Shown: piece after piece, positions 1 to 52,671 of the stretch
Layout of the letters: every line of letters begins with the position of its first letter
Position numbering within the stretch: position 1 is the first letter of the stretch
From: Eubacteriales bacterium
GTDB lineage: Bacteria; Bacillota; Clostridia; Saccharofermentanales; DTU023
Assembly (NCBI GenBank): GCA_030537595.1
Contig: JAUNVR010000008.1
Span: 1-52,671 of the forward strand
DNA length: 52,671 nt
Reading direction: 5' to 3'
Position numbers and translations under genes: made by a program
The notes under the pieces: model-generated
Seen by the model: only the letters and a program-made list of their open reading frames with translations
Databases searched by the model: none
What the model was told of the DNA's origin: nothing

Positions 1-77
1 TATTGATTCAGGCTCGTCTTTTCAAGTTGTTTGCTATTCAATTGTCAAGGTCCGTCGCCTCTCTTCTTTCAGAGTGC
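1..77 (-). other. Probable rRNA-operon leader (5' part)
   Basis: Downstream of the strong promoter at 84-112 the minus strand shows no start codon with a ribosome binding site. It contains a CTTGACAATTGAATAGCAAA-like stretch of the kind found in the leaders of Clostridia and Bacillus 16S rRNA genes. The window stops here, so the 16S gene itself is not seen. The call rests on promoter strength plus leader style and is an inference; another untranslated leader is possible. Confidence 0.45.
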
Positions 78-83
78 TTTGCC

Positions 84-112
84 ATAATAGCAATTCAGCA
101 ACTTACTGTCAA
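84..112 (-). promoter_or_regulatory. Strong sigma-A promoter reading off the left edge
   Basis: On the minus strand TTGACA (112-107), a 17-nt spacer and TATTAT (89-84). The 30 bases upstream (about 113-142) are A-rich, like an UP element. It lies 50 bases beyond the stop of the pantothenate kinase gene and points leftward out of the window, as expected for a stable-RNA operon. Confidence 0.7.
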
Positions 113-164
113 GCTAATTTTTCTCTCTTTTTTCCTAATTTCAACACCTGGCCCGGGCGTTCCG

Positions 165-1010
165 TCATTCAAGCTTCTGCAAATCCCGTTGTGCAAGGGC
201 TGCACCTCTTGCTGTCGCGAATTCGGGCTCCTCTGGTATTATAATTTCCTTATTATATAGTTTGGCAAATTCTTTTAGACTTCTTTGTCCTGCTCTACTT
301 TTTGCTAGTGAACCGATAAATACTATGGTTTCACAATTCTTTACTTTGGCCGATAGGATTGCCGCCGTCCCGAGCGATTGGAAGACCAGGTTAATTAGAC
401 CTGCTGCTAAATCTGCCTCACTGGCCCGCTCGGTCAACTTGCCAAAGTTCGCCGCAGTTGTCTCCTTTGAAAGCCCTGGGATACCTACTGGGGTTAAGTC
501 CCCTACTGTCAGATCAACGTGGCTTAGTTCGCCACTTGCAGCAAGCTCATTTAGCGAATCAAATTCGCGGATTTTTAGCAGTGCTTGACTGAGTCCGAGC
601 AGGGTTCCGCCACCAACTCCTGAGCCAATAATGTGCTCATGGGCTTCTTTATCTCCTAGGACTATGGAGGTACCGGTGCCCATCGAGACCACAATTGCCC
701 GTTCCTTCTTGGCAGCATAGAGTCCACCTAATGCGACGGCTTGGAATTCTGCACATAGATATGTCGGTACTCCGAACATCGGATTCTTCAAATATGCCGA
801 ACCTACGCCAGTTAGAACAATTCTGCTTAATTCACTGATAGCTAGATTATTGACAAATAAAAAGCGCCCCAGAGCACCATATGCGGAGCTCAAAGGGTCG
901 CTTGCTGTTACATGGCAGGATTCTAATTGGCTGCTTTCACTAAAGGCTGCTGCCTTTGTGGAGGAGCCGCCAATATCCAGACCGAGAACTATTCCTGCTT
1001 TATCTCGCAT
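165..1010 (-). CDS. coaW: Type II pantothenate kinase
   Basis: Phosphorylates pantothenate with ATP, the first step of CoA synthesis, in the cytoplasm. The protein (281 aa) begins with an ASKHA phosphate-binding loop (LDIGGSSTK), then has the SMGTGTS motif and the glycine-rich GSGVGGGTLLGL stretch typical of the eukaryote-like type II enzymes. Length is normal for the family. The open frame extends 47 codons further upstream, but those overlap sepF and do not look like kinase. I choose the ATG at 1010, whose first bases overlap the sepF stop (11-bp overlap), so translation is probably coupled; no clear Shine-Dalgarno is seen. Type II enzymes are often insensitive to CoA feedback (family knowledge). 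CoaD, a later CoA step, is encoded at 50786-51289. Confidence 0.85.
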   Translation of the reverse strand: MRDKAGIVLGLDIGGSSTKAAAFSESSQLESCHVTASDPLSSAYGALGRFLFVNNLAISELSRIVLTGVGSAYLKNPMFGVPTYLCAEFQAVALGGLYAAKKERAIVVSMGTGTSIVLGDKEAHEHIIGSGVGGGTLLGLSQALLKIREFDSLNELAASGELSHVDLTVGDLTPVGIPGLSKETTAANFGKLTERASEADLAAGLINLVFQSLGTAAILSAKVKNCETIVFIGSLAKSRAGQRSLKEFAKLYNKEIIIPEEPEFATARGAALAQRDLQKLE

Positions 1011-1524
1011 AGACGTGTGCGCGCCGGACGTCTTCATTTTGGCCGGCGGGGCGATACGGGCTCTCCTCACGCACTCGCTGTGAATGCTGAGCCAGTGCCC
1101 GGTTGATGTCTTCTGCTGTTGAGACCTGGGTCGAGCGCGGTGCAACCACAAAAATCAGTGATGAGATTGGCTCTACAGATCCTGAAAGCGCATAGGTCGC
1201 TCCGGTTAGGAAGTCAATTACACGCTGGGCAATTTTAGTATCAATCTGCTCAATATTACAGATGACTGTTTTGCCTGAGCGGACATAGTCGCAAACTTGT
1301 TGGGCTGTGGTAATATCTCGAGGTTCAATAATGATGACTTCATTGGTGACACCAGGATTGCGGAAGTTTACCACTCTGCCATCCTCACGACGACCGGGAT
1401 TCTGTCCTTGCAATGATCTTGCTACTTCCTCGCGGCTCGGGCCATGGTTAGTTTCAACTTCATCATAAAACTCATCTTCATAACCGCCCATATTGCCAAA
1501 AAAGCGTTCCAGGAAATTTGCCAT
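1000..1524 (-). CDS. sepF: Cell division protein SepF
   Basis: SepF polymerises into rings on the membrane and bundles FtsZ filaments during septum formation. The 174-aa protein has a short N-terminal helix of the membrane-binding kind (MANFLERFFG), an acidic/Pro linker to about residue 50, and a C-terminal SepF core with the signatures VIIIEPRDI, DYVRSGKTVI and DFLTGATYALSGSV. Length fits the family. A GGAGGAG sequence precedes the ATG by the usual distance. It lies between yggS and coaW, the common Firmicutes arrangement in which sepF follows the yggS (ylmE) homologue. Confidence 0.95.
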   Translation of the reverse strand: MANFLERFFGNMGGYEDEFYDEVETNHGPSREEVARSLQGQNPGRREDGRVVNFRNPGVTNEVIIIEPRDITTAQQVCDYVRSGKTVICNIEQIDTKIAQRVIDFLTGATYALSGSVEPISSLIFVVAPRSTQVSTAEDINRALAQHSQRVREESPYRPAGQNEDVRRAHVYAR

Positions 1525-1640
1525 CTTGCTCCTCCATCCTCGAATCTAGCTCGAGTGAATTAAATTTATTTTAAAAATTTGTCTTTTCTAGACTGTTCTT
1601 GAAAATTATACCATAAGAAAGAAGTTCTGATTCTATACTT

Positions 1641-2366
1641 CTAATAATGTCTTTCACCAAAAATCGCTGAGCCGATCCGCACTATAGTTGCACCTTCTGC
1701 AATAGCTTCAGGAAAATCTCCGCTCATGCCCATAGAAAGCTCAACGGCTTCCGGGAAATCACTTCTGATCTCAACTAAGATTTTGCGCAGGCGTGAGAAA
1801 TACTTATGTAATTCCTCGCTACTTGCAGTAAAAGGAGCCATTGTCATCAGGCCTCTTAATTCGCTATGCTTGGCGGTTTTTAAAAAACTTAAGGCTGCTG
1901 CCAATTCACTCTCCTCGAATCCCTGCTTACTCTCTTCTCCTGAAACATTCACTTGAAGTAAAATCTTTTGCACAACTCCAGCCTGCTCTGCGCGCTTCTC
2001 AATTTCTTTTAGCAGCCTCAGCGAATCAACAGAATGAATTAAATAAACATCCCCCACTATCTGCCGCACCTTATTTCTTTGCAGATGGCCAATTAAGTGC
2101 CAGCGCAGCTGTAGCTCAGGATAAAGCTCCTTCGCTTCAAGGATTTTCTCGCTTAGTTCCTGCACCTTATTCTCACCAAAATCGACCTGTCCATTTGCTG
2201 CAACTGCGGCAATTTCAGTGATCGGATGAGTTTTACTAACTGCCAGTAAAGCTACTGAGTCCTCAGCCCTACCGGCGGCTTGGGTGCTTTCTCGCAATGT
2301 TTCTTTTAGTTGGAAGTACTTTTCTTTTAATTCTTGATTCCGTTGATTTTCTCTAGACAATGTCAA
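1641..2366 (-). CDS. yggS: PLP homeostasis protein, YggS/YlmE/PROSC family
   Basis: Cytoplasmic pyridoxal-phosphate-binding protein that buffers PLP and affects amino acid and B6 balance; it has no established catalytic activity. The 241-aa sequence shows the family's PLP lysine at about residue 45 (AVSKTHP), then FGENKVQE, WHLIGHLQRNK, HSVDS and the C-terminal MGMSGDFPEAI and VRIGSAIFG motifs, all of the single-domain alanine-racemase-like barrel. The start is a TTG (2366-2364) with AAAAAGGGG seven bases upstream. The gene sits 42 bp after the HlyD-like gene and 116 bp before sepF. No terminator is visible between yggS and sepF. Confidence 0.93.
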   Translation of the reverse strand: MTLSRENQRNQELKEKYFQLKETLRESTQAAGRAEDSVALLAVSKTHPITEIAAVAANGQVDFGENKVQELSEKILEAKELYPELQLRWHLIGHLQRNKVRQIVGDVYLIHSVDSLRLLKEIEKRAEQAGVVQKILLQVNVSGEESKQGFEESELAAALSFLKTAKHSELRGLMTMAPFTASSEELHKYFSRLRKILVEIRSDFPEAVELSMGMSGDFPEAIAEGATIVRIGSAIFGERHY

Positions 2367-2408
2367 AATAAACCCCTTTTTAATTTGCTGATTTGAGCGA
2401 TCCTTGCC

Positions 2409-3785
2409 TTATTCAATATTGTCGATCGGATCGCCGTCTTTGACTGCCGAAGGATTGACCACGACCATGGTTGCAGCTCCGATAACTTCGCCTGAATTCA
2501 GGCTCTCATCTTCAGGGTTGTCAATCAGAGCGTAGTCTGAGTTAAAGTCCAAAATCTGCACCTGGATTTCTCTAACATAGCCACCAGAGACAATTTTCAC
2601 TTTTGCTTCAACCTGACCTGGTTTAAAGTCAATTAAAGCCTGACGCGGTAATTTTAAGCCTCTGTCTGAACTTAGTTTAATTGCTAGACGCGCCAACCTT
2701 TGTCCAGATAATGCGGCTAATCCGGTATCTGCCTTTAAGAGTAAAAGTGTACCCTGCCTAGTTTCCTCGGCCCGTAGAACACGCAGCCTTTTGAGCTCAA
2801 AACCGTAGTCTAAAGATTCGGCTGAGATGCGCTGTGCCGTCTCGACCTCGTCGGCTAAACCGGCAGGTAGGAAAGTAATGAAGTACTGGTTAATCCCATG
2901 AATTATCTTAAACACCGGAGTTTCTGCATCGACTTTGCCTGTGGCTAGCTTTGCTTTTCCGCTACAGTCACGGATTAACTCATAAAGCTCCGGGCCTTCT
3001 TTATCTTGTAAATCTTCAATCTTTAATTCTTCGTGTCCATCAATACTAAATGAGAGCAGACCACTTTCACTAGCCGACACAGAGACTGCAGCATTAGCTA
3101 ATAAGGATTTGATATTCTCATAATTCTCGAGTGCTTGCTGATATTCTCGATCGCGGAATTTGACCTGTCTGAGATCGCTGCTTCGCTGCTCGAGCAAGAG
3201 CTTTAAAGCTGCGGAAATATTCGCTAAATTGCCCCGCTCCTTAACTTTGTCTATAGCATAGTATCGGGACATTAATGAATGGATTTCTAAATCTTTCTTT
3301 TCCGCAATCCGTCTGCCTTCAAAGCCCTCTTCCGCATTTAATAGCTCATATCTACGTGCAATCAGGTCCGATTCGGCTTTATTCAATTCACTGAGTCTGG
3401 TTTTTGCATTATCGCCGACTACTCGGCCGACCAATTCTGCCTTTGCAACTCTGGTGCCTTGCGGGAATTCACTAATAAACTCGCCTTCTGCCCCAGCTTT
3501 CACAATATGCTCATCCCTGACAATCAATGCTAGGGTTTCATACTTTCTTTCTAAGCTGTCTTCTTGAATAAAGATATAGCGTGGTACAGCCTTCGAGCTA
3601 CCGAGGATTCTCAAGAGTAAAAATAAAGTAACAACCGTAATCAGCAGAATCAGTGTTGCTAAAAAGAGATTCCGTGATAGATTACTTCTCTTCTCCATAA
3701 TAATCCGCTTGCCACCGCTCTGCTTACTACCAGCAGACTTGGCCCCTTGTCTTGCGGAATCTCTTTGCGACTTTCTTTTACTCAA
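2409..3785 (-). CDS. HlyD-like single-span membrane protein, division cluster
   Basis: A 458-aa protein with a basic, low-complexity N-terminus (1-35), one membrane segment at about 38-60, and an extracytoplasmic region with a helical part at about 140-220 and beta-rich segments before and after. This is the layout of HlyD/membrane-fusion proteins. Proteins of this kind are commonly encoded next to sepF/yggS in Clostridia (family knowledge), with no transporter partner beside them here. Start is TTG at 3785 with AGGAGAAGGA just upstream; it overlaps the preceding gene by 8 bp, so the two are co-translated. Role is unknown; an envelope or division-site function is suggested only by position. 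Confidence 0.75.
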   Translation of the reverse strand: MSKRKSQRDSARQGAKSAGSKQSGGKRIIMEKRSNLSRNLFLATLILLITVVTLFLLLRILGSSKAVPRYIFIQEDSLERKYETLALIVRDEHIVKAGAEGEFISEFPQGTRVAKAELVGRVVGDNAKTRLSELNKAESDLIARRYELLNAEEGFEGRRIAEKKDLEIHSLMSRYYAIDKVKERGNLANISAALKLLLEQRSSDLRQVKFRDREYQQALENYENIKSLLANAAVSVSASESGLLSFSIDGHEELKIEDLQDKEGPELYELIRDCSGKAKLATGKVDAETPVFKIIHGINQYFITFLPAGLADEVETAQRISAESLDYGFELKRLRVLRAEETRQGTLLLLKADTGLAALSGQRLARLAIKLSSDRGLKLPRQALIDFKPGQVEAKVKIVSGGYVREIQVQILDFNSDYALIDNPEDESLNSGEVIGAATMVVVNPSAVKDGDPIDNIE

Positions 3786-5058
3786 GTCCTTCTCCTATTT
3801 GCTTAGCACCGACTGCTGTGGCTGCCAACATTCCGGCTAAGCGCCCCGTAGTAAAATTGAAAGAGCCTTGGAAAAAAGCGGTGTATGGTTCCCGCATTGG
3901 GCCATCCGCTGACAGCTCTATTGAGGATCCTTGGGTAAAAGATCCCGATGCCATAATAATATCACAATCATAGCCAGGCATGGGTGAGGCCACTGGGGTG
4001 AAATGATGATCAATTGGAGCCGCTGCTTGAATCGCGCAGCAGAATTGCTCGAGCCTCTGTGCATTTTCGAGGTAAATAATCTGCACTATATCACCTCTCA
4101 CGCCGCAAGGTAATGGTTCAACTTGATAGCCTAGCTTGGAAAATAAGCCGGCCAAATGAGCTGCCGTCTGTAGTGCTTCTTTAACTATTAAGGGAGCTAA
4201 ATAAAGGCCAATTCCCAGCTCTCGCAAATGACCTAAGCTGGGTCCAATTTCTCGTCCTAAGCCGGGAGCTGTAACTGCTTCAGCTACACGCTCGACCAAG
4301 TCCTCACGTCCGGCAACATAGCCCCCGCTCGGTGCGATTCCTCCACCAGGATTTTTAATCAGTGAGCCGGCGATTAAATCTGCCCCAAACGCAGTCGGCT
4401 CTTCTAGCTCGACGAATTCACCGTAGCAATTGTCGACTAAAAGCGGTTTAGTAAAGCCCTGCTCGAGTAAAAATTTCTTGAGTTCACCAATCTTGGCCGA
4501 AGTTAATGATGGTCTTAATGAGTAGCCTCTTGATTTTTGCACATACACTGCTGCGGTTTTTTCATTTAAAGCTGCAGCAATTGCTGGATAGTCAAAACTA
4601 GCCTCCTCAGCAAGAGATAATTCGACATAGCGCAAGTTGATGCCCATATTCTCTAATGCCGCAACACCTGGCTTCAAACTGTCGTAAACTTCGCCACTCA
4701 CGATTAAAAGCTCATCGCCTGCTTTTAACAGCGCTCGTAGCATCTGGTATAGGACCTGGGTGCCTGAGGCAAACTGCCAGCGTAAGAATGCAGCCTCAGC
4801 TTGAAAGCAATCCGCGAGTACGGCTTCTAATTTATCTCGCCCACTATCAGCATAGCCGTAGCCTGTGCTGCCGTGTAACTCGGCCTCGCAGAACTGATGT
4901 TTCTGGAAGGCGGCAAGTACCTCTAGTTGACGTTTGCTTGAGATTAATTCCAGCTCCGCATATTTTTCAGCTAAGTCCTGATTGATTTGCTCCGAGAGTC
5001 TATATACTGCTTCAGATACTCCAAATTTCTGGTAATAAGGATAAGCATCTATGGTCAT
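3778..5058 (-). CDS. Methionine gamma-lyase-like PLP enzyme (aluminium-resistance family)
   Basis: A fold-type I PLP enzyme of the family often labelled 'aluminium resistance protein' or 'methionine gamma-lyase family protein'. From the preferred start the protein is 426 aa. The probable PLP lysine is K235 (GSLIKNPGGG), and the aspartate facing the pyridine nitrogen is D209 (LLVDNCYGE). GSTGYGYADSGRD near residue 65 and a C-terminal GFTQGSSIELS-like segment (here GSFTQGSSIEL) are family hallmarks. A TTG six codons upstream would also open the frame, but the ATG at 5058 has GGGGAG at proper distance, so I use it. The gene begins only 33 bp after the tRNA-Leu terminator with no room for a promoter, so read-through is likely. 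The true substrate is not established. Confidence 0.85.
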   Translation of the reverse strand: MTIDAYPYYQKFGVSEAVYRLSEQINQDLAEKYAELELISSKRQLEVLAAFQKHQFCEAELHGSTGYGYADSGRDKLEAVLADCFQAEAAFLRWQFASGTQVLYQMLRALLKAGDELLIVSGEVYDSLKPGVAALENMGINLRYVELSLAEEASFDYPAIAAALNEKTAAVYVQKSRGYSLRPSLTSAKIGELKKFLLEQGFTKPLLVDNCYGEFVELEEPTAFGADLIAGSLIKNPGGGIAPSGGYVAGREDLVERVAEAVTAPGLGREIGPSLGHLRELGIGLYLAPLIVKEALQTAAHLAGLFSKLGYQVEPLPCGVRGDIVQIIYLENAQRLEQFCCAIQAAAPIDHHFTPVASPMPGYDCDIIMASGSFTQGSSIELSADGPMREPYTAFFQGSFNFTTGRLAGMLAATAVGAKQIGEGLE

Positions 5059-5090
5059 TGGTTCTCCCCGTTTCAAGTCTGAATTCTTTT

Positions 5091-5126
5091 AGAAAAAAGC
5101 AAAACCCGCAGCGAAGGCTACGGGTT
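5091..5126 (-). terminator. Rho-independent terminator after tRNA-Leu
   Basis: Immediately after the tRNA CCA end, the minus strand forms a 10-bp stem (AACCCGTAGC / GCTGCGGGTT, one G-T pair) with a CTTC loop and a TTTTGCTTTTTT tail. It must be leaky, or the next gene downstream has an unseen promoter. Confidence 0.85.
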
Positions 5127-5211
5127 TGGTGCGACCAGCGAGACTCGAACTCGCACGGTGTTATCCACATGCACCTCAAGCATGCACGTCTGCCAATTCC
5201 GCCATGGTCGC
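5127..5211 (-). tRNA. tRNA-Leu (anticodon GAG)
   Basis: 85 nt including an encoded CCA. The acceptor stem pairs GCGACCA with TGGTCGC, the discriminator base is A, as usual for tRNA-Leu, and the anticodon stem CATGC/GCATG encloses the loop TTGAGGT, giving anticodon GAG (reads CUC/CUU). There is a long variable arm and a GTTCGAGTC T-loop. It has its own promoter and terminator. Confidence 0.95.
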
Positions 5212-5230
5212 ATGCCTCATCGGCTTTGCC

Positions 5231-5260
5231 ATTATAGGTAGTCCACGCCTATCTTGTCAA
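5231..5260 (-). promoter_or_regulatory. Promoter of tRNA-Leu
   Basis: Minus strand TTGACA (5260-5255), 18-nt spacer, TATAAT (5236-5231): both boxes perfect. Transcription would start about 15 bases before the mature tRNA 5' end. It lies in the gap after proS. Confidence 0.85.
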
Positions 5261-5287
5261 GCGCTTTGACGGCTTTTTTCTAAATTC

Positions 5288-6985
5288 CTATGCTTCATTG
5301 TATCTTTGCAGGACAAAGTCCTTAACCTCAGCTAGCGGCAATTCAAATGACTCTTCAGAATCGCTGAATTTTACTTCAACAATGCCTTCTGCGCTCTTCT
5401 TGCCGCAGGTGATACGACACCAGGTACCGATTAGTTCATGGTCGTTGAATTTGACCCCGGCGCGCTCGTTTCGATCGTCGAGTGCGACATCTAAATCACT
5501 TTGACTAAAGTCTTGGTACAGCTTTTCGCCAAGCTCTACTTGCTCTTTATTCTTCATGTTGATAATCACTATACCAACCTGGATCGGGGCAATCTCCTTT
5601 GGCCAGAAGATTTTGCCATCAGCATTATTCTGCTCAACAATAGCAGCCAAGCAACGGCCTGGACCGATACCATAGGATCCCATGTAGACCGGGTGGAGGG
5701 AGTTTTGCTCGTCCTGGAAATAAAGGTCCATAGCCTCGGAGTACTTTGTGCCGAGCTTAAAGGTATTACCAATCTCAATCCCGCGCACGAAATGCACTGG
5801 ACCAGCTCCGTTTTCGCAGATTTCACCTTCGGTGATCTCGCGGATATCTCCAACTTTTGCCGCCTTGAAATCACGCAGATTACAGTTTATATAGTGTAAA
5901 TCAAGCTGATTTGCGCCTACACAGAAATTACGCATTTGCTCGACTTCACGGTCCATGATAATCGGAATTGTCGCCCCAACAGGCCCCGCAAAGCCTACGG
6001 GAGCACCGGTCACTCTTTCGACGGTCTGAGCATCTGCCAACTCCGCCTCATTCGCGCCGAGCAGTTTCAAGACTTTCTGCTCGCAGACATTGTGGTCACC
6101 GCGTAGGCAAATCAGGTATTCGCGACCGTCAATTAGATAGACTAATGACTTCATAAATTCCTGCGGAGTTTTCTGTAAAAAGGCAGAAACTTCTTCGATG
6201 GTTTTTTGCTCCGGAGTTTCAACCGCCTCGAGCTCAGCTAATTCAACCTCCGGCGCAGCTTTCGGCTCTGGGCACGCGGCAACTTCAATATTCGCAGCGT
6301 AGCCTGAACTATCCTCAACGACCAGCACATCTTCCCCGATTGGGCAAATTGCTTGGAATTCTTCTGAGAGCAGACCACCCATCACGCCAGTATCTGCCCT
6401 GACGATTCGATAGTCTAATCCCATCCGATCGAAGGCACGTTTATATGCGTCAAACATCAATTGATAGGAGTGATCCAAACCGGCCAAATCACGGTCAAAA
6501 GTATATGAATCCTTCATGTGGAATTCGCGCACTCGAATTAAGCCAAAGCGCGGACGCGGCTCGTCCCTAAACTTATTCTGGAATTGATAAATCATAATTG
6601 GTAAGTCTTTATAAGACTTAATTGCCATCTTCGCGGCAACAGCGAACAATTCCTCGTGAGTGGGGCCAAGTACATAGGGTTTATGATTTCGGTCATAGAG
6701 GCTAAACATTGATTTACCAAAGTTTTCTCTACGGCCGGATTCAATATATACCTCTTCCGGAATTAGACTGGGCATCAGAACTTCTAAGGCACCGGTTGCA
6801 TTCATCTCTTCACGAACAATCTTCTCAATTTTATTTAAGGCCTTTAAACCTAGAGGCAAATACATATAGACTCCGGCTGAAGTCTTTTTAATCATGCCGG
6901 CTCTGGTCAGTAGGTTACCGGAGATTGATTCTTCGTCTTTTAAATCTTCGCGAATGGTATAAAAAAATGAACTTGCTAAACGCAT
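5288..6985 (-). CDS. proS: Prolyl-tRNA synthetase (bacterial type with editing insert)
   Basis: Class II synthetase charging tRNA-Pro. The 565-aa protein has the N-terminal catalytic core (TRAGMIKKTSAGVYMYLPLG; motif 2 with NKFRDEPRPRFGLIRVREFHMKD), a YbaK-type editing insertion between motifs 2 and 3 (about 220-400, with SLVYLIDG and GAPVGFAGPVG), motif 3 (GSYGIGPGR) and an anticodon-binding domain with DDRNERAGVKF. Length matches the bacterial 'ProS type 1'. A TTG four codons upstream is inside the Shine-Dalgarno region; I use the ATG at 6985, preceded by TGAGGTG. The leader is too short for a T-box. Its promoter is covered by an 11-bp inverted repeat. Confidence 0.97.
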   Translation of the reverse strand: MRLASSFFYTIREDLKDEESISGNLLTRAGMIKKTSAGVYMYLPLGLKALNKIEKIVREEMNATGALEVLMPSLIPEEVYIESGRRENFGKSMFSLYDRNHKPYVLGPTHEELFAVAAKMAIKSYKDLPIMIYQFQNKFRDEPRPRFGLIRVREFHMKDSYTFDRDLAGLDHSYQLMFDAYKRAFDRMGLDYRIVRADTGVMGGLLSEEFQAICPIGEDVLVVEDSSGYAANIEVAACPEPKAAPEVELAELEAVETPEQKTIEEVSAFLQKTPQEFMKSLVYLIDGREYLICLRGDHNVCEQKVLKLLGANEAELADAQTVERVTGAPVGFAGPVGATIPIIMDREVEQMRNFCVGANQLDLHYINCNLRDFKAAKVGDIREITEGEICENGAGPVHFVRGIEIGNTFKLGTKYSEAMDLYFQDEQNSLHPVYMGSYGIGPGRCLAAIVEQNNADGKIFWPKEIAPIQVGIVIINMKNKEQVELGEKLYQDFSQSDLDVALDDRNERAGVKFNDHELIGTWCRITCGKKSAEGIVEVKFSDSEESFELPLAEVKDFVLQRYNEA

Positions 6986-7029
6986 CTGACACCTCAATCA
7001 TTTCGAATTCTTGTTTTTAGAACTACTAA

Positions 7030-7072
7030 GCGGCTTGTATTATAAGGTTTTAAGCCTCAAGATACAAGCCGC
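7030..7072. repeat. Perfect 11-bp inverted repeat over the proS promoter
   Basis: GCGGCTTGTAT at 7030-7040 and its exact reverse complement at 7062-7072, separated by 21 bases. One arm contains the -10 box of the proposed proS promoter and the other its -35. It is not followed by a T-run on either strand, so a terminator is unlikely; an operator or an RNA hairpin are both possible. Confidence 0.6.
7039..7067 (-). promoter_or_regulatory. Probable proS promoter
   Basis: Minus strand TTGTAT (7067-7062), 17-nt spacer, TATAAT (7044-7039). The -10 is perfect and the -35 matches 4 of 6. It lies about 55 bases before the proS start. Confidence 0.55.
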
Positions 7073-7099
7073 CATTGCATAAATTATAAGTCTTTTTAA

Positions 7100-7132
7100 A
7101 GCCTAGAATGGCTGTTCAGCCAAGTCTAGCCT
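7100..7132 (-). terminator. Imperfect hairpin after glgA (possible terminator)
   Basis: Fourteen bases beyond the glgA stop, minus-strand AGGCTAGA..TGGCT pairs with AGCCA..TCTAGGCT (one mismatch and a small bulge). It is followed only by TT and an A-rich stretch, so the U-tract is poor. Confidence 0.35.
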
Positions 7133-7145
7133 GACTCTGATTTGG

Positions 7146-8636
7146 CTAGTCTTCCTTAGTTTTGAGTTCCGGGCCAGGCACTTCGTGGCCGGTTTCTTCT
7201 AAAATTACAGTGTAGGTGTCAAGATACTTCTGCGCTGACTTCGCCCAGCTAAAGTCTTTGCCCATCGCAGTGCGCACTAACTTCGCCCAGTGTTGACGAT
7301 TATTGCGATAGAGGTCTAAACCTGTTTGTAAGGCAAAGAGGAATTCATGAGCGTTGATATTCGCAAAGGAGAAACCTGTGCCCTCACCAGTGTATTTATT
7401 GTAGGGCTCGACCGTATCTCTTAAGCCACCTGTCTCCCTAACCACCGGCAAGGCTCCGTAGCGCATCGCAATCATCTGCGATAGCCCACAGGGCTCGAAG
7501 AGAGAGGGCATCATAAAGAGATCTGCAGCGGCATAAAGGCGTCTCGCCAAATCCTCATCAAAGTCGATAATTGCCCGCATTTTATCAGGATGACGTTCGG
7601 CTAATAGTCGCAATTCGGACTCGTAATTTGCATCACCAGTTCCGAGCACAATTAACTGAATATCGTCCTCTAAAAGCTCATCGCCAATCCGCAGTAATAA
7701 ATCCGGTCCCTTCTGCTCCGATAATCTACTAATTAAAACTAGTAGTGGTGTGTCAGCCTTTGCTGCCAAGCCTAAATCCTTAGCGAGGCTCAGCTTATTG
7801 GCTTCCTTGCCACTCCGCCAGTTAATTCGATTATAGTTTTTACTCAAAGCCTTATCCGTAGAGGGATTGTAGCTCTCCATGTCGATCCCGTTGAGAATTC
7901 CAATAACTTTCCAGGATTGAGCTCCGAGCAGTCCATTTAAGCCCTCACCGTAATAATCCAGCATGATTTCCTTTGCATAGGTCGGTGAAACTGTAGTCAC
8001 CCGATTTGCATACTGGATGCCTGTTTTCATGAAGTTGGGTACACCATCCTTCATAATGCCGGACTCAGACATATAGCGATCAGGTAGTTCGAATAAGTCT
8101 TGGACTCGCTCGCGACCATGGATGCCCTGATACTTTAGATTATGAATTGTGAACACAGTTTCGAGTTCTTGCAGATAACCATGATGCTTGTAGTGTGCTT
8201 CCAGCAAAACCGGAACCATCCCTGTTTGCCAGTCATTTAAATGCAGGATATTTGGCATAAAGCCCAGGGGCTCGCCCAAAGTCTCTAGTACGGCGCGCTG
8301 GAAAAAGGCGAAACGCTCGATATCGAAGCTATAGTCAACATAGAGGGCGTCGTGGCCAAAGTAATACTCATTGTCAATAAAATAAACTGGCAAACCCTCG
8401 TAATCCATTTTAAAGAGACCAGAATACATGGTACGCCAACCAAGTTTGATCATTGCCCAGCGCACGAACTCCAGATCCTCACGGTATTTGTCCTTGATGC
8501 GCTTATAAAGCGGCATGATGACCCTGGCATCATGCCCTGCCTCACGCAGAGCGCGCGGTAAAGCCGCAACCACATCACCTAAGCCACCTGATTTAGCCAG
8601 TGGGCTCATTTCTGAACTTAAAAAGAGAATATTCAT
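7146..8636 (-). CDS. glgA: Glycogen synthase (ADP-glucose dependent)
   Basis: GT5-family retaining glycosyltransferase that adds glucose from ADP-glucose to the growing alpha-1,4-glucan in the cytoplasm. The 496-aa protein begins with the family's start (MNILFLSSEM) and the ADP-glucose-binding KSGGLGDV motif at residues 15-22, then the DWQTG segment. The C-terminal Rossmann domain has ISRLSEQKGPDLL and MPSLFEPCGLSQM, containing the conserved glutamate, and RETGGLRDTV. Length is normal. It is the last gene of the glgB-glgC-glgD-glgA operon, with AAGGAT upstream of its ATG and a GC-rich hairpin in the 72-bp gap after glgD. Confidence 0.97.
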   Translation of the reverse strand: MNILFLSSEMSPLAKSGGLGDVVAALPRALREAGHDARVIMPLYKRIKDKYREDLEFVRWAMIKLGWRTMYSGLFKMDYEGLPVYFIDNEYYFGHDALYVDYSFDIERFAFFQRAVLETLGEPLGFMPNILHLNDWQTGMVPVLLEAHYKHHGYLQELETVFTIHNLKYQGIHGRERVQDLFELPDRYMSESGIMKDGVPNFMKTGIQYANRVTTVSPTYAKEIMLDYYGEGLNGLLGAQSWKVIGILNGIDMESYNPSTDKALSKNYNRINWRSGKEANKLSLAKDLGLAAKADTPLLVLISRLSEQKGPDLLLRIGDELLEDDIQLIVLGTGDANYESELRLLAERHPDKMRAIIDFDEDLARRLYAAADLFMMPSLFEPCGLSQMIAMRYGALPVVRETGGLRDTVEPYNKYTGEGTGFSFANINAHEFLFALQTGLDLYRNNRQHWAKLVRTAMGKDFSWAKSAQKYLDTYTVILEETGHEVPGPELKTKED

Positions 8637-8656
8637 AATCCTATCCTTGCTCTAAT

Positions 8657-8680
8657 AGCCGGCCCAATAATGAGCCGGCT
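8657..8680 (-). other. GC-rich hairpin between glgD and glgA
   Basis: AGCCGGC and GCCGGCT are separated by 10 bases. On the transcribed (minus) strand it lacks a U-tract, so it may act as an mRNA processing or stability element inside the operon rather than as a terminator. Confidence 0.4.
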
Positions 8681-8708
8681 TAATTCTTAGCAGTACTTTA
8701 AAACTTTC

Positions 8709-9818
8709 CTAAACAATAACGCCTTTGCCGATAACTACAGGATAATCGGGTTGCCCAACGAGCTTTACCCCGGGTCGAATCACCGTATCCTTATCAAGAA
8801 TTACATAGCTTAACTCGGCACCTTCTGAAATCACACAGTCTTGGCCGATAATGCAATTATCAAGCACGGCATGACGGCCGACTTGCACGCCACGGAAAAT
8901 AATCGAATCCTTAACCTCGCCGGCGACGGAGCAACCGTCTGAGAGCAAAGAGTTGACTACTTTATTCCCGGTTAAGTACATTGCCGGGGCCTCGTTTTTA
9001 ACCTTCGTATAAATTGGCCGATCTTCCTGGTTGAAAAAGAGGTCAAATATATCCATCTCTAAAAATCTCTGTGAAGCTTGGAAATAAGTGGCCAGAGAAT
9101 TAATTCGTAAAATCATCCCGGAGTATTCCAAGGCGAAAATCTGCTCTTCCTCATAAAGGCGGAGAAGATTTTCGACAGAGAGCTTATTCCGCCCTCTAGC
9201 AACTTCTAATTCTAGGTGCTGGATTAGAAAATCCCGCTCCAAAATCATAATGCCTAGAGCTGTATTCGTGGTCGGCAGCTCCCGCGGACTGAGGAAGAGG
9301 TCATTGACGTAATTATCCTCATCTAGTCCGAGTAAGAAATATGGCTGCCCGCTCTTATTTCCATCCTGGTTATAGAGGATAGTCATCTTTGCCCCACTCG
9401 CCTTGGCGGCTTGGACATAGGGGCCAAAGTCGATGTTCATAACCTGATTTGACTCGCAAATGACGACATAATTTTGTGTTGCGTCACGCACGAAATCATA
9501 GAGGCCAACTAAATCCCCTTCTTGCTCATCTTGGTGATGTGAGATTAGAAACGGCGGCAAGATTGATAGGCCCTGCTGCATTCTATCGAGGTCCCAGTAG
9601 GCACCCGTTCCCAGGTGATCCATCAAGGAGCGATATTTATGATTGGCGACTACTCCGACATTCTTAACCCCTGAATTGACCAGTGATGAAAGCGTAAAAT
9701 CAATAATTCTATAACGCCCAGCAAAAGGTACGGCAGCCAGGGATCTGGGTTCTTCCAAGTCACCTAGATTGGCACGTGTGTGGTCGGCTAAAATTAAGCC
9801 CATTGCATCAATAAACAT
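8709..9818 (-). CDS. glgD: GlgD, regulatory-type ADP-glucose pyrophosphorylase subunit
   Basis: Paralogue of GlgC found in Firmicutes as the partner of GlgC; by family knowledge GlgD alone is inactive and raises the activity of the GlgC/GlgD heteromer. The 369-aa protein keeps the nucleotidyltransferase fold (FAGRYRIIDFTLSSLVNSG) and a C-terminal left-handed beta-helix (CSVAGEVKDSIIFRGVQVG and following hexapeptides). The GGxGxRL nucleotide loop of active enzymes is replaced by LADHTRANLGDL near residue 10, which marks it as GlgD. AAGGAGG lies just before its ATG, 10 bp after the glgC stop, so the two are co-translated. Confidence 0.96.
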   Translation of the reverse strand: MFIDAMGLILADHTRANLGDLEEPRSLAAVPFAGRYRIIDFTLSSLVNSGVKNVGVVANHKYRSLMDHLGTGAYWDLDRMQQGLSILPPFLISHHQDEQEGDLVGLYDFVRDATQNYVVICESNQVMNIDFGPYVQAAKASGAKMTILYNQDGNKSGQPYFLLGLDEDNYVNDLFLSPRELPTTNTALGIMILERDFLIQHLELEVARGRNKLSVENLLRLYEEEQIFALEYSGMILRINSLATYFQASQRFLEMDIFDLFFNQEDRPIYTKVKNEAPAMYLTGNKVVNSLLSDGCSVAGEVKDSIIFRGVQVGRHAVLDNCIIGQDCVISEGAELSYVILDKDTVIRPGVKLVGQPDYPVVIGKGVIV

Positions 9819-9828
9819 TTGCGCCTCC

Positions 9829-11094
9829 TTAATAGAGTAATGTGCCCGGCTGATGGGCTATTACTAAGGCTTCTTGAACATTCGCGTCGCTCACCAGCAT
9901 GGAGTTACCGCCGACCTTTGCGCCGGCCTTGAGCTCGGTATTCGATTGTAAAACTGAAATGCCCTCGGAGCATAATTTATTAACATACTCTTGACTGCCA
10001 AAGTCAGTTGCCGGACGCATTTCAGCGCCTCTGCCAACTACACCATGTAAGCCAATAATTGCCTTCTCAACATATGCTCCAGCTTCAACTACTGCTCCCG
10101 GCATCAGCACAGAATCTTTGACAACTGCCCCTTCACCGACATAACAGGAAGCAGCCAGGACAGAGTTTTCAAGTCGACCATAAATTTTACAACCGTCAGT
10201 GATTACTGAGTTAACTACTTCTCCACTAGTCGAAATGTAGTGTGAGGGCTGGACAGGAGTCCGGCCATAAATTCTCCAGCGATCATCTGATAAATCAATT
10301 TCTTGTGGATCACGAATTAAGTCCATATTGGCATCCCAGAGGGAGAAAATCGTACCCACGTCACGCCAATAATCCGCAAAGGTATAGGCGTAGAGCTTCT
10401 GCTCTTCTGCGAGCATGGCAGGAATAATATTCTTGCCAAAATCATTATCCGAGTCCGGGTTCTGCTCATCAGCAATTAGCTTTTCTTTTAAAACTGGCCA
10501 ATTAAAGATGTAAATACCCATTGAAGCAAGTCTGCTCTTAGGCTCGGGTGGTTTTTCTACGAATTCAGTAATTCTGGCATCTTCATCAGTATTCATAATG
10601 CCAAAGCGGGAAGCCTCTTCCCAGGGAACCTCGATGACGGCAATCGTACAGTCAGCTTCCTTTTCCACATGGAAGCTCAGCATTTTACCGTAATTCATCT
10701 TATAAATATGGTCACCGGAAAGGATTAGCACATATTTCGGATTATAGCGGTCGATATAATAGATGTTCTGGTAAATTGCATTGGCAGTTCCCTTGTACCA
10801 ATCAGAGCGACCGCTGCGTTGGAAGGGCGGGAGAATTGCTAGGCCTCCGGTATTTCGGTCCAGGTCCCAGGAATGCCCGTTCCCCATATACTGATTGAGT
10901 TCCAGTGGCTGATATTGGGTTAAGACGCCCACCGCTTCAATACCCGAGTTGGTGCAGTTACTTAAGGGAAAGTCGATTATCCGGTAACGGCTGCCAAATG
11001 GCACGGCGGGCTTTGCTACATACTGAGTCAAAATACCCAAACGCGATCCTTGCCCTCCAGCTAGAATCATCGCTACAACTTCTTGTTTTGCCAT
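9829..11094 (-). CDS. glgC: Glucose-1-phosphate adenylyltransferase
   Basis: Makes ADP-glucose from glucose-1-phosphate and ATP, the committed step of glycogen synthesis. The 421-aa protein has the intact catalytic loop [13 protein letters not shown] (9-20), [19 protein letters not shown], the [11 protein letters not shown] motif with the metal-binding aspartate, the [10 protein letters not shown] segment, and a C-terminal left-handed beta-helix. Length is typical. AAAGGAG lies before the ATG; 22 bp separate it from glgB. Allosteric control by glycolytic intermediates is the family norm; the sequence alone does not show which effector. Confidence 0.97.
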
Positions 11095-11116
11095 AAATTG
11101 CTCCTTTCCGGGTCAA

Positions 11117-13135
11117 CTATATGTCTTTGTCAGTGGATATAGCTTTTTTACCCGGTTCTTCTGCGTCGTCAAGACTATCTGCTGCACGCTCCAATATCAG
11201 GGCGCAAAGCGGCGGTACACTTAGTTTCAAATAACACTGAGAATTTTCTTCACTAGTGTTGCGATCTAAAATATTGGCCGTTCCTGAGCAGGCTCCACCA
11301 TCGATTAATTCGCTACCACGGCCCGAGCAATATGCTGGGAAGCTGATCTCCTCATCTTCCAAGTATCCTGAGCCTCCATATTTCGGGGAGTCGGAGTTTA
11401 AAATTAAACGATACTCTCCCTTCCTGTGAATCGGTAGACGGTACTCTGGGAAGACACGGGGTGTGAGATTCAAAATGACAACCTTATCCTGAGCCCCCGG
11501 CGCATTTCTCAAATAAGCGAAAAGCTCATTGTCGACATCGTCGACCTGCAGCCAGCGGTAGCCGTCCCAGCTCTGATCGACAGCCCAGAATGCTGGATCT
11601 TCTAAATAGAGATGATTTAGGTCCCGGACAAAGTCTCTGACCTGACGATGGCTATCATAGTTCAGCATGAACCATTCAATTTCTTCGTAATAGCGCCACT
11701 CGGTATAGGGGGCAATCTCGTTGCCCATAAAGTTTAATTTATGACCTGGGTGCGTCATCTGATAGGCAAAGAGGGTGCGCAAACCTGCAAACTGACGCCA
11801 GTAATCTCCCGGCATTTTTTGCAATAAAGTGCCTTTCCCGTGAACCACTTCGTCATGCGACAACGCAAGTAGGAAGTGTTCGGAAAAGGCATAGGTCATC
11901 GAGAAAGTTAATTGATCGTGGTGGTGGGTCCGGTGGACAAAGTCCCGCTTAAAGTAGCTGAGAGTATCATTCATCCAACCCATGTTCCACTTATGGGTAA
12001 AGCCTAGGCCGCCCTCTGCAACTGGAGCGGTAACTTTTGGCCAGGCAGTAGATTCTTCCGCAATCATCAGAACCCCAGGATAGTGTTGATGCATTCTCTC
12101 GTTCAGCTCCTGCAGGAAGGATATTGCTTCGTAGTTCTCTTCTCCCCCGTCGACATTGCGAATGTCCTGATCGCGACCGAAGTTGATATAAATCATGGAG
12201 GATACGGCATCAACTCTTAAGCCGTCAAAATGAAATTCTGAAAGCCAGAAATCAGCTGAAGAGAAGAGGAATGAGCGAACTTCTGTTCGTTCATAATCAA
12301 AAACTAGAGTACCCCACTCCTGATGCTCGGCAATCCTACTATCCGCATATTCATAGGTCGGTCCACCATCGAAACTGGCGAGGGCAAATGCATCTTTAGG
12401 GAAGTGTGCGGGAACCCAGTCTAAAAGCACTGCAATCCCCTCATTATGTAAATAATTTATGAGATACTTTAAATCCTCGGGGGTGCCGTAGCGTGAAGTT
12501 GGAGCGAAATACCCTGTCACCTGGTAGCCCCAGGACATATCCAAGGGATATTCTGTCAAGGGCATGAACTCTACTGCGTTATAGCCCATTTCTTGGAGAT
12601 ATTCTGCCAACTGCTCAGCTAGGTCTCGGTAATTGTAAACAGATCCATCCTGATGCCGCCTCCAAGAACCGAGGTGCATCTCGTAAATATTTAGCGGCCG
12701 GTCATAGCCTAGCCGCTCTTTGCGCTTGGCTAACCATTCTGCGTCACTCCAGGGGAACTCTTCTTCATGATAAAGAATTGAGGCGGTGCCGGGTCTGGTT
12801 TCTGCATGTCTGGCGTAGGGGTCGGCTTTCAACATACAATAGTTGTCACTACCGACAATCGCATACTTATAGCGTTGCCATTTTTGCAGATTATCTAATT
12901 CCGTATACCAAATCCCACTGGTGCCAAAACGCTCTAGAGGATTAACACCCTCAACCCAGCCATTGAAATCACCGACCACAGAAACAAATCTTGCATTCGG
13001 TGCCCACACGGCAAAGCGATAACGTTCGCCCATTGGAGTAGAACCGAGGTAGTGAGCTCCTAAAAATTCATAGGCCTTTTGGTTCTCACCACGATTAAAT
13101 AGATAAGCTGCGTCTTCCATATGCTTCAGGCTCAT
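11117..13135 (-). CDS. glgB: 1,4-alpha-glucan branching enzyme
   Basis: GH13 enzyme that cuts alpha-1,4 chains and re-attaches them by alpha-1,6 bonds. With the preferred start the protein is 672 aa: an N-terminal CBM48 domain (VVGDFNGW), then the (beta/alpha)8 barrel with NIYEMHLGSW, the nucleophile D309 (GLRVDAVSSM), general acid E360 (MIAEEST) and the LSHDEVVHGKGTL stretch, then a beta-sandwich C-terminus. An upstream start 14 codons earlier is possible, but the ATG at 13135 has AAGGAGGAGA before it. First gene of the glycogen operon, directly behind the promoter at 13158-13185. The C-terminal 30 residues are acidic/basic and probably disordered. Confidence 0.96.
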   Translation of the reverse strand: MSLKHMEDAAYLFNRGENQKAYEFLGAHYLGSTPMGERYRFAVWAPNARFVSVVGDFNGWVEGVNPLERFGTSGIWYTELDNLQKWQRYKYAIVGSDNYCMLKADPYARHAETRPGTASILYHEEEFPWSDAEWLAKRKERLGYDRPLNIYEMHLGSWRRHQDGSVYNYRDLAEQLAEYLQEMGYNAVEFMPLTEYPLDMSWGYQVTGYFAPTSRYGTPEDLKYLINYLHNEGIAVLLDWVPAHFPKDAFALASFDGGPTYEYADSRIAEHQEWGTLVFDYERTEVRSFLFSSADFWLSEFHFDGLRVDAVSSMIYINFGRDQDIRNVDGGEENYEAISFLQELNERMHQHYPGVLMIAEESTAWPKVTAPVAEGGLGFTHKWNMGWMNDTLSYFKRDFVHRTHHHDQLTFSMTYAFSEHFLLALSHDEVVHGKGTLLQKMPGDYWRQFAGLRTLFAYQMTHPGHKLNFMGNEIAPYTEWRYYEEIEWFMLNYDSHRQVRDFVRDLNHLYLEDPAFWAVDQSWDGYRWLQVDDVDNELFAYLRNAPGAQDKVVILNLTPRVFPEYRLPIHRKGEYRLILNSDSPKYGGSGYLEDEEISFPAYCSGRGSELIDGGACSGTANILDRNTSEENSQCYLKLSVPPLCALILERAADSLDDAEEPGKKAISTDKDI

Positions 13136-13157
13136 CCGGATCTCCTCCTTTTTTCTA

Positions 13158-13185
13158 ATTATACCTTTTAATCCCACTAGTTCAA
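13158..13185 (-). promoter_or_regulatory. Promoter of the glgBCDA operon
   Basis: Minus strand TTGAAC (13185-13180), 16-nt spacer, TATAAT (13163-13158), 22 bases ahead of the glgB start. The -10 is perfect and the -35 matches 4 of 6. The leader is very short and leaves no room for a riboswitch. Confidence 0.65.
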
Positions 13186-13203
13186 ATTTAGCCGCTTAAT
13201 CTC

Positions 13204-15696
13204 TTAAGACTTTTTCAAGTCCAAATAGGTCACTCCCGAGTCACCTTCACCAAAGCCAGCTTCTCGATAGCCGGCAACTCGCGAGTCGCTTGCTGCTTTC
13301 GAGCGAACCGCAGAGCGCAAGGCTCCACTACCCTTACCGTGGACTACACGTAGACTATCTAAATTCGTCAAAAGGGCTAAATCAATGGCTTTATCTAACT
13401 CGCTTAAAGCTTCCTCGACTCTGAGACCAATTAACTTAATTTCTGAACAGACCGTCTGCTGTGCCGCTGAACGGATTTCCCGGGCAGATTGATTGAATTT
13501 CTGCTCCTTCAGTCGTGGCGCTTCCGCTTCTTCTAAGCCGGCGAGAGGGACGTTCAGCTTAATCTGTCCTTTGGCCAGTTGTAATTGACCGCGGCGGTCG
13601 ACCTCACTTACTGCTTGTCCGACAAAGTTCAGGGCCGGCGCACGGTAGTACTGACCAATGACTATGTCCTCAGCCTTTAGGGCCCTTTTGACCCCTTTAC
13701 TCAGTGCTTTTTTGCCAAGCGCGGAGGCTCTTTTTTCTGACTTTTTCTGCAGTTTGCTTTGCGCACTACGTAAGGCAGATAGTTCCTGCTCTTGTAATTT
13801 TCGTTCAGATTTATCAGCAGATTCTAACTGCTCTTTAAAGCGGGCAAAGTCCTGCTCTTTCTGTCTGATTTCTGCAGCTACTTCAGCCCTCGCAGCCTCA
13901 ATTATCTGATAGGCTTTATCTTCTGCCTCGGCAATTAAGCTTTTTTCCTTCTCCGCAATTTCGCTTTCACGTTTAGCCAAGCGCGCTTCCAGCTCCTTTG
14001 CCGCAGTATGCAATTCTGAAATCTCTGTCTCCATTTTCACAGCCTGCTGCTTAGACTGCTCTATGGCCGAAATTAATTCTTCAAAGCGGTGCCCCTCGTC
14101 GGAAACCAAAGCTTTTGCATGCTCAATAATTGAGCTATCTAAACCTAGCCTTAAAGCTATTGCCAGTGCATTGGAAACGCCCGGGACTCCAATTAACAGA
14201 CGATAAGTTGGGCGTAGAGTCTGAGTATCAAATTCACAGCAAGCATTGGACACACCTGGGGTGTTTAAGGCATAGCCCTTGAGCTCCTGATAGTGAGTTG
14301 TGGCAACGACCTTAGCACCTTTTCGTCTAAATGCATCAACTAGGGCTATCGCTAAAGCTGCACCTTCAGAGGGGTCTGTGCCGGATCCGAGTTCATCACA
14401 AAGAACCAGGCTGTCTGGACCCGTTAAGCTCAGCATCTTAATTAGATTTTTCAAATGTGAAGAAAAGGTAGATAGACTCTGTTCAATACTCTGCTCATCA
14501 CCGATATCGGCTAAAACTTCCTTGAAAACTGAAACCTCACTACCTGCTGCCGTGGGCAAGGCTAAACCACTCATCGCCATCAGACTGAGTAAACCACAGG
14601 TTTTTAAAGAGACTGTCTTACCACCTGTATTAGGTCCAGTAATCAGTAGGCTATCGAAGTCATAGCCGAGTTCAAAATCAATCGGAACTACATCTGCAGC
14701 TGGAATCAGTGGATGCCGTGCCGCCTTTAAGCGAATCCTGCCCTCAGCATTGACCTTTGGGCAATGGGCTTCTAGCTTCAAAGCCAAACGAGCCTTCGCC
14801 TGAGCAAAGTCAAGTGCGGCTAAGAGCTCTGCGTTCGCAATTAATTCGCTTTGATAATTGCAAATAAACTCACCCAATTGACGGAGGATCCGTTCGACTT
14901 CTTTACTTTCCTCGAATTCCAGCTCGCGCAGCTTATTGTTCAGCTCAACGACAGCTAAAGGTTCAACAAAAAGGGTCTGGCCTGAGGCCGAGGAATCGTG
15001 CACCAGGCCTTTAATCGCATTCTTATGTGCGGCCTTAACCGGCAGTACATAGCGTCCATTCCGCAAGGTCACAAGACTATCTTGCAGATCATCCGACTGT
15101 TTGCGGATCAATCTTTCGAGTACGATTTTGACCTCATCTTGGGTCCTAATTAACTGGCGCCTAATCTGCTTTAGCTCTGCTGAAGCATCGTCATAAAGAT
15201 CTTCATCGGAGGCCACACAGCGCTCAATTTCGCTCCGACAGTCCGTCAGTTCAAAGAGCGCGGAAAGCAGCTGGTAGACTGGTCTGGCCATTTCTTCTTG
15301 ATAATTATCACTGTCACTTGGCGGCAAGTTTTTCTTTAAGTCGCGGACGACACGTAAAAATCTAGCGACCTTATTCAGCTCATCACAAAAGGGCACAATT
15401 TCACGATCTAGTCGGCGAATTAAAGGACGAATCTCATCAACAGAAGATAAAGCTAGGTCGGAGCGAGCTAAAAGATAGCTGATGAAATCACTGGTTTCCG
15501 CCAATCTCCACTTCACCTCAGCCAGTTCTGAACTGGGCTTTAACTCTAGACAAAGTTCACGCCCAGGACGACTCATCGCCTCTGCTGCCAGCAGTTCAAT
15601 AATTTTCTGATATTCTAAACTCTGCAAGGAAAAGACTGCTGGGTCGTATTTTCGATCAGGAGCCAATTCCCGATAATTTATCTTCTCTTCTATCAT
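13204..15696 (-). CDS. mutS2: Endonuclease MutS2
   Basis: MutS-family ATPase lacking mismatch-recognition domain I. In other bacteria it suppresses homologous recombination or rescues collided ribosomes. The 830-aa protein has the MutS core (1-340), Walker A GPNTGGKTVSLKT starting near 354, Walker B LCDELGSGTDPSEG, a long charged coiled region (about 515-665) and a C-terminal Smr domain (about 750-830) with HGKGSGALR. The usual LDLRG motif at the start of the Smr domain reads IKLIG here, so the nuclease/RNase motif is degenerate. AAAAAGGGG lies ahead of the ATG. It sits 46 bp after pfkA and 68 bp before the glycogen operon. Confidence 0.95.
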   Translation of the reverse strand: MIEEKINYRELAPDRKYDPAVFSLQSLEYQKIIELLAAEAMSRPGRELCLELKPSSELAEVKWRLAETSDFISYLLARSDLALSSVDEIRPLIRRLDREIVPFCDELNKVARFLRVVRDLKKNLPPSDSDNYQEEMARPVYQLLSALFELTDCRSEIERCVASDEDLYDDASAELKQIRRQLIRTQDEVKIVLERLIRKQSDDLQDSLVTLRNGRYVLPVKAAHKNAIKGLVHDSSASGQTLFVEPLAVVELNNKLRELEFEESKEVERILRQLGEFICNYQSELIANAELLAALDFAQAKARLALKLEAHCPKVNAEGRIRLKAARHPLIPAADVVPIDFELGYDFDSLLITGPNTGGKTVSLKTCGLLSLMAMSGLALPTAAGSEVSVFKEVLADIGDEQSIEQSLSTFSSHLKNLIKMLSLTGPDSLVLCDELGSGTDPSEGAALAIALVDAFRRKGAKVVATTHYQELKGYALNTPGVSNACCEFDTQTLRPTYRLLIGVPGVSNALAIALRLGLDSSIIEHAKALVSDEGHRFEELISAIEQSKQQAVKMETEISELHTAAKELEARLAKRESEIAEKEKSLIAEAEDKAYQIIEAARAEVAAEIRQKEQDFARFKEQLESADKSERKLQEQELSALRSAQSKLQKKSEKRASALGKKALSKGVKRALKAEDIVIGQYYRAPALNFVGQAVSEVDRRGQLQLAKGQIKLNVPLAGLEEAEAPRLKEQKFNQSAREIRSAAQQTVCSEIKLIGLRVEEALSELDKAIDLALLTNLDSLRVVHGKGSGALRSAVRSKAASDSRVAGYREAGFGEGDSGVTYLDLKKS

Positions 15697-15742
15697 TGAT
15701 ACCCCTTTTTATTGAAGCGGACTAGTTCTTAAGCTAATTAAT

Positions 15743-16840
15743 TTAGAGACTGAGAATACCGGCTCTCTTGAAAGCTTCCTCGGTAATCAATTTTTCCATC
15801 TCTAGGGCTTCTGCCAAGTCGAGGTCGACAACTCGACCATGGAGGGAGGAAATCATGCGGTTGTAACGGCCTTTCATCAGGCACTCTACAGCCTCTATGC
15901 CCATCATCGAAGAGAGGTACCTGTCGCGCAGAGAAGGATTGCCGCCACGCTGCACGTAGCCGAGTATAGTTGCATTAGTTTCAATCCCGGTTAACTCTTT
16001 AATCCGACTGGCAATTGCAATTGCCGGGGAGTCAATCTGCTCATCAGCGAAGCTACCATTCAGCTTAATGCCTTCTGCGACAATTACGATAAAGTGCTGC
16101 TTCCCTCTGTTTCTCGCCCCCAGGATTTTCTGCACAACATCCTTTTCGAAATCACAGGGGACCTCCGGGATTAGTACGACTTCTGCACCTGTCGCAACTC
16201 CTACCTCAAAGGCTAAAAAGCCGGCATTGCGGCCCATCACTTCAACGACTGAGCAGCGCTCATGTGAGCTGGCACTATCGCGAATCTTATCGACCGCAGA
16301 AATAACCGTGTTCATCGCTGTATCAAAGCCCACAGTCTCATCTGTTCCGGCCATGTCATTATCGATAGTCGCCGGTACCACGATCACCGGTAAGCCCTGT
16401 CTGGCTAAATCTAAGGCTCCTTTAGCTGTGCCATCACCACCAATTGCAACTAGTCCATCTAAGCCAAAGACCTGAGCCATGGAAATGGCCTTTTGCTGCC
16501 CTTCATCACTTCTGAAGGTCTTGCTTCTCGCAGTCATTAGCAAGGTTCCGCCACGTTGGAGCATATCCGAAACATCGCGCGCAGACAAATCTATAAAATC
16601 ACCTCGCCAGAGGCCGTGGTATCCGCGTCGAATCCCTTTGACCTCAATGCCATGGGAAATTCCGGTTCGCACGACAGCTCTAATCACGCCATTCATCCCC
16701 GGCGCATCACCACCGGAGGTTAATACGCCAATCCGTTTGATTTCCTTTGGCTCAGCCTGAGTCGATACCGGCTCAAGCTCTTTTGTCAGCTCGCGCTGTA
16801 CATTAGCTCTGGATTTATGAACTGTTTCTGCTTTACTCAT
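15743..16840 (-). CDS. pfkA: 6-phosphofructokinase (ATP type, with N-terminal extension)
   Basis: Phosphorylates fructose-6-phosphate to fructose-1,6-bisphosphate in glycolysis. The protein is 365 aa from the chosen ATG; the fold begins near residue 36 (KRIGVLTSGGDAPGMN), so it carries an unusual hydrophilic extension of about 33 residues. The phosphate-donor site reads GGDGT (glycine at the position that is Asp in PPi-dependent enzymes), indicating ATP. The following loop is PATIDND, with Ala where classical ATP enzymes have Gly and PPi enzymes Lys; D160 is the catalytic base. An ATG six codons upstream is disfavoured because its own codons contain the AAGGAG preceding the ATG at 16840. Confidence 0.93.
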   Translation of the reverse strand: MSKAETVHKSRANVQRELTKELEPVSTQAEPKEIKRIGVLTSGGDAPGMNGVIRAVVRTGISHGIEVKGIRRGYHGLWRGDFIDLSARDVSDMLQRGGTLLMTARSKTFRSDEGQQKAISMAQVFGLDGLVAIGGDGTAKGALDLARQGLPVIVVPATIDNDMAGTDETVGFDTAMNTVISAVDKIRDSASSHERCSVVEVMGRNAGFLAFEVGVATGAEVVLIPEVPCDFEKDVVQKILGARNRGKQHFIVIVAEGIKLNGSFADEQIDSPAIAIASRIKELTGIETNATILGYVQRGGNPSLRDRYLSSMMGIEAVECLMKGRYNRMISSLHGRVVDLDLAEALEMEKLITEEAFKRAGILSL

Positions 16841-16919
16841 CTTTGACTCCTTATTCATCAGCTAAGCTTTTTCTGGACTGATCTTTTAATCTCATCACTC
16901 CGCCTATTTCCTCGCCCTA

Positions 16920-19900
16920 CTAAATAAAGTGGACATTCTCTTCCCCGTAACGTTTAACCAAGTATGGCAAATAGGCTAGGTCGACGCCATAGGACGGGGG
17001 TAAGAGTTGACCCTTGCGTTCGGTGATCAGATAGACTCGACACTGACCACTAAAGTATTCTAATAAGGCCAAAAGAGAATCTCTTTCCGCCTCTTCATCT
17101 ACACCTGGTACTTTGATTGCCAACTGTAAATCTAGTGCATTGTAATTAAGTGGAACGGCTTTGACCTGGCCCCATTCAGACTCAAAGTCTGGCTGGGATT
17201 GCGCATCCGATTCAACTTTCTCCGCTTCACTCAGAGCAGTTTTTGCAGCTTCTTCACTGGCTAAAAATTCATTTAAATCAATTGCAGATTCCAGAATTAT
17301 TTTACCCGGCTCATCTTCACGGAAACTACTCCTGCCCTCTAAATAAACAATTCTGCCGACTTGCAGGTATTGGCGACTCTCGATATAAACTTGTGGGAAT
17401 ACGACTAACTCGTAATTTCCGTAAAGGTCCTCGACCTCAACAAAGGCCATCAAGTCACCCTTTTTAGTGCTTAGGCTGCGGACTGAAACAATTTGCGCAA
17501 TCAGCTTGCACTGGCTTTCACGCACATACTGCCCCTCTGCTAATGCTTCACTCAGCTCCTGCAATTTGCGGCTGTCAAAATTGCTGTACTTTTCAATTGC
17601 TGCCTGATACCCGTCGAGCGGATGGCCGGAAAGATAGAGCCCGATCATTTCGCGCTCCTGCTGCAAGAGGTAGCTTAAAGAAGGCTCTGCTAAGTCGGGA
17701 TAGACTATATTGACCTTATTTAACTCAGGCTTTTTAGCTAGGTCAAAGAGTGAAACTTGGCCATCTAAGTTATTCGTTCTGCGCTCTCTAATCTGGCGCA
17801 TGCTATCCTCATAGACTGCCAGAAGTTTATTGCGGGCTATTCCGAAGCTATCCAGGGCCGAGGCCATGATTAAGCTTTCCACAGCCTTACGGCTTAAATC
17901 GAGCTCATCACTGCGCTCTAAAAAGTCTGCAAAATCTTTAAACGGACCATTCTTTTCTCGCTCTCGAACCAAATCCTCCATCGAGCTTTGGCCCAGGTTT
18001 TTAATTGCACAGAGGGCATAACGGATTGCTCCGCCCTTAGTCGTGGTGAATTTTACGCCACTTTCGTTGAGGTCGGGCGCTAAAACTTCAACCCCTGCCT
18101 CCCTACTGTCACGAATTAATTTCGCAACCTTATCGAGATTACCGCGATAAGCATTGAGCATGGCGGCCATGAATTCGCAGGGGTAGTGACACTTCAGCCA
18201 GGCTGTTTGATAGGCCAAAATCGCATAGCCTGTGGCATGAGCCTTGTTAAAGGCGTAACCAGCAAAGGCCATCAACTCCCGATAAATTTCGCGCGAAATC
18301 TCCTCTTTGACCCCACGCTTTAAAGCGCCTTCTATCGCCTGTCCGCTATCGTCCACACCGCCTTTGACGAAAAGCTCTTCATAGCGCGCCATCAGCTCAG
18401 GTTTTTTCTTAGACATCGCACGCCTGACATTGTCGGCCTGACCCATGCTAAAACCGGCTAAATCACGCACTATTCTCATCACCTGCTCCTGGTAAATAAT
18501 GCAGCCCTTAGTGGTGTCTAGGATATCGACCAAGAGGGGGTGAATATAGCTAATCGTTTCCGGATTGCGATGGGCCTCAACATAGCGCGGTATCTGCTCC
18601 ATCGGGCCCGGACGATACATTGAGATAATCGCGATTATATCTTCTAAATTGCTCGGGCGGACATCCTTCACAAAGGCAGTCATCCCGGCCGATTCGAGTT
18701 GGAAGACAGAGCTGGTCCGACCCTCAGAAAGCATTTTAAAAACTTCTGGATCATCAAAAGTCATTTGCTCGTAATTGATTTTTTTGCCGTAATTCGCCTC
18801 AATTAACTCAGCCGCTTCACGCAGAACAGTCATCGTTCTAAGGCCCAGGAAGTCAAACTTAAGTAAGCCCACATCCTCTATCGTGTCCTTATCAAACTGG
18901 ACGACAATCGCCTCATCATTGCGCGCCAGGGGAGCAATTTCTTTAATATCTTTGGCCGAAATTACAACTCCTGCAGCATGAGTCGAAGCGTGACGGGGCA
19001 TGCCCTCAAGCTTTCGCGCGAGGCGGAAAACCTCCTTGGCTCGCTCATTGACCCGCAGCTCCTCAGCTAGGTCCGGATTCTTTTCGATGGCCTCTGCCAG
19101 CTTAATATTGAGCGTATTAGGAATCATTTTCGCGAGGCGATCGGCCTCTGAATATGGCATATCTAAGACTCTCGCAACATCTCGTACGCAAGCCTTTGCC
19201 GCAAGGGTACCGAAGGTTATAACCTGGCAAACATGGCCTGAGCCATATTTTTCCGTGACATAGTCAATCAACTCTCCTCGCCGCTCATAACAAAAGTCGA
19301 GGTCAAAGTCTGGCATCGAAACCCGCTCCGGGTTTAAGAAGCGCTCGAAGAGCAAATCATACTCTAGCGAATCTATATTCGTAATTCCCAGCGCATAGGC
19401 AACTAGCGAACCACCACCAGAACCACGGCCTGGACCTACTGCTATCCCATTTTCACGGGCATAACGCACAATGTCCCAGACGATCAGGTAGTAGTCGTCA
19501 TAGCCCATCCGATGGATAATTTCGAGCTCTTGGTCTAAACGCTTACGGTAGGCTTCGGGTAAAGTATCGCAATTTAAGCGCGCAGCCATCCCAGAGTGCG
19601 AAAGGCTGGCTAAATAACTTTCAGCGCTTTCCCCACCTGGACAGTCAAAGGCCGGCAGATATAATTTGCCAAACTCCATCTCGAAATTGCAGCGCTCTGC
19701 AATCTTGACCGTATTTTCAATCGCCTCAGGGTGGTCGGGGAAGGCCGCCCGCATCTCCGCTTCCGACTTCAGATAAAACTCGTCGTTACCCATTTGCATG
19801 CGATCTGGGTCGCTCATTCTCTTGTTAGTTTGGAGGCAGGTTAAGACCTGCTGCGCATAGGCATCTTCTCGCCGCAAATAATGGCAGTCGTTTGTTGCCA

Positions 19901-20501
19901 CTAAGTTCAAGGAGCATTCCTCAGCCAATTTAAATAACTGCTCGTTATACTCCTTCTGTTCCGCTAAGCCGTTGGCCTGCACTTCCAGGAAGTAATTATC
20001 CCGGCCAAAAACTTCAGCATAGCGCAAGGCGACCTCTTTCATCGCTGCATAGCCTTGGTCAAAATAGCTTCTGGCCAGCTCTCCGCCGAGGCAGGCAGAG
20101 AGGCAAATTAAGCCTTCCTTATGCTGCTGCAAAAGCTCGAAGTCTATCCTCGGCCGATAATAATAGCCGTCAATAAAGGCAATCGAGTCCAGATGCATCA
20201 AATTGCGCCAGCCGATTTCATTCGTAGCTAGAAGAATCAAATGGTAGGGATTGCGGTCAGCAGCACCCTCCTTCTGAGTCAAGCTCCGCGGACCAAGATA
20301 GGCTTCCAAACCTAAGATCGGCTTGATGCCTTCTTTTTTCAAGGCTCGGAAAAAGTCCACCGAGCCGTAAAGCACTCCATGGTCGGTAAGAGCGCAGGCC
20401 TCCTGCCCCAACTCTTTGAGGCGGGGGCCTAGCTCTTTAATGCGAATAGCACCATCTAAAAGTGAGTATTCGCTATGTAAGTGTAAGTGTACAAATGCCA
20501 T
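16920..20501 (-). CDS. dnaE: DNA polymerase III alpha subunit, DnaE type
   Basis: Replicative or lagging-strand C-family DNA polymerase. The 1193-aa protein has an N-terminal PHP domain (HLHSEYSLLDGA, ALTDHGVLYG), the palm with PGRGSGGGSLVAY near 358 and the catalytic aspartates in MPDFDLDF (398, 400, 402), fingers with KKPELMARYEE and AFNKAHATGYA, helix-hairpin-helix, beta-binding region, and an OB fold near 1000-1100 (IAQIVSVRSLSTKKGDLMAF). There is no 3'-5' exonuclease insertion, so it is not PolC. The start is 7 bp after the phosphohexomutase stop with only a weak Shine-Dalgarno, suggesting coupling. Confidence 0.97.
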   Translation of the reverse strand: MAFVHLHLHSEYSLLDGAIRIKELGPRLKELGQEACALTDHGVLYGSVDFFRALKKEGIKPILGLEAYLGPRSLTQKEGAADRNPYHLILLATNEIGWRNLMHLDSIAFIDGYYYRPRIDFELLQQHKEGLICLSACLGGELARSYFDQGYAAMKEVALRYAEVFGRDNYFLEVQANGLAEQKEYNEQLFKLAEECSLNLVATNDCHYLRREDAYAQQVLTCLQTNKRMSDPDRMQMGNDEFYLKSEAEMRAAFPDHPEAIENTVKIAERCNFEMEFGKLYLPAFDCPGGESAESYLASLSHSGMAARLNCDTLPEAYRKRLDQELEIIHRMGYDDYYLIVWDIVRYARENGIAVGPGRGSGGGSLVAYALGITNIDSLEYDLLFERFLNPERVSMPDFDLDFCYERRGELIDYVTEKYGSGHVCQVITFGTLAAKACVRDVARVLDMPYSEADRLAKMIPNTLNIKLAEAIEKNPDLAEELRVNERAKEVFRLARKLEGMPRHASTHAAGVVISAKDIKEIAPLARNDEAIVVQFDKDTIEDVGLLKFDFLGLRTMTVLREAAELIEANYGKKINYEQMTFDDPEVFKMLSEGRTSSVFQLESAGMTAFVKDVRPSNLEDIIAIISMYRPGPMEQIPRYVEAHRNPETISYIHPLLVDILDTTKGCIIYQEQVMRIVRDLAGFSMGQADNVRRAMSKKKPELMARYEELFVKGGVDDSGQAIEGALKRGVKEEISREIYRELMAFAGYAFNKAHATGYAILAYQTAWLKCHYPCEFMAAMLNAYRGNLDKVAKLIRDSREAGVEVLAPDLNESGVKFTTTKGGAIRYALCAIKNLGQSSMEDLVREREKNGPFKDFADFLERSDELDLSRKAVESLIMASALDSFGIARNKLLAVYEDSMRQIRERRTNNLDGQVSLFDLAKKPELNKVNIVYPDLAEPSLSYLLQQEREMIGLYLSGHPLDGYQAAIEKYSNFDSRKLQELSEALAEGQYVRESQCKLIAQIVSVRSLSTKKGDLMAFVEVEDLYGNYELVVFPQVYIESRQYLQVGRIVYLEGRSSFREDEPGKIILESAIDLNEFLASEEAAKTALSEAEKVESDAQSQPDFESEWGQVKAVPLNYNALDLQLAIKVPGVDEEAERDSLLALLEYFSGQCRVYLITERKGQLLPPSYGVDLAYLPYLVKRYGEENVHFI

Positions 20502-20508
20502 TTAGACT

Positions 20509-22245
20509 CTAGGCATCCAATAATTTCTCAATCACATCAACGACCTCGGCTTCAATCCGCTCTAAGGCAGCCTGGGCCTCTTTTTGATCCTTGCGGTAGG
20601 CACCCATGTAGACCTTTAGCTTCGGTTCTGTGCCTGAAGGTCTGGTTGCAAACCAATCTAGGTCGTTCAGGCTGTAAATCAGGAGATTGGATGGATTTAC
20701 ATCTAAGGCCGAGCTGCTCTTACTGGCAAAGGAATACTCCTCCGGCACTGCAAAGTCGTCTAGTTTAACCGGCTCTAAGGCATTAAAGAGCTCGGCGCGA
20801 TTTGCCCGTACTTCCTTCATTGCATTAGCAATTGAGGCCAATCCCTCCTTACCTTCACGAGTGAAGGCAACTGTTTTCTCTGCCGCATAACGATAGCGCT
20901 TGAACAGTTCATTGCAGCGCTCGTAAAGTGACATTCCCTCATCTCGGGCGGCGGCTGCCATTTCGCAAACCATGGCTGCAGCGACTACAGCATCCTTATC
21001 CCGGACTCGATCGCCGATTAAGTAACCAAAGCTTTCTTCAAATGCAAAGTCAAATACCTCGCCTTTGGCCAAGCCTTCACGCATCTTTTCCGCAATGAAC
21101 TTAAATCCGGTCAGACATTCGTAGAGCTTAACTCCGTAGTCCTGACAGATAAGGCGCGGGAGACGACTCGAGACAACCGAGCAAACACAGAAATGCTGCT
21201 TGTCGTCGGCATTTAATTTGGCCTTTGCTGAAAGAATGTAGTCCATCAGGAGAATCCCGATCTCATTCCCACTTAAAATCTTAAACTCACCCTCATTCGT
21301 GCGGACTGCAACACCTAGTCGGTCCGCATCCGGATCGGTGGCAATTAAGAGGTCTGCCTGCTCTTTTTCTGCCAATTGAATCCCTAACTCTAGGGCTTCT
21401 CTGGCTTCTGGATTCGGGTATGGGGCGGTGGGGAAATCGCCGTCAGGCAGCGCCTGTTCAGGGACCACGTGAACAGCCTCAAAGCCGAGAGCGGCTAAGG
21501 CCTCGGTCACTGGTTTGTAACCTGTGCCATGGAGCGGAGAGTAGACAATTTTCATGTCTTTCTGACGCTCTATTGCAGCATGGTTGATGGCTAAGCCTAA
21601 GAGGTATTCGCGATACTCCTGGTCCAGATCTCGGCTGAGATAGACTAAATTATCCCCTGCTGAATCGAGCTCCGGTAAATCCCTAAGTAGCGCTGGTAAG
21701 TCTTTTAATTGATCCATTTCCCGAGCAACTAAGTCAGCCGCTTCAGGGTCCAACTGAGAGCCATCTCTCGAGTAGACCTTAAAACCGTTGTAAGCCTTCG
21801 GGTTATGTGAAGCAGTGACCATTACACCGCCAGCACAGCCGCGACTCCGAATCGCGAAGCTGATTAAGGGCACGGGGCGTAACTCGTCACTGAGGTAAAC
21901 CTTATATCCATGCTTTAAGAAAATCCGTGCTGTTAGCTCAGCAAATTCAGCTGAAAAATGGCGCGAATCATAAGATATTCCGATACCTTCTGCTTTCGCA
22001 TTAGCTTCGGTTTTAACCAAGGCACGCGCATAGCCTTCAGCTGCCCTGGCCACGGTGTAAAAGTTCATCCGATTGGTCCCGGCACCGAGAATTCCTCTGA
22101 GTCCGGCTGTACCGAATTTTAAGTCCTGATAAAAACGATCTTCTATTTCTGCTTGATTATCGGCAATCGCCAGCAGTTCCTCGCGTACTGAGCTAGAAAA
22201 GTACGGATTGTCGAGCCAAGCTTGATAACGTTCCTGAGCAGTCAT
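20509..22245 (-). CDS. Phosphoglucomutase / phosphohexomutase
   Basis: Alpha-D-phosphohexomutase interconverting glucose-6-P and glucose-1-P (possibly also mannose phosphates). The 578-aa protein has the four-domain order: substrate motif KFGTAGLRGILG (about 43-54), active-site serine in TASHNPKAYNGFK, the metal loop DPDADRLGV, sugar loop FEESFGYL and the phosphate-binding RPSGTEPKLK near the C-terminus. This is the larger, PgcA/PGM2-like subfamily. Its product feeds GlgC, encoded 10 kb away. It has a promoter candidate (extended -10) directly upstream, and dnaE follows with a 7-bp gap. Confidence 0.94.
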   Translation of the reverse strand: MTAQERYQAWLDNPYFSSSVREELLAIADNQAEIEDRFYQDLKFGTAGLRGILGAGTNRMNFYTVARAAEGYARALVKTEANAKAEGIGISYDSRHFSAEFAELTARIFLKHGYKVYLSDELRPVPLISFAIRSRGCAGGVMVTASHNPKAYNGFKVYSRDGSQLDPEAADLVAREMDQLKDLPALLRDLPELDSAGDNLVYLSRDLDQEYREYLLGLAINHAAIERQKDMKIVYSPLHGTGYKPVTEALAALGFEAVHVVPEQALPDGDFPTAPYPNPEAREALELGIQLAEKEQADLLIATDPDADRLGVAVRTNEGEFKILSGNEIGILLMDYILSAKAKLNADDKQHFCVCSVVSSRLPRLICQDYGVKLYECLTGFKFIAEKMREGLAKGEVFDFAFEESFGYLIGDRVRDKDAVVAAAMVCEMAAAARDEGMSLYERCNELFKRYRYAAEKTVAFTREGKEGLASIANAMKEVRANRAELFNALEPVKLDDFAVPEEYSFASKSSSALDVNPSNLLIYSLNDLDWFATRPSGTEPKLKVYMGAYRKDQKEAQAALERIEAEVVDVIEKLLDA

Positions 22246-22281
22246 AAGCTACCTTCTTTCCGGATTTAAATTATTATTCCT

Positions 22282-22290
22282 ATTATAGCA
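22282..22290 (-). promoter_or_regulatory. Extended -10 promoter before the phosphohexomutase gene
   Basis: Minus strand TGCTATAAT at 22290-22282, an extended -10 box, 36 bases ahead of the start. The -35 (CTGAAG at 17-nt spacing, inside the end of uvrB) is poor, as is common with extended -10 promoters. Confidence 0.45.
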
Positions 22291-22301
22291 AGTTTTCACT
22301 C

Positions 22302-24290
22302 CTACTTCAGACCCTTTAATTCAAAAATACGATCTCGAATCACCGCGGCCGCTTCGAAGTCTAAAGCCTGTGAGGCTCGCTGCATTGCACTTTGTAGGCG
22401 TTTGATTTCTTTGCGGAGGGCTTCCCCACTTAAACGCTCTTCTGCTGCTTCACCTTCTGCAAGTAGTTCAACCGCATCAGATTCAATCTCATAAGCCGTA
22501 TCCATAATCGCCCGCAGATCTTTCTTAATCGTCTTGGGCTCAATCCCATGTTCGCGATTATAGGCTTCCTGAACTTCCCTACGTCTTTGGGTGACTTCTA
22601 TCGCTTCATACATCGAGTCGGTGATTTTGTCCGCATAGAGAATTACCCGACCATTAATATTTCTCGCCGCACGACCGATAATCTGGATTAAGGAGGTTAC
22701 AGAGCGTAAGAAACCTTCTTTGTCTGCGTCCAAAATTGCGATTAATGAAACCTCCGGCAAATCTAGACCTTCACGCAAGAGATTAATCCCGACCAGGACA
22801 TCAAATTCACCTTTTCTTAAATCACGCAGGATTTCTAAGCGTTCTACCGTCTTAATATCCGAGTGCAAGTAGCGAACCCGTAAGCCCTCTTGGGCAAAGA
22901 AGTCGCTTAAATCTTCAGCCATCCGCTTAGTTAAGGTCAGGACCAAGCTCCGCTCGCCTTTTTTAATATTCTCTCTAATTTCATAAAGCAAGTCCGGGAT
23001 TTGGTCTTCAACTGGCCGCACAAATATCTGCGGATCTAAAAGACCGGTCGGGCGAATAATTTGCTCAACAACCTGGCTTTGGTGTTCAGCTTCATAGCGT
23101 GAAGGGGTCGCTGAAACGAAAATACTTTGGCCCATCCTGGCTTCAAACTCAGCAAAATTTAGCGGCCGATTATCGAAGGCTGAGGGCAGGCGGAAACCAA
23201 AGTCGACTAGAGATTTCTTCCGCGCCTGGTCTCCGTGGTACATCGCGCCAATCTGTGGGATGGTTACGTGCGACTCATCAATCATCAGTAGGTAATCATC
23301 AGGAAAGAAATCAAGCAAGGTGTGCGGCGGGGTGCCTGGCGCTCTGCCGTCGAGATGGCGTGAGTAGTTTTCAATCCCCTTGACAAAACCGGTCTCCAAC
23401 ATCATTTCTAAGTCATAGCGGGTACGTTGCTCTAAGCGATAGGCCTCGACAATCTTGCCCTCGTCTTGCAGCTCCTTCAGGCGCTCAGTCAGTTCTGCCT
23501 GAATTGAGACAGCTGCTGCGCGCAGCTTTGTCATTGTCGTTGCGTAGTGAGATGCCGGATAAATCTGCTGATAGCTGCGCCCGTGAATGACCCGACCTGT
23601 TAGTGCATCCAGCTCCTTTATTTCTTCGATCTCATCACCGAAAAAACTGACCCGAGTAATCCGCTCCTCTGCCGCAGCAGGGAAAATATCCAGGGTGTCA
23701 CCTCTGACTCTAAAGGTGCCTCGATGCAAATCATAGTCATTTCGTGTGTATTGGATATCGATTAGTTCTCTAATCACGTCTTCACGGCTTTTATTTTGGC
23801 CGGGACGCAAATGAACCATCAGGTCGCGATAGTCTTCTGGGTTACCGATACCGTAAATACAAGATACTGAGGCGACCACGATAACATCCCTGCGCTCCAT
23901 CAGCGAGGCTGTGGCGGAGTGCCGCAAGCGGTCGATCTCATCATTAATTGCCGAGTCTTTCTCGATGTAAGTGTCGGTCGAGGGAATGTAGGCTTCAGGC
24001 TGGTAGTAATCGTAGTAGGAGACAAAATACTCAACCGCATTCTCTGGGAACAAGGCCATGAATTCAGCGCAAAGCTGGCCGGCCAAGGTTTTATTGTGGG
24101 CAATAACCAGGGTTGGCCGCTGGGTCGCTTCAATGACCTTTGCCATGGTAAAGGTCTTACCTGAACCCGTGACTCCGAGGAGGGTCTGAGCCTGATCTCC
24201 CCGCTCCAATCCCTCGACTAATTTGGCAATTGCTTCTGGTTGATCCCCGGCGGGGGCAAAGTCACTTTTGATGACGAATTTTTTTTGCAA
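22302..24290 (-). CDS. uvrB: Excinuclease ABC subunit B
   Basis: DNA-damage-verifying helicase-like subunit of nucleotide excision repair. The 662-aa protein has Walker [13 protein letters not shown] (about 37-48), the beta-hairpin region with [16 protein letters not shown], helicase motifs ([34 protein letters not shown]) and a C-terminal UVR domain (about 628-660) that contacts UvrC. The start is TTG at 24290 with AAAGGAG upstream. uvrA and uvrC are not in the window. Nothing unusual in the motifs. Confidence 0.98.
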
Positions 24291-24372
24291 ATTATACTCC
24301 TTTAAATTAAGTGATTTAAGCCTTAAATTTAATCAATTTCCACCTTCTAAAGCTTGTTTAAGCTAGATTTAA

Positions 24373-25035
24373 CTAATGATTATAGGGCTGTCGCATCGGC
24401 TCAATCAAGGCCAGTTCCTCTAATTTCTGGCGCACTGTTAAAAGATCCGCGAAAAGCTCTGGCTTACGGCGCGGGTCGCGCAGGATGTAGGCCGGGTGGA
24501 AGGAGGGTAAAAGCAAAATACCATCAGACTCGAGCCAGCTCCCCCTCGCCTTTGTGATTCCACTCTTTATCCCGGTAAAGTTCTGAAATGCAGTATTACC
24601 AAGCAGCAAAATAATTTTCGGCTGTAAAAGTTTGAATTGCTCGCGCAGCAGCGGTCGGCAGGCTTCTAGCTCCCCCGGCGTCGGCGCACGATTCCCGGGT
24701 GGGCGGCATTTGACCATATTCGCGACATGGATATCATCTGCCTTGAACTCTAAGGCTCTGAGGGCCGCATCTAAGAGGCGCCCTGAACGCCCACAAAAAG
24801 GATAGCCTTGTAAATCCTCATCTCGGCCTGGACCCTCACCTAAGATTAAGAGCGGTGCCTTAGTGCTACCCCGAAAGACCACAACATTATTGCGACTTTC
24901 CGCCAAGGGGCAGGCCGTGCAGCTGCGGCAAGTTGAGACAAAGGATGACCAGCTTGGACTTAATTCAGAACTCTCCTTAGCTGCTTCACCAAGCAGCACC
25001 CCTTTATCACGCTCAATTTTAAAATCAGCCTTCAC
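24373..25035 (-). CDS. Family 4 uracil-DNA glycosylase (iron-sulfur)
   Basis: Removes uracil from DNA. The 220-aa protein has the family 4 motif GEGPGRDEDLQGYPFCGRSG, the HPAYIL motif near the C-terminus (PSFHPAYILRD) and the cysteines that hold a 4Fe-4S cluster (CRSC at 36-39, the Cys in VKCRPPGNR, and a later Cys). The start chosen is the GTG at 25035, preceded by CGGAGGG; a GTG eight codons upstream is less well placed. It lies 82 bp before uvrB on the same strand and is divergent from the pseudouridine synthase gene. Confidence 0.93.
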   Translation of the reverse strand: MKADFKIERDKGVLLGEAAKESSELSPSWSSFVSTCRSCTACPLAESRNNVVVFRGSTKAPLLILGEGPGRDEDLQGYPFCGRSGRLLDAALRALEFKADDIHVANMVKCRPPGNRAPTPGELEACRPLLREQFKLLQPKIILLLGNTAFQNFTGIKSGITKARGSWLESDGILLLPSFHPAYILRDPRRKPELFADLLTVRQKLEELALIEPMRQPYNH

Positions 25036-25193
25036 AATTTCCCTCCGTTTAAAACTCACAGTCCTCAGTCTATCACTTTCTCAGATCAGGCGAATTGCTA
25101 AGTTAATCGCCAAAGTAAGGCTGAGCAAATTGCTTTTAAAAGCTTCTTCAAATTTAAGCTATTATATCAATTAGAGAGCAAAGGAGTGGGAAA

Positions 25194-25949
25194 ATGGCAA
25201 AGCAAAAGTCTAAAAATGATAAGAATTACATCCGCCTCGATCGCTTATTGGCAGAGGCCGGTTTCGGCACGCGTTCCGAGGTCAAAAAGCTGCTCAATAA
25301 AGGCGTTGTACGCCTCGAGGCAAAAGTGCTCAACAATCCAGGCCAAAGGATTAGGCCGGAAGAAGTAAAGGCTATCACAGTCTTTAATCAAGACTTGGAC
25401 TGGCAGCCAGAACTGCACTACCTGCTGAACAAGCCGGCCGGTGTAGTTACGGCCTTAAGGGATGGATATTATCCGGTGGTTTATGAGTACTTACCTGAGC
25501 TTGAGTTAAAACGCAAAGCTATGGCCGTGGGGCGCCTGGACCTCGACACCACCGGTTTGCTGCTCTTTACTACAGATGGGCAGTTAAATCACCGGCTAAG
25601 TTCGCCAAAGTATAAGATTCCCAAACGCTACCACTTCACTTATAAAGGGCCTGAGTTTTCAGCTCAGGATTTAGCCGCTGTTGAAGATGGCCTTCTACTC
25701 CCAGGTGATCTGAGGCTCCGCCCAGCAGAGCTTCGTCCACTCGAAACCGGTGTGGCCGAACTCATTATTAGTGAGGGAATTTACCACCAAGTTAAACGGA
25801 TGGTCGAAGCGCTAGGCCGCAAGCTTGAGACTTTAAGTAGACTGTCACTTGGCCCGCTTGAACTAGATCCCGAGCTCGACTATGGTGAAGGTAGAAGTCT
25901 GAGACCAGAAGAAATCTCTGCACTATATGCAGCAGTGGAAGGAGAATAA
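25194..25949 (+). CDS. RsuA/RluB/RluE/RluF-family pseudouridine synthase
   Basis: Isomerises a specific uridine in rRNA to pseudouridine. The 251-aa protein starts with an S4 RNA-binding domain (IRLDRLLAEAGFGTRSEV, about 13-60), then the catalytic domain with YLLNKPAGVV and the active-site D116 in AVGRLDLDTTGLLL, and ends with the GIYHQVKRMVEALG motif. Length fits RsuA-like enzymes. AAAGGAGTGGG stands before the ATG. It starts a two-gene plus-strand unit with the C-N hydrolase 2 bp downstream. Which uridine it modifies cannot be read from the sequence. Confidence 0.92.
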   Translation: MAKQKSKNDKNYIRLDRLLAEAGFGTRSEVKKLLNKGVVRLEAKVLNNPGQRIRPEEVKAITVFNQDLDWQPELHYLLNKPAGVVTALRDGYYPVVYEYLPELELKRKAMAVGRLDLDTTGLLLFTTDGQLNHRLSSPKYKIPKRYHFTYKGPEFSAQDLAAVEDGLLLPGDLRLRPAELRPLETGVAELIISEGIYHQVKRMVEALGRKLETLSRLSLGPLELDPELDYGEGRSLRPEEISALYAAVEGE

Positions 25950-25951
25950 AG

Positions 25952-26686
25952 ATGAAAGTATCAGTTCAGGTCAAAGAATCTTCACTCAATGATCCTCAGT
26001 TTAATTTTGAAGTTTTAGCCTCAGCTGCGAGGCAAGCCAAAGCTAATAATAGTGAGCTCCTACTTTTTGCTGAAGCATTTTTGCAAGGCTTTGAAGCTAT
26101 GAGCTTTGACTATGCCGAGGATATTCAGAAGGCATATTCTATTCGCGGCAGTGAGCTAGCTAAAGTCCGGCAAATCGCTAGAGAGAATGAACTCGCGATT
26201 GGCTTAGGTTTCTATGAAAATTACAAGGGTGGAATCTACTCAGCCTATGCGATTTTTGACCAAGATGGAGAAACAATTGAACACTACCGCAGAGTTTCAC
26301 CGGGTTGGAAGATGCCTAAAGCCTGTGCCGACTATCGCGAGGGCTCGAATTTTCACAGCTTCCGCTTTGCTGGCAAGACTTTCGCTACCTTAATCTGTGG
26401 TGACTTTTGGACAGATGAGCTGCTTCCTGCAATTATTGCCATGGATGCAGATGTCGATGCCTTTATTTGGCCCGTTCACTGCGATTATGAAAGTGAGTTT
26501 TGGCAGCAAGAAGAAAAGGCAGAATATGCTAAACGCAGTGCGATTCTAGCGAAACCTATTCTCTTTATTAATAACTTTGTCAAAGAGAAAAATCGAGCAA
26601 AGGGCGGGGTTTATCTCTGGCAGCAAGGAAAGACCTTAGCTGCTCTGGAGATGGGTGAGCTGGGTCAGTTAAATCTGGAGCTCTAG
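25952..26686 (+). CDS. Carbon-nitrogen (nitrilase-superfamily) hydrolase
   Basis: Amidase-like cytoplasmic enzyme of unknown substrate. The 244-aa protein has the nitrilase-fold catalytic glutamate at E41 (LLLFAEAF) and nucleophile C149 (TLICGDFW). The third residue of the triad, normally Lys in a YRKxH motif, appears as YRRVSPGWK: Arg at the expected place with K120 six residues on. A WPVHCDY segment follows. It may act on a small amide. It is co-transcribed with the pseudouridine synthase (AGGAG before its ATG overlaps the end of that gene) and convergent with lysS, with a shared terminator hairpin between. Confidence 0.82.
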   Translation: MKVSVQVKESSLNDPQFNFEVLASAARQAKANNSELLLFAEAFLQGFEAMSFDYAEDIQKAYSIRGSELAKVRQIARENELAIGLGFYENYKGGIYSAYAIFDQDGETIEHYRRVSPGWKMPKACADYREGSNFHSFRFAGKTFATLICGDFWTDELLPAIIAMDADVDAFIWPVHCDYESEFWQQEEKAEYAKRSAILAKPILFINNFVKEKNRAKGGVYLWQQGKTLAALEMGELGQLNLEL

Positions 26687-26739
26687 GAGCTGATTTAGAA
26701 TCCGAATTCAATTATTACAAAGTTCAAATTTAATCGACT

Positions 26740-26770
26740 AAAAAGGGCTAGCAGAGATCTGCTAGCCCTT
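26740..26770. terminator. Terminator hairpin between the C-N hydrolase and lysS
   Basis: Perfect 12-bp arms (AAGGGCTAGCAG / CTGCTAGCCCTT at 26743-26754 and 26759-26770) with a 4-nt loop. The T-run is on the minus strand (CCCTTTTTAG), so it mainly ends the greA-lysS transcript, but it can also stop the convergent plus-strand unit. Confidence 0.85.
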
Positions 26771-26792
26771 ACTCATATCAGAACTTAGACTT

Positions 26793-28772
26793 TTAATACA
26801 TTTTTGCACCGGCGGGGATTCTCGGGCTGAGGGTGATTAGATTTAATCTTTCCTCTCCCTCCTCCTCGTGAATTGCTGAAATCAGCATGCCTTCAGATTC
26901 GATGCCCATCATCTTCCGCGGAGGCAGATTGCAGATTGCTAAAAGGGTCTTACCAATTAGCTCCTCCGGCTGATAATATTCCTTAATCCCACTTAAAATC
27001 ACGCGCTCTTTTTCTGAACCATCATTTAAGGTGAACTTAAGTAGTTTCTTGCTCTTTGGAACTTCTTCACAATTTAATACTTTGACTGCCCGATAATCAG
27101 ACTTAATAAATGTTTCAAAGTCGATCATATCCTCAAAGAGGGCTTCAACTTTGACCTTGGAAAAATCAATTTTCTCTAGCTCAGCCGCGGGCGATTCAGA
27201 ACTCTCGCTACTCGCCCCGTCGCTAGCTTGATTTATAGTCGTCTTATCGCCTAGCGGCTTCATCGTCGGGAATAAGAGCACATCACGGATTGAGCTATTA
27301 TCTGTTAGCAGCATGACTAAACGGTCAATTCCGATGCCCAGGCCTCCGGTCGGTGGCATTGCATACTCCAGCGCTTCAACGAAGTCCTGATCTGGGAGAT
27401 TGGCCTCATCATCACCTGCTTGACGACGTCTGAGCTGCTCTTGGAAACGCTCCTTCTGATCGCGTGGGTCATTGAGCTCTGAGTAGGCGTTGGCAAACTC
27501 CATGCCTGAGATGAAAAGTTCGAAGCGTTCAGTGAAACGCGGATCTTCGGGTTTCTTCTTGGTTAAAGGAGAAATTTCAATCGGATAGTCGTAAACAAAG
27601 GTCGGCTGAATTAGCTCTGCTTCACAGAGTTCTTCAAAGAGTAGATTTAAGATATCTCCTCTACCCATTTCTGCCGTCACTTGCTCAGCCAAGCCTGCTT
27701 TTTCCGCTACGGCCTTTGCTTCCTCGAGGCCTAAGTCCCCAGTAAAGTCGACGCCCGTCTTTGCTTCGACGAGTTCGGCCATGCTGACTCTTCTAAATGG
27801 CGGGGTCAAATCAATCTCCTGCCCATTAAAGCTGATCTCGCACTCCCCTGCATTCACGGTTCGGCAAGCATCAGCAATGATATTTTCACAAATTTCCATC
27901 ATACCTTTATAGTCGGTATATGCTTCGTAAAGCTCTAACATTGTGAATTCAGGATTATGTCTGACACTCATCCCTTCATTGCGGAAGTTTCTGCCGAGCT
28001 CATAAACCCGTTCGAAGCCACCAACAATCAGGCGCTTTAAATACAGCTCCGGAGATATTCTCAAGAATAAATCGAGGTCTAAACTATTGTGATGCGTGAT
28101 AAATGGCCTGGCACTCGCTCCACCTGCGATGATATTTAGTAGGGGAGTTTCAACTTCGAGGAAGTCATGCTGATTGAGGTAGCTACGAACTGCAGAAATG
28201 ATTCTACTGCGCTTCTCAAATGAAGTCTTAACTTCAGGATTGACAATTAAATCTAAATAACGCTTGCGATAGCGTGTGTCTTTGTCAGTCAAGCCGTGGA
28301 ATTTTTCCGGCAAGGGACGTAGGCACTTTGCTAAGAGTCGGTAACTCTCACTGCGCACAGAGATTTCACCGCGCTTAGTTCTAAAGACCTCACCGTGAAC
28401 CTCTACCAGATCACCGATGTCTAAGTTTAGCCAGGCACGATAAGCTTCCTCACCTAGAAGATCAATTTTACTAAAAATCTGGACTGTTCCGCTGCGATCC
28501 TGCAAGTCTGAGAAGGATACCTTACCCATCCCCCGCTTGCTCATCATGCGGCCAGCAACGACTACTTTTTGACCCTCTAAGGAGGCGAAATCATCAATGA
28601 TCTGCGCGGCATGGTGGCTCTGTTCAGCTGTTCTTACGGTGAACGGCTTACAACCTTCCGCCTCAAGGCCTTCTAGTTTTTCGAGGCGGATTTGCATCTG
28701 CTCATTCAGATTTTCTGTTGTATCTACTGTTTCTCTAACTTCGCTCTGTTGTTCTTTCTTCATATCTTCCAT
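26793..28772 (-). CDS. lysS: Lysyl-tRNA synthetase fused to a C-terminal tRNA-binding domain
   Basis: Class II LysRS charging tRNA-Lys. Residues about 60-510 are a complete enzyme: OB-fold anticodon domain (VVVAGRMMSKRGMGKVSF), motif 2 (FRNEGMSVRHNPEFTMLE) and motif 3 (GLGIGIDRLVMLL). After an S/E-rich linker (about 515-535) comes an extra ~115-residue domain of the Trbp111/MetRS C-terminal type, with DFETFIKSDYRAVKVLNCEEV, VILSGIKEYY and the signature PPRKMMGIESEGML. Standard bacterial LysRS ends near 500 residues. Start is uncertain between ATGs at 28772 and 28763; neither has an ideal Shine-Dalgarno. It follows greA by 32 bp, a common pairing. Confidence 0.95.
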   Translation of the reverse strand: MEDMKKEQQSEVRETVDTTENLNEQMQIRLEKLEGLEAEGCKPFTVRTAEQSHHAAQIIDDFASLEGQKVVVAGRMMSKRGMGKVSFSDLQDRSGTVQIFSKIDLLGEEAYRAWLNLDIGDLVEVHGEVFRTKRGEISVRSESYRLLAKCLRPLPEKFHGLTDKDTRYRKRYLDLIVNPEVKTSFEKRSRIISAVRSYLNQHDFLEVETPLLNIIAGGASARPFITHHNSLDLDLFLRISPELYLKRLIVGGFERVYELGRNFRNEGMSVRHNPEFTMLELYEAYTDYKGMMEICENIIADACRTVNAGECEISFNGQEIDLTPPFRRVSMAELVEAKTGVDFTGDLGLEEAKAVAEKAGLAEQVTAEMGRGDILNLLFEELCEAELIQPTFVYDYPIEISPLTKKKPEDPRFTERFELFISGMEFANAYSELNDPRDQKERFQEQLRRRQAGDDEANLPDQDFVEALEYAMPPTGGLGIGIDRLVMLLTDNSSIRDVLLFPTMKPLGDKTTINQASDGASSESSESPAAELEKIDFSKVKVEALFEDMIDFETFIKSDYRAVKVLNCEEVPKSKKLLKFTLNDGSEKERVILSGIKEYYQPEELIGKTLLAICNLPPRKMMGIESEGMLISAIHEEEGEERLNLITLSPRIPAGAKMY

Positions 28773-28804
28773 CTCTATTTATCTTAGGCTTTGATTGGCT
28801 GAAT

Positions 28805-29299
28805 CTAGCCTTGGTATGCTTCGGGGCGACTGATGCGCAGGATTTTATAATTGATAATTCCAGCTGGAGTGCGCACTCCAACGGTCTCGCCTTCTTTGTG
28901 ACCGAGGATAGCTGCACCGACTGGGCTGCCGCTAGATATCTTATTTTTGAAAATATCTTCTTCTTTTTCTGAAACAAGCATGTATTCCTGAACTTCCCCG
29001 CGCTCGACATCTTCAATCTCGACCAAGGAGCCAAGAGTGACTTCATCTTTGGAAATCTTATCCTCTTCGATTAGGCGCGCCTTCTTGAGGATGTTTTCAA
29101 TCTCGGCAATGCGCATTTCATTTTTTGCCTGGGCTTCTTTGGCATCATCATATTCAGAGTTTTCTGAAAGGTCGCCCAAAGATCTGGCTTCCTTTAAACG
29201 CTCGGCAATCTCGATTGAGGTTACAGTTTTGCGTTCATCCAATTCGTGTTGCAGTTCTTTAATCCCTGCATAAGTCAGTTCAAATACTTCTTCCGGCAT
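28805..29299 (-). CDS. greA: Transcription elongation factor GreA
   Basis: Rescues backtracked RNA polymerase by stimulating transcript cleavage. The 164-aa protein has the N-terminal coiled-coil (ELTYAGIKELQHELDERK, with acidic tip residues in GDLSENSEYDDAKEAQ) and the C-terminal FKBP-like domain (SSGSPVGAAILGHKEGE). Length is normal. A GTG six codons upstream also opens the frame, but the ATG at 29299 has AAGGAG at the right distance. Transcribed together with lysS. Confidence 0.97.
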   Translation of the reverse strand: MPEEVFELTYAGIKELQHELDERKTVTSIEIAERLKEARSLGDLSENSEYDDAKEAQAKNEMRIAEIENILKKARLIEEDKISKDEVTLGSLVEIEDVERGEVQEYMLVSEKEEDIFKNKISSGSPVGAAILGHKEGETVGVRTPAGIINYKILRISRPEAYQG

Positions 29300-29393
29300 A
29301 AATAACTCCTTGTGCACCGTTCGAGCGGTTGCTTTATTGCTTTAGCTTTATTTTAAAATTTTCTCGTGCCTAGACTATGACAGCAGTCTTAAA

Positions 29394-30899
29394 TTATTGC
29401 ATCGAGTCCTTTTCTTTACGAATTACGTTGTGCGCTCCACCTTCGACAATACTGGTTGGTGAGACCGCAACAAGTCTAGCCTTATCTTGGAATTCGGCAA
29501 TTGACTTTGAACCGCAGGAAACCATGGTCGCTTTAATCTTTGCCACTGAGACATCTAGATTATCCTGCATCTTACCGGCGTAGGGTACGTAGGAATCGAC
29601 ACCCTCTTCAAATTGCATCTTTCCACCACTGCCGCCGTCGTCGTAGCGCTGCCAATTTCGCGCCCGGTTACTACCCTCGCCCCAGTACTCCTTAACGTAG
29701 CTTCCGTTGAGCACCAGACGGCGACCAGGACTTTCATCAAAACGGGCAAAGTAACGACCGAGCATCATGAAATCTGCGCCCATCGCCAAGGCTAAGGCCA
29801 TGTGGTAATCGTAGACGATACCGCCGTCTGAACAGATGGGGATGTACACACCAGTCTCTTCTAGGTATTCTGCTCTGGCCTTGGCTACAGTTTGAATCGC
29901 TGAAGCCTGGCCTGAACCAATACCCTTTTGCTCACGTGTGACACAGATTGACCCGCCGCCGATACCAACTTTAATAAAGTCTGCCCCAGCTTCTGCGAGG
30001 AAGCGGAAGCCTTCTGCATCGACGACATTGCCTGCACCAACGATAATCTCGTCACCGTAATGTTCACGAATCCAGACTAGGGTATCTTCCTGCCAGCGTG
30101 AAAAACCATCTGATGAGTCAATGCAGAGCGCATCTGCACCGGCCTCAATTAAGGCTGGCACTCGTTCCTTGTAGTCTCTGGTATTAATTCCTGCGCCGAC
30201 TAGTAAACGCTTGCGGCTATCGAGTAGCTCTTCGGGATTTTCTTTATGCTCATCGTAGTCTTTACGGAAGACCAAGGAAACCAGACGGCCTTCTTTATCG
30301 ACCAGGGGCAATTGATTGAGCTTATTGTCCCAGATGATATCGTTGGCTTCAGAAAGCGAAATCCCTTCCTCGGCATAAATCATCTCTGCTAAGGGGGTCA
30401 TGAAGTCTTTGACCTTTGTGTCTAAAGGGGTCCGGCTCAGTCGATAATCACGCGAAGTAACAATTCCCATTAACTTACCATTGGGTGTACCGTCATCTGT
30501 GACTGGCATAGTTGAATGCCCAGAGAGCTTTTTCAAGCGCAGCACATCCTCGAGGCAATCCTCTGCTCGGAGGTTGACATCCGAGGCAACAAAGCCTGCC
30601 TTATAACGTTTAACTCGACTGACCATTTCTGCCTGTTGGGCTATACTCTGCGAGCCGTAGATGAAGGATAGACCGCCTAGTCTCGCTAATGCGATTGCCA
30701 TCTTATCATCAGATACAGCCTGCATGATTGCCGAAACAAAGGGCAGGTTTAGTTTGACGCGTGCTTCTGAGCCTTGTTTAAACTTACAAAGGGGTGTTTG
30801 TAAATCTACGTTGTCCGGCGTGCAGTCCCTTTCCGTGAGGTTTGGGATCAGCAAATACTCGCTGAATGTACGCGATAGTTCAGGAAAAACTTGAGCCAT
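29394..30899 (-). CDS. guaB: IMP dehydrogenase
   Basis: Oxidises IMP to XMP with NAD+, the committed step of GMP synthesis. The 501-aa protein has the barrel interrupted by a CBS pair (about 95-215, with [12 protein letters not shown]), then [14 protein letters not shown], the catalytic loop [15 protein letters not shown] with Cys319, the substrate phosphate site ([15 protein letters not shown]) and a flap with the Arg/Tyr pair region near [12 protein letters not shown]. The sequence departs from the most common bacterial GuaB (for example [13 protein letters not shown] in place of IHKNM), but all catalytic parts are present. Start ATG 30899 is preceded by AAGGAGG; an ATG eight codons upstream is less likely. 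Confidence 0.93.
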
Positions 30900-30979
30900 G
30901 TTCGCCTCCTTGCAGTGATACATTTTTCTATGATATAACTTCCTTATTAATCTTGCCAGCTTCGCTCAATTAGCGGTCA

Positions 30980-31588
30980 TTATCGCAGCAGTTTACGGTA
31001 AAAGTCAATTGCCAGCTGGGTGCGGTCACGTAGCCCCAGAATATTCAGGATTTCGGAGAGCTTATTGCGAACAGTTCCCTCAGAGAGGTGGACCGTCTCT
31101 GCAATCTCCCGATTCGATAGACCTTCTGCCACCAAGCGGACGATTTCATTCTGGCTGGGGCTAAGGCGCGGATCATTCTCAACTACTGGTTCTTCAGCTA
31201 AGGTCGCGATGACCTCTTCATCAAAAACTAGATTTCCTGCTGCAACCGCATCTAGAGCAGAATTGATTGAGGCAAAATTCTGCTTTAATAAGTAGCCTTT
31301 ACAGCCCAGAGCCAAAGCTTCAGAAATATAAGCCGCATCCTTAAAAGTTGTTAAAAGTAAGATTTTCAGATCTTTGTCGAGCTGAAGAATTTCCCGCGCG
31401 GCCTCCAGACCGTTCATTTCAGGCATCCGGATATCGAGCAATAGTAGCTCGGCTGGAAAATCCTGACTTAGGCGGATTGCATCTTCACCCGAATAACCGC
31501 AGGCTAGAACTTCATGTCCACCGGACTCGAGTATTATCTTTAGCGAATTCACAATCAAGCGATCATCATCAACGAGTATTAGCTTCAT
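30980..31588 (-). CDS. NarL/LuxR-family response regulator
   Basis: DNA-binding response regulator. The 202-aa protein has a receiver domain (1-120) with acidic residues D7-D9, phosphorylation site D52 (LLLLDIRMPE) and K102 (GYLLKQN), then a LuxR-type helix-turn-helix (about 142-195: LSPSQNEIVRLVAEGLSNREIAETVHLSEGTV split over two helices). It follows the histidine kinase gene by 39 bp and must be its partner. The regulated genes are unknown; the nearest candidates are its own operon, including the folate enzyme and antiporter upstream. Confidence 0.94.
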   Translation of the reverse strand: MKLILVDDDRLIVNSLKIILESGGHEVLACGYSGEDAIRLSQDFPAELLLLDIRMPEMNGLEAAREILQLDKDLKILLLTTFKDAAYISEALALGCKGYLLKQNFASINSALDAVAAGNLVFDEEVIATLAEEPVVENDPRLSPSQNEIVRLVAEGLSNREIAETVHLSEGTVRNKLSEILNILGLRDRTQLAIDFYRKLLR

Positions 31589-31627
31589 CCATGGCTCCTT
31601 TTCCTTTAAACTTCTAAACTTGAGAGA

Positions 31628-32896
31628 CTAAATTTGCGGCGGTTTTTGAAAATTTGCTAAGAGCAGGAAACCATCTTTTTTCCAACCAGCCTTGAGTGCT
31701 GAGTTGTACCTTGCTGCCAAGGCTTCCAGGTTGTTTAAACCTAGGCCGAGGCTGCTTCTTTCTAGGTAGATAATCTGCTCTTCATCAGAACCCCAAGCCC
31801 TTTTCAATCTGCCATTATCCTTGAGTCGCAGGTGAATATATTGCATCTGCTCAATCACAGTGACGGTCAAGTGATTACCGTTCGAGTGTCGATAATAGTT
31901 GGCAATTCCAATCCGGCAAAAATTTAGGATATCTAGGCGTAACTGGATTGGAAGATCCGCCTTAAAATGCAGATTAAACTGTATTCTGCGGCCGGGAACC
32001 TGCGCATCTAAATCTTTAATGCTGTCCGCCAAGTCAAAGGCTGTCTGATTCATTTCGTGTAAGGTCAGACGTGTGTCATTAAGCCCAGTTTTTAAGGTCT
32101 CGAGGAGGGCATCAATTTGGCTCAGTAAAACTTCTGAAGCAGGAGATTCCGCAGCGCCTTGCCCGCCTAAAGAAGCCTCCTTGCTTAGACCAGCAGCTGG
32201 CTGACTCAGGGAATTCTCTACTTCCTGCTGTGACTTAACTTGCCCTTGGTAGCTTATCTTCAAGGCCTCTGTTTGCAATAGAGCTGAAGCAAGACTGTGA
32301 CCAATGCTGTCATGTAAAGCCCGAGATATCCTGAGCTGCTCATCTTTTCTAATTATTCTCTCTTGTTCTGGGCTGGCCGCTTTCATGGCCTGACTTTCCA
32401 GCTCCATGCTACGCAGGCGACTATTTAATTCATCTGTAGCCGAATAATATGTGCTCCGATATTTGGCCAAAGCTAGAATCAATTGGTCGATACAAAGTGC
32501 CAGGATCACGAGCAATGCTGAGGCATATTGGCCGCGTAAGAATAATGGCAAGCTGAGCAGTAGATAGTACGGGCGAAGTTTAGGCCAAGCCCGATAAAGT
32601 GGTCTAATCCACAGCGCAAGATAAGTACTAAATAGAGGATTTAAACTGTAGAAAATTGAGGCTATAAATGTTAAGACTGCTGAAAGTTTCGGCTTTCCTC
32701 CTTTTAGATAAAAAAGCTCGAGGGCTAAAAGCAGGACTATTGTCAAAAGCCCTATAGCAATCTTCAGTTTAAGCCCAGGATAGTTCAGCCGAGGAAAATA
32801 GCTCGACTCTGACGCTGTTAAATCGTTCAACCCCACTACAACAGAAGTCAAAAAGAGTAAAACTTGAACGTTCGCAACAGCCTTCCTATCCTGCAT
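31628..32896 (-). CDS. HisKA_3-type sensor histidine kinase
   Basis: Membrane kinase phosphorylating the adjacent response regulator. The 422-aa protein has about four or five N-terminal hydrophobic segments (about 11-23, 46-64, 73-98, 108-145) with no large external sensor domain, then the dimerisation domain with phospho-acceptor H195 (ISRALHDSIGHSL), a Gln/Ser/Ala-rich insertion at about 217-255, and a degenerate-looking HATPase domain: N-box IGIANYYRHS, DNGRL at 360, and SSLGLGLNNL at 381. Sensing is therefore probably intramembrane. GGAAGGGCGG precedes the ATG, which lies 2 bp after the upstream gene's stop. Confidence 0.88.
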   Translation of the reverse strand: MQDRKAVANVQVLLFLTSVVVGLNDLTASESSYFPRLNYPGLKLKIAIGLLTIVLLLALELFYLKGGKPKLSAVLTFIASIFYSLNPLFSTYLALWIRPLYRAWPKLRPYYLLLSLPLFLRGQYASALLVILALCIDQLILALAKYRSTYYSATDELNSRLRSMELESQAMKAASPEQERIIRKDEQLRISRALHDSIGHSLASALLQTEALKISYQGQVKSQQEVENSLSQPAAGLSKEASLGGQGAAESPASEVLLSQIDALLETLKTGLNDTRLTLHEMNQTAFDLADSIKDLDAQVPGRRIQFNLHFKADLPIQLRLDILNFCRIGIANYYRHSNGNHLTVTVIEQMQYIHLRLKDNGRLKRAWGSDEEQIIYLERSSLGLGLNNLEALAARYNSALKAGWKKDGFLLLANFQKPPQI

Positions 32897-32898
32897 TT

Positions 32899-34338
32899 CT
32901 ATCCGCCCTTCCGGTCATAGCGACCGGCCTCTGTGAGCACGCTATCCAAGGGGTAATCCCAGGGCTTCGGCTCAAGATACGCTAACTTTTGCGCCTCGAA
33001 AGCTACCGCCATGATGTAGGCACGCTTACACTGCGGCAAGAAACGATCATAATAGCCGGCACCCATCCCAATTCGCTCGCAATTCTCAGCAAAAGCTACA
33101 CAGGGCGCTATGACTAGATCGAGCTCCCCTGCTGAAATCTCTTCAGACTGCTCAGGAATCGGTTCAGGAATGCCAAAACTCCCACTTTGCCAAGCCGCTT
33201 CTGACTCTGGTCTTAAAGCAATCAGCTCAGTCTTGGAGCTACAGAAAGGGTAAAAAAAGCGCTTGCCAAGCTCCCCTTCTAAAGCCCTTAAGGCATCCAG
33301 ATTAACCTCAGCTTTAACAGCCCTGTAAATCAAGATATTTTTCGCTTCTTTAAACTCTTCACTAGCCAGTAGTTGAGCGATTATTTTGGCCGAGAAGGCA
33401 GCTCTCGCTGTATCGGTCAGGGCTGCCCTAGCCGCTAAGGCTGACTTTCTAAGACTGCTATTATCAGGCTGTGCCTCCTGCTTTAAAGCCCTATGAACAA
33501 ATTCACATAGCAAATCCGGCTCAGCATCTTGGCTAAAGTCAAAATCAGAAATTAAAGCGAGGTGAAAGGCATCGCTACTTAGGGCTAAACAACTTGCCTT
33601 CTGCTCATTTTCATCTGTTGCCAAATAGACCCAACCTGCCCGATAAAGCCGACCCTGAATCGCTGGATGCAGTTCGCGCTCCCCCCGATGTAGTAGATAT
33701 AGGCTGGAATCCTGCGTGAAAATCTGGGGATAGTCGGGATCAGAACTTAGCTTTTCACGCTGTCCCCCAAAGCGGAGTGAAGAATTAGCAGTAGACTTTA
33801 GCTCGCCCGACTCCTCGCTTGCTCTATTTGCAGGATCCTCCGGCCAAAAAATTCGCCAATCAGAATCCTTGAGCTCACAATCCGCTGCTAGGCTTAAATG
33901 CTTTGACCCATAGGCTCGTAAAAGCCCTGCATAGACCAGGGTGGAGAAACCACTAGCCAGGCCCAAGCAGGGCAAGTTAAGAGCCCTTGCCATTTCAATT
34001 AAGTCAATTAAGCTGGATCCAGCCTGCTCCGCCCTAAAAGATTCACCTTGTAGGTAACGCTCTTTTAAATCAGCAATTAAGAGGCCACGACAATTCAATA
34101 AAGTCTCGCGAACTGAATTTTGACTCAAGTCTAAACTACGTAGATTAAGACTTTCCCCCTGCTGCTTAGCAATTAGAAGATCTAGCTCCCTACCCTGGCT
34201 CTGCTTTTTGTAAATCCTTTTTAGAGCCTGGATAAGTTCACTTGCCTCAGCCTCAGAGCAGATTTTCTCTACTACTCTAGGGTCCTTAAAATCACTAGTC
34301 CAAAATGCAGGACAAATAAAACAGAGCTGATCCTTCAC
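32899..34338 (-). CDS. Degenerate CTP-synthase-type glutaminase domain fused to 5-formyltetrahydrofolate cyclo-ligase
   Basis: Residues about 295-475 form a complete 5-formyl-THF cyclo-ligase (LRKSALAARAAL; YPFC; GSFGIPEP; the GMGAGYYDRFL signature), which converts 5-formyl-THF to methenyl-THF with ATP. Residues 1-285 align by eye with the class I glutaminase domain of CTP synthase: SLIDLIEMARALNLPCLGLASG matches its nucleophile elbow, and a later part (LLHRGERELHP..RAGWVYLATDENE) matches its RHRHRYE region. The nucleophile Cys is Ala (A128), and the FHPEF triad segment reads SDFDF, so it cannot hydrolyse glutamine. The usual cyclo-ligase is about 180-200 aa alone. GTG start at 34338, SD AAAGGTGG. 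It sits 2 bp before the histidine kinase gene. Confidence 0.85.
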   Translation of the reverse strand: MKDQLCFICPAFWTSDFKDPRVVEKICSEAEASELIQALKRIYKKQSQGRELDLLIAKQQGESLNLRSLDLSQNSVRETLLNCRGLLIADLKERYLQGESFRAEQAGSSLIDLIEMARALNLPCLGLASGFSTLVYAGLLRAYGSKHLSLAADCELKDSDWRIFWPEDPANRASEESGELKSTANSSLRFGGQREKLSSDPDYPQIFTQDSSLYLLHRGERELHPAIQGRLYRAGWVYLATDENEQKASCLALSSDAFHLALISDFDFSQDAEPDLLCEFVHRALKQEAQPDNSSLRKSALAARAALTDTARAAFSAKIIAQLLASEEFKEAKNILIYRAVKAEVNLDALRALEGELGKRFFYPFCSSKTELIALRPESEAAWQSGSFGIPEPIPEQSEEISAGELDLVIAPCVAFAENCERIGMGAGYYDRFLPQCKRAYIMAVAFEAQKLAYLEPKPWDYPLDSVLTEAGRYDRKGG

Positions 34339-34357
34339 TTATAGATACCACCTTTCG

Positions 34358-35659
34358 CTACTTATCCTCGGTTTCGTCAAGCTGTTTTGCTTTCTCTTCT
34401 CCCTTTAACTTAGCCTTTTTCCTCGCAAGCGTCGAGGGCGGATTGTAGGCCATCGCTGCAGTATCGGCTCCTGCTTTGAGAGTTTTTTTAGATTCTATAC
34501 AACCAGCTTTTTCGAGTACCAACTTTGCAACCAAGGGCCCCAGCAACTCATATATTAAAGTTGCGGCTAGAATTATCGTGCGCACCATCCGAGCCTCAGG
34601 AGCTGGCAAAATACGCACAGCGAGCAGGGATAAGCCAATTGCAACACCGGCTTGTGGCATTAAGGTAAAGCCCAAATACTTTTGCACTTCCTTACTGAAA
34701 CCAGCTTTTTTGGTCCCCAGGAAAGCTCCCAGAGCCTTACCCAAGACTCGCGCAATAATGTAAAAGATTCCGAGTGCCCCTACTGCCGTAAGCTGGCTTA
34801 GATTCAAATCCGCACCAGATAAGACGAAAAAGGCAATAAAAATAGGTGGAGTTATGGGATCGAGTAATTGCTGATAACGCCGTGTAGTGCCCTGAAGATT
34901 TCCCATCGTGAAACCAAAGACCATCAAGGTCAAAAGACTAGAGATGTCGACGTATAAGGTCAAAGCAGTTAGGCCGAAAATCGAAGCAATCATAAAGGAA
35001 ATCATGCTTTGCTCGTTTTTCAAGAAACGTAGGACGTGAGCTCCGACAAAACCGGCAATAGCTCCAAGTAAAACAGCCAAGACAATATCCTTCAGAGGAT
35101 TTAAGAGCATTGGCAAGTACTGTAATTCCTCACCCGAAGTCAGGCTTCTGGCAACCGAGCTCGCGATACCAAAGACCATGATACAGACCGCATCATCCAA
35201 GGCTACGACAGGTAAGAGGACGTCAACCAACTCACCCTTAGCTCGGTACTGTTTAATTACTAATAAAGTCGAAGCTGGCGCCGTTGCACATGCGATACTG
35301 CCGAGCACGAGGGCAAATGAAACTGAACTTTTGAAAATTAAAATTAAGCCCGCTGTGACTACGAAAAACGCACCCAGGGCTTCACAGATGGTGACAATAA
35401 GAATGCCGCTACCTAGCCGCTTCAAATTATCAATCTTCATCTCGTTACCAATCGAAAAGGCGATTAAGCTGAGCGCAACCTGGCTGATAATACCGAGCGA
35501 GGAAACCGCTGACTCAGGCAGTAAACCGCTGACCCAGGGGCCGAGAACTAAACCTGCTAAGAGGTAGCCTGTGACATCAGGCAAATTTAATTTTCCGACT
35601 AGGCGCGCAAAAATCAGCCCGCCAAAAATTAGGACTGCAATATAGTAAAGCGCTTGCAT
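34358..35659 (-). CDS. CPA2-type monovalent cation/proton antiporter
   Basis: Integral membrane exchanger (Na+ or K+ against H+). The 433-aa protein has about 12 hydrophobic segments across residues 1-380. A CPA-family opening (GYLLAGLVLGP), a SIACATAPASTL stretch and a buried aspartate pair (VALDDAVCI, the ion-binding 'DD'-like site of CPA2) are followed by a hydrophilic, lysine-rich cytoplasmic tail (about 390-433). No KTN/TrkA-N domain is attached. The gene begins directly after the stop of the PII-like gene (0 bp), with GGGGGAAAA as the ribosome site inside that gene. The PII-like protein is a likely regulator. Confidence 0.9.
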   Translation of the reverse strand: MQALYYIAVLIFGGLIFARLVGKLNLPDVTGYLLAGLVLGPWVSGLLPESAVSSLGIISQVALSLIAFSIGNEMKIDNLKRLGSGILIVTICEALGAFFVVTAGLILIFKSSVSFALVLGSIACATAPASTLLVIKQYRAKGELVDVLLPVVALDDAVCIMVFGIASSVARSLTSGEELQYLPMLLNPLKDIVLAVLLGAIAGFVGAHVLRFLKNEQSMISFMIASIFGLTALTLYVDISSLLTLMVFGFTMGNLQGTTRRYQQLLDPITPPIFIAFFVLSGADLNLSQLTAVGALGIFYIIARVLGKALGAFLGTKKAGFSKEVQKYLGFTLMPQAGVAIGLSLLAVRILPAPEARMVRTIILAATLIYELLGPLVAKLVLEKAGCIESKKTLKAGADTAAMAYNPPSTLARKKAKLKGEEKAKQLDETEDK

Positions 35660-36013
35660 CTATTTTTCCCCCAATGAGTTCTGACCTAAGCCCTCAACAG
35701 ATGAGACGGGCATGGTGAACATCAGGCCGGAGTTTTCATGGTGCAAGCCTCCGGTCACAGCCCTTACAGACTCTTTAACTATTTCGATATGCTCACTGGG
35801 CAGCACAAAGAAGAGCGTTTTATTATAAGGCCGCCCCTCATTCATAATCATTCTCAGATAGCCCAAGCCAATATCATGTGAAGATTCTGCTAAAGTCGCA
35901 GCCAAACCTTGACTTTCCAGTATCGTTCCAGCCGTAATTCCCTTATCTCTTAAATCAATTAAGAGTCGATCCATATGCGATGGATGATTTAAAATAACAA
36001 ATAAAGCTTCCAT
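35660..36013 (-). CDS. PII-like small signalling protein
   Basis: A 117-aa ferredoxin-fold protein of the PII/CutA superfamily type: alternating strands and helices (ALFVILNHPSHMDRLLIDLRDKGI; TLFFVLPSEHIEIVKESVRAV), a GITAGTILESQGLAATL stretch, and a variable middle loop. It does not carry the canonical GlnB T-loop tyrosine signature, so it is not GlnB/GlnK. PII-like proteins commonly sit beside a membrane transporter and bind adenine nucleotides (family knowledge). Here it precedes the antiporter gene without a gap. GGGAGG lies before the ATG. The ligand is unknown. Confidence 0.75.
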   Translation of the reverse strand: MEALFVILNHPSHMDRLLIDLRDKGITAGTILESQGLAATLAESSHDIGLGYLRMIMNEGRPYNKTLFFVLPSEHIEIVKESVRAVTGGLHHENSGLMFTMPVSSVEGLGQNSLGEK

Positions 36014-36097
36014 TTTTCCTCCCGGTCAAAAGCTAATAAAAAATATAAATTTAATCCTTACTGCCCCAATTCAACTTTGCACTGGGTGCTCAGAAGA

Positions 36098-36169
36098 ATC
36101 TCCCTACTATCTTACTACTCTCAATCCAAAAGTGCATAATCCGTTGCAAAAATACTCTACGCTAGATAT
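36098..36169 (+). repeat. 72-bp direct repeat, copy 1
   Basis: Identical base for base to 37759-37830. The second copy is the upstream region and promoter of tRNA-Ser. This copy holds the same TTGCAA -35 element but is cut inside the -10 box (TATTTG instead of TATAAT), so it is a promoter fragment without a tRNA behind it. Confidence 0.97.
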
Positions 36170-36269
36170 TTGTATCAGCAATTAGATAGTTAGCTCCAAG
36201 ATAGACTGCTTGATAAATAGCTAAGTCATCAGAAATATGGTATCTCCGGGGTAGCATGGAAAAGCAATT

Positions 36270-36293
36270 AAAAACCCTCCTAAGTGGGAGGGT
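36270..36293 (-). terminator. Terminator of the sortase-like lipoprotein gene
   Basis: Minus strand ACCCTCC, loop CACTTA, GGAGGGT and then TTTTAATT: a 7-bp GC-rich stem with a short T-run, 35 bases after the stop. Confidence 0.8.
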
Positions 36294-36327
36294 CTGTAAA
36301 AGCTTACGCGATAGTTTTATTTAGATT

Positions 36328-37227
36328 TTACTTACTCTCAGCTTCCTTTTCTGCCTTCAAGATTTCATAATCAGAAGTCGGGATAGCAAGATAAACATTC
36401 ATCATCTCATCGTCTCTACAGAAGTTAATCACTATAGTTTCCTGATCCAGGCCTTTATATAAAAGATTGTTTGACGCATATACCTTTAACAAGATAGGCG
36501 CTTCTTCTTTGAATAGCGCAGTAGAATAGGGATCTGACAAATCATTTAATGCTAAATCAACTACTATGTACTCATACGTCTCGCCATCTTTACCGGTCAC
36601 ATAGACAAAATCTCCAAGTTTCATATGCCAGAATGGCGCAAAGGCATCTTCCCTATTATGCCCCGTAAACCAAGTTAGTTGATTATCTTTGGCATCAAAC
36701 TCTGTGCCAACCTCCCAGATGTCATACTCCTGTCCATCCAATATCTCATACCTTTCCGCTGCGCTCATTTCACTATCAAAGGCAAGCTCTGGCCTCTCAC
36801 TTAAGGGCTGGTAAGATAGGGTGATTCCATTCCAAGTAAGGGTATTTTTAGGATAGAGTTTTCCTAAAGACTTTCTTGCTTCAGTCATCTTCTCTTGGCG
36901 CTTCTTTCTGGCCTCAAGCTCTTTCGCCCAATGATCCTCGACCTCTTTGCCCCTATTCTCATACTTTTCGGCTTGGCTTCTGGCTATCTTATCTGAAAGT
37001 CTTTCTTCAGTCTCCTTTGTTTCCGTTTCCAAAGGCTTTTTTTCCTCCTCTTTTTCAGGGGATTTTAAATCAGAAGGCTCATCCGTATTAGAAAGCTTTT
37101 CGCCTTCTTGGACCTCGGCATGTTCTGTCATAGAAACATTAGCATCTTTACATGCTGTGAGGTTTAGGAATAATCCAATGCTGATTAGGAAAATTATTAG
37201 GCTAGAAAAACTTCTCTTACTCTTCAT
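36328..37227 (-). CDS. Lipoprotein with a sortase-like C-terminal domain
   Basis: A 299-aa exported lipoprotein: signal peptide 1-25 and lipobox LTAC with lipidated Cys26, then a very charged Glu/Lys-rich linker (about 35-120) likely helical, and a folded domain at about 125-290. That domain reads like a sortase barrel: FTGHN (His190), then WHMKLGDFVYVTGKDGETYEYIVVD, and IVINFC (Cys270) on a later strand. The catalytic Arg normally lies several residues after the Cys; here the only near one is R271. It may be an active but variant enzyme or a dead sortase fold. Lipid anchoring instead of a TM anchor is unusual. AAAGGAAAG lies before the ATG. It lies between the two 72-bp repeats. Confidence 0.7.
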   Translation of the reverse strand: MKSKRSFSSLIIFLISIGLFLNLTACKDANVSMTEHAEVQEGEKLSNTDEPSDLKSPEKEEEKKPLETETKETEERLSDKIARSQAEKYENRGKEVEDHWAKELEARKKRQEKMTEARKSLGKLYPKNTLTWNGITLSYQPLSERPELAFDSEMSAAERYEILDGQEYDIWEVGTEFDAKDNQLTWFTGHNREDAFAPFWHMKLGDFVYVTGKDGETYEYIVVDLALNDLSDPYSTALFKEEAPILLKVYASNNLLYKGLDQETIVINFCRDDEMMNVYLAIPTSDYEILKAEKEAESK

Positions 37228-37758
37228 ACTCTCTTTCCTTTCATCTACTTCTGACTTGGCTTTTCTCTTTCTATTCGCTCTTTCTCAGTAAATAAGAAAT
37301 ATAGAATACATTTATGAGATTTAAACTCTGCCAAATCTTATAGAAAGCCTCCTCGAGCTATCCATGTTACAAGCCCTTTACCCTTCAGTTTATTTGCATA
37401 GTCTAGTTAAGATATATGCTCAATCAGATCATCTAAATCTTCTTCAGCTAAGCCCAGAACTATATGCTAATAAGGATCACTAGCTTTAGCGCTTTTCAAA
37501 ACTAAATAAGCAAGCTTTAGATATTATACAATAGTATCCATTTTTAGTCACAAGAGAAAGTCTAAGCTAGCTTCTCTTTTAGGCCTTAACTTTAATCAAG
37601 TAGCTAGTTCACACATAATTTATTAATTTTTAAGGGATTTATTGAATATGAATTGTTCCGAAGCTGCTCCAAGAATTAGAGCAACTAATTAGTTTTAGAA
37701 AATCTTCCTCCTTGAACCAAGAAGAAAGAGTAGCATCATTAATATAAAGCCTTGGTTT
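37228..37758. other. A+T-rich non-coding stretch
   Basis: 531 bases with no open frame that looks coding on either strand, visibly richer in A+T than the flanking core genes. It should contain the promoter of the leftward lipoprotein gene near 37250-37320, but no convincing -35/-10 pair is seen. No tRNA, hairpin series or repeat array is visible. Confidence 0.6.
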
Positions 37759-37830
37759 ATCTCCCTACTATCTTACTACTCTCAATCCAAAAGTGCATAA
37801 TCCGTTGCAAAAATACTCTACGCTAGATAT
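37759..37830 (+). repeat. 72-bp direct repeat, copy 2 (tRNA-Ser upstream region)
   Basis: Exact copy of 36098-36169, 1661 bp apart. It ends within the -10 box of the tRNA-Ser promoter. This is probably the original, functional copy since it adjoins an intact tRNA gene. Confidence 0.97.
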
Positions 37831-37833
37831 AAT
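37805..37833 (+). promoter_or_regulatory. Promoter of tRNA-Ser
   Basis: TTGCAA (37805-37810), 17-nt spacer, TATAAT (37828-37833). Predicted start about 15 bases before the mature tRNA. Confidence 0.8.
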
Positions 37834-37854
37834 GGCGCTTGTTGTAAGCAATCT

Positions 37855-37945
37855 GGAAGCGTACCGAAGTGGCCGTAACGGGGTGCTCTCGAAAAGCATT
37901 TGTCGGGTGACCGACACGTGGGTTCGAATCCCACCGCTTCCGCCA
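37855..37945 (+). tRNA. tRNA-Ser (anticodon CGA)
   Basis: 91 nt with encoded CCA. The acceptor stem is GGAAGCG/CGCTTCC with discriminator G. The anticodon stem-loop ends TGCT-CTCGAAA-AGCA, giving anticodon CGA (reads UCG). A long class II variable arm (TGTCGGGTGACCGACA region) and GGTTCGAATCC T-loop confirm serine type. Its last 20 bases recur at 39466-39485. Confidence 0.96.
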
Positions 37946-37987
37946 AAAAGCTCTGTAATGCCTTATTTACAGGGCTTTTCGCTTTTT
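37946..37987 (+). terminator. Terminator of tRNA-Ser
   Basis: AAAAGCTCTGTAA pairs with TTTACAGGGCTTTT (13-bp stem, one T-G pair), 8-nt loop, then CGCTTTTT. It begins directly after the CCA. Confidence 0.85.
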
Positions 37988-38177
37988 ATACGTAAGAATT
38001 AAGTAGCAAAATTTAAAGAGCTTCTACTTCCATCTTCATAAGTTTAATCAAATCAAGCTACTTAGACGGATATAAATGCGGGCATGTATCCAAAGTAATA
38101 TAAGTTTTTTATGCCCTAACCACTTACTAATAAGGACGATATTGGCAGAATGATTTATAAGATAGGACGCATGCTTG

Positions 38178-38393
38178 ATGGGGATTTATTCTCATGCAGA
38201 AGAGCCCATTCGTGATATGTTAATCATATATGGGGAGTCTGGACTATTGAACTGGAAAGGGGCGTTAGTGGCTTTTAAATTAACAAAAGCAAATGATCTT
38301 AGACGTTTTTTAGCTCGTAGTGCTAATGAGACTTATAGTGGGAAGCTAGAAGCGCAAGAGGAAATAGCATCACGACTTGCAACGCTATCTTGA
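38178..38393 (+). CDS. Small hypothetical protein, possibly a gene fragment
   Basis: A 71-aa frame (ATG at 38178; a TTG codon earlier also opens it). Not recognised. It is Ala/Leu-rich, mixed-charge and soluble, with FKLTKANDLRRFLARSANE in the middle. There is no good Shine-Dalgarno. In an overlapping frame (about 38351-38410) a few more codons end in a separate stop, which hints at a frameshifted or eroded larger gene. Located in the tRNA-Ser element. Confidence 0.3.
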   Translation: MGIYSHAEEPIRDMLIIYGESGLLNWKGALVAFKLTKANDLRRFLARSANETYSGKLEAQEEIASRLATLS

Positions 38394-38611
38394 ACAGCAT
38401 GAGGCTTGATGACACTCAAAAGCTGCTTGAAGCCTTACAAGATTAGGTTTACAGGACAATCAAGGTTTAAGGCAATCTAGGCTGAAGCCAGGTTCTTAAT
38501 AGGACTAAAGCATGTCTAGTTGGGATAGAGAGCATTTTGGGCCACCGCCTAGCAAAACATTACACCGTTAATCAAACTCGATATTACAACACCTTAAAGG
38601 GGGAGAAGAAA

Positions 38612-38911
38612 TTGAAAGGGTTAAGAACTGTTGAGAGTGAACCATTTTTAAAATTCTTTGCTAAAGTTCAATCTTCAGCAGAAGAACTAGGCAAGGTTTT
38701 CTTCTTAGATTTTGGAGACTGCAAGGGTGATAAATTCCTGAATATGGAGATTGACGACTTATGCGGGTGGCTTGTACCTATTTCTGAGTCCGAGGAGTTT
38801 GAAAAGGAGTTCAAAGCTTTTGAGTCTCTGGAGCAATGGGATGACTTCATCACTTGGTGTTTACCACAAAAACAAGATGGCTCGTTGAGCATTAAATTCA
38901 AGCAGTTTTAA
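38612..38911 (+). CDS. Small conserved-looking hypothetical protein
   Basis: Ninety-nine residues from the TTG at 38612, which has GGGGGAG at six bases; a frame-opening TTG 25 codons earlier lacks one. The protein is soluble and acidic, with TVESEPFLKFFAKVQ near the start, FFLDFGDCKGD, an LCGWLVPISES segment and a WDDFITWCLP stretch. The FxxGDC and GWLxP pattern resembles small uncharacterised Firmicutes proteins I remember without a function; an immunity or antitoxin-type role would fit an island but is not shown. Lies in the tRNA-Ser element. Confidence 0.6.
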   Translation: MKGLRTVESEPFLKFFAKVQSSAEELGKVFFLDFGDCKGDKFLNMEIDDLCGWLVPISESEEFEKEFKAFESLEQWDDFITWCLPQKQDGSLSIKFKQF

Positions 38912-39465
38912 AGCGAATCATATAGCAAATGTTTTTTCATAGCTTAAAGGAAAAGTGTGAAAGGCAGAGCGTGCACTCGATAATCCTGCTTCACCCCCTT
39001 AAATATTGAAGCAGTGACGAAGCATTGAAAATTTCAAATACCGGTTAAATTCTGCCCATTTCTCACCTTCAAATCTATCTGAAAAGTTCGTGATAAATCT
39101 TCGGTTTATCTGCATGCTTAGCTAGAAATGAACTGTGAAAATGCCATATTTCAGTCCGCAAAATAGCTGAATATGTATTTATTTTTCGGGGTTTAAAAAA
39201 GACCAGAAATAACACAGCGAAATAAGATGGATCTGTATAGAAGTAGCCTAGCAAGAGAGCTTAAATAATAAAATGCCTGTACTGTATTCTATCTTTGACT
39301 TTTGGCATGGGGTACCCATCTAGTACCTCATAAGTAATACTCTAAATTAATAGCTAGCTAGGAGTAACAAAATTATGTAAAAAGTAAGTAAACAAGTGGA
39401 ATAAACTATTTCCATTTGAACTAAGGCCAGAATATCAAGCTTGTAAAAGGGTAAAATGCTTATAT
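38912..39465. other. A+T-rich non-coding tail of the element
   Basis: 554 bases without a credible gene on either strand. The only structure noticed is a pair of GTACC words in a short near-palindromic stretch at about 39305-39330 (GGGTACCC, then GTACC six bases on), which could be recombinase arm sites or chance. Confidence 0.5.
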
Positions 39466-39485
39466 GAATCCCAGCCCTTCCGCCA
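39466..39485 (+). repeat. Copy of the tRNA-Ser 3' end (candidate attR)
   Basis: GAATCCCAGCCCTTCCGCCA matches the last 20 bases of tRNA-Ser at 18 of 20 positions; the two differences are at the fourth and sixth bases after GAATC, in the T-stem/acceptor junction. The upstream half of the T-loop (GGTTC) is not conserved. Confidence 0.65.
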
Positions 39486-39513
39486 CAGTATCTAGTTATA
39501 GATCTACAACGCC

Positions 39514-39542
39514 AAGAAACCACCGTTTTACGGTGGTTTCTT
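39514..39542. terminator. Bidirectional terminator hairpin
   Basis: 12-bp perfect stem (AAGAAACCACCG / CGGTGGTTTCTT) with a 5-nt loop. It lies 24 bases after the stop of the leftward 666-aa protein gene and probably ends that operon; T-runs are short on both sides. Confidence 0.75.
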
Positions 39543-39565
39543 CAGTTTACTGATAAGAACTAAGT

Positions 39566-41566
39566 CTAATCAAATAGTTGGCGCGGTGAAAAGCCGCTTG
39601 CAACTGTCTTCTCTTCAATCAAAGTCATATCCCAGCTACTTTGTATGGCTTTGGCCAGGGGTAGGTCTGGATAAATCGCGAACTCTTTGTAGAAGTCTTC
39701 AGGTTGCTGACCCTGCTCTTTGATATATGCCACAATTTTACTTAAAAAGTGACGTTGGTTGGGGAGGGCAATTTCTGAAATCATTCGAACCTGAGTCCAG
39801 ACGAACTGCTCTTCAGAAAAGTTCAAGCGCTCTAGATTCTCCCGTTCAAGCTCGCCTAATTCCGAACCGCTCGGGAAGAATGAATCCTCCAGCACTGTAC
39901 AAAGCTCACTTAATCCCTTTTCAACAGTTGAGCGCGGATACGCATACTGTAAGGTAATCCAGCCTTGAAGATAGAGGTAGTGGCTCGCGCGCATGAGAAT
40001 AATTGAAAGCAGACGCTCGATATGTTTGCCTCGCTTTAAGCTGGCCAGGGTTGGGAACAGTAATGCTAAGTCCTCATGGTTTAAGGAAAAAGCAAATCGC
40101 GATAAACGCTCCTGATTATTACAGTGATTCAACTGAGCCAACAGCCAGGTCCGATGCGTTGGCTGTTGTTTCAACTGCATCTCCCGAGGCAGCGGGTGTA
40201 GCCTGCGTGCAAAGTCTAACGCCTCATTAAAGGAGGAGGCTTGACGTGGTAGCCGTGGCACATAGAAAGGCGGTGCAAGTGCTCCTGATTGAAGCTTCTG
40301 TACAGTTTGATCTATGGCTGCTTGGCGTAAGGGGGCTAAAGACTCCTGAAATTCCTGATGCGCTTTTTCTCGCTTCTGCCCTTCCTCAGCTGCAATTATA
40401 TTCTGGCTGCCACTGACCGGCATCGGCTTTGGCCCACGAATTAAATTGGGCTTAGCTATAGGCTCTGCCTCTAGAAGTGGATGTGTTTGAGATTCAGGCT
40501 CAGACTCGAAGGCAGAATCAGTGGCTGAGTCTTTTTTAGTCTCTGATTCCTGAAGCTCTGCTCCAGCTTCTACATCTTTTCTCTCCGTCTCTAGCTCCGG
40601 AGTCTTAATTCTAAGTGGGCGCAGCCCTGGCCTAAGCTCTGCTTCCGGCTCAGGAACCAGCTCCTCCGGCAAGTCAATTTCCTGCTGGTTCAGTAGCTCA
40701 CTACCAATTATCCGGTTTTCACTACTGGTCTTAGCAGTCCCGTCCATCGTGAACTCTGGCATCCGATTACTAAATGTATCCTCAGCTAATAACTCAGGCT
40801 TCATCTCCTCTTCGCTTTCTGCAGCCTTTATCATTGCTTCGAATTCTCTAGCTGAAGCTTCACGCTCGGCCTCTTCGGCTAAGAATTTCGCTTCTAAATC
40901 TTCCGCCTGAGCAGATTTTTTTAGCGCCTCGGTCTCAGCTTTTAAGCGCGAACTTAAACTCTCCAAGCTCTCGTTTAAATGCTGTTCAGCCCGCTTGGCT
41001 CGTGGAGCAAGTCCTAGGCGAAATTTACGAATACCAGCCTGGGTTCTTTCCGCTTCTTCTGCTTGCGCCGCCCTGGCCGAGGGCTCATTATCGACCTCAC
41101 TAGCTTCAGTCTCCTGCGACTCCTTAAACAAGAGCGTACCTTCTTCCGACTGATTCTGACTTGAGCACTTTTCTTCGCCCGCATCTAATCCAGCGAATAC
41201 AGGCTCATCTTCTGCCTCGCCAGGTTCTAAATCAATAGGATTAATGCTAGGTTCTCTTAGTGGGCCGGGGTCGCGCTGCTCTTTTAACTCGTCTCCGCGG
41301 TACAGGGAGTGGACAAAATCTCTGATCTTCTCTTCCTTATCCTCCAGAAAAGCTAAGTCGTCGAGCTCCTCTGACTCCTCAAGACTTCTTGCGAAAAGCT
41401 CTTCCGAGCTCTTTTCCAGCTGCCGCTTCAGTTCTTGCTCCGGTTCTTTTGCCCGTTCCGGCGCACCTGCTTTACGAGCATGAGCGGCATTAATCTGCCG
41501 CCATAACTCGTCTTCGCGGAACTGATCTAAGGGACGTTTAATCTGCTTATCATCGCCTTCTGGCAT
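39566..41566 (-). CDS. Acidic 666-aa protein of unknown function, partner of the ExbB/MotA-like gene
   Basis: No signal peptide or membrane segment. Residues 1 to about 430 are extremely rich in Glu, Ala, Ser and Lys with heptad-like stretches (about 195-255), so a disordered or coiled acidic arm. Residues about 469-666 are a compact helical domain: a tryptophan-containing helix (THRTWLLAQLNHCNN), then HIERLLSIILMRASHYLYLQGWITLQYAYP, then an acidic FFPSGSELGELE loop and a C-terminal helical part. The pattern of that domain resembles the EH-signature domain of Zorya ZorC, but this is a weak by-eye match. Start ATG with ACGAGG, 14 bp after the upstream gene. Base use is like core neighbours. 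Confidence 0.85.
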   Translation of the reverse strand: MPEGDDKQIKRPLDQFREDELWRQINAAHARKAGAPERAKEPEQELKRQLEKSSEELFARSLEESEELDDLAFLEDKEEKIRDFVHSLYRGDELKEQRDPGPLREPSINPIDLEPGEAEDEPVFAGLDAGEEKCSSQNQSEEGTLLFKESQETEASEVDNEPSARAAQAEEAERTQAGIRKFRLGLAPRAKRAEQHLNESLESLSSRLKAETEALKKSAQAEDLEAKFLAEEAEREASAREFEAMIKAAESEEEMKPELLAEDTFSNRMPEFTMDGTAKTSSENRIIGSELLNQQEIDLPEELVPEPEAELRPGLRPLRIKTPELETERKDVEAGAELQESETKKDSATDSAFESEPESQTHPLLEAEPIAKPNLIRGPKPMPVSGSQNIIAAEEGQKREKAHQEFQESLAPLRQAAIDQTVQKLQSGALAPPFYVPRLPRQASSFNEALDFARRLHPLPREMQLKQQPTHRTWLLAQLNHCNNQERLSRFAFSLNHEDLALLFPTLASLKRGKHIERLLSIILMRASHYLYLQGWITLQYAYPRSTVEKGLSELCTVLEDSFFPSGSELGELERENLERLNFSEEQFVWTQVRMISEIALPNQRHFLSKIVAYIKEQGQQPEDFYKEFAIYPDLPLAKAIQSSWDMTLIEEKTVASGFSPRQLFD

Positions 41567-41580
41567 TGCTAAACCTCGTT

Positions 41581-43086
41581 TTATTCTCGATTGGGACGTA
41601 GGGCTACCGGCAAGGCGTCAACGGCATCGCGGATTGCAGAAGCAGTGAAAATTAGTCGCTCTACAACCTCTGCCAGACCACTGTCGAAGCTTTGTAGTGT
41701 CTGATTGACGTATTCACCAGACTCACGTGTGAAGTTTTGGCTCGAATGTGAAAGGCTTTCAGCTACCACGTTCAGCTCATTGCTGACAGCTTCTAAGCTC
41801 GCAACCAGAGCTTGATTCTGGCCTTCCTGATCGCTCCGCACAGTGGCTGCTAATTCGAGTGATTTGCCCGAAGATTCTAGGGCCTGGACTAGGGTGTTGA
41901 AGGCACTATTCATTGAGCTGGACAACTGCTTAATTCGATCGGCCAAGCGTGCCTCTTCACCCGCATAGATGGCGGCCATTTTCTCTGTAGTCCGACTGAT
42001 AATCTCAAGATTTGCAGAAATCTCATTCATCTCGTTCGCCAAATCATTTTTGGCCACGGTCATCAGACGTAAGGATTCAGTTAACTCCTGATTTAAGCCG
42101 ATGTTCTGCTGACGAGAGGTTTCTAAAACTGCCACAGAATCATGGATAAATTCACGCGTATCCGCAATTAGCTCGGAAAGCTGGCACAGCTCAGTGGCAA
42201 TCGGATTCAATTCTGACTTCAATTCAGCTGCTACAGCCTGTGAGAATTCTCCGGCCAAATTCCGCATGCCCTCACGTTGCTCACCAATTAGGCGTTCAGA
42301 TAGCTCGTGAAGGAGTTTTGCTGAGTCCTTAATCGGAGGTGAAATCTCCTGACTCATCACCTGCCGCACACTTTTTTCAATCCCAGCAGAAAACTCTGCA
42401 TCTGCTAAGTATCTGGCAGTTTCATTAAAATCATTAAAGGCTCTTTGCATGCTGCTCTCGTGGCTCAGTAAATCTTCAACTAATAAGGCCACCCCGGCAC
42501 GATCATTGAAGACCGGGAAAGCTCCAGCTAAGCTACTCATCAGGGTTGCCATTGCAGCCTTAGAACGGCTTTCTCCCTGCTTATCTGAAAGCAGGAAAAT
42601 CACGGAAAGTAAAACTGCAACTGCAGTCGGTAACCAGGCAGCCGGAGCTAAACTCTCTGTCTTTCCGGCCAAAAAGAGCACAAAGCTCGAGAGTAAACCA
42701 GCAGCTAAAAAGGCTGGTATAAGCTTCATTCTGCGCTCAACCATCACTGCGAACTCCGGTAAAAGCTCAGCCCTCAGCTCGTGCTCCAAAGGTGGCAACC
42801 AGCGATTTTCATACTTTAAATCAGCCTCACGTAAAAGCCTCGATAAAGCCTGCTCTACCGCCCCGTCTGGATGCTCAGCGATCAACTCTTCGAGCGCCGG
42901 ACGATTATCCATAGTCCGCCCTCTGAAGCCAGCAATTCGCTCGCTTAGCTCAGCCACAATCGCTAAATCTCTGCGTCTTCTGCCATTGTGAATGACGATT
43001 GAGCTTAGCCCTACGATTAATAAGACTAAGGGTACGATTATCAGAAAAATAAAATCTAAGGGTTCTAAACCAAACAAAGGATTCAT
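41581..43086 (-). CDS. ExbB/MotA-like membrane protein with long coiled-coil tail
   Basis: A 501-aa protein with three membrane segments at about 11-32, 121-141 and 149-167, an 85-residue hydrophilic part between the first and second, and a 320-residue tail predicted by eye to be coiled-coil (many ELxxxxS/N heptads, up to about 485). This order (TM1, cytoplasmic loop, TM2-TM3, cytoplasmic tail) is that of ExbB/TolQ and ZorA proton channels. The tail ends in QSFDSGLAEVVERL..IRDAVDALP, a pattern I associate with long-tailed MotA/ExbB-like proteins. Classical Thr/Pro-GT channel motifs in TM2 are not obvious, so family membership is tentative. AGGAGG before the ATG; first gene of the operon. Confidence 0.85.
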   Translation of the reverse strand: MNPLFGLEPLDFIFLIIVPLVLLIVGLSSIVIHNGRRRRDLAIVAELSERIAGFRGRTMDNRPALEELIAEHPDGAVEQALSRLLREADLKYENRWLPPLEHELRAELLPEFAVMVERRMKLIPAFLAAGLLSSFVLFLAGKTESLAPAAWLPTAVAVLLSVIFLLSDKQGESRSKAAMATLMSSLAGAFPVFNDRAGVALLVEDLLSHESSMQRAFNDFNETARYLADAEFSAGIEKSVRQVMSQEISPPIKDSAKLLHELSERLIGEQREGMRNLAGEFSQAVAAELKSELNPIATELCQLSELIADTREFIHDSVAVLETSRQQNIGLNQELTESLRLMTVAKNDLANEMNEISANLEIISRTTEKMAAIYAGEEARLADRIKQLSSSMNSAFNTLVQALESSGKSLELAATVRSDQEGQNQALVASLEAVSNELNVVAESLSHSSQNFTRESGEYVNQTLQSFDSGLAEVVERLIFTASAIRDAVDALPVALRPNRE

Positions 43087-43127
43087 AAAGCCTCCTGCCG
43101 GGGTCTACCGGCTAAATCTCCCTCCCG

Positions 43128-43155
43128 ATTATAACAGATTGATGACAAAGGATAA
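43128..43155 (-). promoter_or_regulatory. Promoter of the ExbB/MotA-like operon
   Basis: Minus strand TATAAT at 43133-43128 with TTATCC as a weak -35 (43155-43150) at 16-nt spacing, 42 bases ahead of the start codon. The -10 is perfect. Confidence 0.45.
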
Positions 43156-43254
43156 GTCCGATTCAATTTTTAGCCATGATTTGGCTCTTTAAGGCTTCAC
43201 TTAAGCTTGATAACTGGGTGATGTTATTTGTAAGATTTGACGGAATTTTCCACG

Positions 43255-44722
<1,468 letters not shown>

Positions 44723-44759
44723 AGCACGCTAATTTTTAACGCTAATTCCAGCTTAGAAT

Positions 44760-44795
44760 AAAGGTCTCCGTTAAGCTAACGGAGACCTTTTAATT
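44760..44795. terminator. Shared terminator of tpl and the convergent citC-like gene
   Basis: 14-bp perfect stem (44760-44773 with 44777-44790, AAAGGTCTCCGTTA / TAACGGAGACCTTT) with a 3-nt loop and TTTTAATT. The stop codon of the convergent gene (44776-44778) lies inside the hairpin. Confidence 0.88.
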
Positions 44796-45858
44796 CGCTA
44801 TATTCTTTTAAAATAATGGCTAAACTTTCCTCGGGCAAAATCTCTTTTAACTCCTCTAATTGCTCGCTCTTCAACCCACTACTTTGGGCTTCTGCAAGAA
44901 TCGCCCGAGCTCGGCTTGCAGAGATAATCTTTCCATCGGGGCTACAAAAACGCTCGACTAAGACAAGCTCATAATTCTTGGCCCGAGCGAGGAGAGTTTG
45001 ATTATAAATTGAAGTCTCCCAGGACAGCTCCTCTGTCCCTAGATAGCGCCGACCAATCTTTAGGGCAGTTGCAATCTGGGCAAACACCGCTTCGTCCAGG
45101 GCCGCCTGGCTCCGCAAGGCCTCCTCTGTATCAGAGTAAAAATAGCCCGGGAAACTTTCTAGGGAGATTAGCCATGGGCCAGTTTCGTGAACAATAAGCC
45201 TCGGCCTCGACTTTGCCACTTCCGTCAAGATTTTACGTCGGAGCGCAAAAGGAAAACTACTTGCTTCCGCCGAGAGAATAAATAAATGAAGCACGGCCGA
45301 TTCTGCTAAGGCAAGATCAATTAGTTTTAAATGCCCCTTGGTCAAAGGATTTAAATTCATCACCAAGGCAGAACTTTCATTTAACTTTGGCTTATATTTA
45401 TTTAAGCGCTCAAAGCTCTCGTCCTGAAGTTTTTTTAAATAGGCCGGAAAGGCTGCTTGCGGATGATAAAGTAAGGCTGAGCCTCGTAGGCCCGGCTCAT
45501 TTTCGACCAGGGCCAATTTACTGAAACCCAAGGCGATAAATTTATCCGCTTCCTCAGATTTAGTACTGATGAAAATTGGAGCATTAGCATCTTCTAAAAT
45601 CAGCTTATCTTTTACTCGGCTTAGCATGTAGGCAGTGTAGCCCTGGCCTTCGAACTCCGGCGCAACTGCGATTGAACGTAGACTGCGCCCGGCCAGCCCA
45701 GCAGTGCCGATAATCTGACCGGCTTTACGCAGTACATATCTTTCTTTGATCTGAGGATCGAGTTCAATCCCCCCACTACGATAGATTGCCAAGACAGCTT
45801 CCTGGCCTTGCCGATCGAAGTCTGAAAGACGGTCAAAACTGAGCTCTGTATAATCCAT
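44776..45858 (-). CDS. citC: Citrate lyase ligase-like (GNAT plus nucleotidyltransferase)
   Basis: Resembles [citrate (pro-3S)-lyase] ligase, which acetylates the citrate lyase acyl-carrier protein with ATP. The 360-aa protein has an N-terminal GNAT domain (about 20-130, IAVAPEFEGQGYTAYML) and a C-terminal HIGH-type nucleotidyltransferase domain. Its motif NLNPLTKGH at 168-176 stands where CitC has NANPFTLGH, and there is a TSIYNQTL segment like CitC's YN site. No citD, citE or citF is near, so it is an orphan here and might act on another carrier. It is convergent with tpl, and its start lies 7 bp after the stop of the upstream lipoprotein gene. Confidence 0.8.
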   Translation of the reverse strand: MDYTELSFDRLSDFDRQGQEAVLAIYRSGGIELDPQIKERYVLRKAGQIIGTAGLAGRSLRSIAVAPEFEGQGYTAYMLSRVKDKLILEDANAPIFISTKSEEADKFIALGFSKLALVENEPGLRGSALLYHPQAAFPAYLKKLQDESFERLNKYKPKLNESSALVMNLNPLTKGHLKLIDLALAESAVLHLFILSAEASSFPFALRRKILTEVAKSRPRLIVHETGPWLISLESFPGYFYSDTEEALRSQAALDEAVFAQIATALKIGRRYLGTEELSWETSIYNQTLLARAKNYELVLVERFCSPDGKIISASRARAILAEAQSSGLKSEQLEELKEILPEESLAIILKEYSELKGLR

Positions 45859-45865
45859 CTTCTTG

Positions 45866-46936
45866 CTAATCGTTGATTATTTCATAAATCGCAGGAATTT
45901 CGAAGAAGCGTTCATCAATCTCATTCTTTAATTCGATAATCTCGATGTCACTGACTAGTTTACCCTTCTCGATAATCCTGTGACCTAGAGGCACTCCGGC
46001 CTCAGAGAAGTAATAGCGGACATAGCCTGTACGGCCATTTCTGAATTCTTCAAACACAGCCTTCTGCCCATGGAATTCACTCTCCCCAGAACCCGTAAAG
46101 ACGAGTTTCTGAGCATTAGCATTGAGCTGGGCAAAGGCATAAGCAGAAATTTGCTTAGCAACTTTACTTTCTACATCGATTTTGACCGCAGCATAACTCT
46201 CGCGGTCTAAAAGATAGAAGGCTGAGTTGGCCGGCTTTACAATAATTGTCTCTGCCCCATCCTTTTGAAGCTTTAAATAAACTCGGTCGGTAGATAAAAG
46301 CAGTAGCATTTCTTGAATCTGCTTGGCTTCCTCATCCTTCTTAGCCACACTCCACTCCCGGTAACTAAAGTACAGTGGGTCGCTTGAAACCAGCTCGAAA
46401 AACTGCTGTGTGAGGTGACCGACTACACCTGTGTTCAAGTCTGGATCGACCTGGCTCAGGGGGACCTTTTCCTCATTAGGAATTAAGCGCTTTGGCTCAG
46501 TCAGTTCTTCTTTTGCAATTTCTTCTGGACTTAAAGGAGCTGTGCTTTCTGCACTTTCTTCCTGCTCTTCCTTAGCTGCAGGATCACTTACTGCAGCCTG
46601 ATCATTCTTTTCCGCTTCATCCGCAGTCTGCTGATCAGACTCTGCTGCTTCCTCTTTACTCTCTGATGCGAGATTTGCATCTGATTCAGCATCTGACTCA
46701 TCAGCCTGCTCTCCGGCTTCCTCTGACGCTTTGGCCGCAGCTTCGTCCTCAGACTTCTCAGCTGTCGGATCAGCCTCCACTCTCGCACTGGGTTTACTCA
46801 ATTCCGGTAGAGGCTCCTGTGTCACAATCGCCTCTAGCTTACTACCTTCATCTTTAATTTTATTATCTTTGCAAGCGGCCAAAAGTGTAAAACTAAAGCA
46901 CAGCAGCAAAAGAAGTATAATTGTCTTTTTTAACAT
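45866..46936 (-). CDS. Lipoprotein with long acidic linker
   Basis: Exported 356-aa lipoprotein: signal peptide with Leu-run, lipobox LAAC at 19-22, then a Ser/Glu/Ala/Asp-rich linker to about residue 150, and a beta-rich domain (about 165-356: FSYREWSVAK, DRVYLKLQKDGAE, VFTGSGESEFHGQKAVFEEF, YVRYYFSEAGVPLGH). This is the sort of curved beta-sheet seen in LolA/DUF4412-like lipoproteins. An upstream start 24 codons earlier exists inside the end of the PBP gene, but the ATG at 46936 has AAAGGAG and begins a proper signal peptide. It is 32 bp after the PBP gene. Confidence 0.85.
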   Translation of the reverse strand: MLKKTIILLLLLCFSFTLLAACKDNKIKDEGSKLEAIVTQEPLPELSKPSARVEADPTAEKSEDEAAAKASEEAGEQADESDAESDANLASESKEEAAESDQQTADEAEKNDQAAVSDPAAKEEQEESAESTAPLSPEEIAKEELTEPKRLIPNEEKVPLSQVDPDLNTGVVGHLTQQFFELVSSDPLYFSYREWSVAKKDEEAKQIQEMLLLLSTDRVYLKLQKDGAETIIVKPANSAFYLLDRESYAAVKIDVESKVAKQISAYAFAQLNANAQKLVFTGSGESEFHGQKAVFEEFRNGRTGYVRYYFSEAGVPLGHRIIEKGKLVSDIEIIELKNEIDERFFEIPAIYEIIND

Positions 46937-46968
46937 CGGGATTTCTCCTTTCCGAAAAAGCCACTGGC

Positions 46969-49071
46969 TTAATCTTGCTCTTTCAAAGTCTTGGATAGTT
47001 CCAAGCAATCAGCAAAAATTTTATGACAGTAGCTCTTCTCATGCTCTTGCGCATTGAATAGGCAGAGCGCGAGAACGACCCGTGGATCTTTCTGATCATA
47101 GCCTACAAACCAGCTATTATATTTCATTTTATCATCTTCATCCAGTCCGAGCTCAGCAGTGCCCGACTTGCCTGCAATTTCCATTCCCTTCCGTTCCATC
47201 GAAGCAGGATAGCGTACGCTGACAACCTCGCGCATTGCAGATTGTAAAGTAGCCAGCTCAGACTTTTTCAAGTCCAGTTCAGCCCTCGGCGGAAACTCTT
47301 CTTCTTGGAAAAGCTTCGGCTCTGGAATAACTGCATCTACCAGGCCCGCATAGACTGCGACTAGATCGAGGGGCGCCAGTTGTAACTGACCCTGCCCGTA
47401 TGCAGTATCTGCTAAAAGGAGCTCTGAATCCAGTTTTCCGTCACTTGAGATAGTAGATCTGTAGAAGGGATAGGCTGTCTTAAACTGCTGCCCGATGGCG
47501 AGCTTATCTAAAGCTTTTAGATAGTTCTCAGCTCCCTCTTTTATTGCCATTTGCGCAAAGAAAATATTATCTGAATAAACTAGTGCGTCATGCAGGTTCA
47601 GTGGCTTTTCAATCTTCTCCACTCTGCGAATTTTATACTTACCCCAACTTCCATCCTTCTGCCAGCTCTTCCCTTTGATTGAGATGCGATCTTGGGTATC
47701 AATCGTGCCATCGCTAAGCAAGGCAATCGCAGAAATTAACTTCTGCGTCGAGCCGGGAGTATATAGGGCATTGAATTTATTGTAAAGAGGTAGGTTCTGA
47801 TCTTCTAATAGGGCCTGGTAGTCCTCATTACTAATGCCCTCTAAGAAGAGGTCTGGACGATATGCAGGCGTTGAAATCAAGGCCCGGATAGAACCATCCT
47901 TCGGGTCTAGGGCGACCGCTGTAAAGGAGTCATCAGGCTGACTCAGTTTTTCGTGTAAGGCTTGCTGCAATTTCGCATCAATTGTTAAGTGTAAGTCTTC
48001 ACCTTCACGCATCTCTTCTTCAATTAAAATTACTTCTTCTTTTCCGGTAATATAAACTTGATAGCCATTCTTACCACGTAATTTGGAATCAAATAGGGCT
48101 TCTAGACCCGCCTTGCCAATCAATTGTCCAGCTTTCAAATCCGCATATTCCGAATTAGCCAGATCACTTTCACTCGGCTGTCCGAGATAACCGATCAAGA
48201 TTGAGGCTGCTTCGGCGAGCGGATAACTGCGGCTATATGTGCTTTCTACACGCAGCTTAAAATCACGCAATCTGGCATATTCTTCTGGACTAATCTCAGC
48301 CTTTGTAATTAAGGGCACAAAGCTATCGTCTTTAACCCAGGAAGCGCTTAAAGCAGCTTCGATTTTGGCCTCATCAATGCCTAGAAAGTCCGCCAAATCA
48401 GAGTCTAAGCTGCGTTCATAATCAGCAGGAACAATCCCTAATCTATAAGCAGTCGCGTTCGCTGCTAAAAGCTCCCCATGACAATCATAAATTTCACCGC
48501 GCTGAGCAATTAAGTCGCGGACGCGCACAGTGCCCTGCTCATGTAGACCTGGGATAATTAAATTAGGCCGCCATTGCAGCTCCCAGCGTGCAGACTTAGG
48601 GTTGAAGATTAGGCTGAAACTTTCCTTGCGCTCAATTAAACCAAAGGCAGTTTGGATTTTGACCTTGGCCTGATAAATCCTTTTTGCCTGCTCAGGAACT
48701 TCATTAATTAATTCTACCTGCTCGTAATTGACCGAAGTAACGCCTAAGTTCCGATGAATTTTCTGATGCCGCTCGATGATTTGCTCAGGACCATAGCGCT
48801 GTAAAGATTCTGGATGAACCTTCTTATACAATTCCTCAGCTTGATCGAGCTCGAGTAGCTCAAGAATTAACTTCAAGTCAGCTTCAGGATCTGCGGGGAT
48901 TTCTTCAGCATCTTGATCCACGGGTAAAACCGTGCTTTCTTCTTTTAAAAAGGAATTATCTTTACAGCCAAAAAGCAAGCTGCAGATTAATAGCAGCAGT
49001 AAAAAGATGCTACTAACTAGGCCAAAAGACAGTCTGGAGCTGTCTTTGAGCTCTTTTTTAAGGGGCGCCAT
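46969..49071 (-). CDS. MecA-like class B penicillin-binding protein, lipoprotein type
   Basis: Peptidoglycan transpeptidase outside the membrane. The 700-aa protein has a signal with lipobox LFGC (Cys36), an NTF2-like MecA N-terminal domain (about 65-175), a PBP dimerisation domain (RDLIAQRGEIYD; ARLRDFKLRVESTYSRSYPLAEAASILIGYLG), and the transpeptidase with SxxK at S441-K444 (PGSTQK), SDN at 500-502 and KSG at 635-637. This is the architecture of MecA/B. subtilis PBP3, a low-affinity class; actual beta-lactam resistance cannot be inferred. AAAGGAGG lies before the ATG, 18 bp after the ddl stop. Confidence 0.93.
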   Translation of the reverse strand: MAPLKKELKDSSRLSFGLVSSIFLLLLLICSLLFGCKDNSFLKEESTVLPVDQDAEEIPADPEADLKLILELLELDQAEELYKKVHPESLQRYGPEQIIERHQKIHRNLGVTSVNYEQVELINEVPEQAKRIYQAKVKIQTAFGLIERKESFSLIFNPKSARWELQWRPNLIIPGLHEQGTVRVRDLIAQRGEIYDCHGELLAANATAYRLGIVPADYERSLDSDLADFLGIDEAKIEAALSASWVKDDSFVPLITKAEISPEEYARLRDFKLRVESTYSRSYPLAEAASILIGYLGQPSESDLANSEYADLKAGQLIGKAGLEALFDSKLRGKNGYQVYITGKEEVILIEEEMREGEDLHLTIDAKLQQALHEKLSQPDDSFTAVALDPKDGSIRALISTPAYRPDLFLEGISNEDYQALLEDQNLPLYNKFNALYTPGSTQKLISAIALLSDGTIDTQDRISIKGKSWQKDGSWGKYKIRRVEKIEKPLNLHDALVYSDNIFFAQMAIKEGAENYLKALDKLAIGQQFKTAYPFYRSTISSDGKLDSELLLADTAYGQGQLQLAPLDLVAVYAGLVDAVIPEPKLFQEEEFPPRAELDLKKSELATLQSAMREVVSVRYPASMERKGMEIAGKSGTAELGLDEDDKMKYNSWFVGYDQKDPRVVLALCLFNAQEHEKSYCHKIFADCLELSKTLKEQD

Positions 49072-49089
49072 CTTCGCCTCCTTTGTTAG

Positions 49090-50160
49090 CTAATTCTTAC
49101 CGGCGAGTGCATTGTCAATCAGGGCGCTCATTAACGCGGGACCTGGGTACCCAGCCTCTGCCATCAGCTTCGGATACATCGAGATCTCAGTGAAACCAGG
49201 CATAGTGTTGATTTCATTGAGATAAATCTTGCCATCTGCTGTGTAGAAGAAGTCGACCCTGGCCAAGCCATGACAATGCGCACTCCGGAATGCCAATTTA
49301 GCATATTCCAGCATCTCGTTATAAGACTGCGGCGGGAGTGAAGCCGGGATCACTAACTCTGAACCGACATTCGCATACTTCGCGTCATAGTCGTAAAATT
49401 CATGGGCTGAAACAATCTCGCCAGCTGGGGAAACTACCAGTTTACGAGTCTCATCACCGAGCTCGAGAATAGCTAATTCCAGTTCACGACCAACTATTGT
49501 TTCTTCAATCACAACCTTGCTGTCATAGTAAAATGCAGCTTCAATTGCTTCAATTAAAGACTTCTTATTTTTGACCTTACAGACCCCAACCGAAGATCCC
49601 GCATTCGCAGGCTTGACGAAAAGTGGCAAAGTCAAGTTCTTGAGAATATGCTCAACTTGTCTTTCTGGATCCATTTCGTATCTGCGCTTACGTAACCATA
49701 ACCATTTAGCCTGAGGAATCTCGAGCTGGTCAAAGAGCTGTCTTGCAACGGCCTTATCAAGGCAGATTGCTGAGCCTAGAATACCCGCTCCCACATAGGG
49801 TAAATCGAGCATTTCAAAGAGCCCTTGTAAACTGCCATCTTCGCCGTAGGCTCCGTGCACACAAGGGAAGGCTAAATCTAAGGGGTGGAATTTATAACTT
49901 GTAAAGCTCTCCGTGAAAAAGCCTGGATCACGCGGGTCTAGGTTCCAGTAAATCTGCTTAACTGAATCCTCAGTCCAGCGATCTTCCGGAATTGCCTCGG
50001 GTGCTCCAGTATAGTGATAAAACTTTCCGTCACGGCTGATGCCAATCAGGCAAATCTCAATATTTTCCAGCTCAGCTAAACAAGAATGAACGTAGGCTAC
50101 AGACTTCAGTGAAATCTCGTATTCGCTGGAAACTCCACCAAAGAATAATCCTAATCTCAC
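49090..50160 (-). CDS. ddl: D-alanine--D-alanine ligase
   Basis: Makes the D-Ala-D-Ala dipeptide for peptidoglycan. The 356-aa ATP-grasp protein has GGVSSEYEISLKS, HGAYGEDGSLQGLFE, KPANAGSSVGVCKV, the omega-loop tyrosine region EFYDYDAKY and the metal-site EINTMPGFTEISMYP. The omega-loop Tyr indicates D-Ala rather than D-lactate. Start GTG at 50160 overlaps the upstream stop by four bases (GTGA), so it is translationally coupled. Followed by the MecA-like PBP: both genes act in cell wall cross-linking. Confidence 0.97.
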   Translation of the reverse strand: MRLGLFFGGVSSEYEISLKSVAYVHSCLAELENIEICLIGISRDGKFYHYTGAPEAIPEDRWTEDSVKQIYWNLDPRDPGFFTESFTSYKFHPLDLAFPCVHGAYGEDGSLQGLFEMLDLPYVGAGILGSAICLDKAVARQLFDQLEIPQAKWLWLRKRRYEMDPERQVEHILKNLTLPLFVKPANAGSSVGVCKVKNKKSLIEAIEAAFYYDSKVVIEETIVGRELELAILELGDETRKLVVSPAGEIVSAHEFYDYDAKYANVGSELVIPASLPPQSYNEMLEYAKLAFRSAHCHGLARVDFFYTADGKIYLNEINTMPGFTEISMYPKLMAEAGYPGPALMSALIDNALAGKN

Positions 50161-50783
50161 TGTTCAATCTCCTTCTTATTTCGCTGAATAAAGACAAGCA
50201 TCTCGGTCAACTGATCTTCTAAGTCAATTAGTACGTTCTTCGCATAATCGATCACCTGGTGCTCGATATTCTTTGCCCTCTGTCCGGCTGCAGTTAGGAT
50301 TGACCGTGCTTCTTCCTGCGCCTGCTGAGTCACTTCGTGCTCGTCGATCATCCGTGTCATCTGCTGCTCAGCCTCACGCATAATCTGTTCGGCCTCTTTT
50401 CTAGCCTCAGCTATCAGTTGCCTATTCTGCTGTAAAAGCCATCTGGCCTGACGCAGCTCCTCGGGTAAATTTTCTCGGATCATCCGAATCATAAAGAGCA
50501 TTTCTTCTCGATCAAGCAGGACTTGCTCGGAAAAAGGCATTTTCTTCGCCTCTGACACCTGATCTTCCATCCGATTCAGCACCGAAAAGATATTCTTATC
50601 TACACCTTGGCGTTCGGCCTCTGCCTGCGCTTGGAGCTCACGCTGAGGTCGCTGTGGCATCGTTTCCTGAGACTGGGCCTCACTCACGCGCTGCCGGCGC
50701 ACCGGCGCAGTATGTTGAGCCGGCCTTCTCGGCGGATCAATCTGTGGGTAATCGGGTCGGCTTCTTGTATAATCCTGATCCAT
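50157..50783 (-). CDS. Coiled-coil protein of the coaD cluster
   Basis: A 208-aa soluble protein: a Pro/Arg/Gln-rich disordered N-terminus (1-60) followed by a long helical region (about 62-208) of Gln/Glu/Arg heptads (EARKEAEQIMREAEQQMTRMI). Similar proteins, often named 'ATPase' or likened to V-ATPase subunit H/DivIVA, sit beside coaD in many Clostridia (family knowledge). No ATPase motif is visible, so that name is not supported. It begins 2 bp after coaD and overlaps ddl. A scaffold role near the septum is only a guess. Confidence 0.85.
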   Translation of the reverse strand: MDQDYTRSRPDYPQIDPPRRPAQHTAPVRRQRVSEAQSQETMPQRPQRELQAQAEAERQGVDKNIFSVLNRMEDQVSEAKKMPFSEQVLLDREEMLFMIRMIRENLPEELRQARWLLQQNRQLIAEARKEAEQIMREAEQQMTRMIDEHEVTQQAQEEARSILTAAGQRAKNIEHQVIDYAKNVLIDLEDQLTEMLVFIQRNKKEIEQ

Positions 50784-50785
50784 GT

Positions 50786-51289
50786 CTACTCCTTTTCACC
50801 ACGGTCTTTACAATGGCGATATAGTTCTTTGCTATGGGCTTCAATTACCGCCTTTGGTAAAATCGCCTCCAAGGGAGCTCCAAAGCTCGCCAACTCTCTG
50901 GCTAGTGAGGAGCTCATCCACGAATGTTCTGGCCAAGACAAGAGAAGCACTGTTTCCAAATTAGGACAAAGCAGCCGATTTGCCTCAGCCATACTTTGCT
51001 CATATTGTAAATCATTTGTATTTCTCAGTCCGCGCAAGACTGCATCGGCCTGACTTTCACGAAAATAGTCAGCCAAGAGCCCTGGGCAAGAATCAATCTT
51101 AATTTTATCACAGTCTTTTAAGGCAGTATAGGCGAAGGCCATCCGCTCCTTTAGACTGTAATATGAGTTTTTCTCCTGATTTTCTGCAAACAGGATAACT
51201 AGCTCATCGGCAAAGGCCAAAACTCTACGACAGAGCGCCTCGTGGGCCTTTGTAAAAGGGTCGAAACTACCCGGGTAAATTATCTTCAT
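50786..51289 (-). CDS. coaD: Phosphopantetheine adenylyltransferase
   Basis: Adenylates 4'-phosphopantetheine in CoA synthesis. The 167-aa protein has the nucleotidyltransferase motif as GSFDPFTKAH (usual GSFDPxTxGH; the Gly before His16 is Ala), the RGLRNTNDLQYEQSMAEANR stretch and the C-terminal WMSSSLARE (equivalent of ISSS/T). Length and order are normal. GAGGTGAG lies before the ATG, 41 bp after rsmD. The rsmD-coaD pair is the usual Clostridia/Bacillus arrangement. Confidence 0.96.
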   Translation of the reverse strand: MKIIYPGSFDPFTKAHEALCRRVLAFADELVILFAENQEKNSYYSLKERMAFAYTALKDCDKIKIDSCPGLLADYFRESQADAVLRGLRNTNDLQYEQSMAEANRLLCPNLETVLLLSWPEHSWMSSSLARELASFGAPLEAILPKAVIEAHSKELYRHCKDRGEKE

Positions 51290-51330
51290 AACAAGCTCAC
51301 CTCATAGCTATCATACATGATTAAAATTCA

Positions 51331-51927
51331 TTAAAGAGAGTCGGATTTCCTAAATCTACTGATCAGCGTACGCCCGTAACTACGACTCGCAATTAGCTCC
51401 CAACCTTGGGGCTCAGGACAGACCCCCTCGGATTCGATAATTAAAACTGCATCTGCTGAAGATATTTCTCTAAGGTCTAGGCTTAATTTATTAACTAAAC
51501 TAGCTAGTTCAGACCAGGGTGGGTCAAAGTAGATTAAGTCGAAACTAAGACCTGCCTTGGCTAAAACTTTTACAGCTTTTTCCGCCGTCATCTGCAAAAG
51601 ACAGAGACTCGGCTCAGCCTCAGACTTAGAAGCTAAATCAGATAATGCAGTTTTCGACTGTTTACACAGCTCAAGATTCTTTTCAATCACTCTCGTAGCC
51701 TGGCGCATCTCCTCGACTAAGACCACGAGCGAGGCACCACGCGATAAAGCTTCCAGGCCAATTTGCCCGCTCCCCGAAAAGAGGTCTAAGAACCTACTCG
51801 CATAAATCCTCGGGCTGAGCTGGGAAAAAATAGCTTCCTTCACCCGGTCGCCACTCGGCCTAGTCTTATCCCCGGCCAGGGTCTGGAGTTTAATTCCACG
51901 AAATTTACCGCTCACAACTCTAGGCAT
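51331..51927 (-). CDS. rsmD: 16S rRNA (guanine-N2-966) methyltransferase RsmD
   Basis: SAM-dependent methylation of 16S rRNA. The 198-aa protein has the N-terminal RVVSGKFRGIKL segment, a KEAIFSQL stretch, the SAM-binding FLDLFSGSGQIGLEALSRGA (motif I) with an E at the next strand, and the catalytic FDPPW. Length is typical. Start ATG with GAGGGAAGG upstream, 12 bp after recG. Part of the recG-rsmD-coaD operon. Confidence 0.95.
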   Translation of the reverse strand: MPRVVSGKFRGIKLQTLAGDKTRPSGDRVKEAIFSQLSPRIYASRFLDLFSGSGQIGLEALSRGASLVVLVEEMRQATRVIEKNLELCKQSKTALSDLASKSEAEPSLCLLQMTAEKAVKVLAKAGLSFDLIYFDPPWSELASLVNKLSLDLREISSADAVLIIESEGVCPEPQGWELIASRSYGRTLISRFRKSDSL

Positions 51928-51939
51928 TGCCTTCCCTCA

Positions 51940-52671
51940 CTATAGTGTTTCACCATGCTGCAACTCCGGAAAGCGTTTTTCTAAAGCTGCACGTAAATTT
52001 GCATCATTTAAAGACTCAGTCTCTAAGGCTTGCTCAACCTCCGAGAGCAAGTCTTCGTCCGCATAAGCATAGGCCAGCTTAAACTCATTAATTCCGTGCT
52101 GACGCGTGCCAAAAAATTGCCCCGGGCCACGCAGTTGTAAATCAGCCTCGGCAATCTTAAAGCCGTCATCCTCTCGGCACAGTGTCCTGAGTCTTTCCCT
52201 CGCTAAGCCCTCCGGCACATCTGAATGTAAAATGCAGAGCGAGCGATATTCTCCCCGCCCAATTCGGCCACGCAATTGATGGAGCTGAGCCAAACCAAAG
52301 CGCTCTGCATTTCTAATCAACATTATACTTGCATTAGGATTATCTATTCCTACTTCGATAACTGTGGTAGAAACCAAGAGATCAAGCTCTTTACGAAGGA
52401 AGCTAAGTAGGATTTGAGCTTTCTCTTCAGCCTTCATCCCACCATATAAGAGGGCCAGGCGGTAATTTCTAAAGTCTTTCTGACTGAGCTCTTTATACAC
52501 CTCTTCAGCCGCCTCAGCTTCATTGTTCTCGCTTTCGGCAAGTAGTGGACAAACCACATAAGCCTGCCTTCCAGCGCTTAGCTCCTTCTCGATTAGAGCA
52601 TTAACCCTAGGCAGGTCGCCGCTTCGTACCGTATAAGTTTCTACAGTCCCACGCCCGGCTGGCTTTTCTGC
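51940..52671 (-). CDS. recG: ATP-dependent DNA helicase RecG (C-terminal part)
   Basis: Branch-migrating helicase for stalled forks and recombination. Only the last 243 codons lie in the window; the gene continues beyond the right edge, where the frame stays open (AEKPAGRGTVETYTV). Visible are the second RecA domain motifs: YVVCPLLAESE, YGGMKAEEK, STTVIEVGIDNPNA, QLHQLRGRIGRG, and the RecG C-terminal ADLQLRGPGQFFGTRQHG. No reason to see it as truncated other than the window edge. Leads the operon with rsmD. Confidence 0.95.
   Translation of the reverse strand, partial: AEKPAGRGTVETYTVRSGDLPRVNALIEKELSAGRQAYVVCPLLAESENNEAEAAEEVYKELSQKDFRNYRLALLYGGMKAEEKAQILLSFLRKELDLLVSTTVIEVGIDNPNASIMLIRNAERFGLAQLHQLRGRIGRGEYRSLCILHSDVPEGLARERLRTLCREDDGFKIAEADLQLRGPGQFFGTRQHGINEFKLAYAYADEDLLSEVEQALETESLNDANLRAALEKRFPELQHGETL

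What the first reader, a model, noticed from the sequence alone, without database searches (positions are those of the whole stretch)
39566..43086. Two-gene unit: ExbB/MotA-like long-tailed membrane protein plus acidic helical protein, possibly a Zorya-like system
Seen: a three-TM protein with 320 residues of coiled tail followed, 14 bp on, by a 666-aa protein with an acidic arm and a C-terminal helical domain. The first has the topology of ExbB/TolQ/ZorA proton channels. The second has a weak resemblance to the EH-signature domain of ZorC. Known: Zorya is ZorA-ZorB-ZorC plus ZorD or ZorE. Here no ZorB (OmpA/MotB-like) and no nuclease or helicase is next to it. Inference: either a stripped-down or unrelated membrane-mechanical system, or an envelope system of this lineage. 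It adjoins a tRNA-Ser island, though its base use looks native.
Basis: partly seen in the sequence, partly recalled or inferred. Interest (0 to 1): 0.72.

Follow-up and report, generated by a model that had tools for sequence, protein, structure and literature searches.

The report
Motor-less ZorA–ZorC relatives as core genes
Two neighbouring genes related to two parts of the Zorya anti-phage motor have lost the motor's ion-driving and DNA-cutting parts and are inherited as an ordinary core gene pair across a whole bacterial order, which points to a cell-envelope role instead of phage defence.

Summary
The two genes are real, and they were adjacent in all 45 related genomes where both lie on one contig. 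The upstream protein (501 aa) is a divergent ZorA. Its template-free AlphaFold2 model finds five ZorA structures as the top five PDB hits, and its profile matches genuine ZorA far above reversed controls. The downstream protein (666 aa) is an acidic arm plus a helical domain homologous to the N-half of ZorC.

It is not Zorya. ZorB is absent from the genome, no ZorD is adjacent, the GTF/F-[ST]-S motor motif (7/7 in genuine ZorA) is gone, and the EH half is missing. The pair is single-copy, syntenic, vertically inherited and nearly universal in three families of one clostridial order, unlike a defence island.

Outside the order, the closest non-defence relatives sit inside type IV pilus clusters, three of them as ZorA–ZorB–EH triads whose ZorB has lost its Asp. 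The order's own pair does not need type IV pili. Most likely mechanism, inferred: a motor-dead membrane oligomer with a long coiled-coil tail that tethers its partner. The function is untested.

The parts
41581..43086 (-). Gene 1: ZorA-like membrane protein, 501 aa (AGGAGG at 43091-43096)
42994..43050 (-). Gene 1 TM helix 1 (residues 13-31)
   Evidence: hydropathy; AF2 helix 9-52
42667..42723 (-). Gene 1 TM helix 2 (residues 122-140); position of the ZorA GxGxxGTFxGL motif, here AAGLLSSFVLFLAG
42586..42642 (-). Gene 1 TM helix 3 (residues 149-167); position of the ZorA F-x-[ST]-S motif, here W-L-P-T
41584..42579 (-). Gene 1 cytoplasmic coiled tail (residues 170-501); conserved end at 41599-41733 (FTRESGEYVNQTLQSFDSGLAEVVERL..IRDAVDALPVAL), shared with ZorA tails
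39566..41566 (-). Gene 2: acidic arm plus ZorC-N-like domain, 666 aa (GAGG at 41574-41577)
40277..41566 (-). Gene 2 acidic low-complexity arm (residues 1-430), length not conserved (63 to 435 residues in front of the domain among homologues)
   Evidence: alignment
39611..40261 (-). Gene 2 conserved helical domain (residues 436-652), homologous to the N-terminal half of ZorC; the EH half that follows in sister families is missing here
39514..39542 (.). Perfect 12-bp inverted repeat AAGAAACCACCG-TTTTA-CGGTGGTTTCTT just after gene 2; possible terminator (inference, weak T run)
   Evidence: read; not called by the consensus scan

Best explanation
A two-gene operon encoding a ZorA-type membrane protein and a ZorC-type partner, in a form that no longer has an ion-driven motor or a nuclease. 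Shown by comparison: both proteins are homologous to the ZorA and ZorC of type I Zorya; the pair lacks ZorB, the ZorA motor motif and (in this family) the EH half; it is a vertically inherited core pair in three families of one clostridial order. Inferred: the ZorA-like protein forms a membrane oligomer (ZorA and ExbB are pentamers) whose bundled tails project into the cytoplasm; the ZorC-N-like helical domain of the second protein docks on that tail, and its acidic disordered arm reaches other partners. Without a stator or ion channel it works as a static scaffold or tether at the cell envelope, perhaps for envelope assembly or a surface machine, not as a rotary phage sensor.
For: ZorA homology: the template-free AF2 model (residues 10-200 mostly pLDDT 75-88) gives ZorA as all five top Foldseek hits (8qyh, 8qyk, 8qyd, 8qyy, 8vvn; probability 1.00, E 0.013-0.18), then TolQ/ExbB; VIA-align Z 13-14 to ZorA against about 11 to ExbB/TolQ. 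Profile-profile: whole protein against genuine ZorA, score 217 (reversed controls 55-60); N-terminal part alone 110 (reversed 29-32). ZorC homology: sister-family partner against ZorC 86 over 295 collinear columns (reversed 14-17); f1 domain against sister partner 176 (reversed 16-17); f1 domain against ZorC directly 38 (reversed 16-18). HMMER: the f1-domain model hits the ZorC of a PADLOC-typed Zorya I locus (L112) at 9e-10, and the EH partners of L126, L163 and L164 at 1e-12, 8e-11 and 7e-17. The two partner trees agree in their main groups. Motor loss: GxGxxGTFxGL near-invariant (its T and F 7/7) and F-x-[ST]-S 7/7 in Zorya, neither kept in the order, where the second site is usually Pro; no OmpA domain in the own genome; no ZorB in 57/59 genomes, the two hits lying beside MotA. 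Core gene.
Against: No experiment. Pentamer formation and contact between the two proteins were not modelled. The direct f1-domain-to-ZorC profile match is modest (probability 52%) and leans on the sister-family bridge. At the motor Thr site several members keep Ser or Thr (the window has Ser), so some polar function cannot be ruled out. The role 'scaffold' is argued from what is missing.
Confidence: 0.62

Rival explanations
1. The pair serves a pilus-type surface machine: relatives outside the order lie inside type IV pilus clusters, so the pair may organise or regulate a pilus (type IV, or the Tad-type machine whose ATPase-sized gene nearly all these genomes carry).
For: Six of six non-Zorya EH loci found outside the order (four families; L126, L163, L164, L165, L127, L166) and both second copies with readable flanks in f3 (L125, L169) lie beside PilB/PilT/PilC/PilM/PilD or prepilin genes. 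A T2SSE-family ATPase gene is found in 58/59 genomes of the order.
Against: The own genome has no PilM and no PilB-grade T2SSE match; 26/37 f1 genomes and 8/8 f4 genomes have no PilM match although the pair is nearly universal there; f2 has type IV pilus genes in 6/6 genomes but no pair. No pilus gene lies next to the pair in the window.
Confidence: 0.2
2. An ExbB/TolQ-like ion channel that is still energised, with an unrelated plug protein encoded elsewhere, doing mechanical work on the envelope.
For: Three-TM topology and ExbB/TolQ structural matches at Z about 11; Ser or Thr is kept at the first motor site in 13/21 members of the order.
Against: No PF01618 match in the own genome; the second Ser site and the flanking glycines are lost; no OmpA or ZorB-type partner.
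Confidence: 0.12
3. A minimal or degenerate Zorya defence system that still restricts phages.
For: Homology to ZorA and ZorC.
Against: ZorB with its Asp is required for Zorya I and II defence in E. coli (PMC11890865), and ZorB is absent here; no ZorD nearby; EH half missing; core-gene distribution with conserved synteny.
Confidence: 0.05
4. The ZorA/ZorC resemblance is only coiled-coil and helix composition.
For: Reversed coiled-coil tails still score 55-60, and the database hits fall in the tail.
Against: The N-terminal domain and the non-coiled partner both score far above reversed and column-shuffled controls; five ZorA structures rank first; two adjacent genes match two partners of the same system in the same order.
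Confidence: 0.02

Closest known systems
Type I Zorya (ZorA-ZorB-ZorC-ZorD)
   Same: ZorA-type three-TM protein with long tail, followed in the same operon by a ZorC-type partner; homology shown for both.
   Different: No ZorB, no ZorD next to the pair, no motor motif, EH half missing in the window and signature Glu not kept in sister families; core single-copy distribution instead of a patchy one.
ExbB/TolQ/MotA ion-driven inner-membrane motors
   Same: Topology and fold of the membrane domain (Z about 11 to ExbB/TolQ).
   Different: No PF01618 match, no ExbD/TolR/MotB-like partner found, motor residues eroded.
ZorA-(ZorB)-EH genes inside clostridial type IV pilus clusters (L126, L163, L164, L165, L127, L166; found here, not met in the papers searched)
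   Same: Motor-dead ZorA plus EH partner; in the ZorA tree L165 and L127 fall next to the order's pair with modest support (86/75).
   Different: Those lie in pilus operons and three keep an Asp-less ZorB; the window's pair has neither.

Membership tests
Type I Zorya | ZorA homologue with the GTF / F-x-[ST]-S motor motif | tested here: not met
   Homologue yes; motif 7/7 in genuine ZorA, not kept in any pair member
Type I Zorya | ZorB (MotB/OmpA-like) with the ion-carrying Asp | tested here: not met
   No OmpA domain and no ZorB profile match in the own genome, which is 96% complete
Type I Zorya | ZorC with EH-signature domain | tested here: not met
   Only the N-half domain is present in the window protein; sister families have the EH half without the signature Glu
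Type I Zorya | ZorD SNF2 helicase/nuclease in the operon | tested here: not met
   Neighbours are beta-eliminating lyase, citrate lyase ligase and housekeeping genes; genome-wide absence not tested
Type I Zorya | Phage restriction | not testable with these tools
   needs an experiment
MotA/ExbB/TolQ proton-channel family | Match to PF01618 | tested here: not met
   No match in the own genome or in the proteins
MotA/ExbB/TolQ proton-channel family | Fold of the membrane domain | tested here: met
   VIA-align Z 13-14 ZorA, about 11 ExbB/TolQ, on an N-terminal part of moderate to good confidence
MotA/ExbB/TolQ proton-channel family | Pentamer with plug subunit | not testable with these tools
   no multimer prediction; no plug subunit of ZorB/OmpA type found
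Type IV pilus-embedded ZorA-EH units | Location in a type IV pilus gene cluster | tested here: not met
   No pilus gene in the neighbourhood; no PilM in the own genome

The most novel reading that the evidence does not exclude
The ZorA-ZorC core is not only a defence device: it also exists as a non-defence envelope or pilus module (ZorA-(ZorB)-EH) in clostridial type IV pilus operons and, freed from pili and without motor or nuclease, as a core two-gene unit of an entire order. Zorya defence and this housekeeping module would then be two uses of one ancient membrane-tail machine.
Probability: 0.45. Interest if true: 0.85.

Novelty: new variant of a known kind. Interest (0 to 1): 0.7.

Why it matters
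Zorya is described as a phage-triggered rotary motor. A core, motor-less ZorA-ZorC pair, and Asp-less ZorABC triads inside pilus operons, would mean that the tail-plus-ZorC part has work of its own that needs neither ion flow nor nuclease. That makes it possible to ask what the ZorA tail and ZorC do without the motor. It also warns that presence of ZorA-like or ZorB-like genes alone should not be annotated as phage defence.

Tried and rejected
Pfam, PADLOC and NCBIfam on the two proteins: only tail-region ZorA scraps far below cut-off, so not relied on. PDB sequence search with the two profiles: coiled-coil noise, ZorA 8qyk at E 0.13. Fold search with the partner domain: generic HEAT/ARM-like helical matches, best Z 6.9, nothing specific. 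Family searches with PF15611 and PADLOC ZorC: found nothing reliable, so genuine ZorC came from loci found with the ZorA model. Fetching ZorC from E. coli E24377A was not possible with the tools. Type IV pilus dependence of the order's pair: rejected on co-occurrence. Defence-island reading: rejected on synteny. Structure prediction was limited to window and the search for related loci sequences, so the full EH partners were not modelled. The literature library (open licences only) held no paper whose listing suggested a link of Zorya to type IV pili; the Zorya mechanism paper looked up by DOI was not held.

Full report
Observation. The window holds two genes on the minus strand, 43086..41581 (501 aa) and then 41566..39566 (666 aa), 14 bp apart, each with a good ribosome-binding site (read directly). 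The first has three hydrophobic segments, an 83-residue loop and a 332-residue tail; the second has an acidic 430-residue arm and a neutral C-terminal domain.

Distribution. In 59 genomes of the order the first protein is found in 48, single-copy in nearly all, and the second in 44 by single-sequence search. Profiles add the f4 partners that the single sequence missed. The pair is adjacent in every genome where both genes lie on one contig: 32 in the window's family f1, 6 in f3, 7 in f4. The family f2 lacks it (0/10 genomes seen). In an even sample of 391 class genomes, the membrane-domain profile found it only in this order plus two outliers. MAG titles name Bacillota, Clostridiaceae, Eubacteriales and Mageeibacillus sp.. 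From these and from the length of genome G039, I take the order to be near Saccharofermentanales (inference). In the congener G001 the pair stands in the same gene order. The tRNA-Ser segment, 36014-39565, G+C 0.38 against 0.465 for the window, lies between the preceding gene and the pair only in the window. Identity to the congener is 56% and 49%, similar to the nearby PBP2-type gene (54%). This is a core pair, not cargo.

First protein. AlphaFold2 from seven sequences, without templates, gives a moderate to good model for about residues 10-200 and a poor one for the tail. Against the PDB the five top hits are all ZorA (probability 1.00), followed by TolQ and ExbB; VIA-align gives Z 13-14 to ZorA and about 11 to ExbB/TolQ. 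To test this by sequence I fetched eight Zorya-type loci from the same phylum (L110-L115, L167, L168). L112 was typed as type I by PADLOC (ZorB 4.5e-88, ZorD E=0). The pair family against ZorA scores 217 (reversed 55-60), and with the N-terminal part alone 110 (reversed 29-32). The tail ends in a motif shared with ZorA (F..es..v..tl..FD..La.v..rL..t..eIrd.vd.LP).

Second protein. Only residues 436-652 are conserved; the length in front of the domain varies from 63 to 435 residues. The domain is all-helical, with no specific fold match. In families f3 and f4 the partner continues into a second half. The full f3/f4 partner aligns with ZorC over 295 columns (score 86, reversed 14-17); the f1 domain aligns with the f3/f4 partner (176) and, weakly but above controls, with ZorC itself (38 against 16-18). 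The f1-domain HMM hits ZorC of L112 at 9e-10.

What is missing. The ZorA motor motif (GxGxxGTFxGL; F-x-[ST]-S) is kept in 7/7 genuine ZorA (single substitutions apart at the outer glycines) and in none of the pair family; in the order the second site is usually Pro, while at the Thr site 13/21 members keep Ser or Thr. The own genome has no OmpA domain and no ZorB match; the only two ZorB-profile matches in 59 genomes lie on the same contigs as MotA_ExbB matches and are probably flagellar MotB. The EH Glu is kept in 8/8 genuine ZorC and in none of 19 relatives, mostly as Asp. Published work shows that ZorB D24 and the ZorA tail are needed for defence, and that ZorAB is reported to recruit ZorCD (PMC11890865). 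By that standard the pair cannot be a Zorya motor.

Relatives outside the order. The EH profile found genuine Zorya loci and six other loci. The six are in four families, and all lie inside or beside type IV pilus genes: L126, L163 and L164 read ZorA-like, ZorB, EH, PilB, PilT, PilC, PilM; L165, L127 and L166 have the pair next to PilD/PilT/PilB or pilins. The three ZorB proteins there lack the conserved Asp motif that is present in 8/8 genuine ZorB. In f3, second copies lie beside PilM-type (L169) and prepilin (L125) genes. Both partner trees keep Zorya together (99/97 and 93/85) and place the order's pair as one group that also contains the second copy L125 (100/99 and 93/91). In the ZorA tree L165 and L127 are next to it (86/75). 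The root, and so the direction of change, is not settled, except that loss of a motor motif shared with the wider superfamily is most simply a loss.

Is the order's pair a pilus part? Probably not an obligate one: no PilM in the own genome, in 26/37 f1 genomes or in any f4 genome, while f2 has type IV pilus genes and no pair. A link to the Tad-type ATPase present almost everywhere is possible but unsupported.

Mechanism (inferred). A ZorA-like oligomer anchored in the membrane, with bundled tails reaching into the cytoplasm; the ZorC-N-like domain docks on the tail, and the acidic arm reaches out to unknown partners. With no stator, no motor residues and no effector, the most likely role is a static scaffold or tether of the cell envelope. 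Homology to ZorA and ZorC is strong (about 0.9 in my judgement); the scaffold role is much less sure (about 0.45); no experiment exists.

Limits. No multimer modelling; genome sample capped and unnamed; MAG genomes may miss genes; several long branches in the trees.

Noticed in passing
L126:8400-12091, L163:2744-6263, L164:1491-5040: ZorA-ZorB-EH triads directly upstream of pilB-pilT-pilC-pilM, with ZorB lacking the conserved S-D (ion-carrying Asp); an unreported-looking pilus-linked Zorya relative that defence annotation tools could mistake for Zorya.
   Followed up: partly
window 36014-39565: AT-rich segment (G+C 0.38) with tRNA-Ser(cga), a lipoprotein-like ORF with a sub-threshold sortase-domain match (36328-37227) and an orphan ORF (38537-38911); not present between the same flanking genes in the congener G001.
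   Followed up: partly
L125:5903-9774, L169:8273-12257, L128: Some f3 genomes carry a second, much longer ZorA-like protein (850-863 aa where complete) with its own EH partner, near pilin or PilM-type genes.
   Followed up: partly
L086:7715-9334: In G051 the ZorA-like gene stands without a recognisable partner; the next ORF is 176 aa.
   Followed up: no
window 50160-50783: 208-aa helical protein with weak DivIVA / V-ATPase G matches between the Ddl-like and CoaD-like genes.
   Followed up: no
window 43343-44722: Beta-eliminating lyase (tryptophanase or tyrosine phenol-lyase type), divergent from the pair, 94% identical to the congener where most neighbours are 43-85%; possibly recent transfer or strong constraint.
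   Followed up: no
L112:5619-6794: PADLOC's ZorC model scores a ZorC inside a complete type I locus at only 27 bits, and the Pfam EH_Signature model missed or scored below cut-off the divergent EH proteins tested; both under-detect divergent ZorC.
   Followed up: partly
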